The notes under the pieces: generated by a model
What the model was told of the DNA's origin: nothing
Seen by the model: only the letters and a program-made list of their open reading frames with translations
The model's database searches: none
Shown here: piece by piece, positions 1 through 64,000 of the stretch
Numbering within the stretch: the first letter of the stretch is position 1
Layout of the letters: the number at the start of each line of letters is the position of its first letter
DNA from: Luteolibacter flavescens
GTDB lineage: Bacteria; Verrucomicrobiota; Verrucomicrobiia; Verrucomicrobiales; Akkermansiaceae
NCBI RefSeq assembly: GCF_025950085.1
Contig: NZ_JAPDDS010000001.1
Coordinates: 434,001-498,000 of the forward strand
Direction of reading: 5' to 3'
Length of the DNA: 64,000 nt
Program-made: the position numbers and the translations under genes

Positions 1-588
1 CAGGTTCAGCACCTGCGATTGGACGGAAACGTCGAGTGCTGACACGGGCTCGTCGCAGACGATGAGCTTCGGCTTCAGGGCGATGGCGCGGGCGATGCCG
101 ATGCGCTGGCGCTGGCCGCCGGAGAACTCAAAGGGATAGCGATCCGCCGATGCGGACGGCAGGCCCACGCGCTCCAGCAGCTCGTCCACGCGCTTCCATC
201 GGTCCGCCCTGGAGCCGTGACCGTGGATGATGAGAGGCTCCTCCAGGATCTCCCGCACGCTGTGGCGGGCATTGAGCGACTCGACCGGGTCTTGGAAAAT
301 CATCTGCAGGTCGCTGCGGATGGGCCGCATGGCACCGCGGCCGAGGCCGGTGATGTCGCGACCGTCGAAGTGGATGCTGCCATGGTTCGCGTCATTCAGG
401 CGGACGATCGCCTTGCCGAGCGTGGACTTGCCGCAACCGGACTCGCCGACCAGGCCGAGCGTTTCACCGGGAGCGATGTCAAAGGAGACACCGTCCACGG
501 CACGGACTGCCCCGATCTGGCGCATGAGCAGACCTCCCGTCACCGGGAAGTGCACCTTGAGATCGCGAACGGAAAGGATCGGGGTCAT
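1..588 (-). CDS. oppF: Peptide ABC transporter ATP-binding protein, OppF/DppF type (partial)
   Basis: This is the second nucleotide-binding subunit of the peptide importer encoded just upstream; it would hydrolyse ATP at the inner face of the cytoplasmic membrane. The reading frame runs off the left edge after about 196 residues, so the C-terminal third, including the usual oligopeptide-transporter tail, is missing. Visible motifs are Walker A (GESGCGKS, near residue 50), the ABC signature (FSGGQRQRI) and Walker B (LIVCDEP) followed by VSALD. The ATG overlaps the oppD stop as ATGA, so the two ATPases are translationally coupled. In E. coli YejF the two ATPase halves are fused; here they are separate genes. 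Identification as an Opp/Dpp-class ATPase is secure; the exact peptide substrate is not known. Confidence 0.93.
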
Positions 589-1571
589 GCGTCGGTCGAG
601 GCGTAGCAGATCGGACAGGCCTCGACCCAGTGTCCGGGCGAGACTTCGATGAAGGGCGGGCGTTCGCGCAGGGTCACGCCCTGGCGATCCATGCGCTGGC
701 AGAAGCGGCAGCCGGGTACGAAGTCCCGCAGCGACGCGACCATGCCCGGGATGACGGGCAGGATGGATTTCCGCGGTGTCTCCATCCGCGGGATCGAGGC
801 GAGCAGTCCGCGCGTGTAGGCGTGAAGCGGGCGGGCGAAAAGCTGCTTCACCGGGGCTCGCTCCACCACCCGGCCACCATACATCACCACCACCTCGTCA
901 CACGTCTCGGCGATGACGCCGAGGTCGTGAGTTATGAGCACCACGGACATGCCCATCTCGGCCTGGAGGCGCTTCATCAGATCGAGGATCTGCGCCTGCA
1001 CGGTCACGTCGAGGGCGGTGGTCGGCTCGTCCGCGATGATCAGGTCTGGCTTCAGCGCGAGCGCCATGGCGATGACCACACGCTGGCGCATGCCGCCGGA
1101 AAGCTGGTGCGGGTAGTCCCCCGCCCTCAGCTCGGGCGCGGGAATTTTCACGAGGCGCAGCATCTCGATGGCGCGCTCCCATGCTTCCTTCTTGCTGACT
1201 TTCTTGTGGATCAGGAAACACTCGGCGAGTTGCTTGCCGATGCGGTGCACCGGATTCAGCGCCGTCATCGGCTCCTGGAAGATCACGCCGATCTCGTTCC
1301 CGCGGACCTTGCGGATTTCCTCCGGCTTCAGGCGGGTGAGGTCGCGGCCCTTGAAGAGCACCTCGCCCTGCAGGATCTTGCCTGCAGGCTGCGGGAGCAG
1401 GCGCACGAGCGACATGGCAGTGACGCTTTTGCCGCAGCCGGACTCGCCCACGATGCCCAGCGTCTTGCCGCGGGCGATGTCGAATGAAACGTGGTCAACG
1501 GCGCGGATCAGGCCGCCATCGGTATCGAAGGCGGTGATCAGATCGCGGACCTGGAGCAGGGGTTCGGACAT
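585..1571 (-). CDS. oppD: Peptide ABC transporter ATP-binding protein, OppD/DppD type
   Basis: First ATPase subunit of the peptide importer. It has Walker A (GESGCGKSV), the signature LSGGMRQRV, Walker B (LIIADEP) with TTALDV, and the cysteine-containing C-terminal tail typical of oligopeptide ATPases (PGCRFC and a later CPIC, family region oligo_HPY). About 328 residues is the normal length. Two starts compete: an ATG at 1571 giving [11 protein letters not shown], the classical beginning of this family, and an in-frame GTG at 1577 that overlaps the yejA stop as GTGA. I chose the ATG; neither has a good Shine-Dalgarno sequence. The gene sits between yejA and oppF in one minus-strand operon. 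Confidence 0.95.
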
Positions 1572-1573
1572 GG

Positions 1574-3631
1574 TCACTCGGTATCGCCGCGCGACGAGCG
1601 GTATTGATCGTAAACGTTGTTCTGTTCCGGGAAGGTCCGGCCTTCCTTCATCGCCTTCAGCGTGTCCTTCTTGATGTCGTCATCCACCCAGAGGACGTGA
1701 TTCATCTCCGGGTCATTGCCGAGGCGGACATTGAAGCCCTCCGGCCAGCGGATCCAGCGCCAGTAGCCCACGCGGTAGAAGGGGCTCTGGAAGGCAGGGA
1801 CCCATACGGCGCGGTCGTGCAGGATTTCCTCCAGCTTGTAGCTGGTGTCGCGGATGATCTCCAGGCTGCGGGCAGCGCGGTTTGCCTCGAGCAGTTTGTC
1901 CACTTCCGGGTCGGCGAAGACGGTGATGTTGTTCGTCATCGGGCGCGGCTTGTTCGTGCCGGGCTCATAGGCGTCCTTCGAGTGGAAGCCCTGATAGTAG
2001 TCCGGGATGGGCGGCTGGCTCTGCCACCCGGCGAAGGCGATCTCGTGCTCCTTCTTTGTCACCTTCTGGAAGGAGGCGACCGGGTCCATGCCGTCGAGCT
2101 TGTATTCCACGCCGGAACGGCGTGCCTCTTCCTTGATGCGGAGGAGAATGGGGTCCCAGATCGGGTGCTTCGGGTAGGTAATGGTGAAGGACAGGCGCTT
2201 GCCCTCCGCATTTTTCAAGATGCCGTCGCTGTCGCGCTCGGTGAAGCCGGCCTTCGCGAAGTGCTCGCGCGCCTTCTCCACCGAGAAAGGCCGCGTCCGC
2301 AGCGTCGGGTGGGAAAACTCGCCGTAGCCCGCATTCAGCAGGTGGAGGCGCTCGGCATCTCCCCGCCTATCAAGCTCTATCACCTTATCCCAGTTCGTTG
2401 CGTGCTGGAGGCCAATGCGCACGTCCAGATTCCGCAGCGATTGCTGGTGGATATTGAAATACAGGCCGCGGGATACGGCGGGGTACTGGTTGTAGAAGGT
2501 CGCCTTTTCGATGTAGCCGTTGAAGACTTGAGGGACCTCGGTCTTCTCATACCACTTCAGCGAGTCCGCCAGCAGATAGACGTCGATGTCCCCGCGCAGG
2601 AACATCTGGAAGATCTTCTCGTCGTCGCGGATCTGGAGGTACTCGATGCGGTCGGGATTGAAACGATGCTTGTAGTACTTCTTGTCCCGGGCCCACCAGT
2701 CCTGCACGCGGGTCAGCGCGATCGAGCGGCCCTTCAGGATGTCTTCAGAGCGGATGCGGTAGGCGCCGGTGGTCGGGCGCGGGCGCCAGTTGTAGCGGGA
2801 CTCGAAGTCCGGGCCGAATTCCTTGTAGAAGTCCTCCTGGAAGGGAATCAGCCCGGCGAAGCCCTCGGCCATCGGCTTCGGTGTGGCGAGGCGGATGCAG
2901 ACGTAGTCGTCCCCGTAGGTGGCGATGCCCCAGTACTGCTCGCCGTAGTAGGCGCGGTAGAAGGCCTCCGTGAGATAGGGAGAGAGGTAGATGTAGAAGG
3001 ACATCAGCCAGTCGCCAGCCTTCACCTCCTTGCCGTCCGACCAGCGGGCGTCATCGTCGATGTGGAAATAAACGGTCTGCCCGTCCGCCGCCACCGCCCA
3101 CTTGTCCGCGAGCGCCGGGATCGGCTTGCCCGTGCCGGGGTGGAAAAGGGTGAGCGCCATCTCCACGTCGTCCCAGTGGAAGCTGCGGAAGGAATTGTTC
3201 CCCTCGCGCCCGAGAGGACGGATGGTCGGCGGGTAGGAGCCGCCGGGGATGAAGGAATGGACGGTGCCGCCCTTCTTTGCGTCCGGTGAGCCCAGCTCGG
3301 GCTCCTCCATATTGGTCGTCCAGGTCAGGTCCTTCGGCAGGTCGGACTCGGTGAGAATCTCGAAGAACTTCGGCCGGTCCAGTCGCCGCTGCAGCGTCTC
3401 GGACTCCGCCAGCTTCTCGGTGCGGGCGGTCTCGTCGAGTTCACCGGCGAGATCCTTTTCCAGCGCCGCCTTCCGCGTGGTCAGCGTCTCCAGCACCTGG
3501 TCATTGTAGCGCTGGTAGAATTTCGTCCGCTCCTCCGAATTGTCGTAGGCGGGGAATGTCCTGCCCTGCCCGCTGCCCGGGACGGGCAACAAGCCGATGG
3601 CTGCGACCAGGATGGTAAGTGCGCGCCTCAT
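1574..3631 (-). CDS. yejA: Peptide ABC transporter substrate-binding protein, YejA type
   Basis: Secreted binding protein that would capture peptides in the periplasm for the YejB/YejE channel. The chosen ATG gives MRRALTILVAAIGLLPVPG, a good signal peptide, and overlaps the yejE stop as ATGA; an upstream in-frame extension would read into yejE and is rejected. Residues about 25-100 form a charged, probably helical extension not seen in E. coli YejA. The rest is a normal family 5 extracellular solute-binding fold, with the YejA-like stretches DWWARDKKYY and RDDEKIFQMFLRGDID. At about 685 residues it is longer than E. coli YejA (about 600). There is no lipobox, so the protein should be soluble in the periplasm. 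The gene lies after the permeases rather than first as in E. coli yejABEF. Confidence 0.88.
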   Translation of the reverse strand: MRRALTILVAAIGLLPVPGSGQGRTFPAYDNSEERTKFYQRYNDQVLETLTTRKAALEKDLAGELDETARTEKLAESETLQRRLDRPKFFEILTESDLPKDLTWTTNMEEPELGSPDAKKGGTVHSFIPGGSYPPTIRPLGREGNNSFRSFHWDDVEMALTLFHPGTGKPIPALADKWAVAADGQTVYFHIDDDARWSDGKEVKAGDWLMSFYIYLSPYLTEAFYRAYYGEQYWGIATYGDDYVCIRLATPKPMAEGFAGLIPFQEDFYKEFGPDFESRYNWRPRPTTGAYRIRSEDILKGRSIALTRVQDWWARDKKYYKHRFNPDRIEYLQIRDDEKIFQMFLRGDIDVYLLADSLKWYEKTEVPQVFNGYIEKATFYNQYPAVSRGLYFNIHQQSLRNLDVRIGLQHATNWDKVIELDRRGDAERLHLLNAGYGEFSHPTLRTRPFSVEKAREHFAKAGFTERDSDGILKNAEGKRLSFTITYPKHPIWDPILLRIKEEARRSGVEYKLDGMDPVASFQKVTKKEHEIAFAGWQSQPPIPDYYQGFHSKDAYEPGTNKPRPMTNNITVFADPEVDKLLEANRAARSLEIIRDTSYKLEEILHDRAVWVPAFQSPFYRVGYWRWIRWPEGFNVRLGNDPEMNHVLWVDDDIKKDTLKAMKEGRTFPEQNNVYDQYRSSRGDTE

Positions 3632-5223
3632 TGGTAGGTGGTGAATTTCTTGGGATCGAATGCCTCGCGGATCGCCTCGCCGATGAAGGTGATGACCAGC
3701 AGCACGGAGACCATCACGGTGAAGACTGAGGCCACGATCCACGGTGAAGAGAGATTTTGCGTGCCGTTTTCCAGCACCCGGCCCCAGCTAGGATAGGAGT
3801 CCGGCAGGCCGAAGCCGAGGAAGTCCATCGCCGTGAGCGAGGTGGTCAGGCCCGCGACGCTGAAGGGCAGGAGGGTAACGATGGTGGAGATCGCGTTTGG
3901 CAGGATGTGGCGGAAGATCACCCGCGAGGTGCCCGCGCCCTGGACCCGTGCAGCCGCCACGTAGTCGCGCGCCTTTTCCCGGAAGGTGGAGGTGCGCAGG
4001 TAGGTGGCGACGGTAATCCAAGAGAAGATGCAGTAGATCAGCAGGATATTCATCAGCACCACGTTCTCGCGGCCCAGGTTCACCGTGATAATGATGACCA
4101 CCAGCAGGAAGGGCACGTTGCTAAGGACCTCGATGAGGCGTTGCATCAACAGGTCGAACCACCCGCCGAAGTATCCCATGACGCAGCCGAGCGTGATGCC
4201 GATGCCATAGGTGAGCACCAGATAGAAAATGGACGACTTGAAGATGACCTGCAGGCCGCCGTAGAGCTGGGCTGCGATGTCCCAGCCCTTCGAGTCCGTG
4301 CCGAGGAAATGCCGCTCCTTCAACGATGGAGGCGCGGGCGGGTAGAGCAGCTCTACCCAGCCGGTGGTGGTGGCGGCGAGCACGTCTTCCGGGGCCTTCG
4401 ACTCGACCAGTTCGCCCGCCTTCCACGTTTGGCGTCCGGCGAATTCGCCCTTGGTATCGTAGATCGAGGTGAGGCCGTCTCGCTTGCCCTTGCGGAAGCG
4501 TGCGGCGAGACGCTGGACGTCGGGATTGTCCTCGCTGAATTGGACGGCCTGACCGTTGAACGGCTCCTTCTCCCCCGGCCGGTGGATGATGCCTTCATTC
4601 GAGACGAGCGGGCGCTTCAGCACCTCGTCGGAGTCGAAGGTGGGGTCCCACGGGATGGGCGGCATGATCACCCGATCGCCGTTCTTCTCCGCGGCGAAGC
4701 GCTCCTTCAAGCGGCGGTAGTTCACCTCCTGGTCCTGCGTGCCGCCGAAGTCGTTTTCGTAATAGATCTTTTGCTGGAAGGCGGGGAAGATCCACTGGTC
4801 GCCGTGCTTCACGGCCAGCGCGCGCTTGCCCACCAGGAGCTGGTCCAGCATCGCCACCAGCAGGAGCAGCAGGAGCATTCGAAAGGCGAGCCAACCGCGA
4901 CCGATCGAACGAAAGCGCGTGAACTTGCGAACCGTCAGAGGGTTCCACTGGAATTTCCCGCCGGTCGCGAGCAACACCAGTCCGGCCACGCCCATCACAA
5001 CGCAGAAGCCGTAGCCCACCATGTTGCCCTGAGCCTCCAGCCGCTGGCGCTGGGAAAAGCCATACCACTCCTTCACGGTCGCCGCGTCCTGAATCTGCTG
5101 CGGCGTGGCGTCGAAGGAGAAGAACCAGCGGAGCGATGGCAGGGACAACTCCTTCCAGTGCCCCCATGCCGCGATGGCGGCCACCAGGAGCAGGATCAAT
5201 CCGACTTTGCGGGGAAAGGTCAT
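3628..5223 (-). CDS. yejE: Peptide ABC transporter permease, YejE type, with extra periplasmic insert
   Basis: Second channel subunit of the Yej-type importer. It has N-terminal membrane segments near residues 7-22, 68-88 and 112-132, then the YejE periplasmic region (WIFPAFQQKIYYENDFGG, matching the equivalent stretch of E. coli YejE), a long insert at about 205-295, the landmark HFLGTDSKGWD, and the binding-protein-dependent permease core with an EAA-type loop (AAARVQGAGTSRVIFRHILP). At 531 residues it is much longer than E. coli YejE (341). Most of the difference is the insert, which contains MORN-like text around residues 240-275. The ATG lies one base after the yejB stop (TGATATG). The family call is firm; the insert's function is unknown. 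Confidence 0.92.
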   Translation of the reverse strand: MTFPRKVGLILLLVAAIAAWGHWKELSLPSLRWFFSFDATPQQIQDAATVKEWYGFSQRQRLEAQGNMVGYGFCVVMGVAGLVLLATGGKFQWNPLTVRKFTRFRSIGRGWLAFRMLLLLLLVAMLDQLLVGKRALAVKHGDQWIFPAFQQKIYYENDFGGTQDQEVNYRRLKERFAAEKNGDRVIMPPIPWDPTFDSDEVLKRPLVSNEGIIHRPGEKEPFNGQAVQFSEDNPDVQRLAARFRKGKRDGLTSIYDTKGEFAGRQTWKAGELVESKAPEDVLAATTTGWVELLYPPAPPSLKERHFLGTDSKGWDIAAQLYGGLQVIFKSSIFYLVLTYGIGITLGCVMGYFGGWFDLLMQRLIEVLSNVPFLLVVIIITVNLGRENVVLMNILLIYCIFSWITVATYLRTSTFREKARDYVAAARVQGAGTSRVIFRHILPNAISTIVTLLPFSVAGLTTSLTAMDFLGFGLPDSYPSWGRVLENGTQNLSSPWIVASVFTVMVSVLLVITFIGEAIREAFDPKKFTTYQ

Positions 5224-5224
5224 A

Positions 5225-6499
5225 TCACTTGTAGCTCACCCGCGGATCCACCAAGGCCACGCAGAGGTCGGAGAGGATGTTGCCGATCAGCATCAGCAGC
5301 GCGGAGAAGAACAGGACCCCCATGATCAAGGGCTGGTCGCGCTCGAAGATCGCATTGAACTGCAGGAGGCCGAAGCCGTTGATGTCGAAGATCCGCTCGA
5401 TGAGCATCGACCCCGCCACCAGCAGCGAGATGTTGTTTCCGAAGGTGGTCGCGATCGGGATGATGGAATTGCGGAAGGCGTGCTTGAAGACGGCTCGAGG
5501 GAAAGACACGCCCTTCGCCGCGGCAGTGCGGACGTAGTCGGCGGCGAGATTGTCCATGAGATTGTTCTTCATCATCATGGTCATGAAGGCGAAGCTGCCG
5601 ATGAGGTAGCAGATCAGCGGCATGACCGTGTGGTGTGCCAGATCCTTCACCTTGCCCATGGCGGATAGCGTCTCGAAGTCATCCCCCGTGAGGCCCCGCA
5701 GCGGAAACCAGCCGAGTTTCGCACCGAGGAAGACGACCATCAGCGAGCCCAGCGCATAGCCCGGGATGGCGTAGCCCGCGAAGACAGCCGCCGAAGTGGC
5801 ATTGTCCATGAAGCTGCGGTGCTTGATCGCCTTCACGATGCCCAGCGGCAGGCAGACCCCGTAGATGACAATCATGCTCAGCACGCCGAAATAGACGGAT
5901 ACCGGCATGCGCTCCAAGATCATCGACCACACGCTGTCCTGGTACTTCTTGGAGTTCCCCAGGCTGCCCTGCAGCAGGCCGTCCCGCTCCGGCATGAAGA
6001 GCACCGCGCGCGGCTCGGGCATCTTGGTGAGTTCCACGCCCTTGATCCACTTCGCCCAGCGGGCCGCCTGCTCCTGCGGTGAACGCAGGCGCACGTCCCA
6101 CGCGGAAAGGTCCACGCCTTCCGGTCCGGAAAGCTTGCCATCCCGCGTGACGGTCACGATGTGGACGGTTCCGGGGAGGATCATTTCCACCGTGTTCTGG
6201 TCCGGCTTGAATTCCGCGCCGGCCTTCATCATGTCCCGCGGCATCACGCCCAGCCACTCGAGGTAGGCGCGGGAGACGCTCTTGTCCTCGTCCTCCTTTT
6301 CCTCCTCCTCGATGACCTGCGACATCGTCAGCGAGAAGGAAGCCTCGGCACGCGAGCGCTTTTCACCGCCCACGAGCTGGGCCAAGCGTTGCTCCACCGG
6401 ACCGCCAGGCGCGAGCTTGATGGTGGAGAAGACCAGCGCCGTGATCCCGAGCAAGGTGAGCGGGATCAGAAGAATGCGGCGAAGGAAATAGGCTTTCAA
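5225..6499 (-). CDS. yejB: Peptide ABC transporter permease, YejB type
   Basis: First channel subunit of the peptide importer and first gene of its operon. The start MKAYFLRRILLIPLTL followed by KLAPGGPVEQ is diagnostic of YejB/OppB permeases. The C-terminal half carries the usual five membrane segments, an EAA loop (AAAKGVSFPRAVFKHAFRN) and the ending LVDPRVSYK. Between the first membrane segment and the core is an extended periplasmic region (about residues 45-190) with the acidic run EEEEKEDEDK. The start codon is TTG: no in-frame ATG or GTG lies at a sensible place, and the N-terminus matches the family from the first residue. No clear Shine-Dalgarno sequence precedes it. Transcription probably starts in the 187-bp gap shared with the divergent SBP gene at 6687. 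Confidence 0.92.
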   Translation of the reverse strand: MKAYFLRRILLIPLTLLGITALVFSTIKLAPGGPVEQRLAQLVGGEKRSRAEASFSLTMSQVIEEEEKEDEDKSVSRAYLEWLGVMPRDMMKAGAEFKPDQNTVEMILPGTVHIVTVTRDGKLSGPEGVDLSAWDVRLRSPQEQAARWAKWIKGVELTKMPEPRAVLFMPERDGLLQGSLGNSKKYQDSVWSMILERMPVSVYFGVLSMIVIYGVCLPLGIVKAIKHRSFMDNATSAAVFAGYAIPGYALGSLMVVFLGAKLGWFPLRGLTGDDFETLSAMGKVKDLAHHTVMPLICYLIGSFAFMTMMMKNNLMDNLAADYVRTAAAKGVSFPRAVFKHAFRNSIIPIATTFGNNISLLVAGSMLIERIFDINGFGLLQFNAIFERDQPLIMGVLFFSALLMLIGNILSDLCVALVDPRVSYK

Positions 6500-6686
6500 A
6501 TGACGGCGATACTAACGGTTTCGGTGGTTCTAGCGATCCTCCCCTCCCTTGCAAGTCCCCGGGAACACAAAGCCCCCTCTTTGACAGAAACTCTCACGAA
6601 ATCCGCAAAACCGGACAAACCCGGTGAACTATTGCAAATTTTCCCTGCAATCCCGGCCCGCTAACCGCTAGACACACGCCCGACTC
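6500..6686. promoter_or_regulatory. Divergent promoter region between two peptide transporter operons
   Basis: The 187-bp gap separates two divergently transcribed peptide importers and must hold both promoters. A perfect TTGACA lies at 6581-6586 on the plus strand, but no convincing -10 hexamer follows at 17 bp, so the assignment is weak. The segment from about 6590 to 6660 is noticeably richer in A and T than the coding DNA on both sides. Confidence 0.4.
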
Positions 6687-8600
6687 ATGAGACGACTCTC
6701 CTTTTTCCTGCTCCCTGCCCTGCTATGCCTCACCGGCTGCCAGGAAGAAACCCAGGTCGAAAAGGCAAACCGGGAGGGCATCCTGATCATCGGCAACGCG
6801 AACGAGCCGAAGGGCCTGGACTCGCAGATCGTGACCGGCGTGCTGGAGAGCAATATTATGCGCGCGCTCTTCGAGGGTCTGGTCTCCGACCACCCCACCG
6901 AGGACGCGACCGCCATGCCCGCGGGAGCGGAAGTGCTGGAGCCGGACGCCACCGCCACCGTGTGGACCGCCAAGCTCCGCCAGAACGCGAAATGGTCGGA
7001 CGGCACCCCGGTCACCGCCCACGACTACGCCTTCGCCTACCAGCGCATCCTGGAGCCGGAATTCGCCGCGAAGTATGCGGAGATGCTTTACTTCCTGAAA
7101 AATGCGGACCGCTTCAACCAAAGCAAAAAGGGAGAGATCCTATTCGTGGTAAATCAGGATCCGGTCGTTCCCTCGGATCTCGTCGCGAAGATCAATTTCG
7201 GAGGCGACTCTAAAGTAGATCTGGAGCCGCTGGGCGAAGAACCGCAATGGGAGACACTGGCTGACGACTCCCAACGATCCCTTTTCCTGAAGCACAAGGG
7301 GCTGGACAAGTTTTCCAAGGAACAACTGGAATGGATCTCCCAAGACTTGGAGCGATTCGAGTGGCCAGCAGAGGCAGTCGATGGAATGGCCAAGCATATC
7401 GTTGAAAGGCTGATCCAGATTTCAGGGACGCACCTGTGGGAAATGTCGAAAGTCGGAGTGGAAGTGATCGATGACTTCACCCTCAAGCTCACGCTTCGCG
7501 GTCCCACACCTTATTTCCAGCAGATCCTCAAGCACTACACCTGGAATCCCGTGCCGCGTCACGTGGTGTTGAAGCACGGCACCATGACCCAGAAGGGCAA
7601 TCCGTGGTCGAAGCTCGGCAACATCGTCTCCAACGGCCCCTACCAGCTCAAGTCGTGGCGTCGTACCGACCATCTCGAGGTGGAGCGCAACCCCCACTAC
7701 TGGAATGCTTCCCAGGTCACCCTGAACGGCGTCCGCTTCCTGCCGATCAACAACTCCTACACGGAGGCCCGCATGTTCCGCGACGGGCAGATGCACATCA
7801 CCTACACCGCGCCGCCGGAGATCGTGGACCTGATGCAGAAGGAAAACCCGAAGGTGCTGCGCCAGGAGCCCTACGTCGGCACCATCTTCATCCGCTGCAA
7901 TACCAAGCGCGAGGTGCTGAAGGACGTGCGCGTCCGCCGCGCGCTGAACCTCTCCTTCAACCAGCAGGAGATCTGCGACAAGATCATGCGCGGCTACAAG
8001 CCCGCCTACGGGATGACCCCGCCGATGGCCGGGTATGACACCCCGCACGCCGTCGCTTACAATCCGGAGGAGGCCCGCAGGCTGCTCGCCGAGGCCGGCT
8101 ACCCCGGCGGCAAGGGATTCCCCCGCCTCAAGTATCTCCTGGCCAGCCGCGAGACCTCCGCGACCGTCGCCCAGGCCATCCAGGCCATGTGGCGCAAGGA
8201 ACTCGGCATCGAGATCGAGATCGAAAACAAGGAGTGGACCGCCTACCTCGCCGCGATGCAGGACTTCAACTACGATCTCGCCTTCTCCGGCTGGATCGGC
8301 GACTACCTCGACCCTCTCACCTTCCTCGAAATGTGGACGGACGGGAACGGCAACAACCTGACCGGCTGGTCCAATCCGAAATTCGAGGACTTCCTCAAGC
8401 AGTCCCACCAGGAGGCGGACGCCGCCAAACGCTACGCTCTCCTGCGTGAAGCGGAGTCGGTGATGACCGCCGAGGCCCCCACCCTGCTTCTCGCGTGGTA
8501 TGCGCGGAACTACCTGATGGATCCCGCCGTCGAAGGATGGCACCCGCTCCTGCTAGACAACCACCCCTACGACGTCCTCCGCTTGCGCACCACGAAGTGA
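6687..8600 (+). CDS. Peptide ABC transporter substrate-binding lipoprotein, OppA type
   Basis: Lipid-anchored binding protein for a second peptide importer. The signal MRRLSFFLLPALLCLTGC ends in a lipobox (LTGC), so the mature protein starts at Cys18. The family 5 fold is clear: KWSDGTPVTAHDYAFAYQRI near residue 102, SNGPYQLKSW, and FNYDLAFSGWIGDYLDP near 535. It is 637 residues, about 100 more than E. coli OppA. The extra length sits at about residues 150-255, where base composition and codon use also change. It heads a three-gene operon with two permeases but has no ATPase genes beside it; it may share the OppD/OppF pair of the divergent operon. That sharing is inference from context. Confidence 0.92.
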   Translation: MRRLSFFLLPALLCLTGCQEETQVEKANREGILIIGNANEPKGLDSQIVTGVLESNIMRALFEGLVSDHPTEDATAMPAGAEVLEPDATATVWTAKLRQNAKWSDGTPVTAHDYAFAYQRILEPEFAAKYAEMLYFLKNADRFNQSKKGEILFVVNQDPVVPSDLVAKINFGGDSKVDLEPLGEEPQWETLADDSQRSLFLKHKGLDKFSKEQLEWISQDLERFEWPAEAVDGMAKHIVERLIQISGTHLWEMSKVGVEVIDDFTLKLTLRGPTPYFQQILKHYTWNPVPRHVVLKHGTMTQKGNPWSKLGNIVSNGPYQLKSWRRTDHLEVERNPHYWNASQVTLNGVRFLPINNSYTEARMFRDGQMHITYTAPPEIVDLMQKENPKVLRQEPYVGTIFIRCNTKREVLKDVRVRRALNLSFNQQEICDKIMRGYKPAYGMTPPMAGYDTPHAVAYNPEEARRLLAEAGYPGGKGFPRLKYLLASRETSATVAQAIQAMWRKELGIEIEIENKEWTAYLAAMQDFNYDLAFSGWIGDYLDPLTFLEMWTDGNGNNLTGWSNPKFEDFLKQSHQEADAAKRYALLREAESVMTAEAPTLLLAWYARNYLMDPAVEGWHPLLLDNHPYDVLRLRTTK

Positions 8601-8609
8601 CCCGCCGCC

Positions 8610-9533
8610 ATGGCCCGTATCATCCTTAGCCGACTGTTCCAGGGACTGCTCACGCTGTTCGTCCTGGTCACCATCACCTTCTTCCTGGTGCGCATGATGC
8701 CAGGCAGCCCCTACACCGACGAAAAGGCGCTGCCCGCTCACATCCTGGAGCAACTCAAGATCCAGATGGGTCTCGATAAGCCCCTGCCCGTGCAGTATGG
8801 GATCTACTTCAAGAACCTGATCTTCCAACAGGAACTCGGCCCTCTGATCCGCAAGGACGGCGTCTATGTCGGCGAGATCATCGCCGAGTCCTTCCCGGTG
8901 TCCGCCTTGCTGGGCGTGTTCTCCATCGGCATCGCGCTCATCATCGGCATCCCCGCCGGCATCATCGCCGCGGTGAAGAAGAATGGCCCGCTCGACTACG
9001 CCTGCCTCGCCGCCGCGATGACCGGCATCTGCTTGCCCAGCTTCGTCATCGGGCCGCTTCTGGCGGTCTTCGCCGGCCTCGGGCTGAAGTCGCTCAATGT
9101 CGCAGGCTGGAATTCGCCTGCCGACTGGATCCTGCCCGCCGTGACCCTCGGCATGGTGAATGCCGCCTACCTCGCGCGACTCACCCGCGGTGGCATGCTT
9201 GACGTGCTGAATCAGGACTACATCCGCACCGCGAAGGCCAAGGGCGTGCCCGGCTTCCAGATCGTGGTGAAGCATGCCCTGCGCGGCGGCCTCATCCCTG
9301 CCGTGGCCTACGTCGGCCCGGCCTTCGCCGGGATGATCTCCGGATCATTCGTCATCGAGACCATCTTCCAGGTGCCCGGCATGGGCCAGCACTTCGTGAA
9401 TGCCACCACGGACCGCGAGTACTTCCTGATCCAGGGCCTCGTCCTCTTCTACGGCTTCCTCATCGTCGGCGCGAACCTCCTCTCCGACCTCGCCCAGATC
9501 GCTCTCAACCCGCGCCTCCGCGCCGCCGCCTGA
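8610..9533 (+). CDS. oppB: Peptide ABC transporter permease, OppB/DppB type
   Basis: Channel subunit of the second peptide importer. It begins MARIILSRLFQGLLTLFVLV and continues to VRMMPGSPYTDEK, the family N-terminus, then a short periplasmic loop and five membrane segments. The EAA loop reads TAKAKGVPGFQIVVKHALRG, and IETIFQVPGMGQ is the usual C-terminal landmark. At 307 residues it has the standard OppB length with none of the insertions seen in the divergent YejB. It starts 9 bp after the lipoprotein gene and ends 8 bp before oppC, so the three genes form one operon. Confidence 0.95.
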   Translation: MARIILSRLFQGLLTLFVLVTITFFLVRMMPGSPYTDEKALPAHILEQLKIQMGLDKPLPVQYGIYFKNLIFQQELGPLIRKDGVYVGEIIAESFPVSALLGVFSIGIALIIGIPAGIIAAVKKNGPLDYACLAAAMTGICLPSFVIGPLLAVFAGLGLKSLNVAGWNSPADWILPAVTLGMVNAAYLARLTRGGMLDVLNQDYIRTAKAKGVPGFQIVVKHALRGGLIPAVAYVGPAFAGMISGSFVIETIFQVPGMGQHFVNATTDREYFLIQGLVLFYGFLIVGANLLSDLAQIALNPRLRAAA

Positions 9534-9541
9534 TCCAGTCC

Positions 9542-10486
9542 ATGTCGTCCGATCCCGTCGAAAAAGGAAGCTCCCTCTGGCAAGACGCCTGGCATCGCCT
9601 GGCGCGGAACAAGGCCGCGATGATCAGCCTGTGGTTCCTCGTGGTGATGCTTCTGCTCTGCTTCATCGGGCCTTTGATGCCCTTCGTCAAAAGCCCCACC
9701 GCCATCGATCTCGAACTGATGGGCGCCGATCCTGACGGTGTCCACTGGTTCGGCACCGACCAGCTTGGCCGTGATCTCTTCGCCCGCGTCCTCTATGGCG
9801 GGCAGGTCTCGCTGCTCGTCGGCGTGGTCGCCACCGCCGTCGCCGTATGCATCGGCCTCGTCTATGGCGCGATATCCGGCTACCTCGGCGGCAAGATCGA
9901 CGACTTCATGATGCGGGTCGTCGATATCCTCTTCGCCCTGCCCTTCCTGGTGCTAGTGATCCTCTTCTCGCTGGTGGTGAAGGAGCCCTCGGACAACTTC
10001 ACCGAGTGGGTCATCAAGACCACCGGCTGGAACCGTGACCGCATCGCACCGATCACCACGCTCATCCCGCTTTTCATCGCCATCGGCTCGATCGGCTGGC
10101 TGACCATCGCCCGCATCGTCCGCGCGCAGGTGATGACCTTCAAGCACCAGGAATTCGTGGAAGCAGCCCGCTCGCTCGGCCTCGGCCACGCGCGCATCCT
10201 CTTCCGCCACATCCTGCCAAACGTGATCGGGCCGATCATCGTTTACACCACCCTCGCCGTCCCGGGCATCATGCTCTTGGAAAGCGTGCTGTCTTTCCTC
10301 GGCCTCGGCGTCCAGCCGCCGAACAGCTCCTGGGGTATCCTCATCAAGGAAGGCTCGGACCGCATGGAGACGAACAAGTGGCTGCTCGTTTTCCCGGCAC
10401 TTTTCTTCTCCAGCACGCTCTTCGCGCTGAACTTCCTCGGGGACGGCCTGCGCGACGCGCTGGATCCCCGCTCGTCCAAGGACTAG
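9542..10486 (+). CDS. oppC: Peptide ABC transporter permease, OppC/DppC type
   Basis: Second channel subunit of this importer. A cytoplasmic N-terminus (DAWHRLARNKAAMISL, the OppC N-terminal region) leads into the first membrane segment. The landmark HWFGTDQLGRDLFARVLYGG follows, then five further membrane helices. An EAA loop (EAARSLGLGHARILFRHILP) and the ending LRDALDPRSSKD complete the pattern. A 30-residue loop at about 140-170 is somewhat longer than usual. Length 314 residues is normal. It is the last gene of the operon; a strong hairpin lies 17 bp after the stop codon. Confidence 0.95.
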   Translation: MSSDPVEKGSSLWQDAWHRLARNKAAMISLWFLVVMLLLCFIGPLMPFVKSPTAIDLELMGADPDGVHWFGTDQLGRDLFARVLYGGQVSLLVGVVATAVAVCIGLVYGAISGYLGGKIDDFMMRVVDILFALPFLVLVILFSLVVKEPSDNFTEWVIKTTGWNRDRIAPITTLIPLFIAIGSIGWLTIARIVRAQVMTFKHQEFVEAARSLGLGHARILFRHILPNVIGPIIVYTTLAVPGIMLLESVLSFLGLGVQPPNSSWGILIKEGSDRMETNKWLLVFPALFFSSTLFALNFLGDGLRDALDPRSSKD

Positions 10487-10502
10487 GCGGCAACACTCAC
10501 GG

Positions 10503-10528
10503 TTGGCGGGGAAGAATTTCCTCGCCAA
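10503..10528 (+). terminator. Hairpin after the oppC stop codon
   Basis: An 11-bp stem (TTGGCGGGGAA pairing with TTCCTCGCCAA, one G-U pair) closes a GAAT tetraloop. No T-run follows, so it is either a weak terminator or a 3'-end stabilising hairpin for the peptide-transporter mRNA. It lies just ahead of radC. Confidence 0.5.
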
Positions 10529-10556
10529 GCCCGCGTCTTAAGGTGTTCATTTGATC

Positions 10557-11258
10557 ATGGATCTACGGATCACTGATCTCCCCCTCGACCAGCGCCCTCG
10601 CGAGAAGCTGGCCCACTTCGGGCCGAATGCCCTGGATAACGCCGAGCTGCTGGCGATCTTCCTGCGAACCGGCGTGAAGGGCCGCAGCGCCATCCAGATC
10701 GGCCGCGACCTGCTGGAGTATTACGGATCAATCGGCGCGCTCGGCAGCGCCGGCATCAAGGAACTCTCCCGCCAGACCGGTCTTGGCCTGGCGAAGGCGT
10801 GCCAGCTTGTTGCCGCCTTCGAAATGGGAGCCCGGGCCGCGCGCGAGCAGATCTCCCAGCAGCCGCTCGACACCCCGGAAGTCATTTACAAGGCCTTCGC
10901 GCCCCGGCTCGCCTGGATACGCCATGAGCAACTTCTCGTTGCGCTGGTGGACACCCGCCTGCGGCACGATGGGACGGTGGAAGTCAGCACGGGCACGCTC
11001 ACCGAGACCGCAGCCCACCCTCGCGAGATCCTGCGCCCGGTCATCACCCGCGGGGCCTACGGCTTCGTGCTCGTCCACAATCACCCGTCGGGCGACCCGA
11101 CACCGAGTGCGGCCGATGACCGCTTCACCCGCCGTCTGGTCGAGGCCGCGGAGCTGCTTCAGCTCAAGTTCCTCGACCACATCATCATCGGCAGGCCGGA
11201 TGGCGGGCGGCGGCCTTATTTCTCCTTCCGGGAAGCGGGAGTCATCACCGCGATGTGA
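10557..11258 (+). CDS. radC: RadC family JAB/MPN-domain protein
   Basis: Complete RadC-type (UPF0758) protein. The N-terminal helix-hairpin-helix region contains LPLDQRPREKLAHFGP and LRTGVKGRSAIQIGRDLL; the C-terminal JAMM-like metallo-domain carries the metal-binding signature HNHPSGDPTPSAADDRFT. RadC was once tied to DNA repair, but its biochemical role is still unsettled; the fold suggests a zinc-dependent hydrolase. Two starts are possible: ATG at 10557 (MDLRITDLP) or TTG at 10551. An AAGGTG sequence at 10540-10545 fits the TTG slightly better in spacing, but the ATG matches the family N-terminus. A GC-rich hairpin follows the gene. Confidence 0.93.
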   Translation: MDLRITDLPLDQRPREKLAHFGPNALDNAELLAIFLRTGVKGRSAIQIGRDLLEYYGSIGALGSAGIKELSRQTGLGLAKACQLVAAFEMGARAAREQISQQPLDTPEVIYKAFAPRLAWIRHEQLLVALVDTRLRHDGTVEVSTGTLTETAAHPREILRPVITRGAYGFVLVHNHPSGDPTPSAADDRFTRRLVEAAELLQLKFLDHIIIGRPDGGRRPYFSFREAGVITAM

Positions 11259-11268
11259 CCGTGATCAT

Positions 11269-11296
11269 CTCCGGCCCGGGAAAGCACGGGCCGGAG
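11269..11296 (+). terminator. Hairpin downstream of radC
   Basis: A perfect 10-bp stem (CTCCGGCCCG with CGGGCCGGAG) closes an 8-nt loop, 10 bp after the radC stop codon. There is no T-run directly after it. Its position between convergent genes suggests a 3'-end or terminator role for radC. Confidence 0.55.
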
Positions 11297-11302
11297 CAAT
11301 GC

Positions 11303-11328
11303 AAAAAGGCAGCCCGCAGGCTGCCTTT
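11303..11328 (-). terminator. Rho-independent terminator of rpmJ
   Basis: Read on the minus strand, a perfect 10-bp stem (AAAGGCAGCC with GGCTGCCTTT) closes a 4-nt loop and runs into TTTTT, 30 bp beyond the rpmJ stop codon. This is the expected layout of an intrinsic terminator. Confidence 0.8.
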
Positions 11329-11357
11329 GCTGAACTGGGAAATCCCCGTGGTGGAGA

Positions 11358-11522
11358 TTACTTCACGCCCTGCTTCGAGAGGCGGGTACCCTTGGTGGCA
11401 CCTTGGCGGGCCTTGAACTTCGGGTTGCTCTTGCAGATGACGTAGAGGGTGCCCTTGCGCTTCACGACCTGGCAGTCGGCATGGCGGCGCTTGGCGGAAG
11501 AGAGCGAGGAAAGAACTTTCAT
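11358..11522 (-). CDS. rpmJ: Ribosomal protein L36 (bL36)
   Basis: Small zinc-binding-fold protein of the large ribosomal subunit. The 54-residue product begins [20 protein letters not shown] and contains the L36 core [11 protein letters not shown]. The usual four zinc ligands are incomplete (only Cys17 and Cys30 are evident), so this belongs to the zinc-independent L36 type often called the alternative or YkgO-like form. A C-terminal tail of 13 basic residues ([13 protein letters not shown]) extends past the usual end at KARQG. The start at 11522 is set by the family N-terminus; longer upstream readings are not L36-like. No Shine-Dalgarno sequence is visible. It is monocistronic, away from any ribosomal operon, and ends in a clear terminator. 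Confidence 0.93.
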
Positions 11523-11736
11523 GGGAAAATCGCGCGGTTCGGTTCGGTGCGGGCCGCGGAATCTAGGGACAGAAGGAGGCATGTAAAGCCGATTCTCGTG
11601 CAAAAGTGCCCATACCTTTTACTTTTCTTAACAATTGTCCGTCGCCCCCGATTTCCGGCCCTTGCCGGGCCACCGTATCGTCCACGCGAGGATTCCACTT
11701 TCCCGCCCCAAGTCGAGCGGCTAACAAGGCCGCCCC

Positions 11737-12192
11737 ATGAGCGATCTCGCCGCCCGCATCCCCGAAGACATCAAGACCGCCATGAAGGCAAAGGACGCCG
11801 TGTCCCTGAACACGCTGCGCGCGCTCAAAACGGCGATGAGCAATGCCTCCATCGAGAAGGGCCACCTCACCGCGACCCTCGACGACACCGAGATCAGCGC
11901 GCTGATCCGCAAGCAGATCAAGCAGCGCCAGGACTCCATCGAGCAATTCACCAAGGCAGGCCGCGAAGAACTGGCCGCCAGCGAGAAGGCGGAAATCGCC
12001 GTGCTGGAGAAGTATCTGCCCGCCGCCATGACTACGGAGGAAATCGTCGCGCTGGTGGAGGCCGCCGTCGCCGAGAGCGGTGCGACTTCCAAGGCCGACA
12101 TGGGCAAGGTGATGAAGTTCGCCCAGGAAAAGGCCGCGGGCCGCGCCGACGGGAAGACACTCTCGCAGGAAGTCGCCAAACGCCTTTCCTGA
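11737..12192 (+). CDS. GatB/YqeY family protein
   Basis: 151-residue protein of the YqeY family, helical throughout and related to the tail domain of the GatB amidotransferase subunit. Typical stretches are MKAKDAVSLNTLRALKTAM near the start, EKYLPAAMTTEEI in the middle and DMGKVMKF near the C-terminus. The family has no settled function; a link to tRNA-dependent amidation is suggested only by homology to GatB. It lies 8 bp before ispD and is probably cotranscribed with ispD and the M16 peptidase gene. Confidence 0.92.
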   Translation: MSDLAARIPEDIKTAMKAKDAVSLNTLRALKTAMSNASIEKGHLTATLDDTEISALIRKQIKQRQDSIEQFTKAGREELAASEKAEIAVLEKYLPAAMTTEEIVALVEAAVAESGATSKADMGKVMKFAQEKAAGRADGKTLSQEVAKRLS

Positions 12193-12200
12193 TTTCACCC

Positions 12201-12860
12201 ATGGCCTGCGCCGCCGTCATCGTGGCCTCCGGCACCAGCCGGAGGATGGGCTTCGACAAGCTTGCCGCGGAACTCCACGGCAAGCCGGTGCTGGTCCACA
12301 CGGTCGCGGCATTCATGCGGGCGGGCAGCATTTCCCGGGTGATCGTCGTCTGCCCGGAAGATCGCTTCGAGCTGCTGGCTGGCGAGGATTTTCCCAAGCC
12401 GCTGGCGCGTGTGGACGGTGGTGATCACCGCCATGAGTCCGTGGCAAATGGCCTCGCCCTGCTCGGTGATGAGGAGACCCTCGTCGCGGTGCACGATGGC
12501 GCGCGCCCCCTGGTTCAGCCCGAGGCGATCGACCAATGCATTGAGGCCGCCCGCATCCACGGGGCCGCCGCACTCGCCCACGCGGTTGCGGACACCCTGA
12601 AGAAAGCCGACACCGAAGGCTTCTCCCGCGAGCCGGTGGATCGCACCAATCTCTGGGCCATGGAGACGCCGCAGGCATTCCAGACCGCCCTGCTCCGCGA
12701 GGCCTATACTGCCGTCCTTGAGCGTCAGATCATCCCCACCGACGAGGTCTCCGTGATGGAAGCCATGGGTATTCCAACGAAGCTGGTCACCTCCCCTTTC
12801 CCGAACCCGAAGATCACGGTGCCCGCCGATATCGTGCTGGCCACCGCCCTGATGCGATGA
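12201..12860 (+). CDS. ispD: 2-C-methyl-D-erythritol 4-phosphate cytidylyltransferase
   Basis: IspD joins CTP and methylerythritol phosphate in the non-mevalonate isoprenoid pathway, in the cytoplasm. The N-terminal nucleotide-binding loop (AAVIVASGTSRRMGFDKL), the central DGARPLV and the C-terminal TPQAFQTALLREAY and TDEVSVMEA segments are all family hallmarks. Length 219 residues is normal. The ATG lies 8 bp after the YqeY-like gene, and its stop overlaps the start of the M16 peptidase gene as ATGA. Isoprenoid precursors made here would feed the squalene/phytoene synthase encoded at 31859-32821. Confidence 0.95.
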   Translation: MACAAVIVASGTSRRMGFDKLAAELHGKPVLVHTVAAFMRAGSISRVIVVCPEDRFELLAGEDFPKPLARVDGGDHRHESVANGLALLGDEETLVAVHDGARPLVQPEAIDQCIEAARIHGAAALAHAVADTLKKADTEGFSREPVDRTNLWAMETPQAFQTALLREAYTAVLERQIIPTDEVSVMEAMGIPTKLVTSPFPNPKITVPADIVLATALMR

Positions 12861-14092
12861 GCCGAGCGCGCTACGAGATGGTGGAGATGCCCGGCGGATT
12901 CCGCCTGGCCGTGGCCACTTTGCCGGATTCGGAGTGCGCCGCGCTCTCCCTGCACGTGCCCGCAGGCAGCCGGGACGATCCGGCGGGGAAAGCGGGTCTC
13001 GCGCACTTCGTGGAGCACATGGTTTTCAAGGGCACCGCACGCCGCGACGCGCGCGCGATCAGCTTGGAGACCGAAGACGTGGGTGCCTCGCTGAATGCAT
13101 TCACCACGGAGGACGAGGTGACCTACGAGGCACGCGGCGAGGCCGAGACGCTGCCGCTGCTGGCAGACATCCTCTCCGACATGGTCTGGAACGCGGCCTT
13201 CCCGGAGGCGGAGATCAAGCTGGAGCGCGAGGTTATCGGCGAGGAAATCGTGATGTATCGCGAGAGCCCGTCCGACCACATCGGCGATCTCATTTCCGCG
13301 GCCCTCTGGTCCCCTCACCCGCTCGGCGAGTCGATCGCCGGGACGGAGAAAAGCATCGCGAAGATCAACCGGAAGGCCCTCGCGGAGTTCCGTGACCGCC
13401 ATCATTTCCGCCGGGACGTGGTCATCGCGGTCGCCGGTCCCTTCAGCGTGGAGGAAGCGCGCAGGCACCTGCTGCCGCATCTCCCCGAGTCGCGTGCGCT
13501 GCCGGAGGGAATCGTGCTCGATCCCTCGCTGCTCCCGGCCCCGCGCCACCTGCGGGAGACGCGGGATACCGAGCAACTCCAACTCGCGCTCGGCTTCCGC
13601 ACGCTGGGCCGCCGCGATCCGCGCCGACATGCGCTGCGCCTGCTGGGGATGATCCTCGGCGAAAGTGCCAGTTCGCGGCTTTTCCAGGAGCTCCGCGAAA
13701 AGCGCGGCCTCTGCTACCAGATCTCCTGCGACGTGAATCTCTTCGACGAGGCTGGATCGCTGGAGGTCCACGCCGGCCTCGCCCCCGACTCGCGCGAGGA
13801 ATCGCTCGAGTGCATCTTCCGCGAAATCGAGGACCTGCGCACGAACGGCCCGCGCGCCGATGAACTCGCCCGCGCCAAACGCCTCGCCGTGAGCCAGACG
13901 AAGATGGCCATGGAAAGCACCGCCGCCCATGCCTCGTGGATCGGCGATTGCCTGCTGCAGTATGACCGACTCGTCACGCCGGAGGAAGTGCGCGCCGAGT
14001 GGGACAAGGTCACCGCTGCCGAGGTGCGTGACATTGCCGCGGAGATGCTCGATGTCTCCCGCCACGCGCTCGCGGAGATCCTGCCGGAGTGA
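12857..14092 (+). CDS. M16 family zinc metallopeptidase
   Basis: Pitrilysin-type protease of 411 residues. The inverted zinc motif HFVEH lies at residues 50-54, with the third ligand expected near residue 128 in FPEAEIKLEREVIGEEI. The second, non-catalytic half-domain contains FRTLGRRDPRRHALRLLG and SSRLFQELREKRGLCYQI, typical of mitochondrial-processing-peptidase-like bacterial enzymes. There is no signal peptide, so it should act in the cytoplasm or periplasm only if exported by another route. It overlaps ispD by ATGA. Its substrate is unknown. Confidence 0.93.
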   Translation: MSRARYEMVEMPGGFRLAVATLPDSECAALSLHVPAGSRDDPAGKAGLAHFVEHMVFKGTARRDARAISLETEDVGASLNAFTTEDEVTYEARGEAETLPLLADILSDMVWNAAFPEAEIKLEREVIGEEIVMYRESPSDHIGDLISAALWSPHPLGESIAGTEKSIAKINRKALAEFRDRHHFRRDVVIAVAGPFSVEEARRHLLPHLPESRALPEGIVLDPSLLPAPRHLRETRDTEQLQLALGFRTLGRRDPRRHALRLLGMILGESASSRLFQELREKRGLCYQISCDVNLFDEAGSLEVHAGLAPDSREESLECIFREIEDLRTNGPRADELARAKRLAVSQTKMAMESTAAHASWIGDCLLQYDRLVTPEEVRAEWDKVTAAEVRDIAAEMLDVSRHALAEILPE

Positions 14093-14159
14093 TCCGGCTG
14101 GTGGCTGCGAACAAGCTGCCGGGTTGCGTCCCGCGCGAGTGCCGCTAGTTTGGCCAATC

Positions 14160-15341
14160 ATGCGCCTCACTCTCATCGCCGCCACGGCCATCACCGTCAC
14201 CACCCTCGCATTCGTCACCTTGTCTCCCGCCGAGGCGAAGCCCAGGGTGGAAACGGTGGCGACCGGCTTCGAGCGCCCGCTCTGGGTCGGCGCTCCGTCG
14301 CACGTGAAGGACCGTCTGTGGGTGATCGAGCAGGTCGGGCGCATCTGGGTCATCGACGCGAAGACCGGCGAAAAGCAGAAGGAGCCGTTCCTCGACATCT
14401 CTTCGCAGGTGCGCCGGAAGGGCAACGAGGAGGGCCTGCTGGGGCTGGCATTCGCCGCGGACTTCCAGAAGAGCGGCCGCTTCTACCTGAACTTCACGGA
14501 CCGCGACCAGAATACCCGCATCGTGAGGATGACCTCCAAGGGCCCGGACTTCAACACCGCCGATCCGAATTCCATGGAGATCCTGATGTCCTACAAGCAG
14601 GACTTCGAGAACCACAACGGCGGCTGGATCGGCTTCGGCCCGGACGGCATGCTCTACATCGGCAATGGCGACGGCGGCTCGGCCAACGACCCAAAGCAAC
14701 GCGCCCAGGCCATGGACACCTACCTCGGCAAGATGCTGCGCATCGATGTCTCGCCGGACGAAGGCTACACCGTGCCGAAGGACAATCCCTTCGTCGGCAA
14801 GGACGGGGTGAAGCCGGAGATCTGGGCGCTGGGCCTGCGGAATCCCTGGCGCTGCTCCTTTGACCGCGAGACTGGCGACTTCTGGATCGCAGACGTGGGG
14901 CAGAATAAATGGGAGGAGATCAACTTCCTCGCGAAAGGCAAAGGCGCGGGCGGGAACTTCGGGTGGCGTCTCCGCGAGGGCGACCAGGAGACACCACAGA
15001 ATGGCGTCGGCGGCCGGGCGCCGAAGGGCGCGATCGAGCCCGTTTACGTCTATGAACACGGCGCAGGTCCAAAGGACGGACTCTCCGTGACGGGCGGCTA
15101 TGTGTATCGCGGGCCGATCAAGGAACTGCAGGGCCGCTACTTCTTCGGCGACTACAACAACCGCCGCGTCTGGTCCTACGTTCCGAAGAACGGCCGCCCG
15201 ACCAAGTTCGAGGACCACACAGATGACTTCCAGCCCGAGAAGGGCAAGCTGGGCCTGATCTCGTCATTCGGCGAAGACTCCGAGGGGAATCTCTACATCG
15301 TCGATCACGGCGGGGCGATCCTGCGAGTGGTGGACAAGTGA
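14160..15341 (+). CDS. Secreted PQQ-dependent sugar dehydrogenase family protein (soluble GDH/Hhip fold)
   Basis: Exported six-bladed propeller of the glucose/sorbosone dehydrogenase family. The ATG at 14160 gives a clean signal peptide (cleavage probably after SPAEA). Family landmarks include EEGLLGLAFAADF, the substrate/PQQ-site-like NHNGGWIGFGPDG, GLRNPWRCSFD, and WIADVGQNKWEEINF. The length of 393 residues is normal, and it has no heme motif, unlike the larger relatives at 38-55 kb. It would act in the periplasm or outside the cell. Whether it really uses PQQ cannot be told from sequence alone. It is monocistronic and convergent with the efflux operon. Confidence 0.9.
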   Translation: MRLTLIAATAITVTTLAFVTLSPAEAKPRVETVATGFERPLWVGAPSHVKDRLWVIEQVGRIWVIDAKTGEKQKEPFLDISSQVRRKGNEEGLLGLAFAADFQKSGRFYLNFTDRDQNTRIVRMTSKGPDFNTADPNSMEILMSYKQDFENHNGGWIGFGPDGMLYIGNGDGGSANDPKQRAQAMDTYLGKMLRIDVSPDEGYTVPKDNPFVGKDGVKPEIWALGLRNPWRCSFDRETGDFWIADVGQNKWEEINFLAKGKGAGGNFGWRLREGDQETPQNGVGGRAPKGAIEPVYVYEHGAGPKDGLSVTGGYVYRGPIKELQGRYFFGDYNNRRVWSYVPKNGRPTKFEDHTDDFQPEKGKLGLISSFGEDSEGNLYIVDHGGAILRVVDK

Positions 15342-15358
15342 AGCAGCCCGTGGCGTCC

Positions 15359-15375
15359 GGGAGATCGTTTCTCCC
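15359..15375. terminator. Short hairpin between convergent genes
   Basis: A 6-bp stem (GGGAGA with TCTCCC) and 5-nt loop lie in the 48-bp gap between the sugar dehydrogenase and the efflux outer-membrane gene. No T-run is present; a shared 3'-end role is possible but weakly supported. Confidence 0.3.
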
Positions 15376-15389
15376 AGACTTCCGTTGAT

Positions 15390-16751
15390 CTAGCCGCCGC
15401 CCAAGGCACGATACAAATTCACCGAAGCTTGGAACTCCCGCATGCGGATCTCGATCTTCTCCAGATCCGCTTCCAGTGCTGACTGCCGCGCGGTCAGCAC
15501 CTCCAGATACTCACCCCGTCCCGAGTGGAAGAGTTCTCCGGCGGTCGCTGCGGAGGAATTCAGCAACTCGCTTTCCTCTGCCTTTGCCTGCTTCATCTTG
15601 TCGAGCCACCGCAAGTTTGCCATCTGGTGGTGGGCCTCCACGTAGCCATCCAGCAGCGCCTGGTGATAGCCGTGCAGCGCTTCCAACTGTGCCGCATTCG
15701 CTTCGGCATACTCCGCCTTCAATGCCCCGCGATTGATCAGAGGTGCCACGATGCCTCCTCCGATCGAACTCGCCGTTGATCTGGAGTCGATCAGCTTGCT
15801 CGCGCGGAAAGCTTGCAAGCCTAGCATCCCGTCGATCGTCACCGTGGGATAGAAAGCCGTCTTTGCCGCATGTGCGTCCGCCTTTGCCGCCTCGAGTTCA
15901 TGGGCGGCAGCCATCACATCGGGCCGGTTTTCCACGCGGTCTGATGACACCTGCCACGCGACCCGCGGCAACTTTGCATCCTCGATCGCCACTTTGCTGC
16001 GCTTCACCGTTCCAGGTCCTTCACCACACAGCAGCCGCAGGATTCCCTCCTGCTCCACCATCATCCTCGAGGTCTCCAGCTTCCTCGCTTCGATATTCTT
16101 CAGTTGCGCTTCGAACTGCTGCACCGCCAGCACGGTCACCTTGCCGGCCTCCAGTTGCGCCCTTGCCGACGCCACCGCCTCCTCCTGCAACTTCGCGGTT
16201 CGGGCCAGGACTGCATGAGTGGAGTCGAGAGCCTTCAGCTCGTAGTAGGCACCGGCCACCTCCGCCACCAGCGTGGACCTCACCAAGCGCTCCGCCTCCT
16301 GGCTCGCCAGCAGACGATGCAGCGCCGCACCTTTCTCGCTGCGGATCTTTCCCCACAGATCCAGCTCCCACGCGGCCTGGAATCCGGCGTTCCAATTCTT
16401 CCCCGTGTCGGAGTAGTCATCGTCAATGAGTCGGCCGGACCTGCTCTTCACGACGCCACCCGCCGCCTCCACGGTCGGCAGCGCCGCTCCAGCAGCAGCC
16501 CTGGCGCGCGCCTTCGCGGCATCAATCCTGGCCATCGCCGATTTCAGCTCCGTGTTGTTTGATAGCGCAGTGCCGATCAGTGCCCTCAGCTCGCTGTCCT
16601 CAATGAAGGTCCGCCATTGATCGCGCGGAGCCTCCACCCCTCTCAGCGATGTCTCGCTGCGGTCCAAGGTGATCTCGCCGCGGGGACTGTTCACACAGCT
16701 TCCAAGCAATAGAACCGCGGGCACCCATCCGATGATTGAAGTCGGTCTCAT
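15390..16751 (-). CDS. Outer-membrane efflux lipoprotein, NodT/OprM type
   Basis: Outer-membrane channel of a tripartite RND efflux pump. The signal ends in a lipobox (LLLGSC), so the protein is lipid-anchored. The body has two repeated TolC-type segments: ELRALIGTALSNNTELKSAM and WNAGFQAAWELDLWGKIRSE in the first half, GGIVAPLINRGALKAEYAEA in the second. The length of 453 residues is typical for NodT-family factors. It starts 3 bp after the pump gene and is the last gene of the operon, so pump, adaptor and channel are made together. Confidence 0.93.
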   Translation of the reverse strand: MRPTSIIGWVPAVLLLGSCVNSPRGEITLDRSETSLRGVEAPRDQWRTFIEDSELRALIGTALSNNTELKSAMARIDAAKARARAAAGAALPTVEAAGGVVKSRSGRLIDDDYSDTGKNWNAGFQAAWELDLWGKIRSEKGAALHRLLASQEAERLVRSTLVAEVAGAYYELKALDSTHAVLARTAKLQEEAVASARAQLEAGKVTVLAVQQFEAQLKNIEARKLETSRMMVEQEGILRLLCGEGPGTVKRSKVAIEDAKLPRVAWQVSSDRVENRPDVMAAAHELEAAKADAHAAKTAFYPTVTIDGMLGLQAFRASKLIDSRSTASSIGGGIVAPLINRGALKAEYAEANAAQLEALHGYHQALLDGYVEAHHQMANLRWLDKMKQAKAEESELLNSSAATAGELFHSGRGEYLEVLTARQSALEADLEKIEIRMREFQASVNLYRALGGG

Positions 16752-16754
16752 GAT

Positions 16755-19700
16755 TCAGAATTCTTCCGAAAGCGGCGTCTCCTCCGGTTGATGGAACTTT
16801 CGCGAAAGGCTCGAGAAGATCACATAAAGCCCGGGCACCATGATCAGCCCGAAGAACGTCCCGAAGAGCATGCCGCCCACCGCCGTCGATCCGATCGTCC
16901 GGTTCCCTACCGCTCCCACACCGCTCGCCAGCATCAGGGGAATCACGCCCGCGACGAATGCCATCGAGGTCATCAGGATCGGTCGCAGCCGCTGACCCGC
17001 TCCTTCCACGGCCGCATCCAAGGCGCTCCGGCCTTCCCTCTGCCTCATGATCGCATACTCCACGATCAGGATGCCGTTCTTCCCTAACAGGCCGACCAGC
17101 ATTACCATGGCGATCTGGGCGTAGATGTTGTTCTCCAAGCCTGCCAGGTGCAGGAAAAGGAATCCACCGAAAAGCCCCGCGGGCAATGACAGGAGCACCG
17201 GCATCGGCAACAGGAAGCTCTCGTACTGCGCGGACAGTAGCAGATAGACAAAGATCAGGCTGATCCCCAGGATCACCGCGGTCTGGTTTCCCGCAGCCAC
17301 CTGGTCGTAGGTGATGCCAGCCCACTCGATCCCGTATCCGCGCGGCAGCTTCTCACGCGCTGTCTCCTCAATCGCGCGGATCGCTTCCCCGCTGCTGTAG
17401 CCCGCCGCGGGCTCGCCATTCAGCTCCGCGGAGTTGAAGAGATTGTAACGGGTGATCTGGTCCACGCCCATGCTCTTCTCCAGCGTGATGAAGGTGGAGA
17501 GCTCGACCATCTCGTCGCGATCATTCTTCACCGTCAGCTTCAGCAGTTCGTCCGGGTTCTCGCGGTATTCCGGCAGTGCCTGCACCATCACCTTGTACAT
17601 CATCCCGAAGCGGATGAAATTCGTCGCATACTCGCTGCCCAGCATCGTCTGCAGCATGCTCATCGCGTTCGAGACGGTTACCCCCATCTTCGCCGCCTTG
17701 TCGTGGTCCACCCGCAGGACATACTCCAGGAAGCTGACATCGAAGATTGTGAATGCGCTGTCGATCTCGGGCCGCGCTTTCAGATCCTCCAAGAATTGCT
17801 GCACCACCGGTTCCATCGCCTTGAGGTCTCCCTTGCCGGTCTTGTCCAGCAGCCTCATTTCGAAGCCGCTCGCATTCCCGTATCCCGGCACCACCGGCGG
17901 GGGGAACATCTCGATGCTCGCGTCCTTGATGTGCGCGATCCGCCGCCCCACCTCCTCGATCACTTCCCTCACGCTCTCCTTCCGGTTCCCCCAGTCCTGC
18001 AGGTTGACGAGGCAGGTTCCATAGGTCGCCCCGGTTCCGTCCGACAGGATGTTCGTGCCGGCCAGCGTCGAGATCGACTTGATCGCGGGGATATCCCTAC
18101 AGCTTCTCTCGATCTCATCCACCACCGCCTTCGTCCGCTCCAGCGTCGCACCAGAGGGCGTGGTCGCGCTGATGTAAAAGGTTCCCTGATCCTCATTCGG
18201 GATGAACCCGGTCGGCAGCCTTCCACCCATGAGCGCCATCCCGCCGCAGAGCAACAACAGCAGCCCAAACGTCACCACCCGTCTCGGTGCCACCCACGAA
18301 ATCAGGCGCCGGTATCTGCCGGAGAGCCGATCATACCCGCCATTGAATCCCCGGAAGAACCACCCCATGGGTCCCCGGTCTGGCTTCGCCGCGCCGTGTC
18401 CGGGCTTCAGGAAAACCGAGCACAGGGCCGGCGTCAGCGTCAGTGCCACCACCCCCGAAAGGACGATTGCGACTGCCATCGTCAGCGAGAACTCCCGGAA
18501 AAATACCCCTGCCGGACCGGAAAGAAACGCCACCGGCACGAACACCGCCGCCATCACCATCGTGATCGCGATGATCGCCCCGCTGATCTCCTTCATCGCC
18601 ATCTCCGTCGCGACCCGCGGCGATGCGATCCCCTCGTGCATCTTTGCATGCACCGCCTCCACCACTACGATCGCATCGTCCACCACGATCCCGATCGCCA
18701 GCACCAATGCGAAGAGAGTGATCAGATTCAGCGAGAACCCGAGGAAGTGAACGAAGAGGAAGGCCCCGATCAGTGAGACGGGCACTGCAAGCACCGGGAT
18801 CAGCGTGGATCTCCAGTCCTGGAGGAAAATGAATGTCACCAACGAAACCAGCAGGAATGCCTCCACCAGCGTCTTCACCACCGCGTGCACCGAGGCATCC
18901 AGGAAGCGCGAGACATCGTAGCTCACCTCGTAATCCATCCCGTCCAGGAATGACTCCGCCTTGATCTCGTCCATCCGCTCTTTCACCCGCGCGATCACTT
19001 CACGCGCATTCGACCCCGGCAGTTGCTTCAGCAGGATCGCCGCGGAGGGACGACCGTTGTACTTCGCCTCGACATCGAAGTAGCTGGTGCCGAATTCCAC
19101 ATCCGCCACGTCCCGGATCTTGAGTATCTCCCCATCGTCCCCGACGCGGAGCGGGATCGCACCGAACTCTTCCTCGCTCTGGAACTTCCCGGTGTAGCGC
19201 ACCACATACTGCAGGCTCGGATTCCTCTTGTCCGCGCTCTCGCCGATCTTGCCCGGTGCCGCCTCCACGTTCTGCTCCTGCAATGCCCCGATCACCTCGT
19301 CCGCGGACACACCGTAGGCCAGCATCTTGTCCGGCTTCAGCCAGACCCGCATCGCATACTCCTTCGCACCGAGGATGTCAGCGAAGCCGACACCCTTCAC
19401 CCTCATCAGCTCCGCCAGCACATGGATATCGGCGAAGTTGTAGATGAATTTCTCATCCACCTCCGGGTCCGTGCTGCTGATGTTGATGTACATCAGCATG
19501 GCATTCTCCTCCTTCGAGATCTGCACGCCATTTCTGACCACCTCCTCCGGCAGCTCGCCCATCACCGCGGATACCCGGTTCTGCACGTTCACCGCCGCCA
19601 TGTCCGCGTCCGTGCCGGTCTCGAAGAAAACCTGCACGTTTCCCACCCCGTCGTTCCCCACGTCGGCGGCGATGTATTTCATGCCGGGCACCCCGTTGAT

Positions 19701-19904
19701 CGCCCTCTCCAGCGGCAGGATCGCCGACCGCATCACCACCTCCGCGTTTGCCCCCGTATACTCCACCGAGACGCTCACCTTGGGCGGCGCGATATTCGGG
19801 AATTGCGACATGGGAAGCCGCTTCAGCGCGATCAGACCCACCAGCACCAGCAGGATGGAAATGACGATCGACAGGATCGGACGTCGGATGAATTGCGTGG
19901 TCAT
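16755..19904 (-). CDS. RND multidrug efflux pump, inner-membrane subunit (AcrB/MexB type, HAE1)
   Basis: Proton-driven drug or solute exporter of 1049 residues, standard for AcrB-type pumps. The N-terminus (FIRRPILSIVISILLVLVG) is family-typical. The proton relay is intact: the paired aspartates in AIGIVVDDAIVVVEAV of TM4 and the lysine in LVGLLGKNGILIVEYA of TM10. The porter-domain landmark PSGATLERTK is also present. The gene lies 78 bp after the adaptor gene and 3 bp before the outer-membrane factor. The substrate range cannot be read from sequence. The linked two-component genes upstream probably control it. Confidence 0.96.
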   Translation of the reverse strand: MTTQFIRRPILSIVISILLVLVGLIALKRLPMSQFPNIAPPKVSVSVEYTGANAEVVMRSAILPLERAINGVPGMKYIAADVGNDGVGNVQVFFETGTDADMAAVNVQNRVSAVMGELPEEVVRNGVQISKEENAMLMYINISSTDPEVDEKFIYNFADIHVLAELMRVKGVGFADILGAKEYAMRVWLKPDKMLAYGVSADEVIGALQEQNVEAAPGKIGESADKRNPSLQYVVRYTGKFQSEEEFGAIPLRVGDDGEILKIRDVADVEFGTSYFDVEAKYNGRPSAAILLKQLPGSNAREVIARVKERMDEIKAESFLDGMDYEVSYDVSRFLDASVHAVVKTLVEAFLLVSLVTFIFLQDWRSTLIPVLAVPVSLIGAFLFVHFLGFSLNLITLFALVLAIGIVVDDAIVVVEAVHAKMHEGIASPRVATEMAMKEISGAIIAITMVMAAVFVPVAFLSGPAGVFFREFSLTMAVAIVLSGVVALTLTPALCSVFLKPGHGAAKPDRGPMGWFFRGFNGGYDRLSGRYRRLISWVAPRRVVTFGLLLLLCGGMALMGGRLPTGFIPNEDQGTFYISATTPSGATLERTKAVVDEIERSCRDIPAIKSISTLAGTNILSDGTGATYGTCLVNLQDWGNRKESVREVIEEVGRRIAHIKDASIEMFPPPVVPGYGNASGFEMRLLDKTGKGDLKAMEPVVQQFLEDLKARPEIDSAFTIFDVSFLEYVLRVDHDKAAKMGVTVSNAMSMLQTMLGSEYATNFIRFGMMYKVMVQALPEYRENPDELLKLTVKNDRDEMVELSTFITLEKSMGVDQITRYNLFNSAELNGEPAAGYSSGEAIRAIEETAREKLPRGYGIEWAGITYDQVAAGNQTAVILGISLIFVYLLLSAQYESFLLPMPVLLSLPAGLFGGFLFLHLAGLENNIYAQIAMVMLVGLLGKNGILIVEYAIMRQREGRSALDAAVEGAGQRLRPILMTSMAFVAGVIPLMLASGVGAVGNRTIGSTAVGGMLFGTFFGLIMVPGLYVIFSSLSRKFHQPEETPLSEEF

Positions 19905-19982
19905 CAGATTGAAAAATACAGCATCGAATATCCACCCGGGCGCATCGGCGCCCCGGCAGACGGCATCGTTCGGGAATGCCTG

Positions 19983-21131
19983 TTAGAACGCCTCGACCCG
20001 GCCCGGCTCCCGGACTTCCGCCATGGCCGCATCTCCTTCCCGCACCAGTTGGATTCCCTCGAAGACCACCCGGTCTCCCGTTCCCAAGCCGCCCCGGATC
20101 ACGAAACAGTTCCCCTGTCTGAACGACGGCTCCACCGGTCTCAGCCTCACGATCCCGTCTTCACCCAGCACGTAAACGCAAAGCTTGTGCTGGATCTCGA
20201 AGGTCGATTTCTGAGGGATCACGAGGGCATCAGGCACCATCGCCGTGAGGGTGATCCGACAGGTGCCCCCGTGCTTCAAGATCCCTTCCGGATTCTCAAA
20301 TGCCACGCGGTAGGAAACACTCCCCGTCCCAGCAGCCACCACCGGATCGCTCGCATCGATTCTACCCTTCAGAGGATACTCGCTGCCATCCGCCAGGATC
20401 AATTTCGCGGCACCATCTTGGAAGAGGCCAGGGGTCCGCGACATCTCCAGTGCGTCCCACTCGCTGGCGTGAAAGTAGGCGTGCATCACCCCGTCCCCGC
20501 AGAATGCCGTGAGATCATCTCCCTCATCCACGCGGCTGCCCGCCTTGTTAGGAATCCGGCCGATCACTCCGTCCGCCGGTGCCGAGACCTTGGCGTAGTC
20601 CAGTCCGAGCTTCCCCGCTGCCACCGCAGCTTCGGACTCCGCCACCCGGGCCAGCACGGCGGCATGCTTCGCTTCGGCAAGATCCAGCTCCGCTTTCGAA
20701 ACGATGCCCTTCGCGTGCAGCGAACGCGTGTTTTCCACCTCGAGTTCCTCCACCTTTGCTTCCGCAATGTTCCCTTTCAGCTCCGCCTCGCTTTTCGCCA
20801 GTTCCGCCGCCAGCACACGGCTGCCCACGGTGAAGAGGTGCTGACCCGCGGTGACCCGCGCCCCTTCCTCGACCAGCACTTCCTCGACCAAGCCAGTCAC
20901 CCGCGACTTCAGCTCGATGAATCCCGCGCCTCTCAAGCTGGCCACGAAACTCTGCTCATGGGCGACTTCCTCGATCCACGGCGACACGACCGGAACCGTC
21001 GGGATATCCCCGTGTCGCACCGTATCCTCAGCCCCGGCCTTGCGGCAGGAGTTCAGGATCGGACACAGCGCCATCGCCGCCACCGGCCACAGCCACTTCC
21101 AAGTACGACGGGGAATGAGGATCACTTGCAT
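19983..21131 (-). CDS. RND efflux periplasmic adaptor (membrane fusion lipoprotein, AcrA/MexA type)
   Basis: Adaptor that bridges the RND pump and outer-membrane channel. I chose the ATG at 21131 because AGAAGG lies 8 bp upstream and the product then starts MQVILIPRRTWKWLWPV, a signal ending in a possible lipobox (LNSC). An earlier in-frame reading to 21254 has no signal-like start. The lipoyl/coiled-coil region includes VTGLVEEVLVEEGARVTAGQ and the hairpin of charged helices; the beta-barrel region ends near FEIQHKLCVYVLGED. The length is about 382 residues, as expected. It is the first gene of the efflux operon. Confidence 0.92.
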   Translation of the reverse strand: MQVILIPRRTWKWLWPVAAMALCPILNSCRKAGAEDTVRHGDIPTVPVVSPWIEEVAHEQSFVASLRGAGFIELKSRVTGLVEEVLVEEGARVTAGQHLFTVGSRVLAAELAKSEAELKGNIAEAKVEELEVENTRSLHAKGIVSKAELDLAEAKHAAVLARVAESEAAVAAGKLGLDYAKVSAPADGVIGRIPNKAGSRVDEGDDLTAFCGDGVMHAYFHASEWDALEMSRTPGLFQDGAAKLILADGSEYPLKGRIDASDPVVAAGTGSVSYRVAFENPEGILKHGGTCRITLTAMVPDALVIPQKSTFEIQHKLCVYVLGEDGIVRLRPVEPSFRQGNCFVIRGGLGTGDRVVFEGIQLVREGDAAMAEVREPGRVEAF

Positions 21132-21263
21132 GCCGCGGACCTTCTCAAACTCCCCGGCAACCGTCATGTCAGGCTGGTGCTGCTTCCCATGTAGGACCCC
21201 GCCTGACACCACGTGCCTAACAGAATCTAGCAGCCTCCCATTTTTCTCTATCAAGGAGCGAGC

Positions 21264-21914
21264 TCACCCCGGGCCTCCGCTCTCCTTCCACCTCATCGCC
21301 TCACGCAGCAGTTCCGTGTGATTTGCCAGCGCCAGCTTCTCCTTCACCCTCGCGCAATACACCTGCACCGTCTTGATGCTGATCTTGAGCGAATCCCCGA
21401 TCTCACGTGTCGATCTCCCGTCCCCTAGCATCTGGAAGACCAGCAGCTCCCGGTCGCTCAGCAGCCCGATATTCCCTGCCGGCCTTCCGCCCGCCAGCTT
21501 CTCGGTCAGCAGATCCGTCATCTCCTCGCTCAGATAGATCTTTCCCGCGATCACCCGCCGGATCGCCTCGATGATGTAGCGGGTGGAGTCCCGCTTGCTC
21601 ACATACCCGCGCGCGCCAGCCCGCAGCGCCCGCTCCGCATACGTCCGCTCGTCATGCATGCTGAGCACCAGCGACCATGTCCCCGGTGACGACTTCCGGA
21701 TATCCTTCACCAGCTCCAGTCCCGACCCGTCCACCAGGGTGATGTCCACGATCGCCACCGTCGGCTTCAGCCCGATGATCGCCTCCAGCGCCGCGGGAGC
21801 CGTGTCGGCTTCACCACACACGATCAGGTCCTCCTGCTGATTGATCAGATTCGTCAGCCACTCCCTGACCAGAGGATGGTCATCCACGAGAAAAATCCGG
21901 TGCCGCTCGTTCAT
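21264..21914 (-). CDS. Response regulator, NarL/FixJ family
   Basis: Two-domain transcription factor of 216 residues. The receiver domain has the acidic pair at residues 11-12, the phospho-acceptor Asp57 (VAIVDITLVDGSG) and the conserved Lys in GYVSKRDS. The C-terminal LuxR-type helix-turn-helix has LSDRELLVFQMLGDGRSTREI and KTVQVYCARVKEKL. It overlaps the upstream histidine kinase gene by ATGA and lies 132 bp ahead of the efflux operon on the same strand, so it most likely responds to that kinase and controls the pump genes. The target assignment is inference. Confidence 0.95.
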   Translation of the reverse strand: MNERHRIFLVDDHPLVREWLTNLINQQEDLIVCGEADTAPAALEAIIGLKPTVAIVDITLVDGSGLELVKDIRKSSPGTWSLVLSMHDERTYAERALRAGARGYVSKRDSTRYIIEAIRRVIAGKIYLSEEMTDLLTEKLAGGRPAGNIGLLSDRELLVFQMLGDGRSTREIGDSLKISIKTVQVYCARVKEKLALANHTELLREAMRWKESGGPG

Positions 21915-22966
21915 GAAATCTCAGCCTTCGGTGGAACCATCACCATTACCCGATAGACGCCGCCCTTCTCGCCAGCCTCCAGCTCCGCGCCGATCATCGA
22001 CGCCCGGTAGCGCATGATGTGAAGGCCGATCCCTCCGCCAGCATCCGTCGCCGGTCGAGCCTTACCATCTGGTTTCCCGCATTCATTCCGGATCTCCATT
22101 CCCACACCTCCGCCATCCGTCTTCTCCAGTCGCACGGAAATTTCCACCCCGTCACCATGCGACACCGCATTTCTCACCGCCTCCTGGCAGATGCGGAAGA
22201 GCTGCGTCGTCACTGCAGGCTCCAGCCCGGGCAACTGCACCGGGGTCTCCAGCGCGCACATCACGCCCCGTTCCTCGGTCTGCCTCACCAGCTCCCGGAG
22301 GCCGGTCATCAGTCCGTCGCCATCCAGTTCCACCGGGGCCAATCCACGCGCCAGCTTCCGGGAAAGATCGATCCCGTCCCCGATCATCGCCACCAGATGA
22401 TCCGCGTCCTTCGCCAATCCATTGCCTTGGCCCGACAGCGAGCCCGACAGCACCTGGGCCGCGAACGCCGTTCCCGTCAGGTGCTGGCACAGGCTGTCGT
22501 GCAACTCGTGCCCGATCCGCTGCTGCTCCCGCTCGCTGACCTCCAGCAAGGACTGCTCCAGTACCTTCCGCGTCTCGATTTCCTCCTGCAGATCCGCCGT
22601 TCTCTCCCTCACCCTTACCTCGAGCTTCTGCTGGATGGATCGCAGCTTCATCACCACCACCATCGTACACAGGTAGAAGGAAAGGAAGATCCCCATGTTC
22701 CACCACGGCACCAGCGCACTGCTGTAACGCGCCCCGCTGGCCAGATCCCCGATGAGCGAAAACACCACGCTCACGATCGAAAGCACCAGCCCGAAGGCCC
22801 ACCCGTAATGCCAGGTCGCGATCAGAACCGCGCTCAAATAGAATACCGTGAACGACAGCTCGAAGCCCGTCCAGTAGTCGGCCAAGGTCACTCCGACGAA
22901 AATCCCCACCGCGAGACAGGCCCAAAACCAGCGGCGATCTCGGGAGGGATTCAGCGGATCGGACAT
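21911..22966 (-). CDS. Membrane sensor histidine kinase, HisKA_3 (NarX/DesK-like) type
   Basis: Partner kinase of the response regulator encoded next to it. The N-terminal third has about four membrane helices (residues 14-107) with hardly any periplasmic loop, so it may sense the membrane itself. A coiled coil (about 108-145) leads to the phospho-acceptor region EREQQRIGHELHDSLCQHLT, with His156 the likely phosphorylated residue. The ATPase part has the N-box (CQEAVRNAVSHGDGV) and the G-box GGGIGLHIMRYR. Length 351 residues. The stimulus is unknown, but neighbouring efflux genes suggest envelope stress or a toxic compound. Confidence 0.93.
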   Translation of the reverse strand: MSDPLNPSRDRRWFWACLAVGIFVGVTLADYWTGFELSFTVFYLSAVLIATWHYGWAFGLVLSIVSVVFSLIGDLASGARYSSALVPWWNMGIFLSFYLCTMVVVMKLRSIQQKLEVRVRERTADLQEEIETRKVLEQSLLEVSEREQQRIGHELHDSLCQHLTGTAFAAQVLSGSLSGQGNGLAKDADHLVAMIGDGIDLSRKLARGLAPVELDGDGLMTGLRELVRQTEERGVMCALETPVQLPGLEPAVTTQLFRICQEAVRNAVSHGDGVEISVRLEKTDGGGVGMEIRNECGKPDGKARPATDAGGGIGLHIMRYRASMIGAELEAGEKGGVYRVMVMVPPKAEIS

Positions 22967-23143
22967 GATTCAAGCCACGTCCTCCGGGGACGCAGCGGGA
23001 ATATGCGCGGACGACTCATGAACACAAGGTCCCACCTCCGGGACTGCCCCAAATCTATCCCGAACGCCGAAAATCTCCAGCATCAGCCACCCAACGTCTC
23101 AAATCACCCGCTTTCGACCCGCCGGAAAAGCAAACTTCCGCCA

Positions 23144-23211
23144 AAAATCCCAATTTTCGACCAATACATCTTCCTCAATCGGCAAATTTGCCCGTAAAAT
23201 CGCAATTTTCG
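23144..23211 (+). promoter_or_regulatory. Repeat and palindrome cluster upstream of ilvB
   Basis: In the 297-bp gap before ilvB, an unusually A/T-rich stretch carries two near-identical 16-mers, AAAATCCCAATTTTCG (23144-23159) and AAAATCGCAATTTTCG (23196-23211), 52 bp apart, and between them the perfect palindrome GGCAAATTTGCC (23181-23192). The spacing of about five helical turns fits a cooperatively bound regulator of branched-chain amino-acid synthesis. No leader peptide rich in Leu, Val or Ile codons was seen. The remainder of the gap shows nothing recognisable. Confidence 0.45.
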
Positions 23212-23263
23212 CATTGCCAGCACCCCGTATCCGCATATTCTCCGAACCCCAACCCGATTTGCC

Positions 23264-24991
23264 ATGAGCAAGGAGAAACTAGACGGCGCACAGGCCCTGA
23301 TCAAAACGCTCGATGACCTCGGCATCGAATACATCTTTGGCTACTCCGGCGGAGCAGCGATCCCGATCTTCGACGCGCTCGAGACGGTCAAGACGAAGAT
23401 GAAGTTCATCCTCGTCCGCCACGAGCAAGGTGCCGTTCACATGGCCGACGGTTATGCCCGCGCCACCGGCAAGCCCGCCTGCGTGCTCGTCACCTCCGGC
23501 CCCGGTGCCGGCAACACCGTGACCGGCCTGATGACCGCGATGATGGACTCCGTCCCGATGATCGTGCTCTCCGGCCAGACCGTCACCTGGATGCTGGGCA
23601 AGGACGCTTTCCAAGAAGCGGACATCTTCGGCATCACGATGCCGGTGGTGAAGCACAACTACCTGGTGAAGGAGACGAACTCCCTCCCCCGGATCGCCCG
23701 CGAGGCCTACCACATCGCCACCACTGGTCGCCCCGGCCCGGTGCTGATCGACATCCCGAAGGACATCTCTTCCGGTGCATTCACCGGCGCGATGAATCCG
23801 CCCTTCAACCTGCCAGGCTACGATGTCAGCGGATCCTTCAAGATCGACCGCGAAAAGGTGAAGGAAGCCGCCGCGCTGATCGCAAAAGCGAAGCGCCCGG
23901 TGATCCTCGCCGGTCAGGGCACGATGATCGCCCGTGCCGACAAGGAGCTGCGCCACCTCGCCGAGACGCTGAATGCCCCCGTGACCAGCACGCTGCTGGG
24001 CAAGGGCGTCTTCCCGGAGACCCACCCGCTTTCGCTCGGTATGCTCGGCATGCACGGCACCGCCTATGCGAACAAGGCGATGATCGAGTGCGACCTGCTG
24101 ATCAACATCGGCTCGCGCTTCGACGACCGCATCATCGGCAATCCCGCGAAGTTCTGCAAGGACGCCAAGATCATCCACATCGACATCGATCCGGCCGAGG
24201 CCAACAAGATGATCCAGCCCGACGTGATGATCGTGGGCGACGCGAAAGCCGTGCTCTCCGAGATCAACGAGAAGGTCGGCAAGCAGGACAACTCCGAGTG
24301 GCTCGCCAAGCTCGACGGCTACAAGAAGAAGTATCCCCTCACCTACAAGAAGCAGGGAGGCCTGCGCATGCAGCAGGTGATCGACGAGCTCTATGAACTC
24401 ACCGAAGGCAAGGCCATCGTCTCCACCGACGTGGGCCAGCACCAGATGTGGGCCGCTCAGTTTTACAAGAACAGCGAGAGCTTCCACTGGCTGTCCTCCG
24501 GCGGTGCCGGCACCATGGGCTTCGGCTTCCCGGCGGCGATCGGCGCGCAGCTCGCGCATCCTGAAAAGACCGTCATCTCCATCTCCGGCGACGGCGGCTT
24601 CCAGATGACCCTCTTCGAACTTTCGACCGCGGCCATCCACAAGCTGCCGATCAAGATCGTGGTGCTGAACAACCACTACCTCGGCATGGTGCGCCAGTGG
24701 CAGGAGCTCTTCTTCGAAAACCGCGAGAGCGGCGTGGACCTCGTGGGCAACCCCGACTTCTGCAAGCTCGCCGCGGCCTACGGCATCCCGAGCGTCTTCA
24801 TCAAGCGCCCGGCCGATGTGACCAAGCAGCTTGAGAAGGCCCTCGCCTACAACGACGGCCCCATCCTCATCCACGCCGAGTGCGTGAAGACCGACAACGT
24901 CTTCCCGATGATCCCGGCCGGTGCCGCGCTCGAGGACATGATCACCGAGCCGCCGAAGACCCAGATGGCGAAGCCAGTGGGGTCCACGTGA
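23264..24991 (+). CDS. ilvB: Acetolactate synthase, large (catalytic) subunit
   Basis: Thiamine-diphosphate enzyme that makes acetolactate or acetohydroxybutyrate, the first shared step in valine, leucine and isoleucine synthesis. The 575-residue protein has the N-terminal Pyr domain with the catalytic Glu ([20 protein letters not shown]), a central FAD-type domain ([11 protein letters not shown]), and the C-terminal PP domain with the ThDP motif ([16 protein letters not shown] followed by NN). Length and motif order are normal. It differs from many ilvBN operons in that a separate membrane-protein gene lies between it and ilvN. Confidence 0.97.
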
Positions 24992-25004
24992 TCCACGCTC
25001 TCCC

Positions 25005-25041
25005 GATCCGGCTGCATGGCTCCATGTCCTGCAGCCGGATC
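25005..25041 (+). promoter_or_regulatory. Strong intercistronic hairpin after ilvB
   Basis: A perfect 12-bp inverted repeat (GATCCGGCTGCA and TGCAGCCGGATC) with a 13-nt loop lies 13 bp after the ilvB stop and 28 bp before the next gene. There is no T-run, so it is more likely an RNA-processing, stability or partial-termination element that could set the ratio of IlvB to the downstream products. Confidence 0.5.
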
Positions 25042-25069
25042 CTCGTGATCGATCCATACGACCACTGCC

Positions 25070-25924
25070 ATGCTCATCTGGAAAGGACTCGGCATCCTGA
25101 TCGTTCCCTTGCTCGGGCTCAGCCTGATCGCGGGCCTCGTCATCGGTGGCTTCGCATTTGACAATCCCGCGGCAGGACTCGCTCCGGGTCTCATCATCGC
25201 GGCATTGCTGAATTGGGTGCTGTGGAAAGTGGCCAGCCCGAAGCCCCTGCCAGCAGGCGGGCCACCACCCCTGCGTCCGCCGCGCCGAGACAGCCTCTTC
25301 TTCATCCCGGCACGGGTCTGGACCTGGATCTTCGTGATCCTGGTGCTGCCAGCATTCCTCTTCGTCCGCTCCGCGGAGAATCACGAAAAGGAGTTGGCGA
25401 AGATTCCGGGCTACACGGCCTTCAAGGAGGCGGACAAGATGATCGCCAGTGCCGGTGATGGGCCGACAGCCCATGGCAATACGCCAAAAGCGACCGAGAC
25501 TGCGGCTGGCTTCGCCCGCGCCTTCAAGGCGATGCGCGAGGTGGCCTTCACCGAGGGAAGCAAGAGCCCGCTCCTGACGAAGGGCGAGTTCCTCACCTAC
25601 TGCCATCACGGAAGAGATACCGTCGTCATCCTGTGCCACGTCCCTGACTTCCGCAAATACGCGGACGACACGCGCGGAAGCCTCGAAGACATCGCATGGA
25701 CCCTTGCCAGACATCAGGCCGCCGGTCTCGCGGACGGAGGAAATCCACGCCTTATCGTCGGCCTCCGCGGCGCCACCACCTATGGCGATCTGCTCCACGG
25801 CTCCGCCAAGGATGAAGAGCCGGCGCGCGCCAACTACTACGACCAGAAGACCATTCTCTACACCCCTTTCGCTGACGCGACCTCCGGGCCCGCCCCGGTA
25901 ACCCAATCCGCACCTTCGCCATGA
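25070..25924 (+). CDS. Unknown membrane-anchored protein inside the ilvB-ilvN operon
   Basis: I do not recognise a family. The 284-residue product has about three membrane segments (residues 4-27, 33-50, 82-101); the first two are separated only by a short loop and the third follows a proline-rich linker. The soluble remainder includes LLTKGEFLTYCHHGRDTVVI and NPRLIVGLRGATTYGDLLHG, which look like a small alpha/beta domain, and a low-complexity proline/serine tail. Its stop overlaps the ilvN start as ATGA, so translation of ilvN probably depends on it. It could tether or regulate acetolactate synthase, or simply be a passenger; no catalytic motif was seen. Confidence 0.85.
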   Translation: MLIWKGLGILIVPLLGLSLIAGLVIGGFAFDNPAAGLAPGLIIAALLNWVLWKVASPKPLPAGGPPPLRPPRRDSLFFIPARVWTWIFVILVLPAFLFVRSAENHEKELAKIPGYTAFKEADKMIASAGDGPTAHGNTPKATETAAGFARAFKAMREVAFTEGSKSPLLTKGEFLTYCHHGRDTVVILCHVPDFRKYADDTRGSLEDIAWTLARHQAAGLADGGNPRLIVGLRGATTYGDLLHGSAKDEEPARANYYDQKTILYTPFADATSGPAPVTQSAPSP

Positions 25925-26466
25925 ACCAATCCATCGTCACCACAGAAGAGCCCGGCACCGGATTCATCCCGCGCCGCGGAGCCGTCCACACGCTGTCCAT
26001 CCTCGTGAACAACGAGCCGGGCGTGCTGATGCGCATCTGCCAGGTCTTCTCCCGCCGTGGCTTCAATATCGACTCGCTCGTCGTTTCCGAAGGCCGCAAC
26101 GCGAACTTCTCTCGCATGACCATCGGCATCAGCGGCGATCCGGAAGGTCTCGACCAGATCATCAAGCAGGTCTCCAAGCTCATCGACGTGATCCACTGCT
26201 TCGAGCACACATCGGCGGACTCGGTGACCAAGGAGATGATCCTCATCAAGATCAAGTGCTCCCCGGCGGATCGCTCGCAGGCGCTCCAGATCACCGAGCA
26301 CTTCGGCGGCAAGACCGTGGATCTCACCCCGACCTCCATGGTCGTCATGATCACCGGCGACAGCCCGAAGGTGGACGCAGCCGTCGGCATGTTCTCGCAA
26401 TTCGAGATCATCGAGACCGTGCGCACCGGCAAGGTGGTCATGGCCCGCGGCGAGCAGGCGACCTGA
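25921..26466 (+). CDS. ilvN: Acetolactate synthase, small (regulatory) subunit
   Basis: Regulatory partner that activates IlvB and normally gives valine feedback inhibition. The N-terminal ACT domain (about residues 20-95) has HTLSILVNNEPGVLMRICQV and RRGFNIDSLVVSE; the C-terminal ALS small-subunit domain has FGGKTVDLTPTSMVVMITGD. At 181 residues it is of normal length (as IlvH). The ATG overlaps the upstream membrane-protein gene by ATGA. It is the last gene of the operon and is followed by a strong terminator. Confidence 0.96.
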   Translation: MNQSIVTTEEPGTGFIPRRGAVHTLSILVNNEPGVLMRICQVFSRRGFNIDSLVVSEGRNANFSRMTIGISGDPEGLDQIIKQVSKLIDVIHCFEHTSADSVTKEMILIKIKCSPADRSQALQITEHFGGKTVDLTPTSMVVMITGDSPKVDAAVGMFSQFEIIETVRTGKVVMARGEQAT

Positions 26467-26509
26467 TTCTCCCGCCGCTACACGGCCGGAGATTTCCCAT
26501 TTCCCCGAA

Positions 26510-26539
26510 GCCTCTCGCCTCACGGTGAGGGGCTTTTTT
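26510..26539 (+). terminator. Rho-independent terminator of the ilv operon
   Basis: GCCTCTC pairs with GAGGGGC (one G-U pair) around a 10-nt loop that can form its own small hairpin, followed by TTTTTT, 44 bp after the ilvN stop codon. Confidence 0.85.
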
Positions 26540-26552
26540 CATGGATGCGCGA

Positions 26553-26963
26553 CTAAGCCCATCCCCTCGCCCGCGCGTCGGCCATCGGGATCGGCTTGGC
26601 GTCACAGACCTCTTGCCAGCCGGGGAAGTTCCACTTGTTAGGAAAGCCGCGGCACTGCTCGGGCTTCACCGCGTGGATCCGGCAGCCGCCTTCCTCCAGC
26701 ATGATGCACTCGTGGTTCTCCCTCTCGATCAGGGATAGACCGTTGCGATTCGTGCGCAGGCGCGTGTAGCGGTCGAGGAAGTCATCCTCGCTCATCCCGA
26801 GGTGGCTGGAGATCGGGCCGATCTCGTCTTCCTCGATGCGCACGTCGCCCGGCCACTTGCAGCAGGCGGTGCAGCGCTGGCAGACGTAGAAGTGATCGGG
26901 ATCGAGCAACACGTCCCGGTTGCCCGGGCTGCCATTCGATGGCGGGCGGGTCGGCACGGTCAT
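26553..26963 (-). CDS. YkgJ-type cysteine-cluster protein
   Basis: Small protein of the CxxCxxCC zinc/iron-chelating family. It has CQRCTACCKWPGDVRIEEDE near residue 30 and later Cys residues in EGGCRIHAVKPEQCRGFPNKW, the typical metal-binding pattern. The length is 136 residues from the ATG at 26963, which overlaps the amidase stop as ATGA; an upstream extension would lie inside the amidase gene. The role of the family is not established. Coupling to an amidase gene suggests nothing firm about function. Confidence 0.88.
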   Translation of the reverse strand: MTVPTRPPSNGSPGNRDVLLDPDHFYVCQRCTACCKWPGDVRIEEDEIGPISSHLGMSEDDFLDRYTRLRTNRNGLSLIERENHECIMLEEGGCRIHAVKPEQCRGFPNKWNFPGWQEVCDAKPIPMADARARGWA

Positions 26964-27721
26964 CGAGCCACGTAGTTGTGCTGGTAGGCGCGCTTGTAGT
27001 GATAGTCCACGCGGCTGAGGAACCAGCGCCACTTCGTTCCGGGGCGGCCATTATCTAGCAGGAAGTGCGGGCAATTCTTGTTCGGCGGGGTCTTCCCGCG
27101 CCGCGGCCAGTGGTAGTGGGGCACCACGCGGCTGAGCGGGATGCCCTGCTCGCGCATCAGCTTCGCGGTGAGCTTGGCCGTGCGCTCGATGGTCACGCTG
27201 CGGTTGCTGCCGCGGTGTTCGCACATCTCGATGCCGATCGAAAGGCGGTTGCCAGGACCGTCGAAGTCCGCGTGCTCCCCTTGCTCGGAGACGGGCATGT
27301 GCTGGATGGCCACCTTGTCATCCACGGTGAAGTGCCAGATCATGTAGCCGATGCGGTTCCCGCCCTTGCGCTTCGGCGAGCGCAGCGCACCGCGCTTGAG
27401 CGCGAGCGAGTGCCGCGATGCATCTGCGGAGTAGTTCTGCGTGGAGTGGATCGTGATGTAGCGCGGCTTCATCGGCCTCACCACCTTCCGCCCATGGGTG
27501 CCGCGGGCGACCATGTCCACCTTCAGGTTGATCTCCCTAGCCAAGCCGGACGCGGAAACGCTGCTCGCCGGTGCGGACACCGGAGTCCGCGGGGCCGATC
27601 CCGGCGCTGGGATGCCAAATGATCCGACGATCTCATCGCTGCCATTCAGCGGCTCAACCTGGCTGCAATGGAAGCACACCGCCGACAGGGCCAGCATCGC
27701 CACGACAAACGGATATTTCAT
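26960..27721 (-). CDS. N-acetylmuramoyl-L-alanine amidase (amidase_2 family), exported
   Basis: Peptidoglycan hydrolase that cuts the bond between N-acetylmuramate and the stem peptide. The N-terminal signal MKYPFVVAMLALSAVCFHCS may be a lipoprotein signal, though the lipobox is not standard. The amidase_2 zinc domain is visible in RYITIHSTQNYSADASRHSL (first His ligand), IGYMIWHFTVDD, LSIGIEMCEHRGSN and VPHYHWPRRGKTPPNKNCPH (last ligands with the Cys typical of the AmiD/PGRP fold). Length 253 residues. It would act in the periplasm, in cell-wall turnover or recycling. Confidence 0.92.
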   Translation of the reverse strand: MKYPFVVAMLALSAVCFHCSQVEPLNGSDEIVGSFGIPAPGSAPRTPVSAPASSVSASGLAREINLKVDMVARGTHGRKVVRPMKPRYITIHSTQNYSADASRHSLALKRGALRSPKRKGGNRIGYMIWHFTVDDKVAIQHMPVSEQGEHADFDGPGNRLSIGIEMCEHRGSNRSVTIERTAKLTAKLMREQGIPLSRVVPHYHWPRRGKTPPNKNCPHFLLDNGRPGTKWRWFLSRVDYHYKRAYQHNYVAR

Positions 27722-27798
27722 GGCAAGGCATTAGCACGGACTCCATGCGCCGGAAAGCCCGAAGAATCAGGCTATCCAAAGCAATTCGCGCAATCGCC

Positions 27799-28908
27799 TC
27801 ACTCCGGACGCCACTCTCCCAGCCAGTGAAGCACCGGCTTCTCCCCCTCGAAGCCGATGGGAAGCCACACGTAGCGGGAGTCGGGCAGGTTGTCCTTGTT
27901 CCAGCGATCCGCCATGAAGATCAGCTTGTCCGACTTCCCTCCTACCGGCAGCACGTAGGTCCCTTGGGACTGGAAGGTGATGTCCGCCTTGTCTCCCTGG
28001 CAGGGATTTCCCAGTTCCTTCCACGGACCCCAGATCGAGTCAGCCACCGCGGAGCGCGCGGCATTCGGCGCCCATGCGGTGCAACCGGAAGCGATGAGGT
28101 AATATCTGCCGCCACGCTTGAAGACCGCCGGGGCTTCCATCTCCCGGCCCGGGAAGACGCGCACATACTTGCCCGTCGTCTTCAGGTAATCGTCAGTGAG
28201 CTCCGAAATGTGGAGCGTCGCATTGTCCTCGGATGCGGCGAAGAGGTAGCCCTTGCCATCGTCATCCACGAAGACGGTGAGATCGCGCGCCATCTGACCG
28301 CGCTCGAGATCGCGGGCGAGCGCCGCTTTCGGGTCCTTCTTGTCCGCCTCGGTCACGTTCACCGGCCACACTCCCTTGTTGGGCCGGAAGCTGCCGAGAT
28401 ACTTAAAGGGCCCGGTCGGCGTGTCCGATACCGCCACACCACAAGCCGCCGCGGCGTAGTCCAAGGTGTCCGCGTGGAACCACATCACGAATTTCTTCGT
28501 CTTCGCATTGTAGATCACCTTAGGCCGTTCGAGGACCTTGCCCGGGTGCAGGTCACTTGCGGGATCGTCCTTCACCGGAGGCAGCACGTTGCCCTCCTTC
28601 TTCCAATTCATCAGGTCGGTGGAAGAGTAGCAGGAGACGCCGGTGACATCGACACGCGTGCCGCCCCAGGACTTGTTCACCTCCGGCAAGTAGGTCTCTC
28701 CCTGCTTCATCTCGCCATACCAGTAGTAGGTGCCCTCATGGAAAAGGACGCCGCCACCGTGGGCATTGATCATCTCGCCGTCCGTATCCTGCCACACCTC
28801 CCCGGATCGGATGGAAGTCATCGGCTCCGCGGCATGCAAGGAGGCAACGAGCGCAGCGAGCGTCAGCAAACGCCGACCAATCGAAAAAAGACCAAGGAGA
28901 GGATTCAT
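27799..28908 (-). CDS. Secreted glycoside hydrolase, GH43-like five-bladed propeller
   Basis: Exported carbohydrate-active enzyme of 369 residues. The signal peptide ends near LVASLHA. The blade-one sequence VWQDTDGEMINAHGGGVLF followed by YYWYGEMKQGE is characteristic of the GH43 subgroup that includes exo-beta-1,3-galactanases; later landmarks are ERPKVIYNAKTKKFVMWFHA and SRDLTVFVDDDG-like text (here ARDLTVFVDDDGKGYLFAAS). Some members of this subgroup lack the usual catalytic base. The substrate is therefore probably a galactose- or xylose-containing glycan, but this is only a family-level guess. The neighbouring SGNH hydrolase gene suggests a role in breakdown of acylated polysaccharide. 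Confidence 0.85.
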   Translation of the reverse strand: MNPLLGLFSIGRRLLTLAALVASLHAAEPMTSIRSGEVWQDTDGEMINAHGGGVLFHEGTYYWYGEMKQGETYLPEVNKSWGGTRVDVTGVSCYSSTDLMNWKKEGNVLPPVKDDPASDLHPGKVLERPKVIYNAKTKKFVMWFHADTLDYAAAACGVAVSDTPTGPFKYLGSFRPNKGVWPVNVTEADKKDPKAALARDLERGQMARDLTVFVDDDGKGYLFAASEDNATLHISELTDDYLKTTGKYVRVFPGREMEAPAVFKRGGRYYLIASGCTAWAPNAARSAVADSIWGPWKELGNPCQGDKADITFQSQGTYVLPVGGKSDKLIFMADRWNKDNLPDSRYVWLPIGFEGEKPVLHWLGEWRPE

Positions 28909-28971
28909 TGATTAATTAAACTGGGAAGCAACATTCCCCGCTCCATCCCTGACGTCGATCTTGCACCGCCC

Positions 28972-28993
28972 GCATCCCACAAATGTGGGATGC
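28972..28993 (-). terminator. Hairpin after the SGNH hydrolase gene
   Basis: A perfect 9-bp stem (GCATCCCAC with GTGGGATGC) with an AAAT loop lies 5 bp beyond the stop codon of the gene at 28999-31500. No T-run follows on the minus strand. It is likely a 3'-end hairpin separating that gene from the GH43-like gene. Confidence 0.5.
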
Positions 28994-28998
28994 AATTC

Positions 28999-31500
28999 TC
29001 ACCATGTGACCCAGTTTGCGTAGTTCGCACTCGTCAAAGTCCCCGTCGAGATAACCTGCGCGGATTCTCCCGCAGGGATCGACAAGGTGGTGGCGTCATC
29101 AATCCTCTGGAAGGCAGTCCCATTCGAACTGGTCGCCAGGGTGATCCTTCCGGATGTCTTGTTGAGGATCACATACTGCCGTCCCGCAGGTGCCAGATCA
29201 TTACCTGAAAAGGAGAGCGGAAGCGTGATCGTCCATCCTCCGGTGCCGGTGCAGATGATCGTGTGATCCGTCGCGCCCAGGGTGAATCCACCTGTTCTGG
29301 TTTGCACGGATACTGCCAGGCCAGCAGTGGTGACACCGCCATATCGCCGGGTGGAGTCACCGAGCATCGATGCCGGGACACCGCCCGGCATGGTGGTCAC
29401 TCCCGGCCTGAGGGTGGCCCCGTAGAATTGCTGGGTTACATTTTCCCCACCGGGGCCCGACCAAGTGAAGAAGTGCCCGATCGAACTCCCGGTGCTGCGG
29501 AATCCGATGCCTTCGGACTCATCGTTACCAAGCGTGGCGCGGAACTGGTTCGCCTTGATGTTCCCCATCGATGGCACGTTGCCATCATTGTAATTGTAAA
29601 CCGCCAGCGCCGGCGCGGCCTGATAGAGCCGTGTCGCGGAGAGAAGCATGTCACCGACGCGAATCGCGGTGGCCCCGAAATAGCGACCCAGATTGGTCTG
29701 CTCGATGACCGCATTGGAATTGAAAAGCTTCCCGGTGGCACTGAGATGGACTCCGTCCTCAATGACGACCACGGGGACGCCGCCATAGGTGCCATTCGCG
29801 CCGGTCACCGTGAAACGCAGGACCGTGGGGCTGATCGCCGTCATCATCCATCGACCGTTGGGATTCGTGCCGGTGCTCCCGCTGATCCCCGAGATCGTCG
29901 CATTCCTCGACTCCCCCACCGCGATCTGATGAGCGCTGGCGAAGGTGACGGACACCACGTTTCCGCTGCGGGAGATACCTGTCACCTGTGGCGACCACGA
30001 CGCATACAATCCGGCGCTTACGGCCTCCTCATAGCTGGGGAAAAGGCTGTAGGAATCGAAGAATCCTTCCCCCTTCCGCAAGGCCCAGGCGCGCGCCACC
30101 TCGGCCCCGTCTTTCACGCGGGCATCCGTCCTGTTGCCGATGCCCAGTGCATTGAAAAGCGGATCGATGATCTCGTCGGGAGCATCGGACAATGCCGGAT
30201 CCACGGGATGGGCTCCCACGACCAGCCAATCGATCAGCCCATTGGCCACGCGGCTCCATGTCCTCAGATTGTTGATCGGACCGCCATCCACCCATGAAGC
30301 AGTCCCCTTCGGATATGCGCCTGCAATCGATGTGAACCGGTGATCGGCGAAGGTGCTCATCACCAGGTCCGCCGAATAGCCCTTGATCATCTCCTGCCAG
30401 ATCGCTTGCGACACACTCGCCGTCTGGCCGATGTCCTGGCCATTGAGCGAGAAATTCATGATCCGCAGCCCGGGTCCCTGATGGCTCATGCCCAGCCAGC
30501 CATTGACCACTCCCCCGCTCGCCACGAGGCGCAGCCTGTAGTCCGGGCGAAAGGCGGGCAGCGCCAAATTGCTGATCTGCACTGTCGTGATCGCGGACGT
30601 GTTGATGGGCACACCCAGATTCGTCCAGTCCGTGGTCGCGCCGTGGCGGTATTGGATCTGCGCCATGCCCGTGCCGGGGAAGAGAGTGACGTGCGCGGTA
30701 TCTGCCGGGCCATCCTTGCCGGTCTGCAAATAACCGCACGTCATGTTTCCCCCGCTGGTGATGGCCCAATATTTGCCATCCGGTGATCTGATGTAGTCGT
30801 CTCCGACCATGGTGACCCCGCTGTCGCCGCCGTCGGTCACCTGTCCGCAGCGATAGGATCCGCGGGGAATGGTAAGCTTCTCAAGTCCGTTGAAGAGGCC
30901 GAGATTGAAGCTATCACCGATCATGATGACATCCGTCTGGAGATTCCCATCGGCGAGTTGGATCAGATTACGCAGGCCCCGCAGCGAGGCATTGTCATTG
31001 CGGCTCTGGAGATCCAGCGCATCGCGCAGCGCACCCGCCTGAGACGGGTCCATCGCCAGCAGCGCCGCCAAGGCATTCTCCGCGGTCACGCTGGCGTCGC
31101 TGCCCGGCAGACCGACGGGTGCCGTATTCGCCGGGTTGCCATCGTCACGCAGACGGAAGAATGCGCTCGGCAGGCTACGGGTCCGGGCAAGCACGGAGAC
31201 CTGGCCGCCGGTACCCTTCACCGAGTAGCCCTCATTGTCCCAAGTCGCCATGTCGGCGCTGATCTGGATCTGGTAGTATTTGCCCACCTCGGAAGGAAAG
31301 ACCAGCTCCACGGCACCGTGGATCCCCGGGGTGAAACCAAGCACCTGACCGACCGAAATCGGGTCAGCCTTGGCCATTCCCAAGGACGCGAGAAGACATA
31401 GCGACAAGCGCCAGAGTGAAGTGATCATCTTCATCATGGTGAGCAGGCGGGGAGCAGAGGAAATGACCGGGCTGATATCGAGGACAAATCCCACTTTCAT
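28999..31500 (-). CDS. Large secreted SGNH-type hydrolase with tail-fibre-like C-terminus
   Basis: 833-residue exported protein. The start at 31500 has an almost ideal AGGAGG six bases upstream; a second possibility is 31434 (MKMITSLWRL), which would give a shorter, more ordinary signal peptide. After the signal comes a small beta domain (YYQIQISADMATW), then an SGNH hydrolase: block I at about residue 196 (DVIMIGDSFNLG) and block V at about 583 (EDGVHLSATGK) with the catalytic Asp-His pair. Between them lie long beta-rich insertions. The last 190 residues (WTITLPLSFSGNDLAPAGRQ and ILNKTSGRITLATSSNG) resemble beta-helical or distal domains of phage tail fibres. Probable carbohydrate esterase acting outside the cell; substrate unknown. 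Confidence 0.8.
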   Translation of the reverse strand: MKVGFVLDISPVISSAPRLLTMMKMITSLWRLSLCLLASLGMAKADPISVGQVLGFTPGIHGAVELVFPSEVGKYYQIQISADMATWDNEGYSVKGTGGQVSVLARTRSLPSAFFRLRDDGNPANTAPVGLPGSDASVTAENALAALLAMDPSQAGALRDALDLQSRNDNASLRGLRNLIQLADGNLQTDVIMIGDSFNLGLFNGLEKLTIPRGSYRCGQVTDGGDSGVTMVGDDYIRSPDGKYWAITSGGNMTCGYLQTGKDGPADTAHVTLFPGTGMAQIQYRHGATTDWTNLGVPINTSAITTVQISNLALPAFRPDYRLRLVASGGVVNGWLGMSHQGPGLRIMNFSLNGQDIGQTASVSQAIWQEMIKGYSADLVMSTFADHRFTSIAGAYPKGTASWVDGGPINNLRTWSRVANGLIDWLVVGAHPVDPALSDAPDEIIDPLFNALGIGNRTDARVKDGAEVARAWALRKGEGFFDSYSLFPSYEEAVSAGLYASWSPQVTGISRSGNVVSVTFASAHQIAVGESRNATISGISGSTGTNPNGRWMMTAISPTVLRFTVTGANGTYGGVPVVVIEDGVHLSATGKLFNSNAVIEQTNLGRYFGATAIRVGDMLLSATRLYQAAPALAVYNYNDGNVPSMGNIKANQFRATLGNDESEGIGFRSTGSSIGHFFTWSGPGGENVTQQFYGATLRPGVTTMPGGVPASMLGDSTRRYGGVTTAGLAVSVQTRTGGFTLGATDHTIICTGTGGWTITLPLSFSGNDLAPAGRQYVILNKTSGRITLATSSNGTAFQRIDDATTLSIPAGESAQVISTGTLTSANYANWVTW

Positions 31501-31584
31501 CCCACCCCTCCTTGCTTGAAACACCAGTCCATCTCCGACACGTCACCGACGTTTCAGCCCGCAAAATGCACGTCCTCGAAGGAG

Positions 31585-31657
31585 TGCTCCCGCCGGGAAT
31601 CGAACCCAGATCTAGAGTTTAGGAAACCCTTGTTCTATCCGTTGAACTACGGGAGCA
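31585..31657 (-). tRNA. tRNA-Arg (anticodon CCT)
   Basis: The 73-nt minus-strand sequence folds as a full cloverleaf. The acceptor stem is TGCTCCC/GGGAGCA, the anticodon loop is TTCCTAA giving CCT, and the T arm contains GGTTCGATTCC. The CCA end is not encoded. It decodes AGG. Confidence 0.95.
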
Positions 31658-31858
31658 ACTTCTTACCTGCGAGCGATCGGCCGGATTCCTGACGACCACC
31701 CGCTTGGAGTTTGACCGCCAGGCTTTGACCACCTGTCGGACGCGATCGGGAAACCGGCTTCTGTTAGGAGGTGTCCTTGGCGGCGGGAGATTGATGGCCC
31801 GCGAGGCCCGGTGCAAGGCAAACCAACGATGCCGGTGTCAGTCCATTCGAGGCGCGGT

Positions 31859-32821
31859 TCACGGGCGCTTCCGCCACCAGCAGGCACGCCACATGGAGCG
31901 GCGGACTTGCTTGCGGGTGACCTTCACCTTTGCTCCACCGGCGGGGAAGGTGGGGTCGGCCTTGAGCAGGGTAACGGTATCTTCCCCGATCAGCGCGGGA
32001 AGCACGGAGGCGGCCCGGACGCGCCATTGGTTCAGCCTTGTGCCGTAGCGGCGGCCGGATTCCAGCCAGACGGCAGCGTGGTCCAGCCACTCGTTGCGCA
32101 GCCTGGCCATTTCCTCGCGATCTCCGGGATCCGCAGCAGGCAGATAGCAGCGGCCATTGGCGAGGTCTTCGGGAAGATCGCGGAGGATGTTCACGAGCTG
32201 CAGTCCCATGCCGTAGCGCACGCCTAGATCGCGGAGATCATCGGGATCGGAGTTTGAAAAATCGCAGCCCATCGTGAGCAAGCCGATGCGTGTCCAAAAG
32301 GCACCCACGCAGCCCGCGACGCGGTAGCAATAATCCTCCAGCTCGGCTTCGCTTTTCAGCGCCACCGGGCGCTCGCGGCTGGCTTCTTCAAAGCGAATCA
32401 GGTCGAGACGCTGCCCGCTGACGATGGTGGCCAGCACTTCCCGCACGGCATCCGCCTGCAGGCGGTCGAGCTCCGAGAGAGCCGCGAAGCAATCGTCGAG
32501 TCGCTCCAGCAGGACCTGCTCGCCCGGGTGCGTCTGCTTCTCGGCAAACGACCGCAGCTTCCGGTCCCGCCAGGCCGTGCCCTTCCCTTCCAGCTCGGCA
32601 GCGAAGCCATCGAGCAGGTCAAGCCGTTCGTCCACCGGGACGTCCGCCGTATCGGCCAGCGTGTCACTGGCTCGCGCGAGCAGGTACCCGGTGGAGGTCG
32701 CCGGGCGCATCGGCTGCGGGAGCAATCTCAAGCTCAGGTAAAAGGAGCGCGAGACGCTTTGTAAAACGTGACGGTCGAGTCGGGACACCGCGCCGAGAGA
32801 GCCCGCACCGGAGCTGGCCAT
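31859..32821 (-). CDS. Squalene/phytoene synthase family protein
   Basis: Trans-isoprenyl head-to-head synthase of about 320 residues that would join two farnesyl or geranylgeranyl diphosphates. The first Asp-rich motif is in LARASDTLADTADVP and the second in YGMGLQLVNILRDLPEDLAN, followed by GRCYLP. SRSFYLSLRLLPQPMR near the N-terminus is typical. I chose the ATG at 32821 (MASSGAGSL); an upstream extension to 32908 would overlap the neighbouring gene and is not family-like. No desaturase, cyclase or hpn genes are nearby, so squalene is a somewhat better guess than carotenoids. Precursors would come from the IspD pathway. Confidence 0.9.
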   Translation of the reverse strand: MASSGAGSLGAVSRLDRHVLQSVSRSFYLSLRLLPQPMRPATSTGYLLARASDTLADTADVPVDERLDLLDGFAAELEGKGTAWRDRKLRSFAEKQTHPGEQVLLERLDDCFAALSELDRLQADAVREVLATIVSGQRLDLIRFEEASRERPVALKSEAELEDYCYRVAGCVGAFWTRIGLLTMGCDFSNSDPDDLRDLGVRYGMGLQLVNILRDLPEDLANGRCYLPAADPGDREEMARLRNEWLDHAAVWLESGRRYGTRLNQWRVRAASVLPALIGEDTVTLLKADPTFPAGGAKVKVTRKQVRRSMWRACWWRKRP

Positions 32822-32877
32822 CAAGCGCGAAGTGGGCACTTTTTGTCCGATTTCACCCCTCTCGCTTCCGAGATCAC

Positions 32878-35418
32878 TCACAGCTCCTTGAGCCGTTGCT
32901 GGCACCACGCCAGGCCTTCTTCGTACTCTTCATTCTGCGGACGCTCGCGATTGAGCTGGGTCCACACGGCGACGGCCTCGCCGAAGGCTGCCTGCGCGAG
33001 TTCCGGCTTGTCGGCCAATTGCGCGGCATGCCCGAGATCCCCGAGGATGTAGCCAAAGGAACGCCGGACCTGCTCGGCACGCAGCACGCCGGAGTCGTCG
33101 CTCGCGAGGAGCTTCCGCACGATGTCCGCCGCACGGGTTTCCAGCTCGATCTCTTGGGCCCGGGCGCCATCGGCCCCGACCATACGACCCTTTTGCCAGA
33201 GCAGCCAGGCGAGACGATACTTCGCTGTAGGGTCTGATGACTCGCTCACCGCGATTTGCTCCACGAGGAGAATTCCGTCGTCGAGATGCTTCCGCGCCGC
33301 CTTCGTTTCGCCGCGGTCCCGCAGAATCCCCGCCATCAGACCATACTGCCCGGCGAGCATCGAGCGGGTCTCGGACCGGTCCGGTTGCTGCGCCATCAGC
33401 TCTTCCAGAAGCTTCACCGCGGCACCCGACATCGAGCTGGCCGAGCCCATGTCGCCGGAGAGGTAGGCTGCCTCTGCCATGCCGCCGTAGCAGCCGGCGA
33501 GTTCTTGCCGGAGATCCAGATTCCCGGGTTCCTTTTTGAGCAAGTCCAGCAGCTCTTCCGATGCCTGCGCGCGGACCTCACGAGCACTGCCCATCTCGCC
33601 GATGGCATCGAGGATGGTGGCCGAGTCCAGGAAACAACTCGCGAGCTCCGATCTCAGCACCGTGGCGTCCGGCCGCTGCTCGGACAACTTGGACAGCGAC
33701 TGGGTGGCGCGGTGGAGTTGGTTCAGCGCGGCGTCGTCCTTTCCTTCCGCGGCAAGCAACTTCGACTCGTGGAAATCCAGCACGGCGAGCAATTGCTGCA
33801 CGCGGTCCGCATCAACCGAGGCCTGCGGCACCGCTTCCAGAGACTGGCGGGCGGTCACAAAAGCCGCGTCGGCCTCGGGATCATTGCGGTCTTGCAAAAG
33901 CAGTGCGAGCAGCAGTCGGTCAGTGGCCAGGCGCAGATCCAGATCCGGTCCCGCAGGCAGGTCGGAGGATGAGGCGAGCGCTTCCTTCAGCCGCTCGGCA
34001 GCCACCTTCGGATCTCCCCTGCCAAGCGACACCTCGGCGAGTTGGAGGCGGACACGCGCACGCTCCTCCTTCAGCGATTCCACACCTTCGGTCCGGCTGA
34101 TGAATTCCTCGAAATAGCTTTCGAGCCGCTTCAGGCGGTGCTCCCGGCCATCGAGCGGTGGCAGCTTCCGTTGCCCCTTCTCCATCGCCCAGGTGAAGAG
34201 GTGGTCGCCGGTCGCGCGTGACGCTTCGAGCCGGGCTAGCCAAAGGTCCTTCTGGTATTGCAGTTCCTTGCGCTCGCGATCCAGCACGCCATCGGAGTCG
34301 GATCGCATCGTCTCCGCGACCTTCCGCTCGGATTCGAGGCGGGCGATGTCATTGCGGCGTCCCCTTTCCTCGGCGTCTAGCTCCTTCGTCTTGATGGTCC
34401 ACATCAGGGAGAAGACCAGCGCGACACCGGCCATCACTCCGCCAACGACATGGGCGCGCCAAGCACTGCGGCGGGCACGGCGATGCTGGTCGAGCAGCGA
34501 TTCCCTCAGTTGCTCCTCGGAGATCGCCTTCTCATCCGCCTCGAACAAACGCAGCACCGCTCCCGCATTCGCAGGCCGCAGAGCGGGATTGAACGAGAGA
34601 CAACGCTCGATGTGCTCTCTGTAGGCGCTCTCCAAGGGATTGGCAGGAGCATCCGGCCACGTGATCTCCGGCTTGCCCTCGATCATCTTGGCGATGCTCT
34701 TGAGATTCGCGGCAATGCCCTCTCGGCGGGTGACGCCAGGTGCAGGTGCCACCTCGTCAAAGGTCTCCGTGCATCGCGGGAAAGCCCCGGTGATCAACCG
34801 GTAGGCGAGCACCCCAAAGGCGAAGACATCCCAGCGGTAGCCCTTTTCCCGCACATAGCCGGAGGGATCGCGGAGCTGTTCCGGCGGCTGATAGAGGATC
34901 GCGTCGGTGTATTCGAGCGTCTGGACGCCCGGCATGTTTCCGAGGGCCCAATCGGTGAGCACCACCTTCCCGTCATCGTCGAAGAAGACATTGCCGGGCT
35001 TCAGGTTGCCGTGCGCCACTTGGCGATCGTGCATTGCAGCCAGCGCGCGCAGGATCTCCAGCACCACCGGCCAGGAATCATCACCGGGGAAACGGGCAAG
35101 ACGATGCTGCAAGGATCGCGGCACCGACTCGCCATCCACATCATCGGCGAGGAAGCGGGTGATCCTCAGCAGTTGCTTGCCATGGTAGTCGGCACCCAGT
35201 TCTTCCAGCACCCCGGACGGCCAACCGCCCTCCTCGAAGCGTCGGGCGGTTTCCTCCAGGAGGGCCGGGTTCACCGCAGACGGGTTGAGGATCTTCACCG
35301 CAAGCTCCCGTCCGCTCTCGTCGCGGGCGCGAAACATCCGCCCACAAGCCCCGGTTCCCGCGGGACCCACGACCTGCAAGCGATTCACGTCCGGAGATGG
35401 CATGACGAGATCATGCAA
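32878..35418 (-). CDS. Membrane protein with degenerate Ser/Thr kinase domain and TPR-like repeats
   Basis: 846-residue Hanks-type kinase relative. The N-terminal kinase fold is clear: Gly-rich loop (GPAGTGACGRMF), the VAIK-type lysine (ELAVKI, Lys42), and the activation-segment end (YQPPEQL). The catalytic loop, however, reads HGNLKPGN (residues 135-142) instead of HRDLKPxN, so the catalytic base Asp is Asn, and the DFG motif is DWA (156-158). A single membrane helix lies at about 318-340, followed by a coiled coil (345-395) and repeated helical pairs of TPR type to the C-terminus. It is probably a scaffold or signalling pseudokinase, or a kinase with very low activity. An ATG at 35403 is an alternative start. 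Confidence 0.88.
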   Translation of the reverse strand: MHDLVMPSPDVNRLQVVGPAGTGACGRMFRARDESGRELAVKILNPSAVNPALLEETARRFEEGGWPSGVLEELGADYHGKQLLRITRFLADDVDGESVPRSLQHRLARFPGDDSWPVVLEILRALAAMHDRQVAHGNLKPGNVFFDDDGKVVLTDWALGNMPGVQTLEYTDAILYQPPEQLRDPSGYVREKGYRWDVFAFGVLAYRLITGAFPRCTETFDEVAPAPGVTRREGIAANLKSIAKMIEGKPEITWPDAPANPLESAYREHIERCLSFNPALRPANAGAVLRLFEADEKAISEEQLRESLLDQHRRARRSAWRAHVVGGVMAGVALVFSLMWTIKTKELDAEERGRRNDIARLESERKVAETMRSDSDGVLDRERKELQYQKDLWLARLEASRATGDHLFTWAMEKGQRKLPPLDGREHRLKRLESYFEEFISRTEGVESLKEERARVRLQLAEVSLGRGDPKVAAERLKEALASSSDLPAGPDLDLRLATDRLLLALLLQDRNDPEADAAFVTARQSLEAVPQASVDADRVQQLLAVLDFHESKLLAAEGKDDAALNQLHRATQSLSKLSEQRPDATVLRSELASCFLDSATILDAIGEMGSAREVRAQASEELLDLLKKEPGNLDLRQELAGCYGGMAEAAYLSGDMGSASSMSGAAVKLLEELMAQQPDRSETRSMLAGQYGLMAGILRDRGETKAARKHLDDGILLVEQIAVSESSDPTAKYRLAWLLWQKGRMVGADGARAQEIELETRAADIVRKLLASDDSGVLRAEQVRRSFGYILGDLGHAAQLADKPELAQAAFGEAVAVWTQLNRERPQNEEYEEGLAWCQQRLKEL

Positions 35419-35498
35419 GATCCGGACGCCTTCGCCAATCCCTCAATTCGTTCGTGTGCAAGCGCGGGAAAAGCCTGGGATGAAGCAAATCTAAATCG

Positions 35499-35816
35499 TC
35501 AGCCCGTAAACGGATCTCCCTCAACTTGCAGTTCGAAGTTCATCCGCTCGTGGAGAATGCGGCCAACCTCGATTCCATGCGGTGATGAGCGATAGACGAT
35601 GTAATGATGCTCCACCCGGAAGAACCGGCACCCCTGCATCAAATCGTCGCGCGCCTTGCTGCCTCTCGCGAGCGGGGTCCGGGCCAAGGATTCCAATGCC
35701 AAGGTCATAGCCTTGCGATAGCGATCGAACTGCTCTTCACCCCAGTTTGCCAAGGTGTATTCAAGGATACCCTCCAGATCCGCGACCGCCAGAGGAGAAA
35801 GGAAGTATGCCGCCAC
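35499..35816 (-). CDS. parE: ParE/RelE-superfamily toxin
   Basis: 105-residue toxin of a type II toxin-antitoxin pair. The pattern LSPLAVADLEGILEYTLANW, the Arg/Gly region MQGCRFFRVEHHYIVYRSS and the ending GRILHERMNFE are typical of ParE-like toxins. These usually attack DNA gyrase, while the related RelE proteins cut mRNA; the ending RILHxRM favours ParE. The gene starts 6 bp after the antitoxin stop, in the common antitoxin-first order. It seems intact. Confidence 0.9.
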   Translation of the reverse strand: MAAYFLSPLAVADLEGILEYTLANWGEEQFDRYRKAMTLALESLARTPLARGSKARDDLMQGCRFFRVEHHYIVYRSSPHGIEVGRILHERMNFELQVEGDPFTG

Positions 35817-35822
35817 GGGAAA

Positions 35823-36092
35823 TCAATGCTTTGAAGCCTTCTTCAAAACCTTCGCCGCGATCTCGTCGACGGAAGGCGAGGATTTCCTGGCGTCTTTAAA
35901 GCTGTCGAATCCCTTCGCCACCTCTTCCTGCAGCCTTGAATACTTGAACTCAAGCAACTCCCGGTAATCCGCATCTGAAGTAACCACGACGGAGGGACGA
36001 CCATGGCGCGTGATCGAAACCGGCTCTTGAAGAGCCAACTCGATCACCTCTCCGAATTTCTGCTTCGCGTCGTTTGAGGTAAAAGTGTTCAT
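35823..36092 (-). CDS. Phd/YefM-family antitoxin
   Basis: 89-residue antitoxin. The N-terminal Phd-type DNA-binding domain has NTFTSNDAKQKFGEVIELAL and PVSITRHGRPSVVVTSDADY; the lysine-rich C-terminus would wrap the toxin. The protein probably represses its own operon through the perfect palindrome that starts 2 bp upstream of its ATG. It has the usual operon order, antitoxin then toxin. Confidence 0.92.
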   Translation of the reverse strand: MNTFTSNDAKQKFGEVIELALQEPVSITRHGRPSVVVTSDADYRELLEFKYSRLQEEVAKGFDSFKDARKSSPSVDEIAAKVLKKASKH

Positions 36093-36093
36093 G

Positions 36094-36129
36094 CAATTTC
36101 GTCCATTTCATCCAAAATGGACGAAATTG
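36094..36129 (-). promoter_or_regulatory. Palindromic operator of the toxin-antitoxin operon
   Basis: A perfect 15-bp inverted repeat (CAATTTCGTCCATTT and AAATGGACGAAATTG) with a 6-nt spacer begins 2 bp upstream of the antitoxin ATG. It is A/T-rich compared with the surroundings. Its position and symmetry fit an autoregulatory operator bound by the Phd-type antitoxin, probably overlapping the promoter of a nearly leaderless mRNA. Confidence 0.75.
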
Positions 36130-36179
36130 CCGTAATGTCAACGCTACACCACTTCCTGCAAAAAGGACATCAGCAACCC

Positions 36180-36746
36180 TCAGCCGACTGCTGCCATCAC
36201 CCAAATGGGAAAAGCTCCGCTGAAAATGATCAGGACGAGCACAAGAAGGATAATCCAGATCCACACTGGGCTCCGACCCCGGATATGGGGCGTCTGAACG
36301 ACAATATCCGCATAGGCAGGGGAGAGCACCATCCTGCCCTTCGTGCAGAAGATCAGGTAGAGGATGCAGATGCCGATCAGCGTGCCGATGGGAGCATAGA
36401 CAAAGCTGATTGCCGCTATGACCGCAGCCGGGATCTTCGACCACGGCCTCAGTCTCCGAAGTCCTATGCCTGCAGTAAAACAAATGATGGCGAGTGTCAC
36501 AAACGCACCGGCAAGCGGCCAATACGTTGATGCATTTTCCCGAGCTGCGAGCGTTTCATTTCCGGCAAGCAGGACAACCAAGAAGAAGACGTTCATCAAG
36601 GCACCGATCAGGTAAAGATAACCTACCGCCCTGATCGAAGCCTCATGCTTGATGTGAGCGACACGGATTACCTCCAAGCCAGCCGACGGCACTGCCAGTG
36701 CTGAGATATCCTCGACGACCGGAGCCTGATACGGATTGTCGGACAC
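36180..36746 (-). CDS. Small membrane protein with NPYQAP N-terminus
   Basis: About 188 residues, function unknown. I chose the GTG at 36746 because GGGGAGG lies 9 bp upstream and the product then begins M-SDNPYQAP, a very common N-terminal signature of uncharacterised membrane proteins in PVC bacteria. Longer in-frame ATG starts at 36764 and 36782 have no comparable site. Four membrane segments follow: residues about 42-61, 75-97, 105-131 and 158-179. Nothing suggests an enzyme. The insertion sequence lies just upstream, 66 bp from the start, and could have displaced its promoter. Confidence 0.8.
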   Translation of the reverse strand: MSDNPYQAPVVEDISALAVPSAGLEVIRVAHIKHEASIRAVGYLYLIGALMNVFFLVVLLAGNETLAARENASTYWPLAGAFVTLAIICFTAGIGLRRLRPWSKIPAAVIAAISFVYAPIGTLIGICILYLIFCTKGRMVLSPAYADIVVQTPHIRGRSPVWIWIILLVLVLIIFSGAFPIWVMAAVG

Positions 36747-36811
36747 GCGAGCAATCCTCCCCATCACACCGGGAAATGCCAAGACGCATCTCCCGGTGTT
36801 CAGGGAAGGCG

Positions 36812-36892
36812 TGTTGCCTCATAAAAACGGACACCGACGGTCGGGCTTCCCGGTGCGCGAACTGACCCCATTGCCTCACAATTGAGGACACC
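36812..36892 (+). repeat. Left-end transposase-site repeats of the insertion sequence
   Basis: Two copies of TTGCCTCA-N7-GGACACC, at 36814-36835 and 36871-36892. The inner copy touches the transposase ATG at 36893, so transposase binding could also shut off its own gene. Confidence 0.8.
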
Positions 36893-38158
36893 ATGGCGCA
36901 AGCCATGGAAATGAGCCAATCCACGACCCGCGAATACACCGAAAAGATGCGCGGCCGCTATGCCCGCATGACCGGCAAGACGGCCCGCAGCCGCTTGCTC
37001 GACGAGTATGTGGTCGTGACCGGATTCGAGCGGAAATACGCCATCAAGGTCCTTGGCGGGAGCCGGCGCGTGTCCGGGACGAACCGTCGCCGCGGAGCGC
37101 CGAAGCGCTACGACGGGGAGGTTGTCGGACGGTTGCGGGAGCTCTGGCTGGTGATGGAGCAGCCCTGCGGCAAGCGGATGAAGGACATGCTGCCCTTGTG
37201 GCTCGGCCACTGCGCGGACAAGCCCGGCCTCAAAAAACGACTGCTGTCGATGGGTGCGGCGACCATCGACCGGTGCCTTGCCGCGTCAAAGGTCGCCGGG
37301 CCGAAGAAACGCCTGCCACCGCGCAGCGACGCGGCGATCAAGGCGCTGGTGGAGATCCGCGCCGGGAGCTGGGAGGTCGGCGAGGCGGGCTGGACGGAGG
37401 TCGACACCGTGGCGCACTGCGGCGGGGACATGGGCGGGAGCTTCATCTGGAGCCTCACGAGCGTGGAAATCCTCAGCGGCTGGACGGAGGTGCGGGCGAT
37501 CTGGAACCGTGGCCAGCACGCGACCTTGGAGGGAATGAAAGCCATCGAGGCGGCCCAACCGTTCGATCTGAAGGGCGTGGACAGCGATAACGGCGGGGAG
37601 TTTCTCAACCACCACCTGCACGGCTGGCTGAAGGGCCGGGGGATCAAGCAGACCCGGTCCCGCCCGTATCGGAAGAACGACCAGGCGCACGTCGAGCAGA
37701 AGAACCACACCCACGTGCGACAATTGCTCGGTCACGATCGCCTGGGGCACGAGGAACTGGTGGATCCGCTCAACGAACTGCTGTCGCTGTGGTGCCTGTG
37801 GAAGAATCTCTACAGCGTGACGATGGAGCAGGTGAGCAAGAGGCGCGAAGGCAGCAAGGAGATCCGCCGCCACGCGAAGAAGAGCCGGACCCCGGCGGAG
37901 CGTCTGGTATCGTGCGGCAAGATCGCTCTGGAAAGGAAGATCTGGTTGGCCGCGCAGCGGAGGATGAACAATCCGTTTGAAATGAAAGCCGGGATCGAGC
38001 GGATGTTGGCGGCGATCTGGGAGTTGAAGGAGCGTCTGGATGGGGAGGAAGACGGGTGCTTCCCCTTGCGGGTGCCGGGGTTCCTGCGCTACGCTCCGTC
38101 ACCCCTTGCCCCCGCAAGGGGAAGCACCCTGAACCAAGCCGCCACGGTGTCCGCTTAA
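36893..38158 (+). CDS. Transposase with rve/DDE integrase core
   Basis: 421-residue transposase. An N-terminal helix-turn-helix-like region (RGRYARMTGKTARSRLLDEY and FERKYAIKVLGG) precedes the RNase H-like core. The catalytic acids can be placed at Asp171 (WTEVDTVAHCGG), Asp232 (GVDSDNGGEFLN) and Glu268 (QAHVEQKNHTHVRQLLG). This arrangement matches the integrase-core transposases grouped with IS481 or ISNCY. The reading frame is intact, so the element may be active. Its last 35 codons are built from a 19-bp inverted repeat, and its stop codon lies inside the right-end repeat. Confidence 0.92.
   Translation: MAQAMEMSQSTTREYTEKMRGRYARMTGKTARSRLLDEYVVVTGFERKYAIKVLGGSRRVSGTNRRRGAPKRYDGEVVGRLRELWLVMEQPCGKRMKDMLPLWLGHCADKPGLKKRLLSMGAATIDRCLAASKVAGPKKRLPPRSDAAIKALVEIRAGSWEVGEAGWTEVDTVAHCGGDMGGSFIWSLTSVEILSGWTEVRAIWNRGQHATLEGMKAIEAAQPFDLKGVDSDNGGEFLNHHLHGWLKGRGIKQTRSRPYRKNDQAHVEQKNHTHVRQLLGHDRLGHEELVDPLNELLSLWCLWKNLYSVTMEQVSKRREGSKEIRRHAKKSRTPAERLVSCGKIALERKIWLAAQRRMNNPFEMKAGIERMLAAIWELKERLDGEEDGCFPLRVPGFLRYAPSPLAPARGSTLNQAATVSA
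38054..38129 (+). repeat. 19-bp perfect inverted repeat inside the transposase 3' end
   Basis: GGGTGCTTCCCCTTGCGGG at 38054-38072 is exactly inverted at 38111-38129, with a 38-nt spacer. It lies in frame within the transposase gene. The stem would be very stable in RNA. It could be a REP-like repeat captured by the element, or a structure that dampens transposase expression. Confidence 0.75.
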
Positions 38159-38217
38159 TGAGGCAATGGGCCCGCACAGAACCGACCGCTTCGGTGTCCT
38201 GATTCAATGAGGCAACA
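38146..38217 (-). repeat. Right-end transposase-site repeats of the insertion sequence
   Basis: Two inverted copies of the left-end motif: 38146-38166 with a 6-nt spacer and 38193-38215 with an 8-nt spacer. Together with the left end the motif occurs four times, two facing inward from each end. Confidence 0.8.
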
Positions 38218-38240
38218 GGGAAGGTCGATACGGTGACCTA

Positions 38241-41200
38241 TCAAGGCTTCACCAGTTCCGGCGCAGGGCGCTTCTTCGGCTCGGGCTCCTTGCCCTTCTT
38301 CGTGCCGAGCCAGGCGACGATGTCGCGCAGTTCGGAGGCACTGAGAAGTCCGCCCATCGGAGGCATGGCGGAGACCGGCGGGGTCATGCTCTCGATGTCG
38401 CTGCGGAGGACGCGGAGGACCTTGCCATTGCTGTCGATGTCCACGTGTACCTTCTCATCGGCAAGCAGCAGGCCGGCCACCGACTTGCCGCCCTTCAGGG
38501 TGACACTCGATATGCCGAATCCAATGGCCACCTTCGCGCCCGGATTCACCATGGACTCCAGCAGGAACTTCGCATCGCCCCGCTTGCCCACGGCTTCGAG
38601 GTTCGGACCGGCATCGCCGCCGCCATGACCGCCACCCGCGGCGTGGCAGCGCATGCACTGACCGGCTGGCTGCGATTCGAAGAGCTGCTCGCCCTTCTTC
38701 GCATCACCGCCCTGCAGGGAGCCGAGGTATGGCGCGAGCGGATCGGTGGACGCGGCGATGGCGGCCTTGTAGCCATCCAACGCGGTCTTCACGGCCGGCT
38801 CGGTGCGCTTCACCGCGGCATCGAGCAGCTCCAGTGTCGAAGGCGTGGCACCGGACTTTTCCTTCAGCTTTTCCAAGGCAGCCACGAACAGCGACTCGGT
38901 ACCCGGCGCGGAGAGATCCCCCGCTGCCTTCCATGCTTCCTGCTGGCGATGCGCGCTGCGGTGCGAGGTGGCCGCCTTCAACGACTCCAGCGCGGCGGCA
39001 GGATCGGAAGCGATGAGCCTCTTGATGGCCCCGATCGCGAGGTCGTCATTCTGACCCTTGGCGAGTTCGCCGAGGAGTTGATCAAAGCCCGCGGGCTTGC
39101 GGGAAGCATACAGCTCCAGCGCCTCGGAACGCGCCGTGCCAGGCAGGCGCTGGTTCATGACCAGGCCACGGATCGTGGCGTCATCCACCGAGGAAAGATC
39201 GAGCTTGTACTTCGACACCAGCGCGAGCGCGGGCTCGGCCAGCTTGCCTTGGAGCTGCAGTAGCTTGGCGAGATCCGGCGTGAGAACCTTGCTGACCAGC
39301 GCGGCATCGCGCTCCGGCAGCGGGGCCATGTGGCCGAGCGACTGGTCCACCGGATGCGGCTTGCTCCAGAGGCCGACCAGACGGAGGGCTTCGGCGCGGG
39401 CTGCTTCCGGGGCCTTCTCATCCAGCACCACGGCTACCACGCGCTGGAGATTTTTCTCATCACCCAGACGCAGGGCGCTGTGGAGCACGCGGCGCCAGTC
39501 CATGACGGTGAGCCAAGCTGGCGGCGCATCGAGCAAGTCCGCCACCGATGGACGGGCATCCTCGATGCCCACATCATGGATTGCCTGAAGCGCCTCGTGC
39601 GAGACCTTCGGATCTCCATCGCGCAGGAATGCGGCGACCGCCGGGTCCTTCAGGCGACGCAGGGCGACCACGGCAGCGACGCGGACGCGGACCGACTCGT
39701 GTTGATTGAGCGCGGCAAGCTGGCGGGCATTGCAGAGCTTCGAGAGCGCGAAGGCCCCGGCGTGACGCAGGACCGGATCCTCCGTCTGGGCCAGCAATTC
39801 ATAGATCTGGGAAAGCGTTCCAGTCTGGCCGAGGCGACCGGCTGCGATGGTCGCAAACGAGCGCACACGCGGCGATTCGTCGGCGATGAGCGCCATCAGC
39901 GGGAGATTCGCACCATTCAGGCCGGACTCGCCGAGCACCTTGATGACCTGCGCGCGGATCTCCGCGTCCTTGTCGGACAGCAGCGGCACGAGTTCGGCGC
40001 GTGCCTTGTCGCGCTGCCCTTGGTCCGGGACTTTTCCGAAGCCATCCCCTGCCCCGACCACGAGCGCGGCGGAACCACGGCGGGCGACGATGCCGAGTCC
40101 CCAGATGCCGTGCAGGCGGGTCAGGCGATCTTTCCCGGACTTCGCGGCATTTGCGAGCACGTCGAAGCCTCCATCCTTACGCGTCAGCTCGATCTGCGCG
40201 CGCAGGCGGATGCGCATATCCGGATGGGTCAGCATCTTCTCCAGTGCTGGCACCGGACGCTTGTCAAAGCCGGCCTCAATGAGTTCTGCGGCATGCTCGG
40301 CATCATCAGCGAGGAAGGGCTTCTCGGCAGCCAGCGAATAGACGCGACCGTTTTCATGCGACTGCCAGCCGGTGATGAAGTCGGTCACGACCACCTTGCC
40401 ATCCCAGGAATACTCCACGTCGGTAACGGCTGCTCCCCAGTTGAACTGGCGGGAGTCCGCCAGCTTCATGTTCGCGCCGGAGGGCTCCAGCTTGAAGGAC
40501 CAGATACCGGAATTCGCAGCACCGCCGCGATAGTCGCAGATGAGGAAGCGGCCGACCTCTTCCTCCAGGAAGCCAGCGCCCGGGTGATAGGTCAGGCCGG
40601 ATGGGCCGGAGGTGAGATTTGCCACCGGAGGCAGGATGTAGGCGGGCTGCTTGTCATTCGGCGGCGCCCACATCAGCTCTTCCATCCAGCGGTTCGGCGG
40701 ACGATCTTCCATGCCGATCTGGCGGTGGAAGCTGTGCAGCGCCTGGTGCTCCATGGTCCACCCGGAGTCGGCACCATCCACGATGTAGACGATGCGCGCC
40801 TGGTCGCCCTGGTCGGAGTTGTTGTCCACCGAGATGCCATTGCCATACTCGTCGAAGGCGATCTCCTTCGGATTCCGCAGGCCGGTGTGGATGACTTCGA
40901 AATTCGAGCCATCGGGGTCGAAGCGGAAGACGCAGCCTTGGTCGGGATACTCGTAGTGCTTGCCCTCCCGTGTGGTCAGATTCATCCCGCGGTCGCCGAG
41001 CGTGCCGTAGATGCGGCCATCGGGTCCGAGGGCGAAGCCATTCAGGTCGTGGCCGGAGAATGAGATGCGAACGCCGAAGCCCTCGAAGAGCTTCTGCCGC
41101 TCGTCCGGCTTGTCGATCTTGCCATCGCCGTCCTTGTCCCGCAGCGCCCAGATATCCGGGATACAGGCCATGTAAACGGTGCCATCGAGCTCGAAGACAC

Positions 41201-42161
41201 CGGCAGCCGGGCCATCGAGCAGATCATTGAAGCCGTCCGCGAAAAGGTTGCCAGTGGCCGACTTGCCGTCCGCGCCGGGCGTGGAGAGCACGCGAATGCG
41301 ATCGGACTTCTCGGTGAGGAACTTGATCGAGGTCTTCTCTTCCTTGTCCTTCCACTTCTCGTGCAGCTTGCGGCGATCCTCGGTGGTGCGGGCGGAGATG
41401 TCGTCCAGATACCAGTAGAGGTGATCGCGATTGTCCGGCACGCCATGGCGGAAGCGCGTGGTCTCGGTCACGTAGATCTCTCCCTTCTCGCCGAAGGCCA
41501 GTGCCGTTGGGGAAGTGACGCCGCCATTCTTGTAGTCCGCCACGATAGCGGCCTTGCTGCCCTCCGGGATGGTCATGCCGGGAATCACATTGGTGGCGAT
41601 CAGGCCCACCGCGTGCGCCTTGCCGTTCTTCGTGGTCGGCGGGAACTTGTAGTTCGCATAGTCCGTCATGACGAACTGGTCCGCGGCAATGATGCCCCAC
41701 TGGCCGCTCTCGTCGTCGATGAGGCGGATGCGGGCGGTCTTGCCCTTGAATTCGGTCACGTCCCAGACAGCGGTCTTGCACTGCAGGGTGTTCTCGCCGG
41801 TGGCCTCGCGGACCACCTTGCCATCGATGAGGAGCTGCACGGCGGTCTTGCCCGGGTGCTTGCCGCCGGCGACGAGGAAGCAGATGTAATTTTCTGCAAT
41901 CCGGATCTCAGGCGAAGTCAAGGTGCCCTTCGCAACATCGCCACCGTGGGCGGAGCAGGCCAGCGAATCCTGGGAGTAGCCGCTCAGCTCGGCCGTGAGT
42001 CCGTCCATCTTGCCGGGGACCGGAGCGAGGCCGAATGCCGTGCCCTCCGTTTTCCAGTCGCCATAGCCGTCGCCCTCAAAGGCTTGGAGCACTTTCGTGG
42101 CCGCCATCGAGGAGCCGGTCGCAAACAGCAGGGTGGAAGCCCAAAGGAAACGCGCTTTCAT
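38241..42161 (-). CDS. Very large secreted PVC-type dehydrogenase/cytochrome with HEAT repeats and levanase-like N-terminal domain
   Basis: 1306-residue exported protein. The ATG at 42161 gives the signal MKARFLWASTLLFATGSSMA. Domains in order: a levanase-like carbohydrate-binding module (about 25-190; EGDGYGDWKTEGTAFGLAPV, GGKHPGKTAVQLLIDGKVVR); a membrane-bound-dehydrogenase type propeller (about 200-680; GFALGPDGRIYGTLGDRGMN, GLRNPKEIAFDEYGNGISVD); HEAT repeats (about 700-1130); and a C-terminal PVC heme domain with CMRCH near residue 1185. This matches the TIGR02603/TIGR02604 architecture common in Planctomycetes and Verrucomicrobia. It probably oxidises a sugar or sulfated glycan outside the cytoplasm and passes electrons to heme. 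The insertion sequence lies 24 bp after its stop. Confidence 0.9.
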   Translation of the reverse strand: MKARFLWASTLLFATGSSMAATKVLQAFEGDGYGDWKTEGTAFGLAPVPGKMDGLTAELSGYSQDSLACSAHGGDVAKGTLTSPEIRIAENYICFLVAGGKHPGKTAVQLLIDGKVVREATGENTLQCKTAVWDVTEFKGKTARIRLIDDESGQWGIIAADQFVMTDYANYKFPPTTKNGKAHAVGLIATNVIPGMTIPEGSKAAIVADYKNGGVTSPTALAFGEKGEIYVTETTRFRHGVPDNRDHLYWYLDDISARTTEDRRKLHEKWKDKEEKTSIKFLTEKSDRIRVLSTPGADGKSATGNLFADGFNDLLDGPAAGVFELDGTVYMACIPDIWALRDKDGDGKIDKPDERQKLFEGFGVRISFSGHDLNGFALGPDGRIYGTLGDRGMNLTTREGKHYEYPDQGCVFRFDPDGSNFEVIHTGLRNPKEIAFDEYGNGISVDNNSDQGDQARIVYIVDGADSGWTMEHQALHSFHRQIGMEDRPPNRWMEELMWAPPNDKQPAYILPPVANLTSGPSGLTYHPGAGFLEEEVGRFLICDYRGGAANSGIWSFKLEPSGANMKLADSRQFNWGAAVTDVEYSWDGKVVVTDFITGWQSHENGRVYSLAAEKPFLADDAEHAAELIEAGFDKRPVPALEKMLTHPDMRIRLRAQIELTRKDGGFDVLANAAKSGKDRLTRLHGIWGLGIVARRGSAALVVGAGDGFGKVPDQGQRDKARAELVPLLSDKDAEIRAQVIKVLGESGLNGANLPLMALIADESPRVRSFATIAAGRLGQTGTLSQIYELLAQTEDPVLRHAGAFALSKLCNARQLAALNQHESVRVRVAAVVALRRLKDPAVAAFLRDGDPKVSHEALQAIHDVGIEDARPSVADLLDAPPAWLTVMDWRRVLHSALRLGDEKNLQRVVAVVLDEKAPEAARAEALRLVGLWSKPHPVDQSLGHMAPLPERDAALVSKVLTPDLAKLLQLQGKLAEPALALVSKYKLDLSSVDDATIRGLVMNQRLPGTARSEALELYASRKPAGFDQLLGELAKGQNDDLAIGAIKRLIASDPAAALESLKAATSHRSAHRQQEAWKAAGDLSAPGTESLFVAALEKLKEKSGATPSTLELLDAAVKRTEPAVKTALDGYKAAIAASTDPLAPYLGSLQGGDAKKGEQLFESQPAGQCMRCHAAGGGHGGGDAGPNLEAVGKRGDAKFLLESMVNPGAKVAIGFGISSVTLKGGKSVAGLLLADEKVHVDIDSNGKVLRVLRSDIESMTPPVSAMPPMGGLLSASELRDIVAWLGTKKGKEPEPKKRPAPELVKP

Positions 42162-42428
42162 CGCTGGCGACGCTAACGACGGGCGACGGCTTGGCAATGG
42201 CTCAGAAGAGTGAGGACAAAGTCTGTCTGACATCCCGGGCGGGGACGATGGCGGGAGACCGCATCTTTCAGGATTCCTCAAGAGAAGGCGATGCTGACAA
42301 AGTGCAGGCCGGATCACGAATGGCCGCGCTCGAGAATCCCGGTTTCAGCTCCTTCAGCGGGCGAACTCAGCCGCATCCTCCACCCTTTTCGCCGAGCTTC
42401 ACAGCGGAGTTCCCAAATTCGGACACCA

Positions 42429-42810
42429 TTGTGAATAACTTGGTGAATGTTGGGAATTTCGCCTGAAACTCCTTAACGCAAAAAGCAAGCCGCACACCAA
42501 GCCACCTGTTTTAATCATCTCCGCCTAAAAATGCTAATTCGTGACGAAGCGGCGGGTTTCGACCTCTTGTTCACGACGGCAAAACAGGCCGAATGCGATC
42601 AGACGCCACACAACCAACTGATCTACAGATGATTGAAAAGTTACAAATCCGTTACCAACGGATTACCCACAAGTTATTCACAATTTCCCGTCTCCGGGAG
42701 ACCGGCGTGACAAGCGGGCGCTAACGCATCGTGCATTCCACCCTCCGGGCTGCCAAAACCGCGGGATTTCCAGCGCCCGCGATTGTGAACAACTTGGGAA
42801 TTTCTCCACA
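42429..42810. other. DnaA-box-rich noncoding segment, candidate replication origin
   Basis: The 657-bp gap from 42162 to 42818 has no supportable gene. Its right half is A/T-rich and carries exact DnaA boxes TTATTCACA at 42674-42682 (+) and 42430-42438 (-), plus near-matches TTACCCACA (42663-42671), TTGTTCACA (42784-42792, minus), and TTCTCCACA (42802-42810). The exact boxes sit in an identical 14-mer, TTGTGAATAACTTG, found inverted at 42429-42442 and 42670-42683, with a third copy differing by one base at 42783-42796. This is what an origin would look like, though dnaA and dnaN are not nearby. A DnaA-titration or regulatory site is the main alternative. The left part of the gap (42162-42400) shows nothing recognisable. 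Confidence 0.5.
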
Positions 42811-42818
42811 ACCGACCG

Positions 42819-43145
42819 TCAGCCGCGTCTGGACAACGAGGTGCCGCCTCCACCCATGCCTTGGCTTCCGCCACCACCTGTCCCGAGAAGGAAGCGCAGT
42901 ACACCGCCGATGATCTTGAAAACGATCACAACGGCAGCGACTACCACACCCACGGTCAAGGCTATCGCCAAGGCCACGATGCCGAGCAGCACCCACAACG
43001 GCCACCAGCGGCGGTCGAGCTTGATCACGCGGCCACGCATCGCCTGCCACGGGTCATCGCGGCGGGTCGGCTCGGGTTCACGCTGCGGAGGCGGCGGCTG
43101 CTTGCCGTCGATCTCCAGCACCTCGGCTTCAATGGTGTCAGGCAC
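42819..43145 (-). CDS. Small membrane protein, unknown function
   Basis: 108 residues. A charged, proline-rich cytoplasmic N-terminus (KQPPPPQREPEPTRRDDPW) leads into one long hydrophobic stretch (about 47-86; LWVLLGIVALAIALTVGVVV and following) that could form one or two membrane helices, then a glycine-rich tail (GTGGGGSQGMGGGG). No family recognised. It follows lpxI on the same strand after 127 bp. The reading frame and codon use look genuine, but a function cannot be given. Confidence 0.7.
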   Translation of the reverse strand: MPDTIEAEVLEIDGKQPPPPQREPEPTRRDDPWQAMRGRVIKLDRRWWPLWVLLGIVALAIALTVGVVVAAVVIVFKIIGGVLRFLLGTGGGGSQGMGGGGTSLSRRG

Positions 43146-43272
43146 GGACGCCAGTTTCGCCGGTATCAGCGCCGGGGCAATTCGAAGTTTGGGCCTTCGT
43201 TGGAACCGGCGCGGAGAGAAGTTCCAAGGAAAGACGTCGGCAAAGGGCCGCTGAGGCTATCCCGCCGCGACC

Positions 43273-44097
43273 TCAGATCTCCTCCATCGCATGAATGCTG
43301 ATGGAGTGCTCCTGGCAAAGGCGGAAGACGGAATCCCGTTCCAGCAGGAGCGTCTTGTTCGCCTCGATGGTGATCGCTCCCACTCCTGAGCTGGCGCAGG
43401 TCTCGATGGTCTGCGGGCCGACGACGGGGACATCGAAGCGGAAGTCCTGATTCGGCTTCGAGACCTTCACCAGCATCACGTCCTTGCCTCGGCCGAGTTC
43501 GCCGCCGCGCTTGATGCAGGCATTCGTGCCTTCGAAGGCCTCGACCGCGAGGACGGTGCCGTGGCGGACCACGACCGTCTGGCCGATGTCCAGCCGGCTG
43601 GTTTCCTTCGCGATCTTGAAGCCAAAGGAGGCATCCTCCAGTTGCCGCTTTTTCATCACCGGGCCGCAGACGTGGCCGGTGCCGGGCAGGTGGTCCTCCA
43701 GGAAGGTTGTCGCCGGCAGCAGGTGGATATGGTCCTTCTGCAACTCATCGGCAATGCCGCCGAAAAGCGACTCGGCATTCCGCTCCTTCAGCCGTGCGAG
43801 CAGCATCAGCGTGCGCAGGTCAGGCCGCAGGTCGAAGAGGTTCTTCGGCGCGATCTGGCCGACCATGATCGCTTCCGTCGCTTTCTGGGACTTGAAGAAT
43901 TTGATCAGCTTGCCGAGTTGCCCGACCTTGAACCAGCCGGAGGCATCGACCAGATCGAGAAACTCCGGCTTTGTCTCGCCTTCAAAAGCGGCAGCCACGA
44001 GCCGGATATCCGGGCACTTCGCGCGTGCGGCGCGGACGAAAGTTTCCGGGTAAACTCCATTACCCGCAATGATACCGATAGTCCGTGTCTCCGCCAT
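43273..44097 (-). CDS. lpxI: UDP-2,3-diacylglucosamine diphosphatase LpxI
   Basis: Makes lipid X from UDP-2,3-diacylglucosamine in lipid A synthesis; it replaces LpxH in many bacteria. The protein starts RTIGIIAGNGVYPETFVRAA, a typical LpxI (formerly DUF1009) beginning, and continues with AIMVGQIAPKNLF, VVRHGTVLAVEAFEGTNACI, KVSKPNQDFRFDVPVVGPQT and GVGAITIEANKTLLLERD. Length 274 residues is normal. The gene implies an outer membrane with lipid A. It lies 29 bp downstream of tRNA-Leu on the same strand, away from other lpx genes. Confidence 0.95.
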   Translation of the reverse strand: MAETRTIGIIAGNGVYPETFVRAARAKCPDIRLVAAAFEGETKPEFLDLVDASGWFKVGQLGKLIKFFKSQKATEAIMVGQIAPKNLFDLRPDLRTLMLLARLKERNAESLFGGIADELQKDHIHLLPATTFLEDHLPGTGHVCGPVMKKRQLEDASFGFKIAKETSRLDIGQTVVVRHGTVLAVEAFEGTNACIKRGGELGRGKDVMLVKVSKPNQDFRFDVPVVGPQTIETCASSGVGAITIEANKTLLLERDSVFRLCQEHSISIHAMEEI

Positions 44098-44126
44098 ACC
44101 TCATGTAAAGTCCCGGAGAACACCCG

Positions 44127-44206
44127 TAGCGGCTGTGGGACTCGAACCCACACTCGTTAGAACTCGATTTTGAGTCGAGCGCGTCTACCAATTCCGCCAA
44201 GCCGCC
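44127..44206 (-). tRNA. tRNA-Leu (anticodon CAA)
   Basis: The minus-strand 80-nt sequence folds as a class II tRNA. The acceptor stem is GGCGGCT against AGCCGCT (a G-U pair at the end), the anticodon stem CTCGA/TCGAG holds loop CTCAAAA giving CAA, and the T arm is GTGGG TTCGAGT CCCAC. CCA is not encoded. It decodes TTG. Confidence 0.93.
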
Positions 44207-44267
44207 CTTCGGTGTGGGGGCGAGGTAAGCGTGCCCGCCGCCCCGGCGCAAGCGGCAATTGCGGCGG

Positions 44268-45674
44268 TCAGGTCAGGCCGCGGAGGCCGTCTTTCGCGTC
44301 ACCGAGTTCGTCGGCTTTGACCCCGGCGGTCTCGAGCATGTTGATCCAGAGCCCGCAGAGCGGGGTGCCGGGATCGTAGGTGACGTGCTTGCCCGTTTTC
44401 AGGCCGGCCTTGCCGCCACCCGCGATGACGATGGGGACGTTCTTCGGGTCGTGGGCATTGCCATCGCGGATCGGCGAGCCAAAGGCGACCATCGAGCGGT
44501 CGAGCAGGTTGCCCTCCCCTTCCTTGATCTCCTTCATGCGGTCCAGCATGTAGCCGTATTGCTCCACGTGCCAGCGGTTGATCTTCTCATACTGGTCCAG
44601 CTTCGTGCCGTCGTTGCTGTGGTGGGAGAGGTCGTGGTGGCCGCCATTGACGCCTTCCAGGAAGGAGAAGTTCCGGCCGGTGACGTCATTGCCGAACATG
44701 AAGGACGAGACGCGCGTCGAGTCCGACCAGAAGGCGAGCACCATGAGGTCCATCATGATGCGGCAGTGTTCACCATGGTCAAAGCGGGCCATAGAGTTCA
44801 GCTCCTCCTCGCGGCTGGCCTTGCCCATGGCCTTCGAGATCCGCTTGTCGAGCTCGTCCATCTTTTTGAGAAGCTCGGGCGCGAGGTTTTCACCGGCACC
44901 GAGGGCGGCCGCTTCCGCCTCAATGCGGCGCTCCACTTCCCGGACTGATTCGAGATACTGGTCCAGCTTCGCCTTGTCGGACGAGCCGAGCTTCGACTGC
45001 AGGCGCTTCGCATCCTGGCTGACGAGATCGAGCACCGACTTGTCATCTGCGGCCTGCTTCTCCCCGCCCTTCGAGCGGGTGCGGAAGAGCCGGTCAAAGG
45101 CGACCCGTGGATTGATCTCGCAGGGCAGCGGGACGGTCGAGGTCTTCCACGAGATGTGCGATGCGTAGAGACGGGTGTAATTGACGTTTGTATCGATGCC
45201 CGTAGCGACCGGCTCGGTGCCGAGTTCCAGCGAGGGCAGCTTGGTGTTTCTCCCGAGTTGCTGGGCGGCGATCTGGTCCATCGAGATCCCGCCCGCGGCG
45301 ATGTCGGAGCCGGTGGTCTTCGTGATGGTGGTTCCGGTGAGCCAGCCACCTGTCTTCACGTAGTGTCCGTCTCCGGTGAAGGATGCCTTGTTTTGCAATC
45401 CGGTCAGAACGAGCAATTCCTCGCGGTGCTTTTCCAGCGGCGAAAGGATGGGCGAGAGCTTGAACTTCGAGCCGTCTCCCTCCGGCGTCCACCGGTCCGG
45501 CCGCACCCCATTCGGCATGTAAAGCAGCGCAATGCGGATCGGCAGCGATCCCGAAGTGCCCGCCGCCATCAGGGGACGCATCGCATCGAGGAATGGCAAG
45601 GCGAGCGTGGCGCCCGCACCACGCAGGAAGCTGCGGCGAGGCATGAGCCATTTCTGGGATTGGAGATTGGCCAT
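44268..45674 (-). CDS. DUF1552 family secreted protein (Tat substrate)
   Basis: 468 residues. The N-terminus has a twin-arginine signal (PRRSFLRGAGATLALPF). The body is the DUF1552 domain typical of PVC bacteria and some myxobacteria: RIALLYMPNGVRPDRW near residue 47, WLTGTTITKTTGSDIAAGG, and DRSMVAFGSPIRDGNAHD with an alkaline-phosphatase/sulfatase-like flavour near the end. Function is unknown. Genes of this family nearly always sit next to a DUF1592 gene, and here too, although an extra membrane-protein gene lies between them. Confidence 0.93.
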   Translation of the reverse strand: MANLQSQKWLMPRRSFLRGAGATLALPFLDAMRPLMAAGTSGSLPIRIALLYMPNGVRPDRWTPEGDGSKFKLSPILSPLEKHREELLVLTGLQNKASFTGDGHYVKTGGWLTGTTITKTTGSDIAAGGISMDQIAAQQLGRNTKLPSLELGTEPVATGIDTNVNYTRLYASHISWKTSTVPLPCEINPRVAFDRLFRTRSKGGEKQAADDKSVLDLVSQDAKRLQSKLGSSDKAKLDQYLESVREVERRIEAEAAALGAGENLAPELLKKMDELDKRISKAMGKASREEELNSMARFDHGEHCRIMMDLMVLAFWSDSTRVSSFMFGNDVTGRNFSFLEGVNGGHHDLSHHSNDGTKLDQYEKINRWHVEQYGYMLDRMKEIKEGEGNLLDRSMVAFGSPIRDGNAHDPKNVPIVIAGGGKAGLKTGKHVTYDPGTPLCGLWINMLETAGVKADELGDAKDGLRGLT

Positions 45675-45678
45675 GATA

Positions 45679-46095
45679 TCAGAGGGTATGATCCGGTGGA
45701 CGCAGGACGAGATCTCTCATCCCTGCCCGGCGGCGGTAGTGAAATATGAATTGATACAGGATCGAGGCACCAAGGCTCACACACAAGAATGCGTCGAGGA
45801 GAAGAGCGAGCCAATCGATCTCAAGAAAGGGTCCGATCTTCCAATCCTTCGAGTAGATCCAGTAAGCCCACAGTCCGGTTAAGAGCACGCTTCCGACGAT
45901 GGTCTTCCTCAACAGTAAGATCCCGCAGACGATCATGACTATGGGCAGGAGCAGCAAATCCCAAGCTGGTATCTTGAACCCGAGAACCAGAGGTAAGGCA
46001 CCCGTCGTCAATCCTAGCAATAGGGTGAGGAAGCCCGGCCAGAAGAACTCGGGATACTCCAACGGCTCTCCGAATTTCTTGAGGAAAGCCTTCAT
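45679..46095 (-). CDS. Membrane protein between the DUF1592 and DUF1552 genes
   Basis: 138 residues with about four hydrophobic segments (about 19-37, 45-61, 69-81 and 98-119). The N-terminus is MKAFLKKFGEPLEYPEFFWP. I recognise no family. Its ATG overlaps the DUF1592 stop as ATGA and its own stop lies 4 bp before the DUF1552 start, so it is clearly part of that operon. It could anchor the exported partner proteins, but there is no direct evidence. Confidence 0.8.
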   Translation of the reverse strand: MKAFLKKFGEPLEYPEFFWPGFLTLLLGLTTGALPLVLGFKIPAWDLLLLPIVMIVCGILLLRKTIVGSVLLTGLWAYWIYSKDWKIGPFLEIDWLALLLDAFLCVSLGASILYQFIFHYRRRAGMRDLVLRPPDHTL

Positions 46096-47948
46096 CGCTT
46101 CGCGCTGCGGTTTTGGAATGGATGGGACTCGATCACGGAAAAGATCAGCGTTTGCATCTTCAGGTCGTCCTTGCGGAGCTTGGCGACGAGGTCGGTCACG
46201 ACCGGTTCATCGTAATACTCCAGCGGACGTCCCAAGGCGTAGGCTAGCATCTTGCGGCTGAGATTGCGGAGGAAAAGTTCATCCGAGGAGAGAAGCAGTT
46301 GCTTCAGCTCGTTCGGCGTCGAAAAGGAGATATCGCCCGGCATCGTCGCCTTCGAGTCGATCGGGTTTCCATTCGCGTCGACGGTGCGCCAGCGGCCGAT
46401 CGCGTCGAAGTTCTCCAGTCCGAATCCGAGCGGATCGATCTTCTCATGGCATCCGGCGCAGGAGGCCTTCGTGCGGTGGACTTCCAGTGTCTCGCGGAAT
46501 GACAGGCCTTCGGTGGACTTGTCATCGCCCGGCAGCACGCCGGCATCCGGAGGAGGTGGAGGGGGTGGCGTGCCCAGGATGGTGTCGAGGATCCATTTAC
46601 CACGCTTCACGGGACTCGTGCGCAGTGGCATCGAGGTCGTGGTCAGGATGGATGCCTGCCCGATCACCCCTCCCCGATTCGGGTCGGTCAGGGCGACGCG
46701 TTGGAAGTCGGGGCCCAATACGCCCGTGATGCCATAGTGCCCGGCCAGCTCCGCATTCACGAAGGCATAGTCGGCATTCAGGATCTCGCGTGCCGGACGG
46801 TTCTCCCGGATCAGGTGATTGAAGAACTCCACCGACTCGCGATACATCGCGACACGCAGGCTCTGGGTGAAGGTGGGAAAGCGCTCCGGATCCGGCGCGG
46901 CGACCTCGCGCAATTCTTCAAAGCCGAGCCACTGGCCGGCGAAGTGCCGGGAAAGCGTCTCCGCGCGCTTGTCTGCCAGCATCCGCGCCGCCTCCGCGCG
47001 AAGCACCGCAGGATCGGAGAACTTGCCCTCGTCCGCCAGTTTCAGGAGCCGCTTGTCCGGCATCGAGGCCCACAGGAAATACGACAGGCGGGTGGCGAGT
47101 TCGAAGTCGTCGATCTTCCACTCCGGCTTGTCGGACTGGTCCGCCTCAAAGCGGAAGAGGAAGGATGGATGAATGAGCAGCGCCTGAAGCGAGGGTCGCA
47201 GCGCTTCCTCATAGCCGTCTCCTGTGGAGATCTTCTTCTCGAAATTCGCCAGCAGCGGCGCGAGGTCTTCATCGGTGACGCGGCGGCGAAATGCGAGCGA
47301 CGCGTGCGTGAGCAGGACGGTCCGCGCTGCATCCGCAGGGGCGGTCTTGTCACCGGGCCTCGCCACCATGATGCGGTCGAGGTGCTTCGGGTCGTCATAG
47401 ATCGCGGCGACGACCTTCTTGGCGGCGACGAGATACTTTTCCATCAGCGCCGGCTGCACGAACATCGAGTCGCCTACATTGTCGAAGCCCTCGCCTCCCG
47501 CTCCATCGGCCGGGAAGTCCTTCCCCGGCTGGAAGTCGATGCCGAAGAGATCGCGGATGGTGTAGTTGTATTCGTTGCGATTGAGACGCCGGATCGTGGT
47601 GCGGCCAGGATTCCGCGGGAAGCCGCCAGTCTCCAGTTGCTTCAGCACACCGCGGATCTCGTCCACCAGCAGCTTCCGCTCCTCATCGGTCGGTAGCACG
47701 TCCTCGTCATCCGGCGGCATGTCCCCGGACTCGACCTGCTCAGCGATGGTTTCCAGGAACCGATGATTCCGGAATGCGGCGTCCGTCGAGATTAGGTGAT
47801 GGGTCTCGATCCCGCCCTTCTGCCTCTTCTCGCCGTGGCAATCGAAGCAATACTTTGCGAGCAGCGGCGTCACCTTGTCCCCGAACTCGTCGGCGAATGC
47901 CGGAGAGCAGAGGGCAAAAAGCAAGGCGATGGGACGACGAAAGAGCAT
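46092..47948 (-). CDS. DUF1592 (planctomycete-type cytochrome) protein
   Basis: About 618-residue exported protein with the PVC domain set DUF1587-DUF1592-DUF1588-DUF1585. The signal peptide ends near SPAFA. A first heme motif is KYCFDCHGEKRQKGG near residue 33; a second CxxCH is in CAGCHEKIDPLGFGLENFDA of the DUF1588 part. Other landmarks are RLNRNEYNYTIRDLFGID and LSYFLWASMPDKRLLKLADE. These proteins are thought to work with DUF1552 partners in breakdown of complex glycans or in extracytoplasmic redox reactions; biochemical proof is lacking. The ATG at 47948 is preferred to one five codons upstream. It is the first gene of a three-gene operon. Confidence 0.93.
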   Translation of the reverse strand: MLFRRPIALLFALCSPAFADEFGDKVTPLLAKYCFDCHGEKRQKGGIETHHLISTDAAFRNHRFLETIAEQVESGDMPPDDEDVLPTDEERKLLVDEIRGVLKQLETGGFPRNPGRTTIRRLNRNEYNYTIRDLFGIDFQPGKDFPADGAGGEGFDNVGDSMFVQPALMEKYLVAAKKVVAAIYDDPKHLDRIMVARPGDKTAPADAARTVLLTHASLAFRRRVTDEDLAPLLANFEKKISTGDGYEEALRPSLQALLIHPSFLFRFEADQSDKPEWKIDDFELATRLSYFLWASMPDKRLLKLADEGKFSDPAVLRAEAARMLADKRAETLSRHFAGQWLGFEELREVAAPDPERFPTFTQSLRVAMYRESVEFFNHLIRENRPAREILNADYAFVNAELAGHYGITGVLGPDFQRVALTDPNRGGVIGQASILTTTSMPLRTSPVKRGKWILDTILGTPPPPPPPDAGVLPGDDKSTEGLSFRETLEVHRTKASCAGCHEKIDPLGFGLENFDAIGRWRTVDANGNPIDSKATMPGDISFSTPNELKQLLLSSDELFLRNLSRKMLAYALGRPLEYYDEPVVTDLVAKLRKDDLKMQTLIFSVIESHPFQNRSAKR

Positions 47949-47996
47949 GAGGCAGTCCGACAACGTGGCCCATTCCTTCCGGCTTTCAAAAAAGCA

Positions 47997-48824
47997 TCAG
48001 CTCGAGCTCGTCTTCACCAGCAGTCCCTTCTCCCGGGCCGTGCGCAGCACCGCGGCAAATGCCCATCCGGACAGGCCGAGATAGACGGCATTCAGCCCCA
48101 GCGCGATGAGGAATTGCCGCATGTCGAAGCCACCATGCTCGATCGCCCCGCGCATGCCCTCGAAGACGTGGGCGGGCGGAAAAGCCGAAGCGATGGCCTG
48201 CATCCAGCCGGGCAAGACGCTCATGGGGTAGAAGACACAGGCGAAGGGCTGGATCATGAATGGCAATGCCCATGCCAGCGACTCAGCCCCGTGGCCCCAG
48301 CGCAGGATGAGCGCGATGGACAGAATCCCGAGCGCCCAGCCGAAGATCATGAGATTCGCATAGTAGGCGATCAGCCCGATCTTGAACTGGAGCAGATTGA
48401 AGGAATACGCGACCGAGGCGACCACGATCAGCACGATGGCGGTGATGGCGACACGCAGCAGCCCCACGCCGAAGGTCGCAGCGATGTAGTCGGTCATCCT
48501 CACCGGCGCGGCGAAGATATTGAGGAGGTTCCGCGTCCACACGTCCTCCAGGAAGGAAATCGACACGCCCTGCTGCGCGCGGAAAAGCGCGTCCCACAAG
48601 ATGATGCCACCGATGAGGAAGGTGATGTAGTTCGGGAAGGCCTTTCCACCTTCGCCCGCCGCTTGTCCCCCGCCCCCGGCCTGCTGTAGGTACATCGTGA
48701 CGAAGCCCCACACCAACAACTGCACCAGCGGCCAGAAGAACAGCTCGAAGGCCCGCATCGGGTTCTTCGCATACAGGAGCACGTAGCGGGTCAGCAGGGC
48801 TCGGATGACGGACGGGCGGAACAT
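47997..48824 (-). CDS. ABC-2 type transporter permease
   Basis: 275 residues with six membrane helices in the ABC-2 (export) pattern. Typical stretches are RYVLLYAKNPMRAFELFFWP near the N-terminus, FEDVWTRNLLNIFAAP-like text (here FLEDVWTRNLLNIFAAPVR) in the coupling region, and FYPMSVLPGWMQAIASAFPP near residue 210. Such permeases export polysaccharide, lipid-linked glycan or drugs when paired with an ATPase. No ATPase gene lies next to it; the gene's own product cannot hydrolyse ATP. It is probably paired with a nucleotide-binding protein encoded elsewhere. Confidence 0.9.
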   Translation of the reverse strand: MFRPSVIRALLTRYVLLYAKNPMRAFELFFWPLVQLLVWGFVTMYLQQAGGGGQAAGEGGKAFPNYITFLIGGIILWDALFRAQQGVSISFLEDVWTRNLLNIFAAPVRMTDYIAATFGVGLLRVAITAIVLIVVASVAYSFNLLQFKIGLIAYYANLMIFGWALGILSIALILRWGHGAESLAWALPFMIQPFACVFYPMSVLPGWMQAIASAFPPAHVFEGMRGAIEHGGFDMRQFLIALGLNAVYLGLSGWAFAAVLRTAREKGLLVKTSSS

Positions 48825-48990
48825 CGGATCGGACGCAAAGTATCTGCACCGGGATCATATTGGGCGAGTGTTATCAGCAGAAGGACGCGATTGGATGCGG
48901 CACCGTTTTCATCTGTTTGGCATCAGCCGGGAAATTCCTCGCGACCCTTCGAACTCCCGGCTAGATCCCGGCGCAATCCTTCCTGATTGA

Positions 48991-51786
48991 ATGAATCTCC
49001 CGAGAAGTCTCCGGCCTGCGTTGCTGTGTGGTGCATTCGCCCTGTCGCTCGTCTCTGCCGACCGAGCCTCCGCGGCAACGCTCCCGCCCGGATTCGAGGA
49101 GGTGGAAGTGGCGGGCGGGCTGAATCCCACGACGATGACCTTCGCTCCGGACAGGCGGCTTTTCCTCTGCGAGAAGCACGGGCTGCTGCGGGTGATCGAT
49201 GGTCGGAAGATGCTGCCCGAGCCTACCCTCGACATCTCGGCCAAGGTGGATGCCTGGAATGAACGCGGGCTGCTGAGCGTTTGCTTCGATCCGGACTTCG
49301 CGCGCAACGGCTGGATCTACGTTTACTACACCCACAACCGCGAGCCCGGAAAGAAGGACCGCACCAACAGCAACAACCGCGTGAGCCGCTTCACGATGAA
49401 GGGCAATGTCGCCGATGCGCGGAGCGAGAAGGTGCTGCTGGAACTCAATGATCTCTCCAAGATCGGCTGGCACAACGGCGGCGGGCTCGCCTTTGGCAAG
49501 GACGGCAAGCTCTACGTCAGCACTGGCGAAAACTCCAAAGACTCGAATGCACAGGACGGCAGCAACCTGCTCGGCAAGCTCCTGCGGATCAACAAGGACG
49601 GCAGTATCCCCACGGACAATCCCCACTACAGGGATTTCAAGGGACAGAATCGGGCCATCGTCGCGCTCGGGCTGCGGAATCCATTCAGCATCGCCGTCCA
49701 GCGCACGACCGGCCTGCTCTATCTCAGCGAGGTCGGTGCGAACTACGAACAGATCGAAGGCTACGACAGTAGCATCCCGCCCGTGCCGGTGAACTACGGT
49801 TGGCCGGGCATCGACGGCCCGCCGAGGAACCAGAAGCAGCCGGAAAATTACCGGGCTCCTGTATATCCCTACGACCATGGCCGGGGTGAGGGACTGGCAC
49901 TTTGCTCGGGTGATTTTTACAATCCTGCCAAACCGGGCGATGGTGCGTTCCCCGGAGAATACACGGGGCGCTTCTTCTTCAGCGACTACAAGGGCTGGAT
50001 CAAATTCATCGACCCCGCGAAACCGGAAGTCCGCCATGATTTCGCTAGCGGCATCAATCGTCCCATCGACGTTGAGACCGCGCCGGATGGATCTCTCTGG
50101 TACATCGCGAGGGCCGGAATTCCCGGTGGATCTGACGAAGCGAACAGTGCGAGCACGAATGGCTCGCTCTGGCGCATCCACTGGGCAGGCGGCGGCCAGC
50201 CTGCCAAACTCGCCGTGATCCAACAGCCGACTGGAGCCAATGTCGGAGCGCCGATCGGTGACGTGAAGATCGCGATCCAGGACTCCACCGGCAAGACCGT
50301 GGATACGGCGAGCAACACGATCACGCTGACTCTCGATGGCAGCCCACCCGGAGCCACGCTTTCCGGCACCACGAGTGTGTCGGCGGTGAATGGAGTCGCC
50401 ATGTTTTCCTCGCTGGCAATCGGCAAGCCTGGCCGCGGCTATGTCTTGCGCGCCAGCGGTGACGGTCTGGCATCAGCGAGCAGCAATGCCTTCGACATCA
50501 CCGACCAGCTCGCACCTCCGTCTATCGTTCCGGGCGGTGGCAGCTTCACCGGACCGGTGTGGCTGCGCGTCTCGAATCCCGTGCCGGGCTCGGGCGCGAC
50601 GATTCATTTCACGACGGACGGGAAGGAACCGGACGCCAATTCCCCCGCCTACACCGAGCCATTCAAGGTCGATGCCGACACGACGGTGAAAGCCATCGTC
50701 CGGCGTGGCGGCCTGACCGATAGCGCTGTCGCAACAGCTTCCATCAAGATCTCCGGCGATGTCCCATATGGCCTCGATGTGCGGCCACCGGTCAGCGGAT
50801 TGAAGCTTCCTGCCACCGCTGAAGGCGAGATGCCTAAGACACTTTCGGCGACCGGGATTTTCACCGACAGGAATCTGACGCCAAAGGCGGGTGTGGTGCC
50901 CTACTCGTTGAATACACCCGCATGGGCGGATGGCGCAGAGGCGCGGCATTGGGTGATCCTGCCGGAGTCGGGGAGGATCGGATTTTCGCCCACCGGAGAA
51001 TACAAGTGGCCCGGCGGAACGATCTTCGTGCAACACTTCGAGCTCATCACGGATCACACCGCGAACGAGCGCCGACGCATCGAGACCCGCGTGCTGGTGC
51101 TGGATGCCACCGGCAGCTTCGGCTACGGCGTGAACTACAAGTGGAGAGCGGACCACAGCGATGCGGACCTCGTCGATGCCGCCGGCCAAGAAGAAGTGCT
51201 GAAGATCACCGATGCCTCCGGAAAGTCCCGCGACCAAACGTGGACTTATCCCGGCAGCGGCCTGTGCTTTATGTGCCACACGCCGAATGCCGGCTTCGTG
51301 CTCGGACCGAAGACCCGCCAGCTCAACGGCAGCCACAGCTACGCCGCCGGTCGCACTGATAACCAGCTTCGCACTTGGAGCTACCTGCAGATGTTCACGG
51401 AGGCGCTGGATGAGAGCGCGATCGCAGGCCATCCACGCACCTGCCGCATCGATGACAAGACAGCATCGCTGGAGGATCGAGTGCGTTCTTACATCGATGC
51501 GAACTGCGCACACTGCCATCGCCCGAATGGCAGCGGAGCGCTCTGGGATGCCCGGTTTGACACGCCTCTCGCAAGTCAGGGCCTGCTGCATGGCGAGGTG
51601 CGGAACACCTTCGGAATCGATGGAGGCAAAGTCGTCGTCCCCGGAGATCCCGCGAAGTCATTGCTCCACCGCCGCATGGCCGCCACCACGCCGACCGAGC
51701 AGATGCCTCCGGTGACCCGCAACGTCCCGGATCAGGCGGCGCTGGATGCCATCGCCGAGTGGATCCGCGCACTGGATTCGAAATGA
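48991..51786 (+). CDS. Secreted sugar dehydrogenase fused to di-heme cytochrome
   Basis: 931-residue exported protein. After the signal peptide (to about ADRASA) comes a glucose/sorbosone dehydrogenase propeller (about 30-400; GLLSVCFDPDFARNGWIYVY, GLRNPFSIAVQRTTGLLYLS). Then follow Ig-like and chitobiase-C-terminal-like beta domains (about 420-590; IHFTTDGKEPDANSPAYTEP). The C-terminal part is a SO2930-type cytochrome with two heme motifs, CFMCH near residue 760 and CAHCH near 840. Single-chain coupling of sugar oxidation to heme reduction is inferred from the architecture. It is divergent from the ABC-2 permease gene, with 166 bp between. Confidence 0.9.
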   Translation: MNLPRSLRPALLCGAFALSLVSADRASAATLPPGFEEVEVAGGLNPTTMTFAPDRRLFLCEKHGLLRVIDGRKMLPEPTLDISAKVDAWNERGLLSVCFDPDFARNGWIYVYYTHNREPGKKDRTNSNNRVSRFTMKGNVADARSEKVLLELNDLSKIGWHNGGGLAFGKDGKLYVSTGENSKDSNAQDGSNLLGKLLRINKDGSIPTDNPHYRDFKGQNRAIVALGLRNPFSIAVQRTTGLLYLSEVGANYEQIEGYDSSIPPVPVNYGWPGIDGPPRNQKQPENYRAPVYPYDHGRGEGLALCSGDFYNPAKPGDGAFPGEYTGRFFFSDYKGWIKFIDPAKPEVRHDFASGINRPIDVETAPDGSLWYIARAGIPGGSDEANSASTNGSLWRIHWAGGGQPAKLAVIQQPTGANVGAPIGDVKIAIQDSTGKTVDTASNTITLTLDGSPPGATLSGTTSVSAVNGVAMFSSLAIGKPGRGYVLRASGDGLASASSNAFDITDQLAPPSIVPGGGSFTGPVWLRVSNPVPGSGATIHFTTDGKEPDANSPAYTEPFKVDADTTVKAIVRRGGLTDSAVATASIKISGDVPYGLDVRPPVSGLKLPATAEGEMPKTLSATGIFTDRNLTPKAGVVPYSLNTPAWADGAEARHWVILPESGRIGFSPTGEYKWPGGTIFVQHFELITDHTANERRRIETRVLVLDATGSFGYGVNYKWRADHSDADLVDAAGQEEVLKITDASGKSRDQTWTYPGSGLCFMCHTPNAGFVLGPKTRQLNGSHSYAAGRTDNQLRTWSYLQMFTEALDESAIAGHPRTCRIDDKTASLEDRVRSYIDANCAHCHRPNGSGALWDARFDTPLASQGLLHGEVRNTFGIDGGKVVVPGDPAKSLLHRRMAATTPTEQMPPVTRNVPDQAALDAIAEWIRALDSK

Positions 51787-51845
51787 AGAAGGCCAGAATG
51801 CGAGTGTCATTGCCCCTTCTGGTTCGGGTAAGCCGGGCGGGGAGT

Positions 51846-51874
51846 TTGACAAGGGCCGGGATTTCCCGTGCGTA
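51846..51874 (+). promoter_or_regulatory. Candidate promoter of the PVC heme-protein gene
   Basis: TTGACA (51846-51851), 17 bp, then TGCGTA (51869-51874), 12 bp before the ATG at 51886. The same TTGACA-N17-TGCGT layout occurs upstream of the gene at 59380, which supports it a little; the -10 part is far from TATAAT. Confidence 0.4.
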
Positions 51875-51885
51875 GTGGGGCATCC

Positions 51886-54800
51886 ATGAGAGCCGCCTGT
51901 TTCTCGGTCCTGCCACTGGTCGTCCCGCTGATCGCGGCACCGGAGAGCTATCCTTGTCAGAATGGTCTCGTCCGCACTCTCGTCGCCCGCGAGCCCATGT
52001 TCACCAATCCCGTCTCCGTGGCAGTGGACACGGACGGCACGATCTACGTGACCGAAACCACACGGCGGAAGCAGGCGGACCTGGATATCCGCGAGGTGAT
52101 GTGGTGGGTCACCGACGACCTATCCCACACGTCGGTCGAAGAGAAGCGGGACTTCTTCCGGAAGAACATCACCTCCGAGCGCTTCAGGAATCACCCGTCG
52201 TTGAAGGACCACGATGGAAACGGTCGGATCGATTGGCGGGACCTGACCGTTCATACGGAGAAGATCCATCGCCTGGTCGATACCGATGGGGATGGCATGG
52301 CAGATCGGCACACGCTATTCGCCGAGGGCTTCAATACCGAGGTCACGGGAATCGCCGCCGGGGTCTTCGCGCACCGCGGCGATGTCTATGCCACCATCGC
52401 GCCCGATGTATGGAAGCTCCGCGACACGGACGGCGACGGGAAAGCCGACGAACGCCAGTCCATCGCCCATGGCTTCGGCGTCCACATCAACTACGCCGGG
52501 CACGACATGCACGGGCTGACGCTCGGCCCGGATGGCAAGCTTTACTGGACCATCGGCGACAAGGGTCTAAACGTGGAAAGCGGCGGCAAACGCTGGGCCT
52601 ATCCGCACGAGGGCGCCGTCCTGCGCTGCAATCCCGATGGCAGCGATTTCGAGGTATTTGCCCACGGTTTACGAAACGTGCAGGAGATCGCCTTCGATGA
52701 GTACGGCTACCTCTTCGGCGTCGATAATGACTCCGACCAAAAGGGCGAAAAGGAGCGCCTCGTTTACATCCCCGAGCGCTCGGATCACGGATGGCGCTGC
52801 TACTACCAGTATCGTAGTGGGAAATACAATCCATGGATGGACGAGCACATCGCCTTCCCCGACGGCGAAGGCAGGCCCGCATCGATCATCCCGCCGCTGG
52901 CGCTCTACCTCGATGGCCCCAGCGGTTTCGCTTACAATCCCGGCACCGCGTTGAATGAACGCTATCGCGGTCACTTCTTTCTCACGCAGTTTCCTGCGGG
53001 GAAGATCAATGCCTTCCAACTCGAAGCCGACGGTGCGTCGTTCAAGATGAAGGGCGACCACCTGATGGCGAGCGGTACGGCCTTCACCGGCTGCAATTTC
53101 GGCCCGGATGGCGCTCTCTACGTTGCCGACTGGCAAGGCGGCTACCCGCTGAAAGAAAAGGGAGCCGTCTGGAAAATCGATGATCCAAAGGAAGCAGGCA
53201 GTGCAATGAGAAAGGAAGTCGCGGCCATGCTGAAGGAAGGGCCATCCAACACCCCGGATGAAGCGTTGGCTATCAGGCTTGGCCATGCCGACCAGCGCGT
53301 GCGTCTGGACGCACAGTGGGAACTCGCGACGCGCAAGAAGTGGCAAATCTTGAAGGAGGTCGCGGCTTCGAAAAACGCACCTCAACTCGCCCGCATCCAC
53401 GCCTTGTGGGGCCTGTCCCAAGGAGAGCAATTTGATGAGAAGCTGTTCTCCACACTGGCAGAAGATCAGGATCCTGAGCTTCGCGCGCAGGCGGCGAAGT
53501 GGGCGGGCGAGACCACGCAATCCCTCCCCTCCTCATTTACGGCACTGCTCGCGGACGATTCCGCGCGTGTCCGGTTTCAGGCAGCGATGGCGGTCGGAAA
53601 GTCAGGGGACAAGGCACATCTCGATCCGGTGATCGCCATGCTCGAGGCGAATGACAACAAGGACCCGTTCCTCCGTCACGCCGGCGCATTCGCCCTCAAG
53701 AGAAGCATCACGTCTGAATCCATCGCAACGGCGAGTGATCACCAGTCGCCCGCGGTGAGGCTTGCGGTCGTGGTCGCCGCCCGCGCGGCACTCTCCGACA
53801 CATTCAGCGGCATTGATTTCAAGAAGCCGGACGAGGTCATGCATCAGGAAGCAAAAGCCGTGATCATGGCCGGATCCACAGTGCTTAATCACCTGCTCGA
53901 AGATACTGACTCCGCGGTGGTGTCGGAGGCGGCTTGGGCCCTGTACGACGTGCGCCCTCCGGCTGGATACTGTATTAATCTTGCGAAGCTGCTGGAGAAA
54001 AAACCTGCCGCCAGCGAACCGACTCTCCGCCGTTCCATCGCCGCCAACCGCCGCTCGGGAAGCCTGTTGCCGCTGGCCACGTTCGCGATGGACCCAGCCC
54101 AACCGGAGGCCCTTCGCATCGCTGCGCTGGAGGCACTGGCCAGTGCAAAGTCGGCTGAACCGCTCGACCTCGTCGATGGCCGCCATGCGCCTCTCGATCC
54201 ACTCGACGTCTCTCCTGAACTCGCGTCGAAGCTCGCGAAAATCCTCTCGCCCCTCGCCGCCGAAGCGCGGCTTTCCTCCGCGGCAAATTCCGCGCTTGAA
54301 GCTCTCGGCGTGAAGCGGGATGCCGCCAGCCTGACCAAACGCGCACTCGATTCTTCGCTCGCCGCCGATCTCCGTATCGCGGCGCTTCGCCAATTGAAGG
54401 AAAGCGGTGACGCGAAGTGGTCCGACACCGCACTCGCCTTGTTGACGCAGGACTCCCCTGCCCTGCGGTCGGCTGCCGCAGGCCTGTTAGAGAAACAACA
54501 CACCAAAGAGCTCGCCGGTTATCTGGAATCGAAAGGCCTCGGATCGACTGACACGTCCGAACGCCAGGCGGCGGTTCGCCTGTTAAGAACGAATAAGTCC
54601 GAAGCAACCCGCCGTCTCCTTGATGAAGAAGTGGCCCGCTTCACCCGCGGAGAATTCGACCCTTCAGCCCTGCTCGAACTGGATGAGGCCTATCGGGTTC
54701 ATCACACCGAGGACCCCGACTTCATCCTGCGTTCGCTCGCCGAGCGCGGACCTCTCGGCAAGTGGAGCTACGCCCTTGCCGGGGGAAATACCGCGGCGGG

Positions 54801-55194
54801 TAAGAAGGTCTTCGAAGAAAACCTGAGCGCCAATTGCACCGCCTGCCACCGCATCGGCGAGCAGGGATCAAACGTCGGTCCGCCGCTCACGAAAATCGGA
54901 GAGAAGGACCGCAGCTACCTCCTCGAATCACTCGTCCATCCGCAGGCAAAGGTTGCCTCCGGCTACGGCATGATGAGCGCCACGAAGAAAGATGGCACCA
55001 CGGTCGCGGGCGCTTTCGTCGAGGACAAGGACGGCAAGCTCGTCCTCGCCCAGGCCGACGGCACGAAGCTCGAGATCACCCTCGCTGACATCGCCGCGAA
55101 GACCGATCCGATCAGCACGATGCCACCCATGGACGCCATCCTCAAGCCGACGGAACTGCGCGACCTCGTCGAGTTCCTCGCCTCGCTCAAGTGA
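51886..55194 (+). CDS. PVC-type dehydrogenase/cytochrome with HEAT repeats
   Basis: 1102-residue secreted relative of the protein at 38241-42161, without the levanase-like domain. The signal peptide starts MRAACFSVLPLVVPLIAA; an in-frame ATG six codons upstream is less likely. The propeller (about 30-430) includes GLTLGPDGKLYWTIGDKGLN and GLRNVQEIAFDEYGYLFGVD. HEAT-type repeats fill about 440-970. The C-terminal PVC heme domain has CTACH near residue 983 and GPPLTKIGEKDRSYLLESLV. It is likely an extracytoplasmic oxidoreductase of carbohydrate metabolism. The stop lies 5 bp from the end of the convergent gene at 55200. Confidence 0.9.
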   Translation: MRAACFSVLPLVVPLIAAPESYPCQNGLVRTLVAREPMFTNPVSVAVDTDGTIYVTETTRRKQADLDIREVMWWVTDDLSHTSVEEKRDFFRKNITSERFRNHPSLKDHDGNGRIDWRDLTVHTEKIHRLVDTDGDGMADRHTLFAEGFNTEVTGIAAGVFAHRGDVYATIAPDVWKLRDTDGDGKADERQSIAHGFGVHINYAGHDMHGLTLGPDGKLYWTIGDKGLNVESGGKRWAYPHEGAVLRCNPDGSDFEVFAHGLRNVQEIAFDEYGYLFGVDNDSDQKGEKERLVYIPERSDHGWRCYYQYRSGKYNPWMDEHIAFPDGEGRPASIIPPLALYLDGPSGFAYNPGTALNERYRGHFFLTQFPAGKINAFQLEADGASFKMKGDHLMASGTAFTGCNFGPDGALYVADWQGGYPLKEKGAVWKIDDPKEAGSAMRKEVAAMLKEGPSNTPDEALAIRLGHADQRVRLDAQWELATRKKWQILKEVAASKNAPQLARIHALWGLSQGEQFDEKLFSTLAEDQDPELRAQAAKWAGETTQSLPSSFTALLADDSARVRFQAAMAVGKSGDKAHLDPVIAMLEANDNKDPFLRHAGAFALKRSITSESIATASDHQSPAVRLAVVVAARAALSDTFSGIDFKKPDEVMHQEAKAVIMAGSTVLNHLLEDTDSAVVSEAAWALYDVRPPAGYCINLAKLLEKKPAASEPTLRRSIAANRRSGSLLPLATFAMDPAQPEALRIAALEALASAKSAEPLDLVDGRHAPLDPLDVSPELASKLAKILSPLAAEARLSSAANSALEALGVKRDAASLTKRALDSSLAADLRIAALRQLKESGDAKWSDTALALLTQDSPALRSAAAGLLEKQHTKELAGYLESKGLGSTDTSERQAAVRLLRTNKSEATRRLLDEEVARFTRGEFDPSALLELDEAYRVHHTEDPDFILRSLAERGPLGKWSYALAGGNTAAGKKVFEENLSANCTACHRIGEQGSNVGPPLTKIGEKDRSYLLESLVHPQAKVASGYGMMSATKKDGTTVAGAFVEDKDGKLVLAQADGTKLEITLADIAAKTDPISTMPPMDAILKPTELRDLVEFLASLK

Positions 55195-55199
55195 GCCGC

Positions 55200-57392
55200 T
55201 CAGCCCTGCGGCTCGCCATTTGGGAAGATCGCCTGGATCGAGGTCTCGACGTGATCATCGATCCATGAATCCAGCGCCGCCTTCATCGGTTCCAGCACCT
55301 CCGGGCGCCCGCTCGCGATGTCGCTGCGGCAGTCGGGATCCGAGTCCAGGTGGAAGAGCCCGTAGTGACGGTCGCCAGCCTTGGTTGGCGTCGCGACCAC
55401 CTTCCAGTGGCGGGTGCGCAGGCAGCGTTGCTTTGAGGTGATCACTGCCTGCTCCCACTCGGGCTTCAGGACGAAGTGGTAGTTGTAGTCGCGGTCGATG
55501 GTCGTCATCTCGTCCATCGGCGAGATGTCCGGTCGCTCGACGCCGGGAACGCGGAAGAGGATGTAGGGAAAGCTGGTCTCGCCGTAGAAGGGCAGATCCT
55601 TCGGCTGCTCCGTGCCATCCACCCATCCGGCGAGGCTCTTGCCTTCCCACGAGGCCGGCTTCTCAATCCCGAGGAAGTCGAGCAGCGTCGGCGCGAGATC
55701 GATGGTGCGGACTTGTTCCGGCAGCGATTTCCCGGAGATGCCCGGCCCCGTGATCGCGAGCGGGATATGCGAGCAGTGGTCGGCACCGTTGAAGCCGAGC
55801 CCGTGGGTCAGTGTCACACCCGGCTCATACAGATCGTCCCCGTGGTCCGCGCACATCACCACGATGGTATTGTCCGCCAACCCTTCCTTCTCCAGCGCCG
55901 CCATGATGCGGCCGAAGCAATCGTCGAACTCCCGTGTACAGCCATCGTAGAGCCCGCGGATCTGGCGGACCTCGGCCTCGGAGAGCGCCTTCAGCTTGTC
56001 CTCCATGTTCGTCCCGCTGACGAATTCATTGATGTCGAAGGCCACGTAATCCTTGTTCGCGCCCCGGTAGGCAGGGTCAGTGAACATCTGCTTGTACTTC
56101 GTGGCGGCGCGATACGGCAGGTGGTTGCAGGAGTAGAAGACGTGCCAGAAGAAGGGCCTGCCCGTGGTCGCCTGCTTCGCCAGCTTGTCCTCCACCCGCT
56201 GCGTCACCACCTCCGGCGTCACGAATTGTGCGAAGGAGCCGAGCTGCGGGAAGAGCTTGTAGCCGACCGGATTGTCAAAATAGACCGGCACCACGAAGTG
56301 CGCGAGCAGCACGGCCTGGCTGACGTAGATGCGGAAGTTGTCGAAGCTGGACACCGAGATGTCGCGGAAGCCGAGAGGGATCTGGTTGTAGTAGTTCGCG
56401 CACCAGTCGCCGATGGCCACCGTGTCGTAGCCACGCTCGGAGAGCACGTCCGCCATCGTATCGATCTTCGCCTGCGTCGCCTCGATCTGCTCGCGCTGCG
56501 GGAACATGTGGCGCACGCCATGGGTGTGCGGCCAGGTGGAGGAAAACATGCTGATCGATGACTCCATCGTGGAGCCGATCGGCGAGTAGGCACGCTCGAA
56601 GCGCACGGCATCCTTCGCCCACTTGTCGATGTGCGGCGAGACGCCCTCTGCCGCCGGGCCGTCCTTCCGCGCGGGACGATAGCCGGAGTAGCCGATACGG
56701 TCGCCACGCAGCGAGTCGGACGCGATGATGATCACATTCGGCGGCTGCTTCCCCTGGATCTGGACCTTCTGTACCGGCGAGGCATCGCGGTTCAGAAACA
56801 GCACCGCCACCACGAGAACCGCCACCACGGCCACGATGCCACCACGGACCCGCGGTCCGAAACGCCGCAGCCACCAGATGGCAACGACCCACAGAGCCAC
56901 CCACGGCAGGACGCCGAAGAGCGCGCCATTCACCCATGGCCGCCACGACTCCGGCGGCAGCTCCAGCAAGCGGTGATACCAGTGGCCGAACTGGTCATCA
57001 TTCATGAAATACGGCCTCGCGTGCATCAATCGCACCACGAAGTAGCCATGGATCGCCAACGTGACGATCAGCGCAGGGAGAGCCACGGAACCCCGCCGCG
57101 AGGACGGGAAACGCTTCCGGAAAACAGCCACCACCGGCAGCACCAGGAAAACGGCGGCGAGCCAGAGCAGGAGATACCCCACCAGCACCCAGAGATTTTG
57201 TCCGATGAGATAGCTCAGGTGCTCGCTCTGCGCGACCTTGCTGAATTCGCTGTCCATCCCGCCCGTGGTATTCGCCAGTCGTTTCAGCGAGGCCACATAC
57301 TGATAGGCGAGGAAGAGGCCCGTGCCTCCCACCGTGCCGGCGATCCAGCGCTGCCATCTCTCCGGGCCGGGTTGTTTTGTCGATTCCGTCAC
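55200..57392 (-). CDS. Membrane alkaline-phosphatase-superfamily enzyme, sulfatase/phosphotransferase-like
   Basis: 730 residues. The first 200 carry about five membrane helices (residues about 15-34, 62-90, 105-120, 155-173, 187-200), followed by a periplasmic domain of the sulfatase fold (NVIIIASDSLRGDRIGYSGY with metal-binding Asp226; VVMCADHGDDLYEP). In place of the sulfatase CxPSR signature the text is ERAYSPIGSTMESSISMFSS, which puts Thr275 at the nucleophile position, as in lipoteichoic-acid synthase and phosphoethanolamine transferases. It may therefore transfer a phospho-headgroup onto an envelope glycan or lipid rather than cleave sulfate. Substrate unknown. Confidence 0.88.
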   Translation of the reverse strand: MTESTKQPGPERWQRWIAGTVGGTGLFLAYQYVASLKRLANTTGGMDSEFSKVAQSEHLSYLIGQNLWVLVGYLLLWLAAVFLVLPVVAVFRKRFPSSRRGSVALPALIVTLAIHGYFVVRLMHARPYFMNDDQFGHWYHRLLELPPESWRPWVNGALFGVLPWVALWVVAIWWLRRFGPRVRGGIVAVVAVLVVAVLFLNRDASPVQKVQIQGKQPPNVIIIASDSLRGDRIGYSGYRPARKDGPAAEGVSPHIDKWAKDAVRFERAYSPIGSTMESSISMFSSTWPHTHGVRHMFPQREQIEATQAKIDTMADVLSERGYDTVAIGDWCANYYNQIPLGFRDISVSSFDNFRIYVSQAVLLAHFVVPVYFDNPVGYKLFPQLGSFAQFVTPEVVTQRVEDKLAKQATTGRPFFWHVFYSCNHLPYRAATKYKQMFTDPAYRGANKDYVAFDINEFVSGTNMEDKLKALSEAEVRQIRGLYDGCTREFDDCFGRIMAALEKEGLADNTIVVMCADHGDDLYEPGVTLTHGLGFNGADHCSHIPLAITGPGISGKSLPEQVRTIDLAPTLLDFLGIEKPASWEGKSLAGWVDGTEQPKDLPFYGETSFPYILFRVPGVERPDISPMDEMTTIDRDYNYHFVLKPEWEQAVITSKQRCLRTRHWKVVATPTKAGDRHYGLFHLDSDPDCRSDIASGRPEVLEPMKAALDSWIDDHVETSIQAIFPNGEPQG

Positions 57393-57563
57393 GCGAAGGG
57401 GACGCTTGCAGGGCGAGGCACCGGGATCAAGGGCGGTCCGCGGGAGCCTCCGTCACACGCTTCCCGTCCCCGGAGCGGGGATTCCCCGGATGCCGCCGAA
57501 AAGCGCAAATGCCGTTCGACGGCCCGCCCTGTCATGGCTTATGAAGCGGGCCGCCCACACCCG

Positions 57564-58667
57564 ATGCCTGCCCGGATTCTCATTTGCACTGCCGCCTTCG
57601 GAGAAGGTCACAACAGCGCCGCCCGCAATCTGGCGCTGGCGCTGGAGGAAGCGGGTGCCGAGGCGCGGGTCACCGATCCCTGCCTGCTCGGCGCGCCGGT
57701 CAGCACCCGCTGGCTGTGCAATGGCTACCGCTTCATCACCACCCGCTTCCCCGGCATCTGGTACCGGGTCTACCTGCGGACGGCCGACGTGGATTTCTCG
57801 AAGCAGCGCATGCCCTTGATGCGCAAGCCGGAACGCAAGCTCGGCGAACTCGTGGAAACGTGGAAGCCGGACGCGATCGTCGCCACCTACCCTCTCTACC
57901 CGTATTTCTTGGAGCGCCTGCTGGAGGGGCACCCGAATCCGCCGAAGATCTTCACCGTCGTCACCGACTCCATCGAGATCAATGCCGCGTGGCTGAAATG
58001 CCCCACCGCGGAGTGGCTGGTCTCGGACGCGCACACCCGCGACACGATGATCCGCGGGGGCCTGCCGGCCGAGCGGGTGATCGACACCGGCTTCCCGGTG
58101 AATCCCGCCTTCTCCCGGCTCACGCCGGTGGCGGCGGATGATGCCTGCGAGCCCTTCCGCGTGCTGTTTTTCACCACTTCGCGGCGGCTCCAGGTCCGGC
58201 GCTTCGCAAAGGCGGTGCTGGAAGCGTCGCCCCGCACGGAGGTCACCATCGTGCTGGGCAAGAACGTCCGCCACCTCTGGAAAAAGGCGAAGGAAGTCCG
58301 CGATGCCTTCCCCGGCCGTGTGAAGATCAAGGGCTGGACCCGCAAGGTGCCCCAGCTTCTCAACAGCCACCACGTCGTCATCGGCAAGGCCGGCGGTGCC
58401 ACGGTCCACGAGGCCATCGCCGCCCGATGCCCGATGCTGGTGCACCATCTGGTGCCCGGCCAAGAGGAAGGAAACCTGCGCCTGCTGGAGTCCATCGGCT
58501 CCGGACGACTCGCGGATTCCCCGGAATCCATGCGCGCCGCCGTCACCGACCTCCTCGCCGACAATGCCGCCCTGTGGCGGGCGATGAAGCGCCGCCTGTC
58601 CGTCCACGGCCGGAATGCCGGTGCCATCGCCTCGGCGACGCATGTGCTCACGCGACTGGCACGATAG
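57564..58667 (+). CDS. MGDG-synthase-like glycosyltransferase (GT28 family)
   Basis: 367-residue glycosyltransferase with a GT-B fold. The N-terminal domain is MGDG_synth-like (ILICTAAFGEGHNSAARNLA, with the GEGH loop; DAIVATYPLYPYFLERLL). The C-terminal domain has the UDP-sugar site typical of MurG-like enzymes (VVIGKAGGATVHEAIAARCP). It probably adds galactose or glucose to diacylglycerol or a related lipid. I chose the ATG at 57564 (MPARILICT), which matches the family; an ATG at 57534 would add ten residues. The HAD phosphatase gene follows after 24 bp. Confidence 0.9.
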   Translation: MPARILICTAAFGEGHNSAARNLALALEEAGAEARVTDPCLLGAPVSTRWLCNGYRFITTRFPGIWYRVYLRTADVDFSKQRMPLMRKPERKLGELVETWKPDAIVATYPLYPYFLERLLEGHPNPPKIFTVVTDSIEINAAWLKCPTAEWLVSDAHTRDTMIRGGLPAERVIDTGFPVNPAFSRLTPVAADDACEPFRVLFFTTSRRLQVRRFAKAVLEASPRTEVTIVLGKNVRHLWKKAKEVRDAFPGRVKIKGWTRKVPQLLNSHHVVIGKAGGATVHEAIAARCPMLVHHLVPGQEEGNLRLLESIGSGRLADSPESMRAAVTDLLADNAALWRAMKRRLSVHGRNAGAIASATHVLTRLAR

Positions 58668-58691
58668 CACATCCCCCATTCCCCCTGCTCC

Positions 58692-59291
58692 ATGACCTTC
58701 CTCTTCGACATCGGCAAAGTGATCCTCGATTTCCATTTCGAGCCCTCGCTTGCCAAGCTACTGCCGCCGGGCACTGAAAACGGTCCCGAGCGCTTGTCCG
58801 TTTTGCTGGAGAAGAAAGACGATTTCGAAGGCGGGCGCATTTCCTTGGCCGAGTATGTCCCTTGGGCCATCGAGCGGCTTGGTTCGGCAGTGAGCGACGA
58901 AGACTTCGTCCATGCCTGGCGGAACATCTTCACGCCGAATCTGGCAATGTGGCGGGTGATCGAAAGCCTCGCTGCGGGCGGCCACCGGCTGATCCTGTTT
59001 TCGAATACGAACGGCATCCACTGCCCGTGGATCTTCGAGAACTACGAGATCTTCCGGCACTTCCCGGAGGCGGTGCTCTCCTACGAGGCCGGATCGATCA
59101 AGCCGGAGCCGGAGATCTATCACCACGCGATCGCCACCTACGGGCTCAAGCCCCAGGAGACTCGCTACATCGACGACCTCCCCGCAAACATCGAGACCGG
59201 CAGGACGCTCGGATTCCGGTCGTGGCAGTATGATCTGAATGACCACGCCGCCTTCGAGCGATGGCTCGCGGCGGAGATGATGCACGGCTGA
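58692..59291 (+). CDS. HAD-IA family phosphatase
   Basis: 199-residue haloacid-dehalogenase-like hydrolase, cytoplasmic. Motif I is FLFDIGKVILDF, in which the usual second Asp is Gly; this DIGxV form is normal for one HAD-IA group. Motif II is ILFSNTNG, the conserved Lys is in AGSIKPEPEIYHHA, and motif IV is ETRYIDDLPANIETG. Substrate cannot be predicted. It is probably cotranscribed with the upstream glycosyltransferase. Confidence 0.92.
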   Translation: MTFLFDIGKVILDFHFEPSLAKLLPPGTENGPERLSVLLEKKDDFEGGRISLAEYVPWAIERLGSAVSDEDFVHAWRNIFTPNLAMWRVIESLAAGGHRLILFSNTNGIHCPWIFENYEIFRHFPEAVLSYEAGSIKPEPEIYHHAIATYGLKPQETRYIDDLPANIETGRTLGFRSWQYDLNDHAAFERWLAAEMMHG

Positions 59292-59319
59292 GGCGCAGTC
59301 CCGGCCCCGCGGGCGGACT

Positions 59320-59348
59320 TTGACAAAAATCGACTCGGGACTTGCGTC
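59320..59348 (+). promoter_or_regulatory. Candidate promoter upstream of the barrel-protein gene
   Basis: TTGACA (59320-59325) and TGCGTC (59343-59348) with a 17-bp spacer, the same layout as at 51846. The palindrome at 59352-59371 lies directly downstream, where a bound repressor would block transcription. The -10 match is poor. Confidence 0.4.
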
Positions 59349-59351
59349 GCG

Positions 59352-59371
59352 AAATTAGCCTAGGCTAATTT
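59352..59371 (+). promoter_or_regulatory. Perfect palindrome, candidate MntR/DtxR-type operator
   Basis: AAATTAGCCTAGGCTAATTT is a perfect 20-bp palindrome 8 bp before the ATG at 59380. The TTAGCCT/AGGCTAA core resembles DtxR-family (MntR, IdeR) sites. A related copy precedes the metal-binding protein gene at 60175, so both units are probably repressed together when metal is plentiful. Confidence 0.7.
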
Positions 59372-59379
59372 TTTCCGCG

Positions 59380-60138
59380 ATGACTAATTCATTCACACGG
59401 ACGCTGTCCCTGATCGCCATCTCAACCCCTCTCGCCGCAGTGGAACTCCGACCGCTCAGCACGGATCGGCCCGACACCACGGAGAGCCCCTACACGGTCG
59501 ATGCGGGACACTTCCAATTCGAAATGGAGGTCGCGGCCTGGACCCGCGAAGGCTCCGCCGACAGCGTTTCACTCGGCGAGCTGAACGCGAAATTCGGCCT
59601 GAACACCTCGACCGACCTGCAGGTGGTGATTTCCTATTTCACCCATGAAGACAGTGGCGCAGAAGGCTTCGGCGACATCCAAGTCCGCCTGAAACACAAT
59701 CTTTGGGGCAATGATGAAGGCTCCACCGCCTTGGCCGTGATGCCCTATCTGAAGCTGCCTACCGCGAACAGCGACCTCGGAAATGGCAAGCTGGAAGGCG
59801 GCATCATCGTTCCCTTCGCCTTCGACGGCCCGGGCGAATGGGGCTGCGCCGTCATGACCCAGCTCGATATCGCCGAGGACTCGGACGGCAGCGGCTATCA
59901 CGCGGTCTCCGTCAATTCCGTCACCGCCAGCCACGCGATCACCGAGAATGCGGCCGTTTTCTTCGAACTGGTCGGAATTTTCAGCGCGGACTCCGACGAT
60001 CACACCGAGGCGTATTTCAATACCGGCTGCACCTACGCGCTGGACGCGACCACCCAGCTCGACGGCGGCGTGAGACTCGGCCTCACCGATGCTTCGGCGG
60101 ACGTGACCCCTTTCCTCGGCCTGAGCAAAAAGTTTTAA
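59380..60138 (+). CDS. Outer-membrane barrel protein (phenol-MetA/transporter family)
   Basis: 252 residues with a signal peptide (cleavage probably after ISTPLAA). The mature part is built of amphipathic strands and ends in aromatic residue Phe (GLSKKF), as outer-membrane barrels do. The start ELRPLSTDRPDTTESPYTVD and SYFTHEDSGAEGFGDIQVRL identify the family often labelled 'transporter, MetA-pathway of phenol degradation'. Because a metalloregulator-like palindrome lies directly upstream and a Mn-type ABC importer directly downstream, it may act as a metal channel in the outer membrane. That role is inferred from context only. Confidence 0.85.
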   Translation: MTNSFTRTLSLIAISTPLAAVELRPLSTDRPDTTESPYTVDAGHFQFEMEVAAWTREGSADSVSLGELNAKFGLNTSTDLQVVISYFTHEDSGAEGFGDIQVRLKHNLWGNDEGSTALAVMPYLKLPTANSDLGNGKLEGGIIVPFAFDGPGEWGCAVMTQLDIAEDSDGSGYHAVSVNSVTASHAITENAAVFFELVGIFSADSDDHTEAYFNTGCTYALDATTQLDGGVRLGLTDASADVTPFLGLSKKF

Positions 60139-60143
60139 TCTCA

Positions 60144-60163
60144 AATTTAGCCTAAACTAAGAT
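60144..60163 (+). promoter_or_regulatory. Second, imperfect copy of the metalloregulator-like palindrome
   Basis: The core TTAGCCTAAACTAA (60147-60160) matches 12 of 14 positions of the perfect site at 59355-59368. It overlaps a possible -10 element, TAAGAT (60158-60163), just 11 bp before the ATG of the metal-binding protein gene, so binding there would repress troABCD transcription. Confidence 0.6.
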
Positions 60164-60174
60164 TCTACGTTGCG

Positions 60175-61122
60175 ATGAACCTCAACCGACTCCAAGATCC
60201 CGCCGTGTCCAATGGCATCCTGAAGCGCCGCGCCGTGCTCGCCCTCGCGATGGGGGCGGCCCTTTTCGCCGGCTGCAGTTCCCCGAAGTCGTCCGACTCG
60301 ACCGGCAAGAAGAAGGTCGTCACCAGCTTCACCATCATCGCCGACATGGCCCGCGAGGTCGCCGGCGATGCCGCGGAGGTGGAATCCATCACGAAACCCG
60401 GATCCGAGATCCACGGCTACGAGCCGACTCCGAAGGACATCGTAAAGGCCCAGACCGCTGACCTCGTGCTGTGGAATGGCATGAATCTCGAGCTGTGGTT
60501 CGAGAAGTTCTTCGAGAACGTGAAGGACGTGCCAAGCGCCGTGGTCACCGAGGGCATCGAGCCCATGGGTATCAGCGAGGGCCCCTACACCGGGAAGCCG
60601 AATCCGCATGCATGGATGTCCCCGGCCAATGCTGTAATTTACGTGGAAAACATCCGCAAGGCATTGGTGCAGATGGACCCCGCCAACGAGGCGATCTATA
60701 ACACGAACGCCGCTGCCTATGTGGAGAAGATCAAGGCCTTGGACGAACCGGTGCGCCAAAAGCTCGCCAGCATTCCGGAGGAGCAGCGCTGGCTGGTCAG
60801 CAGCGAGGGAGCATTCTCCTACCTCTGCGCGAATTACGGGCTGAAGCAGCTCTACCTCTGGCCGATCAATGCCGACGCGCAGGGCACCCCGCAGCAGGTG
60901 CAGAAGGTCATCGACAGCGTCCGCGAGAACAAGATCCCGGTGATCTTCTCCGAGAGCACCGTCAGCGACAAGCCCGCCCGGCAGGTCAGCAAGGAAACCG
61001 GCGCGCGCTACGGCGGCGTGCTCTATGTCGACTCGCTGACCGATGAGTCCGGGCCCGCGCCCAGCTACCTGAAGCTGCTGGAAGCGAATTCCGAGACCAT
61101 CGTGAAGGGCTTCCAGCAATGA
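60175..61122 (+). CDS. troA: Metal ABC transporter substrate-binding lipoprotein (TroA/PsaA/MntA type)
   Basis: 315 residues. The signal ends in a lipobox (FAGCSS), so the protein is lipid-anchored at Cys34. The four metal ligands can be placed: His80 (EIHGYEPTP), His145 (NPHAWMSP), Glu211 (SSEGAFSYL) and Asp286 ([11 protein letters not shown]). Glu at the third position, rather than His, is typical of manganese/iron binders such as PsaA and MntC and argues against a zinc-only protein. It heads the importer operon and has the second palindrome right in front of it. Length is normal. Confidence 0.93.
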
Positions 61123-61135
61123 TCTCACCGTGGCA

Positions 61136-61150
61136 GCGGCTTCCAGCCGC
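61136..61150 (+). promoter_or_regulatory. Small hairpin between troA and troB
   Basis: A 6-bp stem (GCGGCT with AGCCGC) and a 3-nt loop lie 13 bp after the troA stop. Such hairpins sometimes protect an upstream binding-protein mRNA so that it exceeds the pump mRNA; here this is only a possibility. Confidence 0.3.
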
Positions 61151-61171
61151 AAGCCCCACCAATCCCCGACC

Positions 61172-62065
61172 ATGACTCCCCTCACCCTCGACGTGGAATC
61201 CGTGTCCGTGGCCTATTCCAATGGCCACCGGGCGCTCCATGATGCGACCTTTCACCTGAAGGGCGGCACCATCTGCGCCCTGGTGGGGGTCAATGGCAGC
61301 GGGAAATCAACGCTGTTCAAGAGCATCATGGGCTTCGTCCATCCGGATTGTGGCGCGGTCCGGATCAATGGCCGGCCGGTGCGCGTCGCCCTACGGGAAA
61401 ATCTGGTCGCCTACGTCCCGCAGGCCGAGGAGGTCGATTGGCAATTCCCCGTGAATGTCACCGACGTGACGATGATGGGGCGCTATGGCTCGATGAATTT
61501 CCTCCGCATCCCTCGAGCCACCGACAAGGCCGCGGTGGAGGAAAGCCTGAAGCGGGTCTCCATGTGGGACTTCCGCGAACGGCAGATCGGCGAGCTCAGC
61601 GGAGGGCAAAAGAAGCGCGTCTTCCTCGCCCGCGCGCTTGCGCAGGGAGCGCGCATCATCCTGCTGGATGAGCCCTTCACCGGCGTGGATGTGAAGACCG
61701 AGGAGGCGATCATCGCGCTGCTCCGAGAACTGCGGGAAGCCGGGTGCATCATTCTCGTCTCCACCCACAATCTCGGCAGCGTGCCGGAATTCTGCGACCA
61801 GGTCGTGCTCATCAATCGCACCGTGCTCGCCTACGGGGATACGCATGACGTCTTCACCGAGCAGAACCTGACCAAGGCGTTCGGAGGGGTGCTCCGGCAA
61901 TTCCACTTCGAGGAATCCACCATCCAGGACCACGACGGCCGCGCCGTCCGCGTCCTCTCCGACGACGAGCGCCCGCTGGTCTTTGGCAAGGACGGCCACC
62001 TCGAATACAAGGACCGCGAAGGCCGCGAACACATCGTCAAGCAGCGCGAGGAGGAAGAGGGATGA
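61172..62065 (+). CDS. troB: Metal ABC transporter ATP-binding protein
   Basis: 297-residue ATPase of the manganese/zinc importer. Walker A is [11 protein letters not shown], the signature is [15 protein letters not shown], Walker B is [12 protein letters not shown]. The start [15 protein letters not shown] was chosen at 61172; an upstream in-frame extension to 61130 has no family support. A C-terminal tail of about 40 residues past the ATPase ([20 protein letters not shown]) is longer than usual. The stop overlaps troC by ATGA. It acts on the inner side of the cytoplasmic membrane. Confidence 0.95.
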
Positions 62066-62928
62066 TCTCCGATCTCCTCATACCCCTTCAGTATGACTAC
62101 ATGCTGCGTGCGATCTGGGTCAGCACCTTGATTGGCGGGGTTTGCGGTTTCCTGTCGTCCTTCGTCACGATGAAGGGTTGGTCGCTGATGGGTGACGCGC
62201 TTTCGCACGCGGTGGTCCCGGGGGTGGCGCTGGCCTATCTCTTCGGCCTGCCTTTCGCGCTCGGGGCATTCGTGGCGGGGCTGCTGGCGGCGGGCACCAT
62301 GGCTTTCGTGAAAACCCAGAGCCGCCTCCGCGAGGACGCGACGATGGGCATCGTCTTCACCACCTACTTCGCCCTCGGTCTGCTGCTCATCTCCATTTTC
62401 CCCGCGGGGGTGGACCGCAAGACAATCATCTTTGGCAATATCCTGGGGATCTCCGACTCGGATATCCTTCAGGTGGTCGCGATCAGCGTCGTGGCGCTCG
62501 TGGTGCTGGGGCTGAAGTGGCGCGACCTGATGCTCTTCTGCTTCGATCCGAATCAGGCGCGCACGCTCGGGCTGCCGGTGCGGCGATTGCACCTGCTGCT
62601 GCTGGCCCTGCTCTCGGCCGTTACCGTCGCCGCGCTACAGGCGGTCGGCGCGGTGCTGGTGGTGGCCATGCTCATCACGCCCGGTGCCACGGCCTTCCTC
62701 CTCACGGACCGCTTCGGGAGGATGCTCTGGATCTCGTCCCTTTTGGGTGCCGTCACCTCGATGACCGGCGCCTACTCGAGCTACTACGTCAATGGCTCCA
62801 CCGGCGGGTGCATCGTCACCCTCCAGACGCTGGTTTTCCTCGTCGCCTTCATCTTTGCCCCGAAACACGGCATGCTCGCGGCCAAGCGCCGCGCCCGCCA
62901 AACCGCCCAACTCGATGGACCTGTTTGA
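62062..62928 (+). CDS. troC: Metal ABC transporter permease (ABC-3 family)
   Basis: 288-residue channel subunit with about eight membrane segments. Typical stretches are [20 protein letters not shown] near the start, [20 protein letters not shown], and [20 protein letters not shown]. The ATG overlaps troB as ATGA. It forms the channel with the very similar neighbour downstream; TroC/TroD heterodimers are normal in this family. Confidence 0.95.
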
Positions 62929-63754
62929 GCCACTTCGCTACCCCTTCATGCAGGACGCGCTGCTGGTCGGCTGCGTCATCGCGGCGATGTGCGCGGTGCT
63001 CTCGTGCTTTCTCATCCTGAAAGGCTGGTCGCTCATGGGCGACGCCATTTCACACGCAGTGCTGCCCGGCATCGTCATCGCCTACCTCGCCGGACTGCCG
63101 CTGGCGCTCGGCGCATTCGCCTCCGGCCTGACGTGCGCGATCGGCACCGGCTTCATCAAGCAACACAGCCGGATCAAGGAGGACACCGTGATGGGCGTCG
63201 TCTTCACCGGCATGTTTGCCTTCGGACTGGTGCTCTTCAGCCGCACCCACTCGGACCTCCATCTCGACCACATCCTTTTCGGCAACATCCTCGGCATCGC
63301 CCGCGAGCAGAGGATCGAAAGCTACCTGCTCGGCGGCGGCATCCTCGCCATCGTCGCGCTGCTGCGGAGGGATTTCCTGCTGATCTGCTTCGATCCCGCG
63401 CAGGCGCGCGTGCTCGGCATCCGGGAGAGATTCCTGAATTACCTCCTGCTTTCCCTTCTCTCGCTGGCCATCGTCGTCGCGCTCAAGGCTGTCGGCATCA
63501 TCCTGGTGGTGGCAATGCTGATCGCGCCCGGCTGCATCGCGCACCTGTGGACCGACCGTTTCGACCGGATGCTGATGATCGCCACGGCTTCCGCCGTCGG
63601 GTCCACCGTCACGGGCATCTTCATCAGCTTCCATATCGAAGGCTCTACCGGAGCATGCATCGTCCTGACCCAGGCACTCGTTTTCACCGCGTCACTCCTG
63701 TTTGCGCCGAAATACGGGATCTACGGCGTGGCGCGTCGGAGGGGCGGGGCCTGA
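62915..63754 (+). CDS. troD: Metal ABC transporter permease (ABC-3 family), second subunit
   Basis: 279 residues, closely related to its neighbour ([40 protein letters not shown]). I chose the ATG at 62915 ([19 protein letters not shown]), which overlaps the end of troC by 14 bp; a longer reading lies wholly inside troC. About eight membrane segments. It is the last gene of the importer operon; the 65-bp gap before the next gene has no terminator that I can see. Confidence 0.94.
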
Positions 63755-63819
63755 AACACCCCCGTCATCCCCTCTCATTCCGCTTGCCGGGGCGAGTCGT
63801 GGTGAAGAATCTCCCGGCG

Positions 63820-64000
63820 ATGCAAACCGCTGCCTATTTCAAAGACCTGTTCGGCCTCGAGGGACAAACCGCCGTCGTCATCGGGGGCACCGGAGAGCTT
63901 TGCGGCTGCATGGCACAGGGTCTCGCCCGCGCCGGCGCGGAGGTCGTGCTGGTCGGCCGCATCCGCGAAAAGGCCGAGCGGAACCTCACCGAGATCGAGG
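63820..64000 (+). CDS. SDR family oxidoreductase (partial, N-terminus only)
   Basis: Only the first 60 residues are in the window. They contain a Rossmann-fold start: [20 protein letters not shown], then the strand AEVVLVGR. This is the NAD(P)-binding half of a short-chain dehydrogenase; the glycine motif reads GGTGELCG, as in D-mannonate or fructuronate-type SDRs. The substrate cannot be known without the rest. A GTG at 63799 is an alternative in-frame start. Confidence 0.8.

Follow-up and report, generated by a model that had tools for sequence, protein, structure and literature searches.

Could an outer-membrane barrel and a manganese importer be controlled by one repressor and serve as a metal route across both membranes? 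This question is raised in Luteolibacter flavescens by a barrel gene that has troA, troB, troC, and troD downstream in the same orientation, with one palindromic site before the barrel gene and a degenerate copy of it before troA. The window, i.e., the whole stretch of DNA that was analysed, comprises 64,000 nucleotides, and the locus contains the following features:

59352..59371, no strand assigned: perfect 20-bp palindrome AAATTAGCCTAGGCTAATTT, predicted MntR operator of the barrel gene
59380..60138, + strand: barrel, predicted 12-stranded, Phenol_MetA_deg (COG4313-like), 252 aa with C-terminal Phe, assigned by PF13557 and the structural model
60147..60160, no strand assigned: degenerate second site TTAGCCTAAACTAA (12/14) in the barrel-troA gap, predicted MntR site
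60175..61122, + strand: troA, substrate-binding lipoprotein of the YfeA/MntC (Mn/Fe) clade (PF01297, 306.8 bits)
61172..62065, + strand: troB, importer ATPase (PF00005); a longer frame runs from 61130 and the start codon is our choice
62062..62928, + strand: troC, membrane permease (PF00950, 297 bits)
62915..63754, + strand: troD, second membrane permease (PF00950, 283.9 bits); ATG at 62915, scan from 62918

Two linked operator-like sites at the barrel-troA locus

The palindrome ends 8 bp before the ATG of the barrel gene, and its position therefore suits repression; both sites appear to be placed as repressor operators. Although AAATTAGCCTAGGCTAATTT is the sole perfect 20-bp palindrome in the window, it is by itself only mildly unusual there and is not decisive alone, because 11/60 dinucleotide shuffles of the window also carried such a palindrome. 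For the second site, the 36-bp barrel-troA gap was shuffled, and a 12/14 match was reached in 3 of 20,000 trials. A count over 36-bp tiles was set aside, because sites across a tile border escape it, as both real sites did. Two or more matches in the window at ≤3 mismatches were obtained in 8/100 shuffles.

The pattern TTAGYCNNNNCTAA occurs at two places only in the 5.9-Mb genome, both at the barrel-troA locus and spaced by 792 bp. This is a tighter family pattern that was picked after both sites were known, and its backwards control gave 5 and 3. When TTAGCCTAGGCTAA was searched genome-wide with up to 2 mismatches, both locus sites were recovered together with one site on contig 21. The backwards control at this threshold gave 10 matches per strand, and the contig 21 site, like two-mismatch matches generally, is therefore at chance level. 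It was dropped as a genuine site; no metal gene was recognised in the stretch read around it.

Conservation was examined in 14 close relatives (the window, the congener L006, and the twelve nearest named relatives, L039–L050), with operator patterns and classes (T-class and G-class) that were all defined after earlier results had been inspected. An operator was found 5′ of the barrel, within about 260 bp, in 13/14 (12 T-class and 1 G-class); L041 is the one relative without it. The G-class operator belongs to L043, where an E. coli-type MntR gene precedes the barrel. In the barrel-troA gap, TTAGYCNNNNCTAA was present in 12/14 and absent from L043 and L045. None of 1974 background stretches of the same 14 loci carried an operator. 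The original prediction had placed a perfect 20-bp palindrome before the barrel gene and a 12/14 copy of its core before troA. Both were located (59352–59371 and 60147–60160), and the observation of two linked sites holds because they are conserved in the relatives, not because of the palindrome alone.

A single recognised MntR-type regulator in the genome

The genome, which is 97.5% complete, contains one PF02742 match and thus one recognised DtxR-family gene, on contig 3, away from the barrel locus. The encoded regulator has 147 aa, with a DNA-binding domain (PF01325, 68.8 bits) and a metal-binding domain (PF02742, 51.5 bits), and its closest PDB relative is Bacillus subtilis MntR (E 6e-33). 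In an ungapped alignment, D8, E11, H77, E99, E102, and H103, which we take to be the metal ligands in MntR numbering, were identical in 6/6 positions. Judged by its sequence, the contig 3 gene is a Bacillus-type MntR, and it would bind both sites and repress both genes. The earlier claim of one DtxR/MntR-type repressor for the barrel gene and troA is thus supported by the sole PF02742 match and by the two TTAGYCNNNNCTAA sites. The genome search that had been suggested with it, for sites and for a DtxR-family regulator, returned only both locus sites for TTAGYCNNNNCTAA and one MntR. Sites before unrelated genes, the case named as refuting, did not appear besides the near-match on contig 21.

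The barrel as a predicted outer-membrane channel

The barrel matched Pfam PF13557 (Phenol_MetA_deg), presumably equivalent to COG4313, with 67.8 bits at a cut-off of 22. Its predicted model has 12 strands (pLDDT 90.3, pTM 0.83), and the nearest folds were the amyloid secretion channel FapF (5o65/5o68; Z 23.3) and the COG4313 channel 4rl8_A (Z 22.3; rmsd 2.4 over 217 residues, about 14% identity in the structural alignment). These two are tied, so that the modelled fold alone leaves a COG4313 channel and FapF undistinguished. FapF secretes amyloid; no amyloid gene was found when seven proteins of the window were run against Pfam. Searched by its sequence alone, the barrel gave no solved structure at E 1. 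Of the PDB chains, a profile built from 50 barrel relatives reached FapF only, at E 0.09 and above, and 4rl8 was not found at E 10. Because neither search gave a firm structure match, the fold assignment combines Pfam and the model. There was no PHROG match at E 0.01.

The structural alignment with 4rl8 begins at residue 29 of the barrel, ahead of strand 1. In this N-terminal segment, D29, D32, E35, and D41 are invariant in the 50 rows of an alignment of the window with 49 of the 80 barrel loci described below, and His44 is nearly invariant. We predict that the barrel is an outer-membrane channel of the Phenol_MetA_deg (COG4313-like) family.

A YfeA/MntC-type importer downstream of the barrel

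The best PDB relatives of TroA were YfeA (453 bits) and MntC (385 bits). Its motif SEGAF is of Glu-type, as opposed to the SHDAF-like motif of eight His-type relatives (8/8 aligned), and we take Glu at the third ligand place to be the mark of a YfeA/MntC-type binding protein. TroB scored 378 bits against the NCBIfam manganese/iron ABC ATP-binding protein, just below the cut-off of 393. With a Glu-type binding protein, an ATPase, and permeases in one run, the importer is, from these family assignments, a YfeA/MntC-type metal ABC importer. Elsewhere, the genome encodes a second binding protein, of ZnuA-type, and no Nramp match was found in the 97.5% complete genome. YfeA has Fe and Zn as substrates besides Mn, and in relatives the barrel also occurs together with His-type binding proteins; the selectivity of the barrel for Mn is therefore uncertain.

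Recurrent linkage of barrel relatives to metal genes

Linkage was analysed in 80 named barrel loci, which are the best 80 of 464, so that near relatives are over-represented; some of these loci end near the barrel. A metal ABC importer, Nramp importer, or DtxR-family gene lay within 4 kb in 51/80 (an ABC importer gene in 41, Nramp in 7, and a DtxR-family gene only in 3), and none in 29/80. DtxR matches within 4 kb were present in 30/80; 14 of them are weak downstream matches taken as permease-fused domains (one checked), and 16 look separate.

Matches to the family were also counted in 26 genomes, which were selected from 194 searched for carrying a barrel relative. Here, 18 of 42 PF13557 matches (one of them below the Pfam cut-off) were located ≤5 kb from a gene for a metal-binding protein (ZnuA/TroA-type) or a DtxR-family gene, where 0.31 were expected; 11 were near a ZnuA/TroA-type gene and 15 near a DtxR-family gene. 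This linkage count omits two of 34 rows, which are second pieces of proteins already included. Seen from the importer, YfeA-type troA was found in 38/286 genomes searched, and among the 30 troA loci examined, a barrel was present within 1.5 kb in 16 and absent in 14.

The gene order varies in the relatives: the barrel precedes troA, separates troA from troB, or comes after a His-type binding protein. A tree was built with 63 barrels, taken from the window and from 62 of the 80 loci, and the five neighbourhood labels required at least 16 changes on it, with 4 the least possible. This result argues for repeated recruitment and not for one frozen gene order. The 29 barrels that lack metal neighbours could have a different substrate, or could work at a distance from their importer. 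Two of these loci, L092 and L109, carry a T-class-like site upstream (9/10).

Several other arrangements were observed among the loci. In L127 (positions 181–1737, genome G066), one ORF joins an ABC permease (PF00950) to a DtxR-type metal-binding domain (PF02742). G088, G126, G121, and G108 look similar, with the ORF checked for L127 only. The fusion resembles Chlamydia YtgCR, a known permease-repressor fusion. An Nramp gene starts 16–55 bp after the barrel in L064, L072, L073, L078, and L082, and is followed in L072 and L082 by what looks by eye like a universal-stress-protein gene. In L059, L067, L079, L097, and L101, a lone barrel is followed by a chemotaxis-receptor-like gene (by eye from the sequence). 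Barrel relatives are also present in Hyphomicrobium (L083, L116, and L117), and the neighbours of L083 and L117 look copper-related by eye. Some record titles look mislabelled: L068 and several environmental MAGs are filed under Klebsiella pneumoniae or, for the MAGs, Akkermansia muciniphila, whereas their barrels are placed among Verrucomicrobiota in the tree.

Operator class and regulator class in the relatives

A divergent DtxR-family gene at the barrel or its operon was found in 23 of the 26 loci given to the scan. The comparison of operators with regulators comprised 22 loci, since L018, L054, and L105 are without a divergent regulator by the scan and L108 has the same matches as L107. 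With a Bacillus-type MntR, the best core match was TTAG..CTAA in 8/10 loci. L102 has ATAG..CTAA, and in L015 a TTAG..CTAA palindrome, missed by the core scan, was visible in a separate scan. With an E. coli-type MntR, for which L107 is the type protein (best PDB relative 2h09), GTAG..CTAC was found in 7/8 loci, weakly in L094 (7/10); L100 was missed by the core scan, and GTAGCTTAGGCTAC is present there in the barrel-upstream scan. Long DtxR proteins were accompanied by TTTTGACTANTCAAAA at 15/15 in 3/4 loci, including the planctomycete record L070, with none in L021. Operator class thus tends to go with regulator class in these sequences.

In operons that begin with the binding-protein gene, ahead of the barrel, a T-class operator (≥10/12) preceded this gene in 14/21 and was found in none of the other 7; the background for an operator of any class was 12/832. 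Directly upstream of the barrel, the core TAGCCNNGGCTA was matched at 9 or 10 of 10 positions in 16 of the 80 loci, compared to 9 of 1600 background windows. The remaining 64 loci were below 9/10. For all of these comparisons, too, the operator patterns and classes had been set once earlier results were known.

Alternative readings of the locus

The barrel could be regulated by MntR and yet serve other or several divalent metals (Fe, Zn), or a metal complex, instead of free Mn(II). Such a role would fit the pairing of the barrel in relatives with His-type as well as Glu-type binding proteins, with the permease-DtxR fusion operon, and with long DtxR regulators. However, L. flavescens combines a Glu-type binding protein with a regulator that is by its sequence a Bacillus-type MntR and retains the MntR ligands, and the Nramp partners in 7/80 loci are MntH-like. 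We consider this reading unlikely.

COG4313 channels (Pput2725, structure 4rl8; SphA; TcpY) have been implicated in the uptake of hydrophobic molecules, with a substrate known for few members, and the proteins carry an annotation as phenol meta-pathway proteins (PMC4493636). The same source describes Pput2725 as an unlikely channel for hydrophilic molecules, although it lets ions through when the voltage is high and has a strongly electronegative outer cavity (PMC4493636). The L. flavescens barrel is likewise 12-stranded in its model, and could retain the usual hydrophobic substrate of the family as an envelope gene merely placed under a shared Mn regulator. In contrast to the COG4313 channels with described substrates, the barrel is tied to MntR and to metal importers; its relatives have been relinked repeatedly, in varying gene orders, to metal importers of three kinds, and a Pfam scan of seven window proteins recognised no aromatic-degradation enzyme. 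Retention of a hydrophobic substrate is therefore, in our estimate, quite improbable.

That the palindrome is an RNA hairpin, e.g., a terminator of the upstream HAD-hydrolase gene, is hardly credible and was rejected, because its RNA fold with T's coming next (−13.1 kcal/mol, z −2.9) and that of the congener's site (−10.2 kcal/mol, z −4.4) stand against a terminator scan that found none, a core TTAG..CTAA that itself recurs in relatives, a second site without an RNA fold (z +1.0), and sites located in relatives between divergent genes or before binding-protein genes. Rfam gave 0 matches at the gathering score in 50000–64000 of the window, and no sigma-70-like promoter was recognised by a simple scan.

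Proposed two-membrane manganese uptake unit

The reading that we prefer, with a probability of roughly three in four, is that the locus encodes a two-membrane Mn uptake unit, in which an MntR-repressed barrel is the entry channel for Mn(II) and TroABCD the importer. In its favour are the rarity of TTAGYCNNNNCTAA in the genome and the conservation of both sites, the one MntR with its conserved ligands, the missing Nramp match, the recurrent gene linkage, and the association of operator class with regulator class. Against it count the 29/80 barrel loci without a metal neighbour, the 14/30 troA loci without a barrel, the 64/80 barrels and 7/21 binding-protein-first operons whose upstream scans gave no such operator, the position of mntR away from the locus, the lack of a recognised promoter, and the description of Pput2725 as unsuited to hydrophilic molecules. 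When Mn(II) is sufficient, Mn-loaded MntR, encoded on contig 3, would occupy the perfect palindrome together with its weaker copy upstream of troA, and transcription of both the barrel gene and troA would be blocked. When Mn is short, both operators would be free and the barrel would be derepressed together with TroABCD. The COG4313-like barrel would then provide a path for Mn(II) over the outer membrane into the periplasm, where TroA would take the ion for TroBCD to pump into the cytoplasm. Passage of Mn(II) through the barrel would presumably occur by diffusion, because the barrel is, by its size and fold, without a TonB plug.

A review names only a few routes for Mn across the outer membrane, MnoP (Bradyrhizobium), OmpU (Vibrio), and MnoT (Burkholderia), and describes MnoP of Bradyrhizobium japonicum as an outer-membrane protein that mediates Mn import and is needed when Mn is scarce (PMC9334652). 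MnoP and the barrel can be compared in how they work, since both would import Mn across the outer membrane (a predicted function for the barrel). MnoP probably belongs to a different family from the barrel and is under a Fur/Mur-type regulator, not MntR. An MntR-regulated TonB-dependent receptor is reported from Stenotrophomonas in a 2026 paper (PMC13217887). This receptor and MnoT are outer-membrane proteins tied to Mn limitation, as is predicted for the barrel. Both are large TonB-dependent receptors with a plug domain, in contrast to the small barrel with its predicted 12 strands. No prior report connecting COG4313, PF13557, or 'MetA-pathway of phenol degradation' with manganese was found in the open-access literature, with subscription journals and preprints largely outside the scope of this search.

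Beyond L. flavescens, a COG4313-like branch present in Verrucomicrobiota, some Planctomycetota, and Omnitrophota probably serves as a whole as an outer-membrane channel dedicated to Mn(II) (or to divalent metals). This branch would have been combined repeatedly with importers of three kinds (Glu-type ABC, His-type ABC, and Nramp) and with DtxR-family regulators, likewise of three kinds, that each use an operator of their own. These operator-regulator pairs render the prediction directly testable. The barrel, which is encountered again in many Verrucomicrobiota and in a few further phyla, is a concrete candidate for an outer-membrane Mn route, and its annotation as 'phenol degradation' is put in question as misleading. 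A metal substrate is suggested for a channel family that has been described with hydrophobic substrates; if this is true, a family regarded as a carrier of hydrophobic compounds would include a metal channel.
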